Assembly: GCA_011375175.1 (NCBI GenBank) | Contig: DRME01000054.1 | Span: forward strand, 1-43,947 | Direction: 5' to 3' | Length of the DNA stretch: 43,947 nucleotides | Source of the DNA: Deltaproteobacteria bacterium | Lineage (GTDB): Bacteria > Desulfobacterota > GWC2-55-46 > DRME01 | Shown here: in pieces, positions 1 to 43,947 of the stretch | How the letters are laid out: every line of letters begins with the position of its first letter | Numbering within the stretch: the stretch's first letter is position 1 | The notes under the pieces: generated by a model | Seen by the model: the letters and a program-made list of their open reading frames with translations, nothing else | Told to the model about the DNA's origin: nothing | Databases searched by the model: none | Position numbers and translations under genes: made by a program

Positions 1-150
1 ACCCCCTTCAAAGACTTTTAATTCCCTGCGGTTCATCCCGATTTTGCTTGCAAAATCGGGATGAACCGCAGGGCGTTAAAAGTTTTTGGAGGGAGTCTGA
101 GGGAACCTTTTTACAAAAAGGTTCCCTCAGTGCAATAAATCAGAGCTTCC
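1..150. repeat. Composite palindromic element R1 (cut by window start)
   Basis: This is the right-hand part of the composite repeat seen complete at 16349-16553. Hairpin B begins at base 1. Its core is a perfect palindrome at 24-73 with 24-bp arms and a 2-nt loop, starting CCCTGCGGTTCATCCC. Outer arms related to CCCCCTTCAAAGACTTTT and AAAAGTTTTTGGAGGG flank it at 2-19 and 78-93. Hairpin C (97-130) has perfect 16-bp arms, CTGAGGGAACCTTTTT and its complement, around AC. The terminal arm TGCAATAAATCAGAGCTTCC follows at 131-150. The left terminal arm and hairpin A must lie upstream of the window. Nothing in it looks coding. Confidence 0.85.
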
Positions 151-225
151 CTGATATCTCCTCGGAAGGAGCGAGAAGGGGGGCCTTCGATTATTTACGT
201 CTGGGGGTCCTTTTTTCGAGGAGGT

Positions 226-311
226 CTGGAGGCCGCGGTGGGGGTGTGGGGCCGCAAAGGCGTAAAAGGACCCCGCCTGGCGCGGGCCTACACCCCCACA
301 GCGGCCTCCAG
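226..311. repeat. D-type hairpin, copy D1
   Basis: A long hairpin whose arms start CTGGAGGCCGC (226-236) and end GCGGCCTCCAG (301-311). Inside is a G-rich/C-rich stem, GGTGGGGGTGTGG against the ACACCCCCACA side. The apex is the core shared by all six D copies: GGCCGCAAAGGCGTAAAA, a short A/G loop, then CCCGCCTGGCGCGGGCC. AGGCG and CGCCT pair at the tip. This copy lacks the GAATAACATACGA tail that follows most others. Confidence 0.8.
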
Positions 312-388
312 GCCGGTATGCCGCCGCCCGGGCGGCCGTCCGGTCCGTCGGCGCGGCCTGCAACCCGGGTCTTCGCTCTTCTTTTCCC

Positions 389-417
389 TTGACAAATCAC
401 CGCCGTATCCTTATCAT
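389..417 (+). promoter_or_regulatory. Sigma70-type promoter upstream of tRNA-Val
   Basis: TTGACA at 389-394 and TATCAT at 412-417 are separated by 17 bp, close to the bacterial consensus. The start site would be near 424. The transcript would run through the G-rich 16-bp repeats and tRNA-Val to the terminator at 711-766. Assignment to the tRNA is inferred from position. No protein-coding gene lies between. Confidence 0.7.
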
Positions 418-430
418 CAATGTCAAGGGG

Positions 431-478
431 GGCCGGGAATACGGGAGGCCGGGAATACGGGAGACCGGGAGTCCGGGA
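431..478 (+). repeat. G-rich 16-bp tandem repeat
   Basis: Two identical 16-mers, GGCCGGGAATACGGGA (431-446 and 447-462), are followed by a third copy with three changes (463-478). Degenerate GGGA-rich remnants continue to about 507. The GGG runs at 7-9 base intervals on the plus strand could form a G-quadruplex, which is inference. The array lies just downstream of the promoter at 389-417, so it would sit at the 5' end of the tRNA-Val precursor. Confidence 0.75.
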
Positions 479-628
479 GGGGGGAAGAATCCGGGAGGCC
501 GGGAAAGTGTGGTGCCGCGGACGTGCAGGGATTTGCCCGGCGATATCCTCCCCGGCCGCTCCATCGCGGGGCGGAGCGCGGCCGAGAGGACGTGGGCGTC
601 GCCGCGGAAAGAACGCTAAGGAAGTTGC

Positions 629-703
629 AGGCGCGTAGCTCAGTGGGAGAGCGCTACCTTGACACGGTAGAGGTCGGCGGTTCGAAACCGCCCGTGCCTA
701 CCA
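629..703 (+). tRNA. tRNA-Val (anticodon GAC)
   Basis: A complete 75-nt cloverleaf including encoded CCA. The acceptor stem AGGCGCG (629-635) pairs with CGTGCCT (693-699) with one G-U pair. The D arm is GCTC/GAGC (638-652). The anticodon stem is CTACC/GGTAG with loop TTGACAC, giving anticodon GAC at 661-663. The T arm is GGCGG-TTCGAAA-CCGCC (676-692), then discriminator A700 and CCA at 701-703. It reads GUC and GUU valine codons. A promoter lies about 210 bp upstream and a terminator starts 8 bp downstream. Confidence 0.97.
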
Positions 704-710
704 TCTTCTC

Positions 711-766
711 GAAGGCCGCTGCCGGCAGTGCCTCCAGGGCTTGTGCCGAAGGCGGCCTTCTTTTTG
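711..766 (+). terminator. Rho-independent terminator after tRNA-Val
   Basis: Arms GAAGGCCGC (711-719) and GCGGCCTTC (752-760) are complementary and followed by TTTTTG (761-766). The intervening 32 nt contain further short pairing (TGCCGGCA). Position directly after the CCA end supports termination of the tRNA-Val transcript. Confidence 0.8.
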
Positions 767-853
767 TTGTGTTGTGGTAGTTGTAAAGGGGCGGAGAGCG
801 GACGGAGGCGCCGTCGCGGTTGCGCCGTCCATGCGTCCGCAAGGAGAAAAAGG

Positions 854-882
854 TTGACAAGAGCCCGGCGGATCGGGATAAT
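854..882 (+). promoter_or_regulatory. Sigma70-type promoter of the thrS operon
   Basis: TTGACA (854-859), a 17-bp spacer and GATAAT (877-882). Transcription would start near 889, giving a leader of about 114 nt before the thrS ATG. That leader contains the terminator-like hairpin at 915-964. Confidence 0.75.
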
Positions 883-914
883 AAGAGTTTGTCTTTCAGC
901 GATGGCCGGACTTC

Positions 915-964
915 AGAGGCGTCACCCTGGCCGCCGGCGGCCGGGCGATGCCTCTTGTTTTTTT
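915..964 (+). terminator. Terminator-like attenuator in the thrS leader
   Basis: AGAGGCGTC (915-923) pairs with GATGCCTCT (947-955) with one G-U pair. Inside, CCC.GGCCGCC pairs with GGCGGCC.GGG around a GC-rich apex. The run TTGTTTTTTT follows immediately (955-964). It lies between the promoter at 854-882 and the thrS start at 1003, so readthrough must be allowed for the operon to be expressed. No threonine-rich leader peptide and no T-box signature were found. The controlling signal is unknown. L20- or IF3-dependent control is possible by analogy with infC-rpmI-rplT attenuation in Bacillus. Confidence 0.7.
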
Positions 965-1002
965 ATGACCGGCGCCCGGTTGCGGGCGCACCGGGTGTCT
1001 TC

Positions 1003-2946
1003 ATGATCAAGGCGACCCTCCCGGAGGGCGGGGAAAAGACGTTCGACGACGGCGCAACCTGCGCCGACGTGCTCAGAGGGCTCGACGAGAAGCTCGCAAG
1101 GCGGGCCGTGGCCGTCAGGGTCGACGGCGTGGTGCGCGACCTGCGCGAGCCGCTGGGGGCCGGCGATGTGGGCGGACGCGCCGTCGTCGTCGAGCCCGTC
1201 ACCCTCGATAGCCCCGAGGGCCTCGACATATGCCGCCACTCCGCGGCCCACGTCGTGGCCCAGGCGGTCAAAGAGGTCATGGGCGGCGATGTGAAGCTCG
1301 CCATCGGCCCCACCATAGCCGACGGCTTCTACTACGACTTCGACGCGCCCAGGCCCTTTACGCCGCAGGACATCGAGGCCGTCGAGGAGGCGGCAAGGGA
1401 GATCGTAAGGAGCAACATCCCCTTCGAGCGCGAGGAACTCGGCCGTCATGAGGCGATCTCGCTCTTCAGGGAGCTCGGCGAGGACTACAAGGTGGAGCTC
1501 ATCGAGGAGATGGAGCGTCCCACGGTGAGCGTCTTCCGCCAGGACGGCTTCGTAGACCTCTGCCGGGGACCCCACCTGCCGAGCACGGGCTGGATAAAGG
1601 CCTTCAAGCTCACCGGCACGGCCGGCGCCTACTGGCGGGGCGACGAGAAGAACAGGATGCTCCAGCGCGTCTACGGCACGGCCTTCGCCGACCGCAAGGC
1701 CCTCAAGGCCCACCTCGCGCGCATCGAGGAGGCCAAGCGCCGCGACCACAGAAAGCTCGGCCGCGAGCTCGACCTCTTCAGCACGAGCGACGACATAGGC
1801 GCCGGACTGGTGCTCTGGCACCCGAAGGGCGCGACGATCCGCCGCATCATCGAGGACTTCTGGCGCACGGAGCACGTAAAGGGCGGCTACCACATAGTCT
1901 ACTCGCCGCACGTGGCGAAGCTCGACCTCTGGAAGAGGAGCGGCCACTGGGACTTCTACCGCGACAACCTCTTCAGTCCCATGGACGTGGAAGGGCAGGA
2001 GTACATCGTAAAGCCCATGAACTGCCCCTTCCACATAGAGCTCTACAGGAGCAGGCTTCGAAGCTACCGCGACCTCCCGATCCGCTACGCCGAGCTCGGC
2101 ACGGTCTACCGCTTCGAGCGCTCCGGCGTGCTCCACGGACTGCTGCGCGTGCGGGGCTTCACACAGGACGACGCCCACATATTCACCACGCCGCAGATGC
2201 TGGAAGACGAAATAAGGGGCGTGCTCAACTTTACCCTTTACATTCTGAAGAGTTTCGGTTTTAATGAGTTCCAGGTCTACCTCAGCACGAGGCCCGACAA
2301 GTTCGTCGGCACGCCCGAAAACTGGGACGCCGCCGAAAAGGCCCTGGCCGCGGCGCTCGATGCCGCGGACCTCGACTACGAGATAGACCCGGGCGAGGGC
2401 GTCTTCTACGGCCCCAAGATCGACATAAAGATCAGGGACGTGCTCGGCAGGGCATGGCAGTGCTCGACCGTGCAGGTCGACTTCAACCTGCCCGAGCGCT
2501 TCGACGTAACCTATCGCGGCGCCGACGGCGGCGAAAGCCGCCCCATAATGATCCACCGGGCGCTGATGGGCTCGCTGGAGCGCTTCTTCGGATGCCTCGT
2601 CGAGCACTACGCCGGCGCCTTCCCGCTCTGGCTCGCGCCGGTGCAGGCCAAGGTCCTCACCGTCACCGACCGCACGGCCGCTTACGCCGCATCGGTGCTC
2701 TCCCGTCTCCGGGACGAGGGCTTCAGGGCGGAGCTCGACGACCGCAACGAGAAACTGGGCTTCAAGATCCGCGAGGCCCAGCTCGAAAAGATACCTTACA
2801 TGCTCGTCATAGGCGACCGCGAGGCGCAGCGGCGGCTCGTCGCCCCCCGCATCCGCGGCGAGGGCGACGTGGGAGCCATGAGCGTCGACGCCCTCGTGGA
2901 GCGCATGAAAAGAGAGAACAGACCGTTGGGAGGTGAGCTTTCATAG
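1003..2946 (+). CDS. thrS: Threonine--tRNA ligase
   Basis: Charges tRNA-Thr with threonine in the cytoplasm. At 647 residues it matches the family's usual length of about 640. The order is an N-terminal TGS domain (about 1-62), the editing domain with zinc-type HSAAH and CRGPH motifs, the class II catalytic core and an anticodon-binding domain. Visible core motifs are MNCPFH (zinc cysteine and first histidine), the motif 2 segment YRFERSG and motif 3 HRALMGSLERF. ATG 1003 is preferred because the frame upstream of it resembles no ThrS and runs into the promoter and attenuator. No good ribosome-binding site is seen. It is first in an operon with infC, and its TAG stop overlaps the proposed AUA start of infC. 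Confidence 0.97.
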   Translation: MIKATLPEGGEKTFDDGATCADVLRGLDEKLARRAVAVRVDGVVRDLREPLGAGDVGGRAVVVEPVTLDSPEGLDICRHSAAHVVAQAVKEVMGGDVKLAIGPTIADGFYYDFDAPRPFTPQDIEAVEEAAREIVRSNIPFEREELGRHEAISLFRELGEDYKVELIEEMERPTVSVFRQDGFVDLCRGPHLPSTGWIKAFKLTGTAGAYWRGDEKNRMLQRVYGTAFADRKALKAHLARIEEAKRRDHRKLGRELDLFSTSDDIGAGLVLWHPKGATIRRIIEDFWRTEHVKGGYHIVYSPHVAKLDLWKRSGHWDFYRDNLFSPMDVEGQEYIVKPMNCPFHIELYRSRLRSYRDLPIRYAELGTVYRFERSGVLHGLLRVRGFTQDDAHIFTTPQMLEDEIRGVLNFTLYILKSFGFNEFQVYLSTRPDKFVGTPENWDAAEKALAAALDAADLDYEIDPGEGVFYGPKIDIKIRDVLGRAWQCSTVQVDFNLPERFDVTYRGADGGESRPIMIHRALMGSLERFFGCLVEHYAGAFPLWLAPVQAKVLTVTDRTAAYAASVLSRLRDEGFRAELDDRNEKLGFKIREAQLEKIPYMLVIGDREAQRRLVAPRIRGEGDVGAMSVDALVERMKRENRPLGGELS

Positions 2947-3473
2947 CAAGAGACTCATTGAGAGTAAACAGGATGATAAGGGTGCCCCAGGTGCGCGTCG
3001 TGGACCCCGACGGCAAGCAGCTCGGCATACTGGACCTCAAGGCCGCGCTCAAGGCCGCCGAGGACGCGGGTCTCGACCTCGTGGAGGTGGCCCCCCACGC
3101 CGCTCCGCCCGTGTGCCGCATCATGGACTACGGCAAGCACAAGTACCTGATGAGCAAGAAGGCGCACGAGGCCAAGAAAAAGCAGACGATCATCCACGTA
3201 AAGGAGGTCAAGTTCCGCTGCAAGACCGAGGAGCACGACTTCCAGTTCAAGCTGAAAAACATCATCCGCTTCCTCAGGGGCGGAAACAAGGTGAAGGTCT
3301 CCATGCTCTTCCGGGGGCGCGAGATAACGCACACCGAGATCGGCCACCAGATGCTCCAGCGCGTGGTCGAGGAGGTCCGCGAGTACGGCTCGGTGGAGCA
3401 GATGCCGCGTCTTGAGGGCAGGAGCATGACCATGATAATATCTCCGAACCAGCCCAGACAGCAACAGCAGTAA
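2943..3473 (+). CDS. infC: Translation initiation factor IF-3
   Basis: Binds the 30S subunit, prevents premature subunit joining and proofreads the start codon. The two IF-3 domains are clear: [13 protein letters not shown] at the N-terminus, [11 protein letters not shown] in the linker region and the [10 protein letters not shown] segment of the C-terminal domain. The start is unusual. An eight-base anti-SD match, GGAGGTGA (2929-2936), lies six bases before AUA at 2943-2945, which overlaps the thrS stop as ATAG. This start gives 176 residues, near E. coli IF-3 (180). Candidate TTG 2958 and ATG 2973 lie 21 and 36 bases from that site and have no SD of their own. Rare AUU or AUC starts are known for infC and allow self-control by IF-3. 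Here the AUA start is an inference. Confidence 0.95.
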
Positions 3474-3484
3474 AGGAGGCTACG

Positions 3485-3682
3485 GTGCCCAAGATAAAGA
3501 CCAACCGCGGGGCGGCCAAGAGGTTCAGGACCACCGCCACGGGACGCATAAAGAGAAACAAGGCGGGACGCAGGCACATACTCACGAGCAAGCCGGAGGG
3601 CAGAAAGCGCTCGCTGCGAAAGGCCGCCTACGTATCGAGGGCCGACGCCGCCGCCGTCAAGGCCCTCATCCCCTACTCCTGA
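3485..3682 (+). CDS. rpmI: 50S ribosomal protein L35
   Basis: A small basic ribosomal protein of 65 residues, the usual length. It begins [13 protein letters not shown] and contains the typical [14 protein letters not shown] segment. It starts at GTG 3485, five bases after the strong ribosome-binding site AAAGGAGG that overlaps the infC stop. It follows infC as in most bacteria. Confidence 0.97.
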
Positions 3683-3713
3683 GAGGGGCGGGGATGACGC
3701 CCGGCGCGGGGGC

Positions 3714-3787
3714 GGCGGGCCGTGGAGACCCCGCGGCTTCTCTCGCGGGGCGTCGATGGGCGCGGCGGGGCCCGGCGGGCCGTGGAG
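3714..3787 (+). repeat. 14-bp direct repeat in the rpmI-rplT spacer
   Basis: GGCGGGCCGTGGAG occurs at 3714-3727 and again at 3774-3787, within a 166-bp spacer that is unusually long for rpmI-rplT. The intervening DNA includes a CCCCGCG/CGCGGGG palindrome (about 3729-3750). The spacer could fold strongly in mRNA and might be a site for L20 feedback, but nothing here proves that. Confidence 0.5.
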
Positions 3788-3848
3788 CCCGGGCGCGCGG
3801 GGGCCGTGCCGTGTCGATACAAACAAGGAAGACAGGGAGTAGACAGCA

Positions 3849-4208
3849 ATGCCGAGGGTCAAGAGGGCGGTACACGCCAAGAAGAAGAGAAGGAAGATAT
3901 TAAAGGCCGCCAAGGGCTACAGGGGCGGGCGCGGCAAGCTGCTTCGCAGCGCCACCGAGGCCGTCGAGCGCGGTCTCTGCTACGCCTACCGCGACAGGCG
4001 CGCAAAGAAACGCGAGTTCCGCAGGCTCTGGATAACGAGGATAAACGCCGCGGCCCGCGCCAACGACATAACCTACAGCCGCCTCGTCGAGGGACTCGCC
4101 AAGGCCGACGTGGCCATCGACCGCAAGGTCCTCTCCGAGCTCGCCGTGAGCGACCCGGCCGGGTTCGCCCGCCTGGTCCAGGTGGCAAAGGAGCGGCTCT
4201 GCGCCTGA
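3849..4208 (+). CDS. rplT: 50S ribosomal protein L20
   Basis: A 23S rRNA-binding assembly protein of 119 residues, the family norm. It begins [18 protein letters not shown], includes [10 protein letters not shown] and has the conserved [14 protein letters not shown] segment. The ATG is preceded by AGGGAG. In other bacteria L20 represses its own operon by binding mRNA. The folded 166-bp spacer ahead of this gene and the thrS attenuator are the two places where such control could act here. Confidence 0.97.
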
Positions 4209-4568
4209 GCCGACCGCCCCTGCGGGGCCTTATCCGCCCTTCGGGGTCCGGCTCCCATGAGATTCGGCGACTGCCGTTCCCGGCGGGCCGTCGTTTTCGT
4301 CCCCTCCGTATTCGGTCCGCTCAAGGGGCGGAGATCCCCTGTGTTGAGGGCGGCGGCCCCCTGTGTAAGGACCCCGGGGAAGTGCTCGACCAATCGACGC
4401 TAAGGCGGCGGCCCCCCGTGATGGGCGGCGGCCCCGCAAAGGGGTTCGTCACCTCTCCCTCGCCGCAGCTCTCTTCCCTCCCGTCCATGCCGGGCCCTTT
4501 GCTCCGGCGCGCCGGGGGCGCACGGCGGCGGGCCGACCGGGAAGAACGAAACAGGAGAGCACAGCCAC
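4209..4568 (+). other. 360-bp rplT-pheS spacer with triple repeat
   Basis: No gene is seen. The spacer contains three copies of GGCGGCGGCCCC, at 4349-4360, 4404-4415 and 4424-4435. Each is followed by C-rich or G-rich sequence able to pair locally, for example GGGGCGGAGATCCCC near 4325-4339. There is no T-run after any hairpin and no recognisable leader peptide rich in Phe codons, so attenuation of pheST is not supported. The stretch may be a structured 5' leader for pheS. Confidence 0.5.
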
Positions 4569-5633
4569 TTGTCCGTTTCCCCTTCGACAGACAAAATGGA
4601 CGACATGGACGACGCCGTCGGCCGCGAACTCGAGCGCATCGAGAGGTCCTTTGACGAGGCGATCTCCGCGGCCTCCGACCTCCAGGACGTTGCGCGCATA
4701 AGGTCGAGGTTCCTCGGCCGCAAGGGCGAGCTCGCCTCGCTCATAAAGGGGCTTGGCAAGATGCCGCCCCAGCGGCGCCGCGAGGCCGGCTCCCTCATGA
4801 ACAGCCTCAAGACAAGGCTCGAGGAGGAGCTCGAGGTCGCCTCGGCGAGGATCGAGGAGAAGAAGAGGGCCGAGAGCCTCGCCTCCCAGCGCCTCGACGT
4901 GACGCTTCCGGGCAGGCGTCCGGAGCTCGGCCGCTCCCATCCCGTCTCCCAGGTCATGGAGGAGATAGAGGACATCTTCCACGGCCTCGGCTTCGAGACG
5001 GCCGAGGGTCCCGAGGTCGAGCACGACTACTACAACTTCGAGGCCCTCAACATACCGAAGGAACACCCGGCCCGCGACATGCAGGACACCTTCTACATCG
5101 CCAGGGACCTGCTGCTCCGCACCCATACCTCGCCCGTCCAGATCCGCATCATGGAGCAGCGCCGCCCGCCGCTGCGCGTAATAGCGCCGGGCACGGTCTA
5201 CCGCCGCGACTCGGACCTCACGCACACCCCCATGTTCCACCAGGTCGAGGGCTTCATGGTCGACGACGGGATCACGTTCGGCGACCTCAAGGGCGTGCTC
5301 ACGCTCTTCCTCCACAGGCTCTTCGACGCCGACGTCGAGCTGCGCTTCAGGCCCAGCTACTTCCCCTTCGTCGAGCCCGGGGCCGAGGTGGACATAAGGT
5401 GCGTCATCTGCCGGGGGTCGGGCTGCAGGACCTGCAAGTCCACGGGATGGATCGAGATCCTCGGGGCGGGCATGATACACCCAAGGGTCTTCACCTCGGT
5501 GGGCTACGACCCCGAGGAGTACGCGGGATTCGCCTTCGGCCTCGGCATCGAGCGCATAGCCATGCTCAAGTTCGGCATAGACGATATAAGGCTCTTCTTT
5601 GAAAACGATCTCAGGTTCTTGAAACAGTTCTGA
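4569..5633 (+). CDS. pheS: Phenylalanine--tRNA ligase alpha subunit
   Basis: Catalytic subunit of the alpha2-beta2 enzyme that charges tRNA-Phe. It has 354 residues, with an N-terminal coiled-coil arm (about 20-110) and a class II core. Visible motifs are DTFYI, RTHTSPVQIR, FHQVEGF and the active-site GFAFGLGIERIAML. The CVICRGSGCRTC cysteine segment, common in PheS, is intact. TTG 4569 is chosen because AGGAGA lies about ten bases upstream. The alternative ATG 4596 would remove nine residues and has no ribosome-binding site. pheT follows 84 bp downstream. Confidence 0.95.
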   Translation: MSVSPSTDKMDDMDDAVGRELERIERSFDEAISAASDLQDVARIRSRFLGRKGELASLIKGLGKMPPQRRREAGSLMNSLKTRLEEELEVASARIEEKKRAESLASQRLDVTLPGRRPELGRSHPVSQVMEEIEDIFHGLGFETAEGPEVEHDYYNFEALNIPKEHPARDMQDTFYIARDLLLRTHTSPVQIRIMEQRRPPLRVIAPGTVYRRDSDLTHTPMFHQVEGFMVDDGITFGDLKGVLTLFLHRLFDADVELRFRPSYFPFVEPGAEVDIRCVICRGSGCRTCKSTGWIEILGAGMIHPRVFTSVGYDPEEYAGFAFGLGIERIAMLKFGIDDIRLFFENDLRFLKQF

Positions 5634-5717
5634 CGCCGGACGGTCCCTCGGGCGGCGGCCGCCCGGCCCTCTCCGCCCTCGAGGGGGTGTCCGTCCGGCA
5701 CCGGGGTGCCTACAGGG

Positions 5718-8114
5718 ATGCTCTTCAGTTACAACTGGCTAAAGGAATTCGCCGATCCCCGCATGGACGTCGCCGAGCTCGCCGAGCGCCTCACCATGAC
5801 GGGCTTCGAGGTCGAGGGCGTGGAGGAGACCGAGGCCCTCTCGAGCAAGGTCGTAACGGCCGAGATCCTCACCGTCGAGCCTCATCCAAACGCCGACAAG
5901 CTCTCGCTCTGCCGCGTGGCCACCGACAAGGACGAGTACACCGTCGTCTGCGGCGCAAGGAACATGAAGCCCGGCGACAAGGTGGCCCTTGCGCTCGCGG
6001 GCGCCAGGCTGCCCGGCGGCGTGAAGATCAAGAAGTCCAGGATCCGCGGCGTCCAGTCCGAGGGCATGATGTGCTCCGAGGTGGAACTCGGCATAGCCGA
6101 CACGTCGGAGGGGATCATGATACTGCCCGACGACACGCCCCTCGGCGAGGACGTGAACACGCTCCTCAAGCTCGGCGACGCCGTACTCGACGTGGCCGTC
6201 CTTCCCAACAGGCCGGACTGCCTCAGCGTGCGGGGGCTTGCGCGCGAGATATCGGCCGTAACGGGGGCGGCCTTCCGCGACGTGGAGCCTGCGCTCAAGG
6301 AGACCGGCGCGCCGGTGGACGAGCTTGCGCGCATAGAGGTGGAGGCGCCGCAGGTGTGCCGCCGTTACGCCGCAAGGGTGGTGGAGGGCCTCATAGTCGG
6401 CCCATCGCCCCGGTGGCTGAGCCGCAGGCTCGAGGCCATGGGCGTCCGCTCGGTCAACAACGTCGTGGACGTGACCAACTACGTGCTGCTCGAACTCGGC
6501 CAGCCGCTCCACGCCTTCGACCTCGACCTCGTAAAGGATTCGACCCTCGTCGTCAGGACAGCCCGCGAGGGAGAGAGCATCGTCACCCTCGACGGCGTCG
6601 CAAGAGCGCTCCGCGAGGGGATGCTCGTCATCGCCGACGCCTCCGGCCCCCAGGCCGTGGCCGGCGTGATGGGCGGCAGGGCCACCGAGGTGACCGGCTC
6701 AACCACGCGGGTCCTCATCGAGGCCGCATGGTTCGATCCCCGCTCGGTGCGGCGCACCTCGCGGGAGCTCAACCTCTCGACCGATTCGTCCTACCGCTTC
6801 GAGCGGGGCGTCGATATCGAGGGGGTCGCCCAGGCCCTCGACAGGGCCGCCGCCCTCATGGCCGACATCGCCGGCGGCAGGGTCGCCGCGGGACGCATAG
6901 ACCGCCGAATTGGGGGGTTCGAGCCCCGGCGTGTGCGCTTCAGGCTCGAGCGCGCATCCCGGCTCCTCGGCCTCCCCCTCGACGCCGACGACGTGGCGGC
7001 CAAGCTCTCTTCCCTGGGCATAACCCTCGTCGATACCGGCACCCCCGGCGTCTGGACCGCCGAGCCGCCGAGCTACCGCTGTGACATCACCCTCGAGGCC
7101 GACCTTATAGAAGAGGTCGCAAGGCTCACCGGCTTCGACGCCGTGGAGGCCACCGTCCCGGCGGCCCCTATCGCCTCGACCGGAGGGGAGCGCACCGTCC
7201 ACCTCAAGCGCCACGTAAAGACCTTGCTCGTCAACAGCGGCTTCTGCGAGGTCATGAACTACAGCTTCATCTCCCAGGACGCCTTCGCCGCCGCCTGCCC
7301 CGCCGGCAAGAAGGGGGTCGTCATCCTCAATCCCATAAGCGAGGACCAGGTCGTCATGCGCACGAGCCTTCTCGCCTCCCTCATGGAGAACCTGACCCTC
7401 AACCTCTCGCGCCGCAACGACGAGATAAAGATATTCGAGTTCGGCCCCGTCTTCGAGGACGCCGACGACAGGGTGGTCGAGAAGTGGAAGGTGGCGGGCC
7501 TGATGTACGGCTCCAGAAACCCCGCAAGCTGGAACAATCCGGCCGTCCCCCTCGACTTCTACGACGTAAAGGGCGTGGTGGAAAAACTAATGGAAAGCCT
7601 GGCGCTCGACGAGCTCATGACCGTGTCGGCGTCGGGCTCGGCCGGCTTCTTCCATCCCGGCCGCTGCGCCGAGGTCTTCCTCAACGGCAAGTTCGTCGGC
7701 ATCTTCGGCGAGGCCCACCCGGAGATACTCAAAAGGTATGAGCTGCGCAGGGCGGCCTACCTCTTCGAGCTCGACATCGAGTCCGTGGCGCGCCTGTACA
7801 GCCCCGCAAGAAGCTACAGGCCCATCGCCCGCTTCCCCGGGTCGAGCCGCGACGTGGCCTTCATCGTCGACGACTCGGTGCCCTACGGGGAGATTATCGA
7901 CGAAATCAACGGACTCCACATAAAACTTATTGAAAAGATTGACTTGTTTGATGTATACTATGGCAGTGAAATCCCCCCCGGCAAGCGCAGCCTCGCCCTC
8001 AGGGTCGTATACAGGCTCGCCGACAGGACGCTCACCCATGCCGAGGTCGACGAGGCCCATGAAAAGCTGACGAGGCGCCTTGTCGAGAAGTTCGGCGTGG
8101 AGCTGCGGGTTTAG
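5718..8114 (+). CDS. pheT: Phenylalanine--tRNA ligase beta subunit
   Basis: Editing and tRNA-binding subunit of PheRS. It has 798 residues, the full bacterial length. Domains in order are the N-terminal MLFSYNWLKEF segment, an OB-type tRNA-binding domain (about 40-155, with PHPNADKLSLCRV), B3/B4 editing (about 210-380), B5 (about 400-470), a catalytic-like core and the C-terminal ferredoxin-fold anticodon domain (about 705-798). ATG 5718 matches known PheT N-termini. An in-frame GTG at 5706 would add four residues. It follows pheS and precedes ihfA, the same order as in enterobacteria. Confidence 0.95.
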   Translation: MLFSYNWLKEFADPRMDVAELAERLTMTGFEVEGVEETEALSSKVVTAEILTVEPHPNADKLSLCRVATDKDEYTVVCGARNMKPGDKVALALAGARLPGGVKIKKSRIRGVQSEGMMCSEVELGIADTSEGIMILPDDTPLGEDVNTLLKLGDAVLDVAVLPNRPDCLSVRGLAREISAVTGAAFRDVEPALKETGAPVDELARIEVEAPQVCRRYAARVVEGLIVGPSPRWLSRRLEAMGVRSVNNVVDVTNYVLLELGQPLHAFDLDLVKDSTLVVRTAREGESIVTLDGVARALREGMLVIADASGPQAVAGVMGGRATEVTGSTTRVLIEAAWFDPRSVRRTSRELNLSTDSSYRFERGVDIEGVAQALDRAAALMADIAGGRVAAGRIDRRIGGFEPRRVRFRLERASRLLGLPLDADDVAAKLSSLGITLVDTGTPGVWTAEPPSYRCDITLEADLIEEVARLTGFDAVEATVPAAPIASTGGERTVHLKRHVKTLLVNSGFCEVMNYSFISQDAFAAACPAGKKGVVILNPISEDQVVMRTSLLASLMENLTLNLSRRNDEIKIFEFGPVFEDADDRVVEKWKVAGLMYGSRNPASWNNPAVPLDFYDVKGVVEKLMESLALDELMTVSASGSAGFFHPGRCAEVFLNGKFVGIFGEAHPEILKRYELRRAAYLFELDIESVARLYSPARSYRPIARFPGSSRDVAFIVDDSVPYGEIIDEINGLHIKLIEKIDLFDVYYGSEIPPGKRSLALRVVYRLADRTLTHAEVDEAHEKLTRRLVEKFGVELRV

Positions 8115-8262
8115 CACCCTCCGGGCGCCGCAGGGCAGGGCAGGGGGGAGACCGCCGGCGCGCGGGAAGGCGGAAAGGACGGTCGCCATACGATCCATGG
8201 GCGGAGGCCGGAGGTGGGGCGGAGCTTGCCCCCCGCCCAGTCACAGGCAGCAGGAGGAGGAG

Positions 8263-8547
8263 ATGACCAAGGCCGATATTGTCGAGATTGTCTTTGAAAA
8301 GGTAGGTTTTTCGAAGAAAGACATCGCCGCTGTGGTCGACCAGATATTCGAGACCATAAAGGCGACCCTCGAACAGGGCGAAAAGGTCAAGATCTCCGGC
8401 TTCGGCAACTTCTCCATACGCCACAAGAGGGCGAGACGGGGGCGCAACCCCCAGACGGGCGACGAGATAACCATCGACGAACGGAAGGTCATGACCTTCA
8501 AGGCGAGCCAGTTGCTCAAGAAGGCCATAAACGAACACAAGCGGTAG
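8263..8547 (+). CDS. ihfA: Integration host factor alpha subunit (HU/IHF family)
   Basis: A small DNA-bending nucleoid protein, normally paired with IHF beta. It has 94 residues with the family signature [21 protein letters not shown] (split here as [12 protein letters not shown] and RGRNPQTG). The RGRNP arm carries the proline that intercalates into bent DNA. It starts at ATG 8263, right after AGGAGGAGG. Position after pheT supports the alpha rather than the beta subunit. IHF commonly binds palindromic intergenic repeats in other bacteria, which may matter for the repeat family here, but that is speculation. Confidence 0.93.
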
Positions 8548-8656
8548 CGCGCTCCGTCTTCGGGCCGAGCCTTTGCCTCGAAGAGGGCGCGGAAAGAGAG
8601 TCCGTTGTCGCCGTTGCGGGGTGCGATCTCCGCTGCGAAAAGGTGGTCGGGCCTTG

Positions 8657-9028
8657 GTGACGAAGAAGAAGACCGGCGAAGACGTGGAGATCCCCGACAG
8701 GCTCTACTTCAAGATCGGCGAGGTGGCCAGGATCGTTCAGGTCAAGCCCCACGTGCTGAGGTACTGGGAGTCGGAGTTCAACGTCTGTCCCCGCAAGTCG
8801 AAGACGAACCAGCGGGTCTACACAAGGCGCGACGTCGAGACCATCCTCGACATCAAGCGTCTCCTCTACGAGGAGAAGTTCACCATCGAAGGGGCCAGGA
8901 GAAAGCTCGAAGAGATGGAGTCCGAGCGCGACCGCCAGCTCGGCCTCCCCTTCAACGACAGCAAATACCTCTCGCTTCTCAAGACGCTGAAGCGGGAACT
9001 CATGAGCATAAGAAAACTGCTTCACTGA
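8657..9028 (+). CDS. MerR-family transcriptional regulator
   Basis: A DNA-binding regulator of 123 residues. The winged helix-turn-helix is [25 protein letters not shown], in two parts [13 protein letters not shown] and [12 protein letters not shown], followed by [16 protein letters not shown] coiled-coil helix (about 75-95) follows for dimerisation. The short C-terminus has no obvious metal- or drug-binding site, so the signal is unknown. Start GTG 8657 (or TTG 8654) is chosen because AAGGTGG lies 8-11 bases upstream. MerR genes of this type commonly follow ihfA in deltaproteobacteria. The last codons and downstream DNA are duplicated at 9073-9124. Confidence 0.88.
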
Positions 9029-9124
9029 CGGTAAGCTTCCGGGTGCCCCTCTTCCCGCGTAATGGAAGGGGGATAAGAAAGCTGCTTCACCGGCGGCAAG
9101 CTTGCAGGGGCCTCTACTTCCCGC
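9008..9124 (+). repeat. Tandem duplication of the merR 3' end
   Basis: About 51 bp at 9008-9058 (ATAAGAAAACTGCTTCACTG onward, covering the last merR codons and stop) recur with roughly ten changes at 9073-9124. The period is 65 bp. The second copy is not translated and has drifted. It looks like an old tandem duplication that left a decayed copy between merR and tRNA-Pro. Confidence 0.7.
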
Positions 9125-9164
9125 CCGCCGCCGGGCCGGGAGGAGGCCGCACATACGACGTGTC

Positions 9165-9241
<77 letters not shown>

Positions 9242-9273
9242 TTACTTTCTTTTTTGTAAAAAAGAAAGTAAGC
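9242..9273. repeat. Perfect AT-rich hairpin abutting tRNA-Pro
   Basis: CTTACTTTCTTTTTT (9242-9256) and its exact complement (9259-9273) form a 15-bp hairpin with a 2-nt loop, starting at the base after the CCA adenine-proximal end. The T-run sits inside the stem rather than after it, so it is not a textbook terminator, although it could end the tRNA transcript. The long-arm, tiny-loop design matches hairpin C of the composite elements. Confidence 0.6.
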
Positions 9274-9375
9274 AAAGAAAAAACAATAGGAAGTTTGCTT
9301 CATGGCAGGTAAATTCGATCTTCGAGCCGCGTTGGTTCTCATGATGGCTGATGAAACGAGGTTCTTCAGCCGAAG

Positions 9376-9457
9376 TTAAGGAAGCTCTGATTAATTACCC
9401 TGGGGGAAACTTTCTGTAGAAAGTTTCCCCCAGTGCAATAAATCAGAGTTGCCTTAA
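9376..9457. repeat. Composite element R2, minimal single-hairpin form
   Basis: TTAAGGAAGCTCTGATTAATTACC (9376-9399 region) runs directly into hairpin A (CTGGGGGAAACTTTC, TGTA loop, complement) and then the right terminal arm TGCAATAAATCAGAG, ending CCTTAA at 9457. The whole forms one 37-bp imperfect stem. The termini TTAAG are repeated directly on each side, a possible 5-bp target duplication. Just downstream, GAGTCTTTGAAGGGG (9459-9473) is the arm of hairpin B. Together with D2 it looks like another element fragment in reverse orientation. Confidence 0.8.
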
Positions 9458-9502
9458 GAGTCTTTGAAGGGGCGTCCTGCCCTCGCCATCTTGCGTTGGG
9501 TG

Positions 9503-9600
9503 GGCTGTGCCGGGGGTACGGGCCGCAAAGGCGTAAAAAAACCCGCCTGGCGCGGGCCGTACCCCCGGTACAGCCGAAGACCCGAATAACATACGATGGG
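9503..9600. repeat. D-type hairpin, copy D2, with conserved tail
   Basis: The stem GGCTGTGCCGGGGGTACGG (9503-9521) pairs with the CCGTACCCCCGG/ACAGCC side ending at 9575, allowing a bulged G and one G-U pair. The apical core is the same as in D1. It is followed by the tail GAATAACATACGA, also present after D3 and D7 and beside D5, with a G variant (GAATAACATACGG) after D4. A further arm related to CTTCTACAGAAAGTTTCCCC ends near 9650, six bases before the stop codon of the minus-strand dehydrogenase. Confidence 0.8.
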
Positions 9601-9655
9601 TCTGGGGGGAACGCGGGCCTGTGGCCCTTCTACAGAAAGTTTCCCCCGGACTGCC

Positions 9656-10621
9656 TCACATCTCCACAAGCACCTTGATCACGCCTTTTGCAGATGCCTT
9701 CTCGAAGGCCTCGACACCGCCTGCAAGGCCGGTGCGCCGGGAGACGAGGGCCTTCACCTCGACGAGCCCCTGCGTCAGGGCCCGCAGCGCCGGCTCGAAA
9801 GGGCCGCAGCGCGAGCCGAGAAGCGTTATTTCGTCGATGACCAGGCGGTTCAGGTCCGCCTCCCGGCGGGCTGCCACCGTCGTCTTCACCACCACCGTGC
9901 CCCGTGGTCTTACGTACCGCAGGGCCTCGGCCACCCCGGCGGGGCGGCCCGTGCACTCCACCACAACGTCGAAGCGGTGACCCCGGCGCATGAGTTCCGC
10001 CCCGTCGGCAGTCGTCTCGATGCCCCGTGTCTCGAGGATGGAGAGTTTGTCGCCGTGACGGCCTGCGCACACCACGCGGCGGCTCCTAAGGGCGAGAACC
10101 TGGGCCGCAAGCAGGCCGAGCCTGCCGTCGCCCATGACGAGCACCCGGTCGTCTTCGCCCACGTCCGTCTGCTCCAGGATCTCGAAGGCCGCCGCCAGCG
10201 GTTCGGTGAAGACCGCCTCCTCGTCGTCCACGCCGTCGTCCACGACGTGGAGGTTTTCCACAGGGAGGGTCAGGTACTCGGCCAGAGCCCCGTCCTTGCC
10301 GGCGATGCCCAGCACCTTCCGGTCCGGGCAGTGGGCCGAGAGGCCCCGGCGGCAGAGGCCGCAGCGCCGGCAGCTTATGTTTATCTCTCCCACGACGCGC
10401 CTGCCCTCCATGAACCGGTCGGCCGCTTTCTCGACCACACCGACGAACTCGTGGCCCGGGACCCCCGCGAAGTCCATGTAGCCCCTCGTTATCTCGAGGT
10501 CCGTTGCGCAGATGCCCGCAAGGGTGACCCTTACGAGCGCCTCGCCGGGCTCCGGCACGGGCACGGGATAGTCCGAAAGCAGGCGCAGTCCGCTCTCTCG
10601 ATGGTAGTGAAGCGCTCGCAT
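9656..10621 (-). CDS. Zinc-dependent medium-chain alcohol dehydrogenase family protein
   Basis: An oxidoreductase of the MDR family, 321 residues, probably NAD(P)-dependent. The catalytic zinc ligands are C38, H57-E58 (PGHEFVG) and the EPLA glutamate near 140. The structural-zinc cysteines C84, C87, C90 and C98 (CRRCGLC...C) are all present. The Rossmann nucleotide loop is GDGRLG at 164-169. The substrate cannot be told from sequence. Relatives include threonine, sorbitol and benzyl alcohol dehydrogenases. It is transcribed away from the sensor kinase and stands alone. Its 3' end abuts the repeat cluster at 9376-9650. Confidence 0.88.
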   Translation of the reverse strand: MRALHYHRESGLRLLSDYPVPVPEPGEALVRVTLAGICATDLEITRGYMDFAGVPGHEFVGVVEKAADRFMEGRRVVGEINISCRRCGLCRRGLSAHCPDRKVLGIAGKDGALAEYLTLPVENLHVVDDGVDDEEAVFTEPLAAAFEILEQTDVGEDDRVLVMGDGRLGLLAAQVLALRSRRVVCAGRHGDKLSILETRGIETTADGAELMRRGHRFDVVVECTGRPAGVAEALRYVRPRGTVVVKTTVAARREADLNRLVIDEITLLGSRCGPFEPALRALTQGLVEVKALVSRRTGLAGGVEAFEKASAKGVIKVLVEM

Positions 10622-11024
10622 CCTTTCATCCCCCCTCCGCCGCCCCGCCTGCGCCCATCGCCCTCACGCCCTGAAGCGGGGAGCCGGGCTCCATGGAGGC
10701 GGCTTTCCTCAATATGATGATATCACCTCAGCCCCAGCCTGTCCATTTGCTCACTGTCCGGGCCGCCGAATTTAAACCTTGCTTTTTTGGAATATTTAGT
10801 TCAATATTTATCGTTAAATGCCGATAGTTATATTATCTTGCCGAATCCTCGTCGAGGGAGGTCGGTCTGCCGCGCCGAGAGGTGCCTTCTGCGTTGCGGA
10901 GAGGGGCTATCGAGGTCCTTGAAGGAGGCTCTCTGAAAACAGAGGGCGGCGGGGCTCTCTCCGGCCATCGCGGAGTGCTCATGCGGCGGACCATCACGGC
11001 GCGCAGCCCTTATGGCTTCGAACG
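10622..11024. other. Divergent intergenic region with AT-rich island
   Basis: No gene is seen in this 403-bp gap between the minus-strand dehydrogenase and the plus-strand kinase. An AT-rich island at about 10766-10840 stands out in GC-rich DNA. It offers TTGCTT (10779-10784) with CAATAT (10802-10807) at 17-bp spacing, and TATTAT at 10831-10836. Any of these could drive the kinase, and I cannot choose between them. The rest is GC-rich and unremarkable. Confidence 0.45.
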
Positions 11025-14000
11025 GTGGTAGCGAAAAGACCTTACAGGATACTTGTTGTTGAGCGGGACCATGAAAGGGCCGTCTCCATGAAGGAGCGGC
11101 TTTCCGCGCTGTCGGGATATCTCGATATCCTGGCCGCCTCGTCCTGCGACGAGGCCGCCGCCGTCGCCGGCGCGGGAGGCTGTGATGTGGCGGTAATCGG
11201 CTCCGTCGGCGAGCCGGCCGCCGTGCTCGAGCGGCTCGTGGAGATCGACTCCCAGAGGCCGGTCATACTCCTCGTCTCCCTGGAGAGCGAGGCCGACCGG
11301 GAGCGGGCGTTCAGGCTCGTGGAGCGGGGCGCGTTCGAATGCGTCGACGGTGGCGAGCGGTTCGCTCTCGAGGGGGCCGTGGTGCGCGCCCTGCGCACCT
11401 CGGAACTCGGCATCAGGCTGAAGGGGCTCGAAAGGGCCCTGGCCGAGAAGACGAGCCACATGGAGAGCATCCTGCGCTCTTCCATCGACCTCGCCATAGC
11501 CGCCACCGACCTCGACTTCCGTATCATATATCTCAACCCCGTGGCTGAAAAGCTCTTCGGCCGCCGGGCCGAAGAAGTGACGGGACGCCCCGTGGACGAC
11601 GTCTTGCTCGGCGACTACCTCGAGCCGGAGCGTATCCGGCCGGCCTTCGACACCGTCAGGCGCAACGGAGAGTTCCGGTGGCGGGCCGAGACGCAAAGGG
11701 ACGGACGGCGGCGCGTGATCGACGCGCTGATCACGGCCATAAGGGATGAGCACGGCGGCATACGCGGCTTCGTCATCGCCTCCAGGGACATCACGGACGA
11801 GAGGATCGCCTGGGAGAGCCTCGATATGCGCCTGCGCCAGCAGGCCCTGGTGGCCGAGTTCGGCCAGTGCGCCCTCGAGATCGTGGACCTCTCGTCCATC
11901 ATGGACGAGGCCGTCAGGGTCGTGGCCAAGGGGCTCGACGTGGAGTTCGCCAAGGTCCTCGAGCTCAACGAAGAGCGCGACGCCTTCCTCCTGGCGGCGG
12001 GCGTGGGATGGAAGGAGGGGCTCGTCGGGAGCGCGAAGGTCGGCGCCGGCATGGACTCGCAGGCCGGATACACACTCCACGCCGATGGGCCGGTGGTGGT
12101 CTCGGAGCTCTCCTCCGACCCCCGTTTCAAGGGACCCGCGCTGCTCAGGGATCACGGCGTGGTCAGCGGTCTGAGCGTGCTGCTCCACGGGGCGGACAGG
12201 CCCTACGGCGTCCTCGGCGCCCATACCGCGAAAAGACGCGTCTTCACGGGCGACGACATCAACTTCCTCCAGTCCGTGGCCAACGTCCTCTCGGCCGCCA
12301 TCGTGCGGCGCCGCCTCGAACTCGACATGCAGTTCGTCGTCGGCGCAACCGCCTTCGTTAGCGGCGAGGAGTTCTTCACCGAACTCGTAAGGCGGCTTGC
12401 CGAGGTCCTCGGCGTTCGCTACGCCCTCATCTGCGAGCTCGTCGAGGACGGCACGGCGGCGGAGACGCTCGCCGTCTGGGCCGGAGGCGAAAAGAGCGCC
12501 AACTTCAGGTATCGGCTCAAGGGCACGCCCTGCGAGCAGGTCGTCACGGGGCAGGTGGAGTGCTACTACCCCGAGGGGGTGGCCGAACTCTTCCCCGAGG
12601 ACCGCATGCTCGCCGAGATGGGCATCGAGAGCTACCGCGGCGTGGCGCTCGTCGCAAGCAGCGGCGAGGTCGTCGGTCTTCTCGTCGTGCTCCACGACAA
12701 GAGGATGCCGAAGGAACGCAACGTCGAGACCTTTCTGCGGCTCTTCGCCTCCCGTATCGGCGCCGAGATCGAGCGGGTGCGGGCCGAAAGACGCCTCAAG
12801 TACCGCACCACCGTGGAGAAGGCCATAGCCCGCGTGTCGGCGCGCTTCGCCTCGTCGCCCGAGACCACGGTGAACGAGGCCCTGGCCGTCATGGGAGAAG
12901 CCGTCGACGCCGACAGGGTCCATGTCTGCATGATAAGCGACGACGGCAGGTACGTGAGCAACACCCACGAGTGGTGCAACGACGGTGTAGAGTCGCGCAG
13001 GGAACTCCTCCAGAACATAGAGGTCGGACGTATCGCATGGCTGCTCGAAAGGCTCGGCCGCGACGAGAACATAATAGTGGGTTCCGTCGAATCCCTCTCC
13101 GAAGACGCCGCCGGCATACGGGGACTCATGAAACTGCGTGGAGCGCGGTCCGTCATCATCGTGCCCATGAAGGACAGCGACGGCTCCCTCACCGGCTTCA
13201 TAGGCTTTGACAGCGTCCGGCGCGGACGCGCCTGGTCCGACGACGACGCCGGCATGCTCCGTGTGGTGAGCGACCTGATAGCAGGCCACCGGGCGCGCAA
13301 GCGCACGGCCATGCACCTCAAAAAGCTCGAAAACGCCATAGAACAGGCCGTCGAGATGGTCGTCGTCACCGACTCTTCCGGTGTCATCGAGTACGTAAAC
13401 CCCGCCGTCTCGCGCATAAGCGGCTACAGCCGCGAAGAGCTGATAGGCAGGACGCCGGCCGTATTCAAGTCGGGCCACCAGGACGGGGAGTTCTACCGCC
13501 GCCTGTGGGAGACCATTATGGACGGCCGCATCTGGAGTGGCGAGCTCGTCAACAGGGGAAAGGACGGCGCCCTCTGGAACGAGGAGATGACCATCTCGCC
13601 CATAAAGGACGAAAACGGGGAAGTCACCCACTTCGTGGCCATAAAACGCGACATAAGCGAGAAGAAACGGCTCGAGGAACGGCTTCGCCGCAGCGAGAGG
13701 CTCTCCTCCATAGGCACGCTCGTCTCCGGCGTGGCCCACGAGCTCAACAACCCCCTCACCGCCATACTCGGCTTTTCCGAAGGGCTGGTCGAGATGGAAG
13801 ACCTCGACGAGCATGTGAGAAGCGATCTCGACGTCATAGCCGCCCAGTCGCGCCGGGCCGTGGAGATCGTGCGGGGGCTGCTCAGGTTCACCGGCGTGAA
13901 GACCTCCTCCAAGGTGTCGCTCGACATCAACGAGCTGATATCGGGCGTGCTCGAGTTCCAGGGGCGGGACCTGGCACGCAGCGGCATAGAAGTGAGACGC

Positions 14001-14795
14001 GAGTTCACCGAGCCGCTTCCTCCCGTCCTCGGCGACGCCACACAACTGCAGCAGGTCTTCCTCAACATCGTCTCCAACGCCCAGTACGAGATGCGCAGCG
14101 CAAACGGCGGCGGAGTGCTCACCGTCAGGACCTCTTCCTCCGACGACGAGGTGCGCGCCGTGTTCGAAAACAACGGCCCCCCCATACCGGAACACGTCAT
14201 GGCCAACATCTTCGACCCCTTCTTTACGGGCAAGAAGGTGGGTGACGGCACGGGACTGGGGCTCTCCATCGCCTACGCCGTGGTCAAGGAGCACGGCGGA
14301 GGGATCTGGGCCGAAAACATCGACGACGGCGTGAGGTTTACCGTGACCTTGCCCGCCGCCGCTCCTGCGCCGCGGGAAAAGAGGCCTGCCCGTGACGCCG
14401 CCGCGGCGTCCGCGGCCGCCGCGGACGCACGGGTGCTCGTCGTCGAGGACGACGAAGCCATCGGCCGCTGGCTCGAACGGGTCCTCCTGTCCAGGGGATT
14501 CGAGGTCGTCAGGGCCGCCAACGGCAAGGAGGCCGTCACCGTACTCGACGGCGACCCGGCTTTCGACTGCGTCCTCTCCGACGTGAAGATGCCGGAGATG
14601 ACGGGCATAGAGCTGGGAGCGTGGATAGCCGACAACAGGCCGAACCTTCTCGGCAGACTCGTCCTTCTCACTGGCGCCATAGACAAGGAGGTGGACAAGT
14701 GCTGCGCCCGCTGGGGCTGTCGCTACATGATGAAGCCCCTCAACAGCAAAAAGCTTGTCGAAACGGTATCCGCCATCTCCGAACCCTCGCCCTGA
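11025..14795 (+). CDS. Hybrid sensor histidine kinase with PAS/GAF array and receiver
   Basis: A cytoplasmic signal-transduction kinase of 1256 residues with no membrane segment. The order is a receiver-like domain (about 5-125), PAS (about 145-260), three GAF-like domains (about 285-435, 440-590 and 600-765), PAS (about 775-890), HisKA with phospho-acceptor H905 in GVAHELNNPL, an ATPase domain (N box FLNIVSNAQ, G box GDGTGLGLS), an Ala-rich linker and a receiver with D1186 (LSDVKMPEMTG) and K1237. The N-terminal receiver appears inactive, because its expected aspartate position reads VAVIGSV. Signals are unknown and no haem or flavin residues are evident. The start is GTG 11025. No response-regulator gene is adjacent. 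Confidence 0.92.
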   Translation: MVAKRPYRILVVERDHERAVSMKERLSALSGYLDILAASSCDEAAAVAGAGGCDVAVIGSVGEPAAVLERLVEIDSQRPVILLVSLESEADRERAFRLVERGAFECVDGGERFALEGAVVRALRTSELGIRLKGLERALAEKTSHMESILRSSIDLAIAATDLDFRIIYLNPVAEKLFGRRAEEVTGRPVDDVLLGDYLEPERIRPAFDTVRRNGEFRWRAETQRDGRRRVIDALITAIRDEHGGIRGFVIASRDITDERIAWESLDMRLRQQALVAEFGQCALEIVDLSSIMDEAVRVVAKGLDVEFAKVLELNEERDAFLLAAGVGWKEGLVGSAKVGAGMDSQAGYTLHADGPVVVSELSSDPRFKGPALLRDHGVVSGLSVLLHGADRPYGVLGAHTAKRRVFTGDDINFLQSVANVLSAAIVRRRLELDMQFVVGATAFVSGEEFFTELVRRLAEVLGVRYALICELVEDGTAAETLAVWAGGEKSANFRYRLKGTPCEQVVTGQVECYYPEGVAELFPEDRMLAEMGIESYRGVALVASSGEVVGLLVVLHDKRMPKERNVETFLRLFASRIGAEIERVRAERRLKYRTTVEKAIARVSARFASSPETTVNEALAVMGEAVDADRVHVCMISDDGRYVSNTHEWCNDGVESRRELLQNIEVGRIAWLLERLGRDENIIVGSVESLSEDAAGIRGLMKLRGARSVIIVPMKDSDGSLTGFIGFDSVRRGRAWSDDDAGMLRVVSDLIAGHRARKRTAMHLKKLENAIEQAVEMVVVTDSSGVIEYVNPAVSRISGYSREELIGRTPAVFKSGHQDGEFYRRLWETIMDGRIWSGELVNRGKDGALWNEEMTISPIKDENGEVTHFVAIKRDISEKKRLEERLRRSERLSSIGTLVSGVAHELNNPLTAILGFSEGLVEMEDLDEHVRSDLDVIAAQSRRAVEIVRGLLRFTGVKTSSKVSLDINELISGVLEFQGRDLARSGIEVRREFTEPLPPVLGDATQLQQVFLNIVSNAQYEMRSANGGGVLTVRTSSSDDEVRAVFENNGPPIPEHVMANIFDPFFTGKKVGDGTGLGLSIAYAVVKEHGGGIWAENIDDGVRFTVTLPAAAPAPREKRPARDAAAASAAAADARVLVVEDDEAIGRWLERVLLSRGFEVVRAANGKEAVTVLDGDPAFDCVLSDVKMPEMTGIELGAWIADNRPNLLGRLVLLTGAIDKEVDKCCARWGCRYMMKPLNSKKLVETVSAISEPSP

Positions 14796-14864
14796 GAGCC
14801 GCCTTACAGTCCCTTCCATTCTTACGCAAATCCGTAACAGCGTCATGCATGGAGCGCCGATCTA

Positions 14865-14873
14865 TGCTATAAT
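14865..14873 (+). promoter_or_regulatory. Extended -10 promoter for the diguanylate cyclase
   Basis: TGC followed by TATAAT (14868-14873) is a perfect extended -10 element. No good -35 is present at 17 bp (ATGCAT at 14845). It lies 129 bp before the ATG at 15002 and after the kinase gene, so the cyclase probably has its own transcript. Confidence 0.55.
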
Positions 14874-15001
14874 AGTAAGAAAGCCCTGACTCATTCTCCA
14901 GACGGCTGCTGCCGGAGTTCGCCTTTCGGCCGCAAGGGCCGCCGACAGGCTTTGAGAGGCTTCGCAAGAAATACAGATGACCGTTAAACTCCGGTACCAT
15001 C

Positions 15002-16336
15002 ATGCTTCGCATAAGGACACGTCTTCTCCTGGGATACAGCGTCGGCGTCCTTCTGTTCCTCGTCGTGGGCTCCATAGGGCTCTATTCGCGCCAGACCCTC
15101 TCCGACGCGCTGGGGAATGTGGGCAGCGCGGCCGTCGAGCTCGACGTGCTCCACAAGCTGACCCTCGCAGTCCACATGGGCCTTGTCATGCCCCCCAACA
15201 ACTACGTCCTCACCGCAGACCCGGCCGAGCGCACCCGCTTCGACGACGGCCTGCGCGACGCCGAGTCACTCCTCTCCCGCTACGGCGCCCTTGCCGGCAG
15301 TGACAGGAGACTGCTCGACGACATGAGGTCGAGGATCTCCGAGCTCAGGACCCTGGGCGGCGAGATCTTCAGCCTGCCGCCCGACAGACTCGACTACGCC
15401 TCCGCCCGCCTCTCCCGCCTCAACGACGCCTCGCGGACGCTGCTCCACAGGCTGCGCATCGCCGGAAGCGAAAAGGAGGCCGAGCTCGAGAGCCGCATCG
15501 AACGCGGACAGCGGGTCTTGACCTTCGTATCCCGCTCCATGATGGCCGGAGCGGCCGCCGTGCTGATCCTCGGCGTGCTCACCATCCTCTACCTCGACCG
15601 CATGGTGAGGATCCCCGTGGAAAGACTCAGCGACGGCGTCAAGGGCATAGGCGCCGGCCGGTGGACGAAGGTGGAGATAGATGACGACGCCGAGATAGGC
15701 AGGCTGGCCGAGGAGTTCAACGCCATGGTCGACAGGCTCAGCGAGTACTACGAGGCCCTCGAGAGCAAGGTTGCCGAGAGGACCCGCGAACTGGAGGAGG
15801 CCAACAGGCGGCTCGAGATCCTTGCCGTGACCGACGGCCTGACAGGCCTATACAACCACCGCTACTTCTACGAACGCCTCGCCCAGGAATTCCACCGCAC
15901 CGTGCGCTACGGCCGCCCCCTCTCCTTCCTCATGATAGACATCGACCGCTTCAAGGAGATAAACGACACCCACGGTCACATGGAGGGCGACAAGATACTC
16001 TGCGAGCTGACCCGCATCATAAGACGCGGCGTGCGCGAGACCGACATCGCGGCCCGTTACGGCGGCGAGGAGTTCGCCGTCATCCTGCCGGAGATCGACA
16101 AGGAAGGCGCCGCCGTCCTCGGCGAAAGACTGAGACTCATGATCGAGAACCACGACTGGCGGACCGTCACAGCCGGCCTCGTCGAACGCGTCACCGTGAG
16201 CATAGGGATCGCTTCCTGGCCCGACGACGCCGAAAACGCCCAGGGCCTCGTGGCCGAGGCCGACAGGGCCCTCTACGAGGCCAAACAAAAAGGCCGCAAC
16301 AGGGTCGTCATGGCCCATCGCCGCGCCACCGTCTGA
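15002..16336 (+). CDS. Membrane diguanylate cyclase with HAMP and GGDEF domains
   Basis: Makes cyclic di-GMP from two GTP at the inner membrane. Of its 444 residues, the first transmembrane helix is at about 8-27, an extracytoplasmic sensor region at 28-175 and the second helix at about 177-197. A HAMP domain and coiled coil (VAERTRELEEANRRLE) follow, then GGDEF. The active site is GGEEF at 354-358. The product-inhibition I-site RETD (345-348) sits five residues before it, so the enzyme should be active and feedback-inhibited. The N-terminal layout resembles chemoreceptors. The ligand is unknown. Confidence 0.93.
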   Translation: MLRIRTRLLLGYSVGVLLFLVVGSIGLYSRQTLSDALGNVGSAAVELDVLHKLTLAVHMGLVMPPNNYVLTADPAERTRFDDGLRDAESLLSRYGALAGSDRRLLDDMRSRISELRTLGGEIFSLPPDRLDYASARLSRLNDASRTLLHRLRIAGSEKEAELESRIERGQRVLTFVSRSMMAGAAAVLILGVLTILYLDRMVRIPVERLSDGVKGIGAGRWTKVEIDDDAEIGRLAEEFNAMVDRLSEYYEALESKVAERTRELEEANRRLEILAVTDGLTGLYNHRYFYERLAQEFHRTVRYGRPLSFLMIDIDRFKEINDTHGHMEGDKILCELTRIIRRGVRETDIAARYGGEEFAVILPEIDKEGAAVLGERLRLMIENHDWRTVTAGLVERVTVSIGIASWPDDAENAQGLVAEADRALYEAKQKGRNRVVMAHRRATV

Positions 16337-16348
16337 CCCGCTCTCTTT

Positions 16349-16553
16349 GGAAACTCCGATTAATTACCCTGGGGGAAACTTTCTGTAGAAAGTTTCCCCC
16401 AGACCCCCTTCAAAGACTTTCGATACGAGTTGGTTTCCCCCTGTTTTGCTTTGCAAAACAGGGGGAAACCAACTCGCTTCAAAAGTTTTTGGAGGGAGTC
16501 TGAGGGAACCTTTTTACAAAAAGGTTCCCTCAGTGCAATTAATCGGAGCTTCC
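16349..16553. repeat. Composite palindromic element R3 (complete three-hairpin form)
   Basis: The best-preserved copy. Terminal arms GGAAACTCCGATTAATTACC (16349-16368) and TGCAATTAATCGGAGCTTCC (16534-16553) pair over most of their length and enclose three hairpins. Hairpin A (16369-16402) has 15-bp arms and a TGTA loop. Hairpin B (16403-16499) has an inner perfect 24-bp-arm palindrome at 16426-16476. Hairpin C (16500-16533) has 16-bp arms. Drawn as one strand it is a four-way junction. The inner palindrome of B (CGAGTTGGTTTCCCCC start) differs wholly from other copies yet is perfectly paired. In the terminal arms CCGATT/AATCGG replaces CTGATT/AATCAG, a compensated change. Confidence 0.9.
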
Positions 16554-16647
16554 TTGGAAGCGCCGCAGGGGCGTGAAAGTAAATATTGCATGGCGGGGCG
16601 GGAAATGATAAAAATACAATTTGTGAAGAATTTTCAAGGAGGACGCC

Positions 16648-17418
16648 ATGGGGCTTCTTGAGGGGAAGAGGGCGGTAGTATTCGGGGTCGCAAACGAGAG
16701 GAGCATCGCCTGGGCCATCGCGAAGGCCATGAGGCGAGAAGGCGCCGAGCTTGCCTTCACCTATGCCGGGGAGCCTTTCGAGGCGAGGGTTCGTCCTCTT
16801 GCCCGGTCCCTCGATTCGGAGCTGATCCTGCCCTGCGACGTGACCGACGACGACCAGATAGAGGCTGTCTTCGGGGCCATAAAGCAGAGGTGGGGGGGGC
16901 TTGATCTCCTTGTCCACTCCATAGCCTACGCCAACAAGGAGGAGCTCAAGGGGGAGTACATAAACACCTCGCGCACCGGCTTCAGTCTCGCCATGGACGT
17001 GTCGGCCTACTCGCTCGTGGCCCTTGCGCGGGCCGCCCGTCCGCTCATGAAGGGCCGGGAAGGCAAGGTGATAACCCTCTCCTACTACGGCAGCGAGAAG
17101 GTGGTGAAGAACTATAACGTCATGGGTGTTGCCAAGGCGGCTCTCGAGGCCTCGGTCCGCTACCTCGCCGAGGACCTCGGCCCGGGCGGCACGCGGATAA
17201 ACGCCATCTCCGCGGGGCCGGTCAAGACGCTTGCCGCCATGGGGATCTCCGGATTCCGCGACATCCTCGATCACGTGGACCGCAAGGCCCCGCTGCGCAG
17301 GAACGTGACCCAGGAGGACGTGGCTGGCACGGCCATCTACCTGCTCAGCGACCTCTCAAGCGGCGTGACCGGCGAGACCATCTACGTCGACTCGGGCTAC
17401 AACATCATAGGCGTCTGA
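16648..17418 (+). CDS. fabI: Enoyl-[acyl-carrier-protein] reductase (NADH)
   Basis: Catalyses the last reduction of each fatty acid elongation cycle in the cytoplasm. It has 256 residues, a short-chain dehydrogenase fold and the FabI-type nucleotide motif GVANERSIAWAIA. The catalytic pair is Y156 and K163 in NYNVMGVAKAALE, the same numbering as in E. coli. The ISAGPVKTLAA substrate loop is intact. ATG 16648 follows AAGGAGGA by six bases. An AT-rich stretch at 16586-16620 may hold the promoter. It is transcribed with the endonuclease Q-like gene ten bases downstream, and composite repeats flank the pair. Confidence 0.96.
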   Translation: MGLLEGKRAVVFGVANERSIAWAIAKAMRREGAELAFTYAGEPFEARVRPLARSLDSELILPCDVTDDDQIEAVFGAIKQRWGGLDLLVHSIAYANKEELKGEYINTSRTGFSLAMDVSAYSLVALARAARPLMKGREGKVITLSYYGSEKVVKNYNVMGVAKAALEASVRYLAEDLGPGGTRINAISAGPVKTLAAMGISGFRDILDHVDRKAPLRRNVTQEDVAGTAIYLLSDLSSGVTGETIYVDSGYNIIGV

Positions 17419-17428
17419 ACCGGCGGCC

Positions 17429-18691
17429 GTGAGGATAATAGCCGATCTCCACGTCCACACGGGCTACTCGCGGGCCACGAGCCGCGAGATGACGCTGGAG
17501 AACATGGCCCTGTGGGCCGCCCGAAAGGGGATAGATCTCCTCGGCACCGGCGACTTCACCCATCCGGCCCACATGGCGGCCATCGAGGAGAAGCTCGAGC
17601 CGGCGGAGCCCGGTCTCTACGTCCTCTCCGGCGTCTCCGGCCCCGCCGCCTCGGTGCGCTACATGCTCACCGCCGAGGTGAGCAACATCTACAGGCAGGA
17701 CGGCCGCACGCGCAAGATCCACACCCTCATCTTCGTCCCCTCCGTCGAGGCCGCCCGCCGCCTGAACTCCACCCTCGCCGCCCTCGGGAACATCCGCTCC
17801 GACGGACGCCCCATATTCGGCTTCTCCGCGCGCGACCTCGTGAAGATCGTCCTCGACGCAAGCGACGAGGCCATGGTCGTGCCGGCCCACGCCTGGACCC
17901 CCTGGTTCTCCATCTTCGGCAGCAGGTCGGGCTTCGACTCCATCGAGGAGTGCTTCGGCGAGTGGTCGCCCCGCATACGCGCCATAGAGACGGGCCTCTC
18001 CTCGGACCCCCCGATGAACCGGCGCATATCGGCGCTGGACGGCATAACGCTCATATCGAACTCCGACGCCCACTCGCCGTCGAAGCTCGGCCGGGAGGCC
18101 AATGTCCTCGACTGCGGGCTCGACTACCGCTCCGTCACCTCGGCCCTGAGCGGCGAGGGGCCGGGAAGGCTCCTCTACACCATCGAGTACTACCCGGAGG
18201 AGGGCAAGTACCACTACGACGGACACCGCGGCTGCGGCGTGCTCTACGCCCCGAAGCGTACCCGCGAGATGGAAGGGCGCTGCCTCGTCTGCGGCGCGGA
18301 GGTCACGGTGGGTGTCATGAGCCGTGTCGAGGAACTGGCCGACAGGAGCGAGGAGGAGGTGGCCGCCATGGACGTGCCGGCCCGCCGCCTGGTGCCCCTC
18401 CAGGAGATACTGGCCGAGGTCCTGGGCAGGGGACCGGCCACCAAGGCCGTCACGAAAGAGTACCTGAGGCTCGTGGACGAGGCGGGCGGCGAGTTCGCCC
18501 TCCTGCTCGACATGGACAGAGACGATATAGAGAAGATGGCCGGGCCGAGAGTGGCCGAGGCGGTCTCGCGCGTGCGCTCGGGACGCATAAACGTAAGGCC
18601 CGGCTTCGACGGCGAGTTCGGAAAGATAAGCATCTTCGACCCCCTCGAACCCCCGCTCCCCAAACCTCCGCCGCAGCCCACCCTCTTCTGA
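17429..18691 (+). CDS. Endonuclease Q-like PHP-domain protein
   Basis: Probable DNA repair nuclease. Characterised EndoQ enzymes nick DNA 5' to deaminated bases (uracil, hypoxanthine, xanthine) and abasic sites. The 420-residue protein shows the family's PHP metal motifs in order: DLHVH, GTGDFTHP, TAEVSNIY, KIHTLIFVPS, PAHAWTPW and SNSDAHSP, followed by KLGREAN. A small zinc-type region has GHRGC and CLVC (about 270-290). A helix-hairpin-helix-like tail follows (DMDRDDIEKMAGPRVAEAV), with the terminal PGFDGEFGKISIF typical of the family. It starts at GTG 17429. EndoQ is known mainly from archaea and scattered bacteria. Activity is inferred from motifs only. Confidence 0.85.
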   Translation: MRIIADLHVHTGYSRATSREMTLENMALWAARKGIDLLGTGDFTHPAHMAAIEEKLEPAEPGLYVLSGVSGPAASVRYMLTAEVSNIYRQDGRTRKIHTLIFVPSVEAARRLNSTLAALGNIRSDGRPIFGFSARDLVKIVLDASDEAMVVPAHAWTPWFSIFGSRSGFDSIEECFGEWSPRIRAIETGLSSDPPMNRRISALDGITLISNSDAHSPSKLGREANVLDCGLDYRSVTSALSGEGPGRLLYTIEYYPEEGKYHYDGHRGCGVLYAPKRTREMEGRCLVCGAEVTVGVMSRVEELADRSEEEVAAMDVPARRLVPLQEILAEVLGRGPATKAVTKEYLRLVDEAGGEFALLLDMDRDDIEKMAGPRVAEAVSRVRSGRINVRPGFDGEFGKISIFDPLEPPLPKPPPQPTLF

Positions 18692-18747
18692 GATGGCGCG
18701 CAACCCCGTCGCTTTTCCTTGAAATGCAGGTCGGCGCCCTATAATAT

Positions 18748-18982
18748 AAGGGAAGCTCTGATTAATTACCCTGGGGGAAACTTTCTGTAGAAGGGCCACA
18801 GGCCCACGTTTCCCCCAGACCCCCTTCAAAGACTTTTAATTCCCTGCGGATCACCCCGATTTTGCTTGCAAAATCGGGGTGATCCGCAGGGCGTTAAAAG
18901 TTTTTGGAGGGAGTCTGAGGGAACCGGGGGTCTGTGACCCTTTTACAAAAAGGTTCCCTCAGTGTAATAAATCAGAGTTTCC
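18748..18982. repeat. Composite palindromic element R4 with extended hairpin tips
   Basis: Terminal arms AAGGGAAGCTCTGATTAATT and TGTAATAAATCAGAGTTTCC (18963-18982) enclose hairpins A (18771-18818), B (18819-18914) and C (18915-18962). A carries an extra tip, GGGCCACAGGCCC, and C carries GGGGGTCTGTGACCC. Each tip is itself a small hairpin absent from R1 and R3. The inner palindrome of B (18842-18891) reads GATCACCCCG/CGGGGTGATC where R1 reads GTTCATCCCG/CGGGATGAAC, so the changes are paired. ATAAG occurs on both outer edges, a possible 5-bp target duplication. Confidence 0.88.
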
Positions 18983-19051
18983 ATAAGATGTTCGTCATCG
19001 CCGGTGACGGTCGCCGGCGCGAGGGAGAGCGCTCCCCGGCAGGTTCGGCCC

Positions 19052-19225
19052 GCGCCGGCTGCCTCCGGGGGCTGTGCCGGAGGGTTCGGGCCGCAAAGGC
19101 GTAAAAAACCCGCCTGGCGCGGGCCGAACCCCCGGCACAGCCGAATATCCGAATAACATACGATGGGGCGAGGGTGGAGACGCGGGCCCATGGCCCTTCT
19201 CCAGAAAGTTTCCCCCAGACTGTCC
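19052..19225. repeat. D-type unit, copy D3 (first of a 174-bp tandem pair)
   Basis: The unit begins GCGCCGGCTGCCTCCGGGGG. The hairpin at 19070-19142 has stem GGCTGTGCCGGAGGGTTCGG against CCGAACCCCCGGCACAGCC around the shared core. The tail GAATAACATACGA and an arm with GGGCCCATGGCCC and AGAAAGTTTCCCCCAG follow. It is repeated directly at 19226. Confidence 0.8.
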
Positions 19226-19392
19226 GCGTCGGTTGCCTCCGGGGGTTGTGCCGGGGGGTCGGGCCGCAAAGGCGTAAAAAAACCCGCCTGGCGCGGGCCG
19301 ACCCCCCGGTACAGCCGAATATCCGAATAACATACGGTGGGGCGAGGGTGGAGACGCGGGCCCATGGCCCTTTTGCGGAAAGTTTCCATCTG
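19226..19392. repeat. D-type unit, copy D4 (second tandem copy)
   Basis: Begins GCGTCGGTTGCCTCCGGGGG, 174 bp after D3. The hairpin at 19244-19316 uses stem sequence CCGGGGGGTCGG against CCGACCCCCCGG, where D3 has GGGTTCGG/CCGAACCC, so the difference is paired. The tail GAATAACATACGG and GGGCCCATGGCCC arm recur, then decay toward the ribosome-binding site of nhaA. No gene lies between 18692 and 19436. Confidence 0.8.
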
Positions 19393-19436
19393 GCAACGTG
19401 TCGGAGTCTCCTTAAAGTTTCCTCCGGGGAGGTACG

Positions 19437-20855
19437 ATGGGCGCGATCTATTCGAGGGAACAGGAGCGTTACATTCAGGTGCTGGCCGGGACGATCCTCA
19501 AGCCCTTTCAGAAGTTCTTCAGGACCGAGGCCTCGGGCGGGATACTGCTCATGGCGGCCGCCGCGGCGGCCATGGCCGCGGCCAACTCCCCCTTCGGCGA
19601 CGCCTACCGCCACCTCTGGGAGATAACGGCCGGAGTGTCCATAGCGTCGTTCAGGCTCGAGCAGACCCTGCACCACTGGATAAACGACGGCCTCATGTCG
19701 GTCTTCTTCTTCCTCGTGGGCCTGGAGATAAAGCGCGAGGTGCTGGTCGGCGAGCTGCGCAGCGTTTCGAGGGCGTCGCTGCCCCTTGCGGCGGCCCTGG
19801 GCGGCATGGTGGTGCCCGCCGCCCTATACCTGCTCCTGAACTTCGGAGGAGAGGGGGCCAGGGGCTGGGGCGTGCCCATGAGCACCGACATCGCCTTCGC
19901 CCTCGGGGCCCTCGCGCTCCTGGGCCGCTCGGTGCCGCCGGCGCTTCTCGTCTTTCTCACGGCCCTTGCCATAGTGGACGACCTCGGCGCCATCCTGGTG
20001 ATAGCCCTCTTCTACACCGAGCAGTTGAGCGTAGGCGCCCTCGCGGCGGCGCTCTTCATCCTCGCCCTCTCCTACATCATCAACCGCATGGGCGTGCGCA
20101 GGACACTGCCCTACGTGCTGCTCGGCTTTGCGCTCTGGCTCATGCTCCTCAAGTCGGGCATCCACGCCACCGTGGCCGGCGTGCTCCTTGCCATGACCAT
20201 ACCGGCGACCGTAACGATACGCCACAACGAGTTCGTAAACGTCATGGAAAGACAGCTCGGATACCTGACGGGAAACGACCGGGGTGTCAACGTCTGCCCC
20301 GTCGAGCTCGATCACGACGGCAGGCAGGCCCTCTTCCGCTCGCTCGAGGAGGCGTGCCACAGGGCCCAGCCGCCGCTCGAGCGCATCGAGCAGTCGCTCC
20401 ATCCCTGGGTCGTCTACGTCATAATGCCGCTCTTCGCCTTTGCCAACGCCGGCGTGGCCGTCGATACCGGCGCCCTGTGGACGGCCTTCACCGACCCGGT
20501 CTTCCTCGGCGTGACGGCGGGGCTCGTAATCGGCAAGCAGGCCGGTGTCTTCGCCTTCTCCTACGGCGCCGTGAGACTGGGCCTTGCCACACTTCCGACC
20601 GGTGTGGACTGGCGCCACATATACGGCGTGGGGCTGCTCTCCGGCATAGGCTTCACCATGTCGCTCTTTGTGGGGAACCTGGCCTTCACGGACCCGGAGC
20701 TGCTGGCCACGGTCAAGCTGGCCGTCATAATCTCGTCGATAGCGGCCGGCACGGCGGGCTTCGGTTTTCTCTGGTTCGTCACCGGGCGCAAGGGGAGGGG
20801 CCGGCGGGAGGAGGAAAGGCGAGGGGGCCGCGGCCAAGCTGACCCCCTCGGATAG
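19437..20855 (+). CDS. nhaA: Na+/H+ antiporter NhaA
   Basis: An inner-membrane antiporter that expels sodium in exchange for protons. It has 472 residues with about twelve hydrophobic helices. Family motifs are SVFFFLVGLEIKREVL, PMSTDIAFALGALALLG and ALAIVDDLGAI, containing the paired transport aspartates D181-D182. KSGIHATVAGVLLA and GIGFTMSLFV are also conserved. ATG 19437 lies five bases after GGGGAGG. The hydrophilic stretch at about 275-320 (between helices) and the Arg/Glu-rich tail after 450 are longer than in E. coli NhaA (388 residues). It converges with the minus-strand cyclase 14 bp away. Confidence 0.95.
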   Translation: MGAIYSREQERYIQVLAGTILKPFQKFFRTEASGGILLMAAAAAAMAAANSPFGDAYRHLWEITAGVSIASFRLEQTLHHWINDGLMSVFFFLVGLEIKREVLVGELRSVSRASLPLAAALGGMVVPAALYLLLNFGGEGARGWGVPMSTDIAFALGALALLGRSVPPALLVFLTALAIVDDLGAILVIALFYTEQLSVGALAAALFILALSYIINRMGVRRTLPYVLLGFALWLMLLKSGIHATVAGVLLAMTIPATVTIRHNEFVNVMERQLGYLTGNDRGVNVCPVELDHDGRQALFRSLEEACHRAQPPLERIEQSLHPWVVYVIMPLFAFANAGVAVDTGALWTAFTDPVFLGVTAGLVIGKQAGVFAFSYGAVRLGLATLPTGVDWRHIYGVGLLSGIGFTMSLFVGNLAFTDPELLATVKLAVIISSIAAGTAGFGFLWFVTGRKGRGRREEERRGGRGQADPLG

Positions 20856-20869
20856 GGTGGCCTCTGCTT

Positions 20870-21649
20870 CTACGAGGCCCTGGTGACAACCTGTAGGGCG
20901 GGCTGCCTTTCGTCGCAGTATGCGATACGGTTGCGGCCGGAGCGCTTGGCCCTGTAGAGGGCGCTGTCGGCCCTCTTTATCGTCTCCGTCTCGTGGCGCT
21001 CCTTGTCGAGCACCGTGGCCACGCCTATGCTAACGGAAGTCCTTATCTCGTGGCCGTCGTGGCGCACCGTCACCGACGAGAGCCTCTCCCTGAGCCTTTC
21101 GAGAGGATGGGCCGCCCGGGCGGCGTCGGTCTCGGGCAGTATTATGAGGAACTCCTCGCCGCCGTAGCGGAATATGACGTCCTGCTCGCGCAGCCACGTC
21201 TTGATGTTGCCGGCTATGGTCTTGAGCACCACGTCGCCGGCCTGGTGGCCGTAGTTGTCGTTTACGAACTTGAAGTTGTCGATGTCCACCATGGCGAGGG
21301 TGAGCTTGAGGTTGTTGCGATGGGCCCTCGAGAACTCCTCCTTGAGGCGCTGCATGCCCACGCGCCTGTTGTAGACGCCCGTGAGCTCGTCGAAGGAGAG
21401 GGCCTCCTGGAGCTTCATGTAGGAGGTGTCCAGCTCGGACTCGGCCTTGCGCCTGTAGTAGTTGTTGATATAGACGTGGTTCCACGCGCCGAATAGCAGT
21501 CCCGTCAGCAGGAAGGTGGCGGCCGACGTGCTCCGCTCGCCCTCGAAGTGGAGCAGCACGGCCGAGATGCCGGCGAGAAATATGATGTTCATCCATACCA
21601 GGCGCTTTACATCCCGTATGAGGCTGTGAGCGATAGCTTGTGTGGTCAT
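20870..21649 (-). CDS. Membrane-anchored diguanylate cyclase (GGDEF)
   Basis: A second c-di-GMP synthase, 259 residues from the preferred start at 21649 (TTQAIAHSLIRD), which has AGGGA seven bases upstream. A longer frame to 21766 lacks a ribosome-binding site and would cover the likely promoter. Two transmembrane helices (about 19-37 and 44-64) anchor it with almost no periplasmic loop. The GGDEF domain follows, with active site GGEEF at 163-167 and an I-site REQD five residues before it. No separate sensor domain is present, so activity may be set by expression or the membrane helices. Confidence 0.92.
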   Translation of the reverse strand: MTTQAIAHSLIRDVKRLVWMNIIFLAGISAVLLHFEGERSTSAATFLLTGLLFGAWNHVYINNYYRRKAESELDTSYMKLQEALSFDELTGVYNRRVGMQRLKEEFSRAHRNNLKLTLAMVDIDNFKFVNDNYGHQAGDVVLKTIAGNIKTWLREQDVIFRYGGEEFLIILPETDAARAAHPLERLRERLSSVTVRHDGHEIRTSVSIGVATVLDKERHETETIKRADSALYRAKRSGRNRIAYCDERQPALQVVTRAS

Positions 21650-21745
21650 CTCCCTGTCCCTCGTCTTTCCGCTCTGTGCGACTGAAATCTCCGCCCGTTG
21701 ATTGCGCTCGCTTTTCCCGGTCGTGTCGGTGCAGACGTGTTGACA

Positions 21746-21774
21746 TATATGCAAGACATGTGCCATTGTGGCAA
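21746..21774 (-). promoter_or_regulatory. Candidate promoter and operator of the minus-strand cyclase
   Basis: On the minus strand, TTGCCA (21769-21774) and CATATA (21746-21751) are 17 bp apart, about 97 bp upstream of the cyclase start. A small palindrome, TGCCA-TTG-TGGCA (21761-21773), overlaps the -35 side and could be an operator. This AT-rich patch contrasts with the GC-rich DNA around it. From 21775 to 22013 I see nothing else. Confidence 0.4.
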
Positions 21775-22013
21775 TGTTTATGCAAATCGAGCAATTACGC
21801 CATTTATCTTATGTGGATTGTTGCGTTTTTGCGTCACTTTCTTGTCTGTTTTTTCCGCCATGTGGGAAATTCCGGCCCCATCGGCGCGGCCCGGCGCTGC
21901 ATGTCGTGGAGTCCCTCGGGGAAGCGCTCCCGCAGCTGGGGGAGAGAATGGATGAGGGGGCGGGGACCAAGTGGCGCCGCCTCGGCCGGAGAGGGGGCGA
22001 GCGGCCTTTGCTC

Positions 22014-22380
22014 TAAGGAAGCTCTGATTAATTACCCTGGGGGAAACTTTCTGTAGAAGGGCCACAGGCCCACGCTTCCCCGCTGCCCCATCGTATGTTA
22101 TTGGGGTCTTCGGCTGTGCCGGGGGGTTCGGCCCGCGCCAGGCGGGGTTTTTTTACGCCTTTGCGGCCCGACCCCCCGGCACAGCCCCACGAGGCAGTCG
22201 GTGCGGGCGGGACGCCCCCTTCAAAGACTTTTAATTCCCTGCGGTTCATTCCCTGCGGTTCATCCCGATTTTGCTTGCAAAATCGGGATGAACCGCAGGG
22301 CGTTAAAAGTTTTTGGAGGGAGTCTGAGGGAACCTTTTTACAAAAAGGTTCCCTCAGTGCAATAAATCAGAGTTTCCTTA
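22014..22380. repeat. Composite palindromic element R5 (largest, with nested D hairpin)
   Basis: Termini TAAGGAAGCTCTGATTAATT and AATAAATCAGAGTTTCCTTA bound 367 bp. Inside are hairpin A with the GGGCCACAGGCCC tip (from 22037), a D hairpin in reverse orientation (22112-22186), hairpin B (22215-22323) and hairpin C (22324-22357). The left side of B's palindrome carries an extra copy of a 14-nt unit (CCCTGCGGTTCATT at 22237-22250, before the paired copy from 22251). That extra copy has no partner in the other arm. This element shows that A, B, C and D are modules of one unit. Confidence 0.88.
22112..22186 (-). repeat. D-type hairpin, copy D5 (reverse, inside R5)
   Basis: On the minus strand the shared core GGCCGCAAAGGCGTAAAA and CCCGCCTGGCGCGGGCC sits on stem GGCTGTGCCGGGGGGTCGGG. 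The partner arm is CCGAACCCCCCGGCACAGCC, with one mismatch. The conserved tail appears as TCGTATGTTATT at 22091-22102 (plus strand), one base changed from the usual form. Confidence 0.8.
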
Positions 22381-22533
22381 GTTCAACAGGAGGGGTTAAG
22401 GAGGGGAGACGATTTTTTGACATCACCGAGGCCGGCGGTGCCGGTTGTGTCGTTTTTCTGACATGGCGGAGGTCTTCCGGCTGCCCGGAGGCGGGATGGT
22501 TCGGGGGTCCGGCGGTGCGGCGAGAGCGGTTTT

Positions 22534-22944
22534 TCAGGCGCGTTCGTCGACGAGGTGGCGTCTTTCCTCAAGAAAATCGACGAGCCTGTCGAGCTCTTCC
22601 TTATTGCAGTCGACGAACTCCACGTGCAGCCCCTTTGCATAGAGCGACTCGTCGGCGTTCACGCCCACGACCTTTCCCTTGAACTCGCCGAGGCGTTTGC
22701 CGTCGGGCGGTATGAAGAGCTCGATCTCGATGAGGGAGCCCCTGGGCAGCAGGTTCTCGGTCTTGATGAAGAGACCGCCGCGACTTGCATTGAGGACGAA
22801 GTCGTTGCCGCTCGTCGTCCGGCCTTTGAAGCGCACGGACAGGGTAACGGGAAAGCGTATGTATCGGCGTCTCTCCTCCACTGTCGAGTATTCCACCGCC
22901 TGCCCGGCGCGGTCGAGTATTATTATCCCTTCCCTTACGGGCAT
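22534..22944 (-). CDS. PilZ-domain c-di-GMP receptor
   Basis: A probable cyclic di-GMP effector of 136 residues. The PilZ binding motifs are both intact: RxxxR at R26-R30 (RRYIRFPV) and NxSxxG at 52-57 (NASRGG). The rest is the PilZ beta-barrel plus a C-terminal helix (EELDRLVDFLEERR). No other domain is present, so it must act through a partner. ATG 22944 is chosen because GGAGGGACGGAG lies directly upstream. A longer frame to 23196 reads repeat DNA. It lies between elements R5 and R6, with no neighbour that names its target. 22381-22533 downstream holds nothing recognisable. Confidence 0.88.
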   Translation of the reverse strand: MPVREGIIILDRAGQAVEYSTVEERRRYIRFPVTLSVRFKGRTTSGNDFVLNASRGGLFIKTENLLPRGSLIEIELFIPPDGKRLGEFKGKVVGVNADESLYAKGLHVEFVDCNKEELDRLVDFLEERRHLVDERA

Positions 22945-23121
22945 CTCCGTCCCTCCGTTTCCCTCGAACTGCTGGCCCCTATGCGCGCCCTTGCGCCTCT
23001 TCGTGGATTGAGGGGAGACCCGCTCTGGAGTTGTGGGAGGTGGAATGGTTACGCGTTGTGTGATCGGTCCGCCGGTGGTGAAGTCCTCTCTCTCGTCTCG
23101 ATGCGCCGCGCGCAGGGAATT

Positions 23122-23213
23122 AAGGAAGCTATGATTTATTACACCGGGGGAAACTCTCTGTAGAAGGGCCATAGGCCCACGTTTCCCCCGGTGCAATAAA
23201 TCAGAGTTTCTTT
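23122..23213. repeat. Composite element R6, single-hairpin form
   Basis: AAGGAAGCTATGATTTATTA leads into ACACCGGGGGAAAC, then a loop with the GGGCCATAGGCCC tip, and GTTTCCCCCGGTGCAATAAAT closes it. The stem uses ACCGGGGG/CCCCCGGT where other copies have CCTGGGGG/CCCCCAGT, so pairing is kept or improved by a change on each side. It lies between the PilZ gene and lysS. Confidence 0.82.
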
Positions 23214-23325
23214 GAAGTCTTCCGTCGAGATCCTGTTACATTATATACGCATTTCACCGTGAGCGCAAGTCCATCGGCATGGAAGGGCGTTTTTTCACGA
23301 AGCGGGGCGCAGACGAGCTTTGTCC

Positions 23326-23354
23326 TTGACTCGATGCGGCTAATGAGATACCTT
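23326..23354 (+). promoter_or_regulatory. Candidate lysS promoter
   Basis: TTGACT (23326-23331) and TACCTT (23349-23354) with a 17-bp spacer, 45 bp before the lysS GTG. The -35 is good and the -10 weak. The AT-rich stretch TTTAAACATTAAAATTCA just after it fits a start region. Confidence 0.42.
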
Positions 23355-23399
23355 TAAACATTAAAATTCAAACCCTTTCAAGAGGTTGAGGACACCGAA

Positions 23400-24872
23400 G
23401 TGGAAGAGAGATCGCAGCAGTTCAACCAGAGGCTCGCCAAGGTCAAAAGGCTGCGCGAGCTCGGCGTGGAGCCCTATCCCAACGACTTCAAGCCCGCCCA
23501 CACGGCGCTCGAGGTCGCCGGGCGTTACGCGGACAGCGACGCCGCCGAGCTCGAAGAGTGCGCCGACGAGCTGAGCCTTGCAGGCAGGATCGTGGCCCTG
23601 AGAAGGTTCGGCAAGGCGAGTTTCGCCCACATCCAGGACCGCACGGGACGCATCCAGGTCTACTTCAGGAAGGACATACTCGGCCCCGAGACCTACGACA
23701 TCTTCAAGCTCAGCGACATCGGCGACTTCATAGGCGTTACGGGCCGTCCATTCAGGACGAGGACCGGCGAGCTCACCGTCGAGGCCGCAACGTTCCGCTT
23801 CCTGGCCAAGGGACTCAACCCCCTGCCCGAGAAGTGGCACGGCCTCAAGGACGTGGAGCTTCGATACCGCAAGCGCTACCTCGACCTCATAGTCAACCCA
23901 CAGGTGAGGGAGGTCTTCAGGAAGCGCTCGCGCATCATAAGGTTCATAAGGGAGTTCTTCGACGCCAGGGACTTCATGGAGGTCGAAACGCCCATGATGC
24001 ACAAGGTGCCCGGCGGCGCGGCGGCAAGGCCCTTCGTGACCCATCACAACGCCCTCGACAGGGACCTCTATCTGCGCATAGCGCCGGAGCTCTACTTGAA
24101 GCGCCTGGTCGTGGGCGGCTTCGAGCGTGTCTACGAGATAAACAAGAACTTCCGCAACGAGGGCGTCTCGACGCGCCACAACCCGGAGTTCACCATGCTC
24201 GAGTTCTACCAGGCCTACGCCGACTTCGAGGACCTCATGGCGCTGACCGAAGAACTCGTAAGCGGCCTGGCCCTGGAGGTGAACGGCACCACGAGGGTGA
24301 GCGTCGACGGCGTGGAGATAGACCTCGCTCCGCCGTGGGAGAGGATAACGGTGAAGGAGGCCGTGCTTCGCCACAGCGACGCCGACGAGAGGATATTCGA
24401 CGACAAGGCGGCGGCCCTGGCCTATGCCTCGAAGATCGGTCTCGATCTCCCCGAGGCCTTCAGCCACGGCAAGGTGCTTCTCGAGATATTCGAGGCCGTG
24501 GCCGAGCCAAACCTGATAGAGCCCACGTTCGTGACCCATTATCCGCTGGACGTGTCGCCGCTTTCGCGCAGGAGCGACGGGGACCCGCGCCTCGTGGACC
24601 GCTTCGAGCTGCTCGTCAAGGGCAACGAGATAGCCAACGCCTTCTCCGAGCTCAACGACCCGGTGGACCAGCGCAACCGTTTCCTCGCCCAGCTCGAAGA
24701 GCGCGCCGCCGGAGACACGGAGGCCCACTTGATGGACGAGGACTTCATCGAGGCCCTCGAGTACGGCATGCCGCCCACGGCCGGAGAGGGCATAGGCATA
24801 GACAGGCTCGTCATGCTCCTTACGGAGAGCCCGTCCATCCGCGACGTCATACTCTTTCCGCACATGCGGTGA
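23400..24872 (+). CDS. lysS: Lysine--tRNA ligase (class II)
   Basis: Charges tRNA-Lys. It has 490 residues, the usual length. An N-terminal OB anticodon-binding domain (about 55-140, with [19 protein letters not shown]) precedes the class II core. Visible motifs are [20 protein letters not shown] (motif 1 side), [18 protein letters not shown] (motif 2) and [11 protein letters not shown] (motif 3). GTG 23400 is preceded by GAGG nine bases upstream. lysS next to lolC/E is a common deltaproteobacterial arrangement, here with a 74-bp gap. Confidence 0.97.
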
Positions 24873-24946
24873 CGGCGACGGGGCGGGGCCTTACGGCCTG
24901 CGGGCGCCGCTGGAGGGCGCCCGGCCTCCGCCTCCTGTGAGACGAT

Positions 24947-26209
24947 ATGTCCTATCCCCTGTTCATAGGCCTGCGGTACCTGAAGGCCAAGCGCAAGCAG
25001 ACCTTCATATCGGTCATCACCTTCATATCCATACTGGGCATCACCGTCGGTGTCACGGCGCTCATAGTAGTTCTGTCGGTCATGACGGGCTTCGAGGAGG
25101 ACCTGCGCGAGAAGATACTGGGGCTCAACGCCCACGTGACGGTCATGGAATTCGGCAGCGGCATGGAGGAGTACAAGAGGGTCGTCGAGGAGGTGAAGGG
25201 CGTGGAGGGGGTGATCGGCGCAACGCCCTTCATATACAGCCAGGCCATGCTCTCAAGCCTCAGCGGCGTGTACGGCGTGGTGGTGCGCGGCGTGGACATC
25301 GACACGGCGGGTGAGGTGATCGTCGTGCCCCGCCGCCTTAAGGCCGGCTCCATGGAGGGGCTCAGGGCGGGCTTTGCCGAGAGTCCGGGCCGCACGCCGG
25401 GCATACTCATCGGCTCGGAGCTTGCCGCAAACCTCGGCGTGGGGCTCGGCGACGAGGTGAGCGTCATTTCGCCCGCCGGGACCGTCACCGCCGTGGGCAC
25501 CATGCCGAGGATGGCCACCTTCCGGGTGGCCGGCGTCTTCGAGCTCGGCATGTACGAGTACGACACGTCGGTGGTCTTCATCTCGCTCGAGAACGCCCAG
25601 ACCTTCTTCCGGCTCGGCCGCGCGGCAACGGGCGTGGAGGTGAGGGTGAGAGACCTCTACAGGGCCGCCGAGGTGGCGGCGGCCATAGAGGAAAGACTGG
25701 ACGGACCGTACTGGACGCGCACGTGGATGGAGATGAACAAGAACCTCTTCAGCGCACTCAAGCTCGAGAAGGTGGCCATGTTCATCATCCTTGCGCTCAT
25801 AATACTCGTGGCGGCGCTCAACATCATAAGCACGCTCATCATGGTCGTCATGGAGAAGACCAAGGACATAGCCATCCTGAAGAGCATGGGGGCCACGTCG
25901 GCGGGCATAATGCGCATATTCATGATCGAGGGGCTCGTCATAGGGGTCACGGGCACGGCGCTCGGCACTGCGCTCGGCCTTGCGGCGGCCTTCAACCTCG
26001 AGGAGATCGTCGCCTTCCTGGAGCGGCTCTTCCACTTCAAGCTCCTTCCGCCGAGCGTCTATTATATCGACAGGCTCCCGTCGAAGGTGGAGCCGCTCGT
26101 GGTGGCGGCCGTGGCCGCCATGTCGGTGAGCATAAGCTTTCTCGCCACGCTCTATCCATCGTGGCAGGCATCGAGACTCGACCCGGTCGAGGGGCTGCGT
26201 TATGAGTAG
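24947..26209 (+). CDS. lolC: Lipoprotein-releasing ABC transporter permease LolC/LolE
   Basis: An inner-membrane permease that, with LolD, extracts outer-membrane lipoproteins for delivery to LolA. It has 420 residues and the LolC/E layout: one N-terminal helix (about 20-49), a large periplasmic domain, and three C-terminal helices (about 278-302, 320-350 and 380-405). The final DPVEGLRYE is typical. Only one permease gene is present, so it may act as a homodimer (LolF-like) or have a partner elsewhere. A cyclic-nucleotide-binding gene separates it from lolD. Confidence 0.93.
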   Translation: MSYPLFIGLRYLKAKRKQTFISVITFISILGITVGVTALIVVLSVMTGFEEDLREKILGLNAHVTVMEFGSGMEEYKRVVEEVKGVEGVIGATPFIYSQAMLSSLSGVYGVVVRGVDIDTAGEVIVVPRRLKAGSMEGLRAGFAESPGRTPGILIGSELAANLGVGLGDEVSVISPAGTVTAVGTMPRMATFRVAGVFELGMYEYDTSVVFISLENAQTFFRLGRAATGVEVRVRDLYRAAEVAAAIEERLDGPYWTRTWMEMNKNLFSALKLEKVAMFIILALIILVAALNIISTLIMVVMEKTKDIAILKSMGATSAGIMRIFMIEGLVIGVTGTALGTALGLAAAFNLEEIVAFLERLFHFKLLPPSVYYIDRLPSKVEPLVVAAVAAMSVSISFLATLYPSWQASRLDPVEGLRYE

Positions 26210-26244
26210 CCGGCGCGGCGGGGAGAGCGGGGCTGGGGACGGCC

Positions 26245-27444
26245 ATGGCGCTTGACAAGAAGACGGTGGCGGCCGTAAAGGATAGGGCCGAGAGTCTCTT
26301 CGGCGACGGCAGGCTCAGGGACGCCCTGGCCGCCTACGGCAGGATAGAGGGCGAGAGCCGGAGTGATCCGAGGATAAGCCTTCGCATGGGCGATATCTGC
26401 CGCAGGCTCGGCGAGACCGGGCGGGCCGTGGCCTTCTACCGCCGGGCGGCCGACCACTTCGCCGCCCTCGGTTTCACGGTCAAGGCCATCGCCGTCTGCA
26501 AGATGGTGCTCGCCATCGACCCCTCGCTCGAGGAGGTCCACCACAAGCTCGCCGCCCTGTGCAGCCGCGGCGGGGCCGGGTCGGGAACGGCCGCCGACAG
26601 GCTCAGGGAGCTCGAGAAGAAGGTGCCCAGGACGCCGCTCTTCTCTGACCTCACGCGGGCCGAGTTTCTCGACCTCGTCCGGCGCGTGCGCCTTAGGGAG
26701 CTCGGCGCCGGGCAGACGCTCTTCGAGGAGGGCGACCCCGGCGACTCCATATTCATCGTGTCGGGCGGCGAGCTCGAGGTCACGGGCCGCGCAAGGCATG
26801 GCCAGCCGGTGCGGCTCGCCGTGCTGCGCGAACGCGACTTCTTCGGGGAGTTCAGCTTCTTTTCCGGCGCCAGGCGGCGCGCCGCCGTCAGGGCGCTCGC
26901 AGACAGCGAGGTGCTCGAGATATCGAAGGCCGACATCGACAAGGTGACGGCGCGGCACCCGCGGGTCTCGGAGGTCCTCTTCGACTTCTACAAGGAGAGG
27001 GTCGCCCTCAGGCTCATGGCCCTCACCGACCTCTTCAGGCCGCTGGGCGGGGACGAGCGCCGCGCCGTGGTCGCGCGCCTGGGAAGGCGCGGCTTCGAGG
27101 CCGGAGAGACGGTCGTCGAGGAGGGGACCAGGGGCGACACCATGTTCCTCATAAAGGAGGGGAGGGTGGAGGTGTGGTGCCGCGGACCGGAAGGCGGGAA
27201 AAAGGTGCTGGCCGAGCTCGGCGAGGGGGACTTCTTCGGCGAGGTGGCCATGGCCACGAACAGGCCCCGCGTGGCGAGCGTGACGGCCCTCACGCCCCTT
27301 GAGACCCTCGTCTTCGACAGGGCCGTCATGAGGGATGTGGTGACCCGGCACCCGGAGGTGAGGGAGGAGCTCGCCGGGGTGATCAAAAGGCGCGTGGCCG
27401 GGGTGCACAGGGCCAGGCGCGCCGCGGCGGCGGGACTGCTGTGA
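26245..27444 (+). CDS. TPR protein with two cyclic-nucleotide-binding domains
   Basis: A cytoplasmic protein of 399 residues with no membrane segment and no DNA-binding helix-turn-helix. Residues 1-105 look like tetratricopeptide helices ([30 protein letters not shown]). Two cNMP domains follow, about 128-245 and 262-385. Both keep the phosphate-binding cassette: FFGEFSFF...RRRAAV in the first and FFGEVAMA...RPRVASV in the second, each with FGE and an arginine. The ligand may be cAMP or cGMP, or it may be a non-binding regulator. Its stop overlaps the lolD GTG as GTGA, and lolC ends 35 bp upstream, so it is inside the lol operon. Confidence 0.88.
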
Positions 27445-28160
27445 GCCGCGGCGCGCCGGCCGAACGGCCCCAGGACCCGCCGGGCGAGCTCGTGAGGGTG
27501 GAGAAGCTCTGCAAGAGCTACGGCGGCGGCAAGACGAAGCTCGATGTCCTGCGGGGCGTGGACCTCGTCATAGGCGAGGGCCAGACCATGGCCGTGCTCG
27601 GCGCCTCGGGAGCCGGCAAGTCCACGCTGCTCAACATGATAGGGGTGCTCGACAGGCCGACGGCCGGAGAGGTCTTTTACCGCTCCCGCCCCATCTCGCA
27701 GCTCGGCCAGGCGGAGCTTGCGGCCTTCCGAAACCGCAAGATCGGCTTCGTCTTCCAGTTCCACCACCTCCTGCCGGAGTTCACGGCCCTGGAGAACGTC
27801 ATGCTGCCGGCGCTCATAGGAGGGGAGGGCCGCGACGAGGTGCGTCCGAGGGCCCGGGCGCTGCTCGAAGAGGTGGGGCTGGGAGACCGCCTCGACCACA
27901 AGCCCGGCGAGCTCTCCGGCGGCGAACAGCAGCGCACCGCCCTGGTGAGGGCCCTGGTGCAGGGGCCGGAGCTCGTGCTCGCCGACGAGCCCACGGGGAA
28001 CCTCGATACGAAGACGGGAGAGGAGGTCTTCGAGCTCCTTCTCGAGTTCAACAGGCGCGGCGCCGCGTCTCTCGTCATGGTGACCCATAACGAGAAGCTG
28101 GCGGCGAGGCTTGACAGAAGGGTCCGCATGGTCGACGGCAGGATCGTCGAGGAAGATTGA
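27441..28160 (+). CDS. lolD: Lipoprotein-releasing ABC transporter ATPase LolD
   Basis: The ATPase that powers LolC/E. It has 239 residues with Walker [11 protein letters not shown]-loop [12 protein letters not shown], signature LSGGEQQR, Walker [13 protein letters not shown] and the switch histidine in VTHNEKLA. The [16 protein letters not shown] segment and the KTGEEV segment are typical of the LolD/MacB subgroup. It starts at GTG 27441, overlapping the preceding gene by four bases, which suggests translational coupling. Confidence 0.95.
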
Positions 28161-28376
28161 GAAAGGCATGGTTTGTTGCGCGGGGGAAAGCCCTTCGGCG
28201 AGGCTCCGGGTTGGTCCGCCCGGGGGAAAGGAACTCTCGGACGGGACGAGCGGTCTGAGTCTGGCCGGAGAAGAAGCTCCGCCCAGGGGCTTTGCCGGAG
28301 GTTCGGCGGCGTTGACACACACCGCTTGCGGGGAGACGGTTGCGGCGGGAACGGACAAGTGGAGGGGCGGCTGGTA

Positions 28377-31052
28377 TTGAGGCTCAGGCGTGTTTTTCTT
28401 CTTGCAGCGGTGATTGCGCTCCTCGTGCAGGGCGTTCCGGCCCGTTCGGCGGACATAAGGGTGCTGGTGCTGCCCTTTGACATGCACTCGGCCGGCGACA
28501 TCTCGCAGGCCCGCAGGGACCTCATGGAGACGGTCGCCTCTTCGCTCAAGGCCCTGGGGGCCGAGATAGCGGGGCTCGACGAGGTGAGAAGACTCGTCGT
28601 CGACAAGGGGGTGGAGCGCTTCGACGAGGAGACGGCGCTCTCCATAGCCTCGCGCGTGGAGGCCGACTTCGCCGTCCTCGGCTCGCTGACCGAGCTCTCG
28701 GGCAGGCTCTCGGCCGACTGGCGGGTGCTCGACCTGAAAGAGGGGGTCCTGACGGCACACTACTTCCGCAGCGCCGGCTCGCTGCGCGAGCTCTTGCGCA
28801 AGGTCGACGAGACGATGCACCACGTCTACGTCCACATGAAGACCGAGCTTGCGAGAAGGCCCGTCGAGAAGGAGGGGCTCATCGAGCAGGTGACCGTGTC
28901 GGGCAACAGGCGGGTCGACGGCGAGGCCATCCTTTCGAGGGTCTCGAGCCGCCCGGGCGAGCCCTTTTCGCAGGACAAGGTCCGCGAGGACATAAAGAGC
29001 ATCTTCGGCATGGGCTACTTCGACGACGTGGCCGCCGACCTCTCCGACGGACGCAAGGGCAAGGTCCTGACCTTCATCGTCCGGGAGATGCCCTTCATCA
29101 AGAGGGTGGAGTTCACGGGTAACAAGGAGCTCAGGGACGAGAAGATCAGGGAGACGCTGACGATCAGGGAGAACACCGTGCTCGACAGGGTGCTGCTGCG
29201 CGAGAACGCCGACAAGATAAAGGCCCTCTACGCCGAGGAGGGCTTTTTTCTCGCCCAGGTGGAGCCCGAGGTGCAGACCGACGGCCTCGACGCCACCGTC
29301 ACCTTCAGGATAAGGGAGGGCGACGAGGTCCGGGTGCGCCGCATAAGCTTCATAGGCAACGAGGTCTTCACCGACGATGAACTCAAGGCGGTGATGAACA
29401 CCAAGGAGTACTGGGTCTTCTCGCCGCTTACCGACGCCGGCAGGTTCAAGGACCTCTACTTCCAGAACGACCTGCTGCTCATCATGAAGCACTACTTCGA
29501 CAACGGCTACGTGGAGGCCGACATAACGGACCACTCCGTGCTTCTGAGCGAGGACAAGCGCTGGTTCTACATAACCATAGCCGTCACCGAGGGGGAGCAG
29601 TACACCATAGGCGACGTCGAGGTGAGCGGCGACCTCCTCACCGGCATAGCGGAGCTCAAGAAGATGCTTCTGGTGAAGCCCGGCGAGGTCTTCAACCGCA
29701 GCAGGCTCGCCAGCGGCATAAACGCCGTCACCGACTTCTACGGCGACAAGGGCTACGCCAACGTGGAGATAACGCCCAGGACCAGGCTCAGAAGAGACAA
29801 GAAGCTCGTGGACATCAAGGTGGAGATAAGGAAAAACGAGCTCGTCTACTTCGAGCGCATAGAGATAACGGGCAACGTCAAGACGCGCGACAAGGTGATC
29901 CGCCGGGAGCTCGAGTTCAAGGAGGGCCAGCTCTACACCTCCACCGGCATAAAGAGGAGCAAGAACAACCTGAAACGCCTCGGTTACTTCGAGGACGTGC
30001 AGATAATAGAGAGCATGGGCTCGTCGACGCACCGCAAGAACGTGACCGTCAAGGTCAAGGAGATGCCCACGGGCTCCATCTCGGCGGGCGTGGGCTACAG
30101 CTCCATCGACAAGGTCATAGGCACGGCGTCGATCTCCCAGTCCAACTTTCTCGGCACGGGCCTCAAGCTCAACGTCATGGGCACGGTGAGCGCCAGCAGC
30201 TCGCGCTACATGATCGGGCTCACCGAGCCATGGCTCTTCGACAAGCCCATATCGGCGGGATTCGACATCTACAACCTGCGGCGCGAGTACCCCGACTTCT
30301 CGCAGGAGCGCAAGGGCTTCGAGGTGCGCCTGGGCTTCCCGCTCTACAAGCTCGTCACCAGGGGACTCGTCTCCTACAGGCTCGAGGAGGTGAAGATATT
30401 CGACGTCTCCCCCTTCGCCTCGTACTTCATATCGAGCCAGCAGGGAAGCAGCACTGTGAGCAGCGTGCGCGGCCTCGTCCGCCACGACACGCGCGACGAC
30501 GCCTTCTTCCCCACAGAGGGCACGGTCATCACCGTCTCGACCGAGGTGGCCGGCGGTCCCTTCGGCGGAGACACGAACTACATAAAGTACGCGGCCGACG
30601 CCGTGCGCTTCTTCCCCCTGCCCTGGGATACGGTCTTCTCCATAAGGGGCTCGGTGGGACACCTCCAGGGCTACGGCGGCAAGAGCGCCCCGCTCTACGA
30701 GCGCTACTTCCTGGGCGGCATAAACTCGCTTCGAGGCTTCCAGACGCGAAGCGTCGGTCCCCGCGACCCCCGCACCAACGAGATCCTTGGCGGCGACACC
30801 ATGCTGGTCGTGAACGTCGAGTACCTCTTCCCCTTCTTCTCGCAGAAGACCATGAAGGGGCTCGTCTTCTTCGACACGGGCAACTCCTACGACGGGGGCA
30901 TAGATTTCGGGGACCTGAAGATGTCGGCCGGAACGGGCATAAGGTGGTTTTCGCCGCTGGGACCGCTGCGTCTGGAGTGGGGCTTCAACCTGGCGCCCAA
31001 GGCCGGCGAGAAGGCGAGCCAGTGGGAGTTCGCCGTGGGTACGGCGTTCTGA
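28377..31052 (+). CDS. bamA: Outer membrane assembly factor BamA with extra N-terminal domain
   Basis: The beta-barrel insertase of the outer membrane. TTG 28377 is chosen because GGAGGGG lies nine bases upstream and the product starts with a signal peptide (RLRRVFLLAAVIALLVQG). It has 891 residues, about 80 more than E. coli BamA. Residues about 27-163 form an extra alpha/beta domain starting ADIRVLVLPFDMHSAGD, resembling TolB-N/CsgG-like folds. Five POTRA domains (about 164-560) and the 16-strand barrel (about 562-891) follow, with the loop-6 motif SLRGF and a C-terminal phenylalanine. Upstream, 28161-28376 holds no clear promoter. Downstream are repeats and then skp. Confidence 0.94.
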   Translation: MRLRRVFLLAAVIALLVQGVPARSADIRVLVLPFDMHSAGDISQARRDLMETVASSLKALGAEIAGLDEVRRLVVDKGVERFDEETALSIASRVEADFAVLGSLTELSGRLSADWRVLDLKEGVLTAHYFRSAGSLRELLRKVDETMHHVYVHMKTELARRPVEKEGLIEQVTVSGNRRVDGEAILSRVSSRPGEPFSQDKVREDIKSIFGMGYFDDVAADLSDGRKGKVLTFIVREMPFIKRVEFTGNKELRDEKIRETLTIRENTVLDRVLLRENADKIKALYAEEGFFLAQVEPEVQTDGLDATVTFRIREGDEVRVRRISFIGNEVFTDDELKAVMNTKEYWVFSPLTDAGRFKDLYFQNDLLLIMKHYFDNGYVEADITDHSVLLSEDKRWFYITIAVTEGEQYTIGDVEVSGDLLTGIAELKKMLLVKPGEVFNRSRLASGINAVTDFYGDKGYANVEITPRTRLRRDKKLVDIKVEIRKNELVYFERIEITGNVKTRDKVIRRELEFKEGQLYTSTGIKRSKNNLKRLGYFEDVQIIESMGSSTHRKNVTVKVKEMPTGSISAGVGYSSIDKVIGTASISQSNFLGTGLKLNVMGTVSASSSRYMIGLTEPWLFDKPISAGFDIYNLRREYPDFSQERKGFEVRLGFPLYKLVTRGLVSYRLEEVKIFDVSPFASYFISSQQGSSTVSSVRGLVRHDTRDDAFFPTEGTVITVSTEVAGGPFGGDTNYIKYAADAVRFFPLPWDTVFSIRGSVGHLQGYGGKSAPLYERYFLGGINSLRGFQTRSVGPRDPRTNEILGGDTMLVVNVEYLFPFFSQKTMKGLVFFDTGNSYDGGIDFGDLKMSAGTGIRWFSPLGPLRLEWGFNLAPKAGEKASQWEFAVGTAF

Positions 31053-31071
31053 GCCCGGAGACCGCCGAACA

Positions 31072-31169
31072 TACTCCCTCCAAAAAACTTTTAACGCCCT
31101 GCGGATCATTCCGATTCTGCTTGCAGAATCGGAATGATCCGCAGGGAATTGAAAATCTTTGAAGGGGGT
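31072..31169 (-). repeat. Isolated B-type hairpin (R7), reverse orientation
   Basis: The inner perfect palindrome at 31097-31146 has 24-bp arms. It reads GATCATTCCGATTCTGC against GCAGAATCGGAATGATC, with several paired differences from R1 and R4. The outer arms, ACTCCCTCCAAAAAACTTTT and GAAAATCTTTGAAGGGGGT, show the module is reversed relative to R1. Hairpins A and C and the termini are missing. It begins 20 bp after the bamA stop and could help to end or stabilise that transcript. Confidence 0.85.
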
Positions 31170-31196
31170 GTTTTGTCCGTATTGGCTGCGCCGGGG

Positions 31197-31292
31197 GGCG
31201 GTCCTCTGGAGGTTCGGGCCGCAAAGGCGTAAAGAGCCCGCCTGGCGCGGGCCGAGCCTCCAGAGGACCGCCAAACATCCGAATAACATACG
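31197..31292. repeat. D-type hairpin, copy D7, with tail
   Basis: The hairpin at 31197-31272 has stem GGCGGTCCTCTGGAGGTTCG against CGAGCCTCCAGAGGACCGCC. This stem sequence is largely unrelated to D2-D5 but is still paired over 20 bp. The apical core GGCCGCAAAGGCGTAAA / GCCCGCCTGGCGCGGGCC is unchanged. The tail GAATAACATACGA follows at about 31280-31292. Confidence 0.82.
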
Positions 31293-31425
31293 AGGGGGGA
31301 AACGAGGGGGCCTATGGCCCTTCCACTGAGAGTTCAGCCGGCCGGCAAACTCTCAGGCGGCCCTTGCTCTCAGGGGCCCGAAGGTGTAAAATCTCAGAAA
31401 GTCCAGTCAAAAGGAGAAGGTATCG

Positions 31426-31962
31426 ATGAAGACGAGGGTGATGCTGTCTGTTTTGGGTCTTTTGTGTCTCGCGGCGACGGCGGCCTGGCCGGCCGACAAG
31501 CCGCTCATCGCCTACGCCGACCTCCAGAAGGCGCTCAACGAGTCGGACGCCGGCATCAAGGCCATCGAGGACCTCCAGAAGGAGGCCAAGGAGCTCGAGG
31601 CCGAGCTCAACAGCCAGCAGGCCGAGCTCAAGAAACTCAAGGAGGAGATCGACAGCAAGCGCGCCATCTGGAACGCCGAGACCCTGGACGCAAGGCAGCG
31701 CGAGTTCCAGGTGAAGAGCCAGGAGTTCCAGGGCAAGTACATGCAGTACAACGAAAGGCTCAACAAGAAGCGCCAGGAGACGGAGGCGAGCATCATAAAC
31801 GACCTGCGCGAGATAGTGGAGGAGCTGGCCGAGAAGGAGGGCTACGCCTACGTGCTGGAGAAGTCCATGGGCGGCATCCTCGTGGCCCCGGCCGACGCCG
31901 ACATAACGGGCAGGGTCATAGAGCTCTACAACGAGCGCTTCAAGGAAAAGGAAGGCAAGTAA
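31426..31962 (+). CDS. skp: Periplasmic chaperone Skp/OmpH
   Basis: Holds unfolded outer-membrane proteins in the periplasm on their way to BamA. It has 178 residues and a clear signal peptide (KTRVMLSVLGLLCLAATAAW, cleavage near residue 23). The mature part is almost all long coiled-coil helix (about 45-130), as in Skp tentacles, between short beta segments. ATG 31426 follows AAAAGGAGAAGG. lpxD starts one base after its stop, so the skp-to-waaA genes look like one transcript. Confidence 0.93.
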   Translation: MKTRVMLSVLGLLCLAATAAWPADKPLIAYADLQKALNESDAGIKAIEDLQKEAKELEAELNSQQAELKKLKEEIDSKRAIWNAETLDARQREFQVKSQEFQGKYMQYNERLNKKRQETEASIINDLREIVEELAEKEGYAYVLEKSMGGILVAPADADITGRVIELYNERFKEKEGK

Positions 31963-31963
31963 G

Positions 31964-33019
31964 TTGGCCGGCCTTTCGCTCAGGGAGCTCGCCGGGCTTG
32001 CCGGAGGCCGTGTGGTCGGCGACGGCGGCAGGGTCGTGACCGCCGTGGCCCCCCTCGAGGAGGCCGGGCCGGGGGATATCGCCTTCGTCGCGGACAGGCG
32101 TTCCGGGGAGCGGGCGGACAAGGCCCGCGGCGCGGCCCTCATAGTGGAGGATGAAGCGGCCTTTCCGGGCCGCGACCTCATCGTGGTGAAGAACCCGAGG
32201 CTCGCCTTCGCCCGCATCGCGGCGCGGCTTCATCCATACCGCCGGCCTGCTCCGGGCGTCCATCCCCGCGCCTGGGTCCACGAGGGGGCGAGGCTCGGCC
32301 GCAACGTCTCGGTAGGCCCCTTCGCCTCCATCGACGAAGGCGCCGTCATAGGCGACGACGTGGTCATCGGCGCCGCCGTATGCGTGGGCAGGGACGCCGT
32401 CGTCGGCGCGGGGTCGATCATCCACGCCAACGTCTCCATCAGGGAAGAGGTGAGGATCGGCGAGCGCGTCGTCATCCACTGCAACTCGGTCGTCGGAAGC
32501 GACGGCTTCGGCTACGCCACAGAGGACGGGCGGCACCACAAGATCCCCCAGGTGGGGACGGTGCGCATAGAGGACGACGTGGAGATAGGGGCCTGCGTCA
32601 CCGTGGACAGGGCGACGATGGGCGAGACCGTCATAGGGGCCGGCACGAAGATAGACAACCTCGTGCAGGTGGCGCACAATGTAAGGATCGGACGCAACGC
32701 CATAATCGTCTCGCAGGCAGGCATCGCCGGTTCGACGAAGATAGGCGACGGCGTTGTGCTGGCCGGCCAGGTCGGCGTGGTGGGCCACGTGGAGATAGGC
32801 GACGGCGCCGTGGTGGGGGCGCAGTCGGGCGTGGCCGGCGACCTCGAGGCCGGAGGGGTCTACATGGGCAGTCCCGCCATCGAGCAGGGGCGGTGGCTGC
32901 GCGCCGCCATGCTCTTGCCGAGGCTGCCGGAGCTGCGCAAGAGGGTCTCGGAGCTGGAAAGGCGGCTCGAAGAGCTCGAAAGGGAGTCGGCCGGTTCCCC
33001 CGGGGAAGAGGAGGGGTGA
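31964..33019 (+). CDS. lpxD: UDP-3-O-acylglucosamine N-acyltransferase
   Basis: The third step of lipid A synthesis: adds a second 3-hydroxyacyl chain to UDP-3-O-acyl-glucosamine. It has 351 residues, with an N-terminal uridine-binding domain (about 1-95), a left-handed parallel beta-helix of hexapeptide repeats (about 96-320) and a C-terminal helix. The catalytic histidine is H238 in [13 protein letters not shown] 31964 is used, with AAGGAAGG just upstream inside the end of skp. Its TGA overlaps the fabZ ATG by one base. Confidence 0.95.
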
Positions 33020-33462
33020 TGATAGACGTAAAGGAGATACAGGAGATAATACCGCACCGCTATCCCTTTCTTCTTATCGACAGGATAGTGGAGCTCGAGG
33101 AGGGCAGGTGCGCCAGGGGCGTAAAGAACGTGACCATAAACGAGCCGTTCTTCCAGGGGCACTTCCCCGGTCATCCCGTCATGCCGGGCGTGCTGATCGT
33201 CGAGGCCATGGCCCAGGTCGGCGGGGTGCTCGCCTTCCGCTCGGCCGGCGTGTCGGGCAAGGTCGTCTACTTCATGGGCATAGACAGGGCGAGGTTCAGA
33301 AGGCCCGTGGTCCCGGGCGACAGGCTCGACCTCGAGCTCGAGGTGAAGAAGGTCCGCGGTCCGGTCTGGGTCTTCAGCGGCAGGGCCATGGTGGAGGGCG
33401 CCGTGGCGGCCGAGGCCGAGCTCATGGCCACCATCGTCGAAAGGACCGGTGAAGATGAGTGA
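33019..33462 (+). CDS. fabZ: 3-hydroxyacyl-[acyl-carrier-protein] dehydratase
   Basis: Dehydrates 3-hydroxyacyl-ACP in fatty acid synthesis and so competes with LpxA and LpxD for the same substrate pool. It has 147 residues in a hot-dog fold. Catalytic residues are H48 ([13 protein letters not shown]) and E62 (IVEAMAQ). The start is fixed by the TGATG overlap with lpxD, preceded by GAGGGG. Its 3' end overlaps lpxA by eight bases. Confidence 0.96.
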
Positions 33463-34285
33463 GAGCGCAGCGGAGGTGAAGGTAGACCCCACCGCCGTCG
33501 TGCACCCCTCGGCCGAGCTCGACAGCGGCGTCGAAATAGGTCCCTACTGCGTCATAGGCGAGGACGTGCGCATCGGCAGGAACACGCGGCTCGGTCCCTA
33601 TGTGAACATCGACCGGTGGACGACCATAGGTGAGAACAACGAGATCTTCCAGTACGTCTCCATAGCGGCCCCGCCCCAGGACCTCACATACAGGGGGGAG
33701 CGCACCGACGTCATCATAGGGGACGGCAACGTCATAAGGGAGTTCGTCACCATACACAGGGCCACGACCAAGGAGGCCATGAGGACGGTCATAGGGAGCA
33801 ACAACTTCCTCATGAACTACGTCCACATAGCCCACGACTGCGCCATAGGCGACCACGTCATCATGGCCAACAACGCAACGCTTGGCGGGCACGTGACCAT
33901 CGACGACCACGCCATCGTGGGCGGGCTCGTGGCGGTCCACCAGTTCGTGCGCATCGGGGCCTACTGCATCATAGGCGGCGCCTCGGCCGTGAGCAAGGAC
34001 GTGCCGCCCTACGTCATGGCCGTGGGCAACAGGGCCCACCTCTACGGACTCAACTCCGTGGGGCTGCGGCGCGCCGGCTTTTCCAGGGCCGACATCTCGG
34101 AGATAAAGCGCTCCTACAACATACTCTTCCGCTCGTCTCTCAAGCTCGCCGACGCCATGGAGAGGCTCCGCGCCGAGATGCCCGACTCGCTTCACGCCGG
34201 GCGCTACCTCGAGTTCCTCAAGGGCTCCAAGCGCGGCGTAACCCGCGAAAGGCTCCACAGAAGGCCCGAGCATGAAGAAGCTTAG
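33455..34285 (+). CDS. lpxA: UDP-N-acetylglucosamine O-acyltransferase
   Basis: The first step of lipid A synthesis: transfers a 3-hydroxyacyl chain from ACP to UDP-GlcNAc, or to the 3-amino analogue in species with GnnA/GnnB. It has 276 residues, with a hexapeptide beta-helix (about 10-195) followed by a helical C-terminal domain. The catalytic histidine is H127 (VHIAHDC). ATG 33455 is chosen with AAAGGA nine bases upstream. It overlaps fabZ by 8 bases and the next gene by 14. Confidence 0.95.
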
Positions 34286-35252
34286 GGCGGCCGTCATAGG
34301 GGCGGGCTATCTCGGCAGGTTTCACGCCCGCAAGTACGGCGAGCTCGACGGCGTGGAGCTCGTCGGCGTGGCGGACATCGACGGCGAGAGGGCGGCCGAG
34401 GTGGCGGCCATGACCGGCGCCGAGCCCTTCGAGGACTACCGCGACCTCCTCGGCAGGGTGGACGCCGTCAGCATAGTCACGCCCACCCAGACCCATTACC
34501 CCATAGCCCTCGACTTCCTCAGAAACGGCGTGGACGTGCTCGTGGAAAAGCCCATGACCGTGACCGTGGACGAGGCGGACCGTCTCATCGACGAGGCCGA
34601 CAGGGCCGGGCGCGTGCTCCAGGTGGGGCACCTCGAGCGCTTCAACGGCGCCGTCGTCTCCCTGGAGGGGAGGGTGGACAACCCCATGTTCATCGAGAGC
34701 CACCGTCTATCCCCCTTTCCCGACAGGGGGACCGACGTGGACGTGGTCCTCGACCTGATGATACACGACATAGACATCATATTGAACCTCGTGGACTCGG
34801 AGGTCGAGTGGGTCGACGCCGTGGGCGTGCCGGTCATCTCCACGCACGTGGACATAGCCAACGCCCGCATAAGGTTCGGCAACGGCTGTGTGGCCAACGT
34901 GACGGCGAGCCGCATCTCAAAGGAGAGGATGCGCAGGATAAGGCTCTTCCAGTGGGACGCCTACATGGCCATAGACTATGCCTCCCAGCACATCTCGGTC
35001 TTCAGGCGCACGGCCTCCGGGCCGGACGGGCCGCCGACGATAGCCGAGGAGGTGCTCGACATCGAGAAGACCGACGCCCTGGCCGAGGAGATCAGGGCCT
35101 TCGTGCGAAGCTGCGCCGAGGGGACCGCGCCCGTGGTGTCGGGCAGGGACGGCCGGAGGGCCCTCGAGGTGGCCGTGAGGATCCAGGAATCGGTGCGGCG
35201 CTCCATGACGCTTCTCGAGGAGCACATAAGGAAGGGCGGGATACCGCTCTGA
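34272..35252 (+). CDS. Gfo/Idh/MocA-family oxidoreductase in the lipid A cluster
   Basis: An NAD(P)-dependent sugar oxidoreductase of 326 residues. The Rossmann motif is GAGYLGRFHA at about 10-19, the catalytic-lysine motif is EKPMTVTVDEA and the histidine segment is DLMIHDIDI. Place and family resemble GnnA, which oxidises UDP-GlcNAc at C3 for 3-amino lipid A. No GnnB aminotransferase is seen in the window, so that function is unproven. Similar genes sit between lpxA and lpxB in many deltaproteobacteria, usually beside lpxI. Here lpxI is absent from that position. Confidence 0.85.
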   Translation: MKKLRAAVIGAGYLGRFHARKYGELDGVELVGVADIDGERAAEVAAMTGAEPFEDYRDLLGRVDAVSIVTPTQTHYPIALDFLRNGVDVLVEKPMTVTVDEADRLIDEADRAGRVLQVGHLERFNGAVVSLEGRVDNPMFIESHRLSPFPDRGTDVDVVLDLMIHDIDIILNLVDSEVEWVDAVGVPVISTHVDIANARIRFGNGCVANVTASRISKERMRRIRLFQWDAYMAIDYASQHISVFRRTASGPDGPPTIAEEVLDIEKTDALAEEIRAFVRSCAEGTAPVVSGRDGRRALEVAVRIQESVRRSMTLLEEHIRKGGIPL

Positions 35253-35287
35253 GGGCCGCGGCCCGAGGGGAGCCGGTTTTCTGATCG

Positions 35288-36448
35288 ATGGGCGCGAGGA
35301 TACTCATCGTGAGCGGCGAGGCGTCGGGGGACCTCCACGGCGGCGCGCTCATAAAGGCCCTGCGCGAGCTGGAGCCGGGAGTCGAGGTCGTCGGCATGGG
35401 CGGCGAAGCCATGAGGGCCCAGGGGCTTCGCGGCATCGATTCCAGGGACGTATCGGTGGTGGGCATAGTGGAGGTCGCCTCCCGCCTCCCGGCCGTCCTC
35501 GAGGCCTTCAGGACACTCAAGAAGATGCTCGACGAAGAGCGCCCCGACGCCGTGGTGCTCATCGACTTCCCCGACTTCAACCTCCGCTTCGCCGAGCAGG
35601 CCCGCCGCCGCGGCGTGCCGGTGGTCTACTACATAAGCCCCCAGGTCTGGGCCTGGAGGCGGGGCCGGGTGAGGAAGATACGGCGCATGGTGGACCTCAT
35701 GCTCGTGGTCTTCCCCTTCGAGGTCGATTTCTACAGGGCCGAGGGCGTTGAGGTCCGCTACGTGGGCCATCCGCTGGCCGAGCGCGCGGTGTGCGCTCTT
35801 ACGCAGGCCGAGGCCAGAAGGGAGCTCGGTCTCGGCGTGGAGTCGACGGTCATAGCGCTTCTGCCCGGAAGCAGGCGCGACGAGCTCATGCGTCTCGCTC
35901 CCGCCATGGCCGGGGCCTGCGAGCTCATCGCGGAGCGGCGCGACGGGACGGTGGAGTTCGTGCTCGCCGCGGCCGACACGCTCGACGACGGTCTCATCGC
36001 CTCGGCGCTCGGCGCCGCCGCCGCGAGGATCAGGGTCGTGCGCGGCGCCATGTACCGCTGCCTGCGGGCCGCCGACGCGGCGGTGGTCGCCTCGGGCACG
36101 GCCGCGCTCGAGACGGCGCTCATGGGCACGCCCATGGTCATAGTCTACAGGCTCTCGCCGCTCTCCTACCTCCTGGGAAGGCTCCTTGTGCGCCTTCGGT
36201 GGTTCGGCCTGCCCAACATCGTGGCCGGCCGGAAGATCGTCCCCGAGCTCCTCCAGCAGGAGGTGACGCCGCGGAGAATAGCCCTGGAGCTCGAGGCCCT
36301 CCTCGGCGACGGAGACAGACGCGCCGCGGTGAGGGCCGACCTCGCCGGGCTTGCGCGCCTTCTCGGAGGCGGCGGGGCCTCGATGAGGGCCGCCCGCGCC
36401 GTGCTCGACGTGGCGCGCGCCGCAGGGAGCAAGGCGTTACGAAGATGA
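35288..36448 (+). CDS. lpxB: Lipid-A-disaccharide synthase
   Basis: A membrane-associated GT19 glycosyltransferase that joins lipid X to UDP-diacylglucosamine. It has 386 residues. It starts ARILIVSGEASGDLHGG, the conserved N-terminal loop. ISPQVWAWRRGR, FPFEVDFY, VGHPLAE, LLPGSRRDE and ASGTAALETAL are all present. ATG 35288 follows the oxidoreductase by 35 bases. Its TGA overlaps the msbA ATG (ATGA). Confidence 0.96.
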   Translation: MGARILIVSGEASGDLHGGALIKALRELEPGVEVVGMGGEAMRAQGLRGIDSRDVSVVGIVEVASRLPAVLEAFRTLKKMLDEERPDAVVLIDFPDFNLRFAEQARRRGVPVVYYISPQVWAWRRGRVRKIRRMVDLMLVVFPFEVDFYRAEGVEVRYVGHPLAERAVCALTQAEARRELGLGVESTVIALLPGSRRDELMRLAPAMAGACELIAERRDGTVEFVLAAADTLDDGLIASALGAAAARIRVVRGAMYRCLRAADAAVVASGTAALETALMGTPMVIVYRLSPLSYLLGRLLVRLRWFGLPNIVAGRKIVPELLQQEVTPRRIALELEALLGDGDRRAAVRADLAGLARLLGGGGASMRAARAVLDVARAAGSKALRR

Positions 36449-38232
36449 AGATATACCTGCGACTTCTCGACTACCTCTCCCCCTACAAGGGGACCTTCGC
36501 GGCCGCCGTCGTCTGCATGGTCGTCTTTGCCCTCTCCAACGGCGCCATGGCCTACCTCGTGGGGCCGGCGCTCAAGTTCCTCTTCTTCTCCGGCGGGGAG
36601 ACGCCGCCGGAGATAAGGCTCATCCCCTTCGACCTCGTCCGCATAGAGCGGACCAGCATGGTCGTGGCCGTGCCGCTGGCCATCATCGTCGTGGCGGTGG
36701 TAAAGGGCGCGAGCTCCTTCGGCCAGACATACCTCATGGGTTACGTGGGCCAGCGCGTGGTCTCGGACCTGCGCGACGAACTCTTCGCCCACATACTGCG
36801 GCTGCCCGTGGGCTACTTCAGCCGCACCTCGAGCGGCGAGCTCGTCTCGCGCGTGACAAACGACACCAACATGCTCCAGACAGCGACGGCCGAGGCCGTG
36901 ACGCAGGTCTTCAAGAACGTCCTCACAATCGCCGTCCTTCTCGTCGTGGTGGTGGCCATGGACTGGCAGATGGCCATCGGCGCGCTCTTCATCTATCCCA
37001 TCGCCATATCGCCCATGGTGCGGCTCGGAAAGAAGATGAAGCGCGCCTCCACGGAGGGCCAGGCGACGATGGCCAACATGACCTCCGTGCTCAACGAGGC
37101 GCTGCGCGGGGTGAGGATCGTCAAGGCCTTCTGCATGGAGGGCTACGAGGCCGGCCGTTTCCGGGCCGAGAACGAGGGGTACACGCGCCACAGGATAAAG
37201 CAGATAAAGGTCAAGGCCCTCTCCTCTCCGCTCATGGAGCTTCTCGGCGCCGCCGGATTCGCCGTCACCATATGGTACGCCACGTACCGGATAGCCTCGG
37301 GCACGCTCACGCCCGAGGCCTTCATGTCCTTCTGCGCCGCCGTACTCATGCTCTACCAGCCGGTGAAGGCCCTCAACGGCGTGAACCTCAACATCCAGAA
37401 CGGGCTTGCCGCCGCGCAGCGGGTCTTCGAGGTCCTCGACACCGAGCGCGAGCCGTCGGGAGAGGGGGTTAAGCTCAGGGGAGTCGAGCGCGCCGTGGTC
37501 TTCGACGACGTCTCCTTCTCCTACGGCCCCGGCAAGCCGGTGCTGCGCGACGTGAACCTCGTGGTGGAGAAGGGCGAGATGATAGCGATAGTGGGCGGAA
37601 GCGGCGCGGGCAAGACCACGCTTGTGAACCTCATCCCCCGCTTCTACGACGTGACCGGCGGGGCCGTAAGGATCGACGGCCGCGACATAAGGGAGCTCGA
37701 TCTCGGGGCGCTCCGCTCCCTCATCGCCATCGTCTCCCAGCAGGTCGTCCTCTTCAACGACACCCTCGGCCGAAACATCGCCTACGGCGACCCCTCGCGC
37801 AGCCGCGAGGAGGTCGTCGAGGCCGCCAGGGCGGCCAACATCCACGACTTCGCCGCATCGCTCCCCGACGGTTACGACACGATCATAGGCGAGGGCGGAG
37901 TGAGGCTCTCGGGCGGCGAAAAACAGCGCGTATCCATAGCGAGGGCCATCCTCAAGAACGCCCCCATCCTCATACTCGACGAGGCCACGAGCGCGCTCGA
38001 CACGGAGAGCGAGCTCGAGGTCCAGAAGGGACTCGACAACCTCATGCGCGGACGGACGAGTTTCGTCATCGCCCACCGGCTCTCGACGGTGCGCAACGCC
38101 GACAGGATAATCGTCATCTCCGGCGGCACCATCAAGGAGGCGGGCCGTCACGAAGAGCTCCTTGCCCGAAGCGGCGAGTACCGCCGCCTCTACGACCTCC
38201 AGTTCCCCGCCGCCAGGGAGGCCGGCGCGTAG
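36445..38232 (+). CDS. msbA: Lipid A export ABC transporter MsbA
   Basis: Flips lipid A-core across the inner membrane. It has 595 residues, a fused half-transporter with a six-helix domain (about 15-320) and an ATPase domain (about 345-590). Motifs are Walker A GGSGAGKTT, Q-loop IVSQQVVLF, signature LSGGEKQR, Walker B ILILDEATS and H-loop IAHRLS. The start at 36445 overlaps lpxB by four bases. Its place among lipid A genes supports MsbA over other homodimeric ABC exporters. Confidence 0.93.
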   Translation: MKIYLRLLDYLSPYKGTFAAAVVCMVVFALSNGAMAYLVGPALKFLFFSGGETPPEIRLIPFDLVRIERTSMVVAVPLAIIVVAVVKGASSFGQTYLMGYVGQRVVSDLRDELFAHILRLPVGYFSRTSSGELVSRVTNDTNMLQTATAEAVTQVFKNVLTIAVLLVVVVAMDWQMAIGALFIYPIAISPMVRLGKKMKRASTEGQATMANMTSVLNEALRGVRIVKAFCMEGYEAGRFRAENEGYTRHRIKQIKVKALSSPLMELLGAAGFAVTIWYATYRIASGTLTPEAFMSFCAAVLMLYQPVKALNGVNLNIQNGLAAAQRVFEVLDTEREPSGEGVKLRGVERAVVFDDVSFSYGPGKPVLRDVNLVVEKGEMIAIVGGSGAGKTTLVNLIPRFYDVTGGAVRIDGRDIRELDLGALRSLIAIVSQQVVLFNDTLGRNIAYGDPSRSREEVVEAARAANIHDFAASLPDGYDTIIGEGGVRLSGGEKQRVSIARAILKNAPILILDEATSALDTESELEVQKGLDNLMRGRTSFVIAHRLSTVRNADRIIVISGGTIKEAGRHEELLARSGEYRRLYDLQFPAAREAGA

Positions 38233-38236
38233 GGGC

Positions 38237-38929
38237 ATGGGCCGCTCCCTCTGGAAGGAGGTCGGCCGGCGGGCGCTCCTTGCCCTCGCGCCGCCGGTCG
38301 TTTACGCCATGGTGCGGCTCCTGGCCGCGACCATGCGCTTCGAGTACGTCAACCTCGACGAGTACAGGCGCAGGGTCGCTGCCGGCGAGAACGCCATCTA
38401 CGCCTTCTGGCACGGCCGGCTCCTGATGATGCCGCTGCCCTACGAGGGCCGGGGGATGACCATCCTGGTGAGCCGCCACCGCGACGGCGAGCTCATAAGC
38501 CGTTTCTCGCGCTACTTCGGCGTGGAGGCCGCCCGCGGTTCCACCACGCGGGGAGGGGCCTCGGGGGCCAAGGCCATGCTCAGGGCCGCCAGGGCCGGCC
38601 GGGACCTGGCCATAACCCCGGACGGCCCGAAGGGGCCGCGCTACAGGGTCCAGCCCGGTGTGGTGCAGCTTGCCGCCTGGACGGGCCTTCCCATCATACC
38701 GGCCGCCTTCGGCGCATCGAGGAAGGTGGTATTTTCGAGCTGGGACGCCTTCATGGTGCCGCTGCCCTTTTCCACCGGCGTATACATCTGCGGCGACCCC
38801 ATATACGTGGACAGGAGATGCACGCCGCAGGAGCTGGAGAGAAAACGCACGGAGCTCGAGGAGTCGATGCGGGCCATCACGGAGCGGGCCGACCGCTACT
38901 TCGACGACACCGCTGCCGGCGGCCGGTGA
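38237..38929 (+). CDS. DUF374 lysophospholipid acyltransferase family protein
   Basis: A likely membrane acyltransferase of 230 residues. One N-terminal hydrophobic helix (about 14-32) precedes the DUF374 motifs FWHGRLLMMPLPY, SRHRDGELISR and ITPDGPKGPRYRVQPGV. Family members lie beside msbA or waaA in many Gram-negatives and may act as late lipid A acyltransferases in place of LpxL. The acyl acceptor is not known from sequence. ATG 38237 is used, with AGGGG immediately upstream, four bases after the msbA stop. Confidence 0.87.
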   Translation: MGRSLWKEVGRRALLALAPPVVYAMVRLLAATMRFEYVNLDEYRRRVAAGENAIYAFWHGRLLMMPLPYEGRGMTILVSRHRDGELISRFSRYFGVEAARGSTTRGGASGAKAMLRAARAGRDLAITPDGPKGPRYRVQPGVVQLAAWTGLPIIPAAFGASRKVVFSSWDAFMVPLPFSTGVYICGDPIYVDRRCTPQELERKRTELEESMRAITERADRYFDDTAAGGR

Positions 38930-38961
38930 AGCGCGGGGGCGCCGCGACGCTGCTATAGCCG

Positions 38962-40266
38962 ATGACAAGGTTTGTCTACGAGATCGTCCTCCACATAGGC
39001 TTCCTCGCCATGGTCCCCTACTTTCTCTTCATGGCCGCCGCGGCGCGCAAGTACCGCCGGGGCCTGCCGGAGCGCCTGGGCATGGTGCCGCGCCGGAAGC
39101 TCGCGGCCCTGGAGGGCGGGCCCGTTGTGTGGGTCCACGCCGTCTCGGTCGGGGAGACGAGGGCCGTCATACCCCTTGTGAGGATGCTCAAGGAGAGGCG
39201 TCCCCAGGTGAAGGTCCTCTTCTCCACGGTTACGGCCACGGCCAACGACGTGGCGGCCGCCGAGGGAAAGGGACTCATCGACGCCCTCGTCTACTGTCCG
39301 CTCGACTTCTCCTGGGCCGTGGGCCGCCTCATCGACAGGGCGGCCCCCAGGGTCTTCGTGGTGGTTGAAAAGGAGGTGTGGCCCAACCTCCTCCTTCTGC
39401 TCCGACGCAGCGGCGCGGCCACGGTCGTCGTGAACGGCACGGTCTCGGAGAGGTCCTTCGAGAGCTACCGCCGCTTCGGATTCTTCTTCCGCGAGGTCTT
39501 CGGCTCGCTGTCGGCCTTCTGCGCGAGGACCGAGGAGGACGCCGCAAGGGCCGAGGCCCTCGGTGTCGAGCCGGGCCGGGTCACGGTGGCCGGGAACATC
39601 AAGTTCGACATGGGCGCGCGCACGGCGGGCTGCGAGGCCAGGGCCGACGAGCTCCGCAGGGCGCTGTGCGTGGACGGCGGCCCCGTCATAGTGGCCGGAA
39701 GCACCCACCGCGGCGAAGAGGAGATACTGCTTCGGCTGTACGGCTCCCTGCGCAGCGAGTTCCCCGAGCTGAGACTCTTCATCGTCCCCCGTCACCCGGA
39801 GCGCTTCGACGAGGTCGAGGCCCTGGCGGCGAGGAGCGGTTTCAGCTACGTGAGGCGCTCTGCCGGCGGACGCGGCGACATCGTGGTCGTCGACACCGTC
39901 GGCGAGCTCTCGGCGCTGTACAGCCTCGCCGACGTGGCCGTCGTCTGCGGCAGCCTTGTAAGGGGCGTGGGCGGCCACAACCTCCTCGAGCCGGCCTTCT
40001 TCTCAAGGCCCGTGCTCTACGGACCCTACATCGACTCCTACAGGTCCATGGCGGCGCTGCTCGAGGCCGGAGGCGGCGGACTGCGGGCGGCCGGAGAGAG
40101 CGACATGCTTGCAAAGCTTCGAAGGCTTCTGCGCGAGGAGGGGGCGAGAGAGGAGATGGGGCGGCGCGCGAAAGCGGTGGTGGACGCTAACCGCGGCGCC
40201 GCAGCGAGGTGTGTCGATACGATAGAGGCCTTCCTCGACGACCGCGGCGCGGAGCGGGGCGGTTGA
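38962..40266 (+). CDS. waaA: 3-deoxy-D-manno-octulosonic acid transferase
   Basis: Adds Kdo from CMP-Kdo to lipid IVA at the inner membrane. It has 434 residues in a GT30 two-Rossmann fold with an N-terminal membrane anchor (about 5-27). The catalytic glutamate is E65 in HAVSVGETRA. GNIKFD, GSTHRGEEE, VPRHPERFD and GHNLLEPAFF are conserved. One copy is present. The number of Kdo residues it adds cannot be told. It is the last gene of the envelope cluster, followed by the ATP synthase promoter region. Confidence 0.95.
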   Translation: MTRFVYEIVLHIGFLAMVPYFLFMAAAARKYRRGLPERLGMVPRRKLAALEGGPVVWVHAVSVGETRAVIPLVRMLKERRPQVKVLFSTVTATANDVAAAEGKGLIDALVYCPLDFSWAVGRLIDRAAPRVFVVVEKEVWPNLLLLLRRSGAATVVVNGTVSERSFESYRRFGFFFREVFGSLSAFCARTEEDAARAEALGVEPGRVTVAGNIKFDMGARTAGCEARADELRRALCVDGGPVIVAGSTHRGEEEILLRLYGSLRSEFPELRLFIVPRHPERFDEVEALAARSGFSYVRRSAGGRGDIVVVDTVGELSALYSLADVAVVCGSLVRGVGGHNLLEPAFFSRPVLYGPYIDSYRSMAALLEAGGGGLRAAGESDMLAKLRRLLREEGAREEMGRRAKAVVDANRGAAARCVDTIEAFLDDRGAERGG

Positions 40267-40296
40267 GGCCCTTATCGGCCCGACTCCATTTATTCC

Positions 40297-40325
40297 TTGA
40301 CAACCAACCACCCCTGTGTTACTCA
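40297..40325 (+). promoter_or_regulatory. Candidate ATP synthase operon promoter
   Basis: TTGACA (40297-40302) with TACTCA (40320-40325) at 17-bp spacing, inside a 186-bp gap after waaA and about 130 bp before the first atp gene. The -35 is perfect and the -10 poor. The surrounding 40280-40360 is AT-rich against its neighbours. Confidence 0.45.
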
Positions 40326-40452
40326 ATTTGCTGTTTTACTTTCAGCCCGCCTTGCCGATTGTGCAGGTTTTTCAAGGGGAAAGAAGCCGGGGCGCCGACG
40401 GGCCGCGGGTTGCGTGCGCTCCGCCACAAAAGACTGGGAAGGTCCTCTGCCG

Positions 40453-41424
40453 ATGATATCCATAGACATCTCTCTCGTACTCCAGATACTCGGTTTTTTC
40501 GCCCTCCTCTACGTGCTTAACCGCTTCCTCTACGAGCCCGTCCAGAAGGTCGTGGAAGAGCGGGACCGCAGGATAGGCGGTACGCGCAAGGCCGCCGAGG
40601 AGCTCGAAAAGAGTGTGGACCAGGGGCTCGCCGAGTACGAACGCCGTCTCAGGGAGGCGGCCGTCGAGGGGCAGGAGCAGCGCGCCAGGGTGCGCCAGGG
40701 CGCGCTGGCCGAGGAGAAGAAGATACTGGACAAGGCCCGGCGGGAGGCGGCCGACGAGCTTGCGCGCCTGCGCGCCGAGCTCGAGGCCGACAAGGCCCGG
40801 GCCATGAGCGCTCTCGGCGACGAGGCCGAGGGCCTCTCGCGCACCATAGTGGAGAAGATACTGGATCGTCCGATCTCGGCCGCTGTGGTTCTTCTCGCCG
40901 CTTCGCTCCTGGCCGGGGCCGAGCCGGCGCTCGCCTCGGGCGGGGGAGGACACGGCGGCGGCATGGGGTGGAAGATATTCAACTTCCTCGTGCTCGCCGG
41001 CGGCCTCTACTTCGTCTGGACGAAGTACATAAAGGGGGCGCTCGACGACAGGGCCGCCTCCATCGAAAAGGCCATGGAAGAGGCCCGCGAGGCCAAGGAG
41101 AAGGCCGATATCCGCGAGCGGGAGTACAGGGAGAAATTAAAGCTCCTCGACGGCCGCATCGACGAGATAAAGCGCGAGATACTGCTCGAGGCCGAGGCCG
41201 AGAGGGAGAGGATCATCGAGACCGCCGGCGAGAACGCCCGGAGGATAAAAGAGCAGGCAAGGCTCGCCGCCGAACAGGAGCTCAAGAAGGCCCGCATCGA
41301 GCTCCGCCGCGAGGCATCGCTCCTGGCCTTCGAACTCGCCCGCAAACTCCTGGAAAAAGAGGTCGGGGCCGGCGACAGGGAGCGGCTGGCGAAGGAGTAC
41401 ATCGGCTCGCTCAAGCTCCACTGA
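40453..41424 (+). CDS. atpF: ATP synthase Fo b' and b subunits in one continuous reading frame
   Basis: Peripheral stalk of F1Fo. The 323-residue frame contains two b-type subunits. Residues 1-140 are a b' protein: membrane helix 5-27 (SLVLQILGFFALLYVLNRFL), a charged coiled coil and the typical end VEKILDRP. Residues about 141-162 look like a signal peptide (ISAAVVLLAASLLAGAEPAL). Then come GGGGHGGG, a second b-type helix (about 175-193) and coiled coil to the end. Relatives carry b' and b as two genes, with b having such a leader. Either this is a true fusion, or b starts inside the frame at GTG 40849, or a stop or frame was lost. GGGAAGG precedes ATG 40453. Confidence 0.88.
   Translation: MISIDISLVLQILGFFALLYVLNRFLYEPVQKVVEERDRRIGGTRKAAEELEKSVDQGLAEYERRLREAAVEGQEQRARVRQGALAEEKKILDKARREAADELARLRAELEADKARAMSALGDEAEGLSRTIVEKILDRPISAAVVLLAASLLAGAEPALASGGGGHGGGMGWKIFNFLVLAGGLYFVWTKYIKGALDDRAASIEKAMEEAREAKEKADIREREYREKLKLLDGRIDEIKREILLEAEAERERIIETAGENARRIKEQARLAAEQELKKARIELRREASLLAFELARKLLEKEVGAGDRERLAKEYIGSLKLH
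40849..41424 (+). other. Possible internal start for a separate b subunit
   Basis: GTG 40849-40851 is in frame and would give a 191-residue protein beginning MEKILDRP, followed by a hydrophobic stretch and the possible cleavage site ALA-S. This is the form of a separate secreted-leader b subunit as in Geobacter. GAGGG lies about 13 bases upstream, a weak site. A rarer option is CTG 40861, with GGAG six bases before it. Listed as an alternative product of the frame at 40453-41424. Confidence 0.35.
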
Positions 41425-41571
41425 GGGGGGCTGGGGGGCTGTCCGGGGGCCGGCACATGCGGAGTATCGGCGGCGCCGGGGTGTTCTCGGAGAGAGGCCC
41501 GCGTAGAAGCGTCATGGAGGGACCTCCCCCGGAGGGGACGGACAACGATGAGAGAGGCACGGGAATAGGAT

Positions 41572-42120
41572 ATGCGCAGAAGCTCGGTGGCAAAGAGATA
41601 CGCAAAGGCGCTCATGGAGATAGGCCGTGAGGAGAAAAGCGTAGAGAGGTTCGGCGACGAGCTGCGCTCTCTGGCGGCGACCTTCCGGGGCAGTCCCGCT
41701 CTCTGCAAGGTCCTGCTCAACCCCATGTACAGGCTTGAAGAGCGCAAGGCCCTGGCGGCGGGGCTCGCCGAAAAGCTCGGCGCCTCGGAGCGCGTGGCGA
41801 GGCTTCTCGAGATACTCGTCGAGGGGCGCAAGGTGCGGCTCGTCGGGGAGATAGCGCAGGCCTACGCCAGGATGGAGGACGAGCTGGCCGGAAGGTTGAG
41901 GGTCGGCGTGGAGGCCGCCTCTCCGCTGGGCAAGGAACTGCTCGAGTCGATCTCCGGGAAGCTCGGCGACGAGACGGGCAAGGAGATAATCCTGAGCTTC
42001 GAGGAGAAGCCGGAGCTCATAGGCGGGGTGGTCATCAGGATGGGGAACACCATATTCGACGGCAGCCTCAGGGGCCAGCTCGAAAGGATGAGGGAAAAAA
42101 TTCTCGGAGGGGTAGTCTAA
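41572..42120 (+). CDS. atpH: ATP synthase F1 delta subunit
   Basis: Links the F1 head to the peripheral stalk. It has 182 residues, beginning RRSSVAKRYAKALMEIG with the conserved RYAKAL helix, and ending in the GGVVIRMGNTIFDGSLRGQL segment diagnostic of the family. ATG 41572 is preceded by GGGAATAGGAT. A 147-bp spacer without recognisable signals separates it from atpF. The atpA ATG follows its TAA directly. Confidence 0.95.
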   Translation: MRRSSVAKRYAKALMEIGREEKSVERFGDELRSLAATFRGSPALCKVLLNPMYRLEERKALAAGLAEKLGASERVARLLEILVEGRKVRLVGEIAQAYARMEDELAGRLRVGVEAASPLGKELLESISGKLGDETGKEIILSFEEKPELIGGVVIRMGNTIFDGSLRGQLERMREKILGGVV

Positions 42121-43635
<1,515 letters not shown>

Positions 43636-43757
43636 CGGGGCGGACCCTTTGAAGGGGGCGTAAGGGGGTGTGGGAAATCCGCCGGGTACCGGCGTCCCCG
43701 GCGTAACGAAAGAGCTCTTTTCCGCTGAAGAGCCACCTCGAATAAGAACGGAATGAC

Positions 43758-43947
43758 ATGGCGAGTCTCAGAGACATACAGCGTCGCATAAAGAGTGTCA
43801 AGAACACCCAGCAGATAACCAAGGCCATGAAGATGGTCTCGGCCGCCAAGCTGCGCCGGGCCCAGGAGGACATCACGGCCGCCAGGCCCTACGCCGAGAA
43901 GATGGAAGAGCTCGTCAAGGGCATGGCCGGGCGCTGCGGCGGGGAGG
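43758..43947 (+). CDS. atpG: ATP synthase F1 gamma subunit (cut by window end)
   Basis: The first 63 codons of the rotor shaft subunit. The N-terminus reads [20 protein letters not shown] followed by [15 protein letters not shown], the hallmark gamma helix. The frame is open to the window end. A 122-bp spacer follows atpA, containing TTTGAAGGGGGCGT near 43648, a short match to the arm of repeat module B. Confidence 0.95.

Follow-up and report, generated by a model that had tools for sequence, protein, structure and literature searches.

Multi-hairpin intergenic repeats of a deltaproteobacterium are probably IS5-type MITEs with palindromic cargo

What are the long, composite palindromic repeats that recur between the genes of this deltaproteobacterium, and how might they spread? 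The window analysed here is a stretch of 43,947 nucleotides that makes up one entire contig (C54) of a 2.49-Mb genome assembled in 138 contigs. The initial annotation listed seven intergenic loci with common modules, and all seven (R1 to R7) are present at about the positions that it reported. We propose, with a probability of roughly 0.88, that the R family consists of IS5-type MITEs that are moved in trans by a lost or missing IS5-family transposase, build composites through TTAA sites, have their arms kept up at the DNA level and carry palindromes as lineage-specific cargo.

The complete form has the order left TIR, A or Ax, linker, B, linker, C or Cx and right TIR. Its left TIR is GGAARCTCTGATTAATTAC, hairpin A is CTGGGGGAAACTTTCTGTAGAAAGTTTCCCCCAG and Ax is a longer form with a small additional hairpin, while the central palindrome B, whose centre is found in at least four versions, is flanked by the linkers ACCCCCTTCAAAGACTTT on the A side and AAAGTTTTTGGAGGGAGT on the C side. 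R3 (16349..16553, forward strand) is a 205-bp TIR-A-B2-C-TIR element with no exact target duplication (TSD): left TIR at 16349-16367, A at 16369-16402, B2 with its linkers at 16403-16499, C at 16500-16533 and right TIR at 16534-16553. R1 (1..150, forward) is the right part of a TIR-A-B-C-TIR element truncated by the contig start, with B at 1-96, C at 97-130 and the right TIR at 131-150. R4 (18751..18982, forward) reads TIR-Ax-B1-Cx-TIR. R5 (22017..22377, forward; flanks CTAA and TTAG) reads TIR-Ax-(E,D reverse)-B1-C-TIR; it had been described as a four-hairpin form, and a further, separate D/E repeat (22085..22200, reverse strand) lies between its A and B modules. The two single-hairpin forms, the 74-bp TIR-A-TIR element R2 (9380..9453, forward) and the 88-bp TIR-Ax-TIR element R6 (23124..23211, forward; flanks TTAA and TTGA), were correctly recognised, and each has both termini. 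R7 (31073..31169, reverse) is module B alone without termini.

The family is abundant throughout the genome. The end motif CTCTGATTWATTRC occurs in 238 exact copies (118+120) in the 2.49 Mb, compared with none for the reversed control, and in 375 copies at one mismatch. Further statistics were drawn from a 423-kb sample of stretches of the same genome, in which modules were located by blastn. The sample holds 25 two-ended elements (~59 per Mb), 74-481 bp in size and with no transposase inside; at these lengths they are too short for a transposase of ~340 aa. Recognised modules make up ~15% of the intergenic bases; DNA outside called genes is 17% of the sample and accommodates 93% of the module bases. 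These figures are approximate, as the genes were called with our own hexamer gene caller. The earlier statement that the repeats are absent from coding DNA therefore holds broadly; one weakly anchored ORF call (22534-23196) shares bases with R6 at the 5' end of the ORF. Because numerous contigs begin or end within an R element, the true copy numbers are probably higher.

The ends and the flanks of the elements point to transposition. The family TIR is GGAARCTCTGATTWATT and the target duplications are 4 bp long with the consensus YTAR, the type of duplication that IS5 produces (PMC10359306). Exact 4-bp TSDs flank 11 of the 25 elements, while shuffled pairing gives a mean of 1.9 and a maximum of 9 in 20,000 trials; in another 8 the two duplicates differ at two or three positions. 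R2, with TTAA on its left (9376..9379) and on its right (9454..9457), occupies a TTAA of another repeat, an older B4-type repeat linker (9336..9472) that is split by the insertion and of which an uninterrupted copy is present elsewhere in the genome. Deleting R2 together with one TTAA restores a 59-bp stretch that matches the uninterrupted linker L159:9170-9228 at 93%. Another element of the genome, L151:7064-7296 (flanks CTTA/CTTA), has a 30-bp exact junction match to positions 9258-9287 of the window; this 30-bp tract, downstream of a tRNA at 9164-9237, is the interrupted target of that element.

An autonomous partner in the same genome is usual for a MITE and not defining, and here it may be lost or unassembled. 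A profile search found no DDE_Tnp_1 (PF01609) gene in the window's genome, and a protein search found no L075-type transposase among its 138 contigs, many of which end inside repeats. Nor was an autonomous IS found beside the loci with exact TIRs; such elements surfaced only in a scan of PF01609 loci that allowed a looser TIR. They include two 1183-bp full elements of Spongiibacter pelagi (L208 and L218) with the exact TSDs TTAG and CTAG, a 1318-bp full element of a Desulfobacterales MAG (L209) with the exact TSD TTAA and a 1222-bp full element (L075) of S146_70, a member of the same class as the window's genome, with the flanks TTAG/CTAA and no exact duplication. Against NF033581 (IS5_4; cut-off 140), the transposases of L208, L209 and L075 reach 295-350 bits, and they also carry PF01609 plus PF05598. 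The TIRs of these long autonomous elements from outside the order differ from the MITE ends by a few bases. In the order-mate NC_groundwater_1646, several contigs end in TTAA-GGAAACTCTGATTTATT-CCTCCCC followed by a transposase start (L178 and L193), a pattern suggestive of insertion sequences whose multiple copies interrupt the assembly; the 17-bp TIR core of the elements in the window's genome is identical to these IS ends. Variants of the TIR GGAAACTCTGATTTATT joined to a transposase start are also found at L240, L245 and L252. The assignment to IS5-type MITEs is based on the IS5-family ends with YTAR duplications, the ends linked to transposase starts in order-mates and the insertion of R2, so that a TIR match, a 4-bp YTAR TSD and a filled site with its empty counterpart (R2 and L159:9170-9228) are all at hand. 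At L242 of an order-mate (G047, ~2918-2975), a right TIR and TTAA appear to follow directly on the 5' end of an IS5-type element, which runs as far as the start of the transposase; this looks like an internal-deletion derivative and is a candidate birth of a MITE. Searches of plasmids and viral contigs with the TIR gave no matches, and neither did R4 against plasmids and phages.

The folding of the arms raises another explanation, that the repeats are transcribed as a structured RNA or an RNA-processing element in which RNase III sites, stability or protein-binding arms place the pairs under selection as RNA. Very stable folds are in favour of it: R3 folds as an outer stem with three arms both as DNA and as RNA, and its RNA fold has z = -19, with none of 200 shuffles equally stable. 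The four-way junction seen by the initial annotation is one of two folds whose energies are almost the same (L001: multi-arm -133.7, rod -130.6 kcal/mol), and it is not universal, R4 with its Ax and Cx folding as one long rod. Covariation above all shuffles is also in keeping with an RNA: in 19 aligned copies, 6 pairs of the multi-arm structure vary in both partners (shuffle mean 1.3); the covariation score is 0.053 for this structure and 0.040 for the rod. MITEs of other species act in mRNA processing (review PMC10969869), and the linker stem has two fixed G-T pairs that, though only two positions, favour one RNA strand. Local hairpins are thus maintained, but under no clear RNA-type rule. 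Mismatched pairs over the A, B and C arms comprise 29 G-T and 18 A-C, a ratio that is not decisive (p ~0.14) and shows no clear excess of G-U over A-C. The loops occur in both orientations; for instance, within fixed flanks the B loop reads TGCTTGCA 12 times and TGCAAGCA 13 times. The gaps that hold the elements show no preference in gene orientation (11 co-directional, 7 divergent and 4 convergent). Rfam 15 yields only sub-threshold miRNA-type matches to the long hairpins, and above the gathering score it finds two tRNAs in the window and nothing in the repeats. The lack of a clear G-U preference together with loops in both orientations fits upkeep of the palindromes at the DNA level better than upkeep as RNA, and we infer that hairpin upkeep and loop inversion are DNA-level processes. 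The structured-RNA explanation is accordingly improbable. A terminator role was also considered and rejected as unlikely, because there is no bias to convergent genes (4 of the gaps).

Even less probable is a REP, BIME or REPIN system in which a RAYT, a Y1 tyrosine transposase, moves single-stranded hairpins. The palindromic, intergenic and mosaic layout of the repeats would suit such a system. However, a search of the genome with PF01797 (Y1_Tnp) for the linked RAYT whose presence had been suggested as a check detected no Y1 transposase, Y1 transposition would not produce YTAR duplications beside long TIRs, and no GTAG-tag grammar is apparent by eye. That the repeats are an assembly artefact or adapter sequence, as the many contigs beginning or ending inside an element might hint, is hardly credible, given that copies differ in their flanks and at single positions, that there are target duplications as well as an empty site, and that the same ends recur in unrelated assemblies and isolates.

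The IS5-type MITE reading thus retains one half of what the initial annotation had offered. A non-autonomous element agrees with the IS5-type TIRs, YTAR TSDs, the empty site and the autonomous relatives with the same ends, whereas a structured RNA or DNA-binding unit finds no support in the A/B/C cargo, which has no Rfam family at threshold, no clear wobble preference and no bias in gene orientation. Based on this reading, we propose that an IS5-family (IS5_4) transposase, now lost from the genome or missing in the assembly, would recognise the ends and move the elements in trans. The linkers of existing modules would offer TTAA sites as targets, so that elements would land inside older repeats and composites would grow. 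The arms may be kept complementary, and the loops flipped, by template switching or cruciform-linked repair, for which an RNA product would not be required. The palindromes themselves would be cargo, differing between lineages.

Module D is a further component of these mosaics. This hairpin, whose core of ~36 nt (GGCCGCAAAGGCGTAA..CCCGCCTGGCGCGGGCC) hardly varies, is present in 47 copies in the 423-kb sample and in the window at 250-285, 9521-9555, 19089-19122, 19262-19296, 22133-22168 (reverse strand) and 31217-31250. The first of these is a solo D hairpin core with its own outer stem (250..285, forward), and the last belongs to a D-E unit (31211..31298, forward) whose own outer stem is unrelated; the outer stems of solo D copies are unrelated in sequence yet complementary. 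In co-directional gaps, module D lies on the sense strand by 19:6. Start codons of diverse genes (GatC-, HypA-, RibF- and YicC-like by eye) lie 43-180 nt downstream of many solo copies. Module D has no Rfam family; it may act as a leader or in binding, or may instead be a sequence that enters the loops of hairpins. D-E-Ax cassettes are also found: one without TIRs adjoins R2 (9503..9647, forward), and tandem D-E-A type cassettes, ~174-180 bp apart and without TIRs, occur at L148:13434-13650, at L155:11632-12017 and in the window, where there are two (19070..19387, forward; ~174-bp spacing). Once, at L150:3788-4015, a D-E-Ax cassette lies between TIRs, which indicates that the cassette is likewise cargo.

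Whether the repeats are confined to this assembly, a doubt raised by the initial annotation, has a divided answer. Of 297 genomes of the phylum, the window's genome is the only one with an exact match to the B/C linker CAAAAGTTTTTGGAGGG, while the ends are widespread. The 19-base end pattern was located 62 times in 85,000 species genomes; some of these matches are lone chance occurrences that lack a partner end, and many lie in Deltaproteobacteria-type MAGs, Desulfobacterales and Gammaproteobacteria. In 15 genomes picked from those bearing the pattern, YTAR plus the end (two mismatches) gives 2 to 208 matches per genome and the reversed control gives 0; the 208 matches are in the gammaproteobacterium S140_26. 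Outside the window's genome, 27 of 56 elements have an exact TSD, compared with 6.7 by shuffling, and the elements there enclose palindromes other than A/B/C. The motif [CT]GTCAT[TG], which resembles a CGTC/TGTC tag, is present in 42 of 54 elements elsewhere and in none of 46 in the window's genome; where it is near an end, it is mostly within 0-10 nt of the TIR. The published definition of a CGTC REP (a CGTC or TGTC tag, an 8-9-bp stem starting AT, a 4-5-nt loop and a CCA tail) describes 5 of the 54, none of the shuffled controls and none of the 46. IS5-type ends around a CCCTTCGACAAGCTCAGGGCGAACG palindrome are found at L142 and L204 (both of S140_26) and at L109. No earlier report of the end sequence or the cargo strings was found in the open literature, outside which lie most subscription papers and ISfinder.

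Several known systems share parts of this design. IS5-family elements of NF033581 (IS5_4) have the TIR core GGAA-CTCTGATT-ATT and the 4-bp YTAR duplication in common with the R family, but the elements of the window are 74-361 bp long and without a transposase, and none was found in the genome. The nearest precedent is BrickBuilt, the IS5-type MITEs of Porphyromonas gingivalis, in which IS5-type ends have trapped an unrelated repeat and common ends enclose differing interiors (PMC4596501); its cargo is a 23-nt tandem repeat, whereas the window's genome has compensatory hairpins, interchangeable centres and a much higher copy number. Coxiella QMITE2 is also a MITE that holds REP-like palindromes and has solo palindromes (PMC5896051), although its duplications are 7-11 bp, its REP is of the GTAG type and its ends are unrelated (PMC5896051). 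CGTC-tagged REPs were reported without a dedicated transposase, their spread being left open (Di Nocera et al. 2013; PMC3733652), and in one species CGTC dimers lie inside longer palindromes (PMC3733652). In other genomes, IS5-type ends enclose palindromes with CGTC/TGTC-like tags (the 5 of 54 above by the published definition, PMC3733652), unlike the cargo of the window's genome, in which no such tag is found (0/46).

These comparisons suggest that IS5-type ends around differing palindromes are a route by which some bacterial palindromic repeats might spread. It is possible, and we put it forward only tentatively, that GGAARCTCTGATTWATT-ended IS5-type MITEs serve bacterial palindromic repeats as a general vehicle, in which a single end type spread over several phyla would enclose CGTC-tagged REP dimers in some lineages and hairpin sets of an entirely different kind in others. 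If true, this would answer how CGTC REPs move, and CGTC REPs within IS5-type ends, accompanied by IS5-type TSDs in several lineages, make the vehicle testable. The window's genome, in which the cargo is an unrelated set of hairpins and recognised modules occupy ~15% of the intergenic bases of the sample, lends itself well to the study of how a bacterial chromosome multiplies long palindromes and keeps them perfect.
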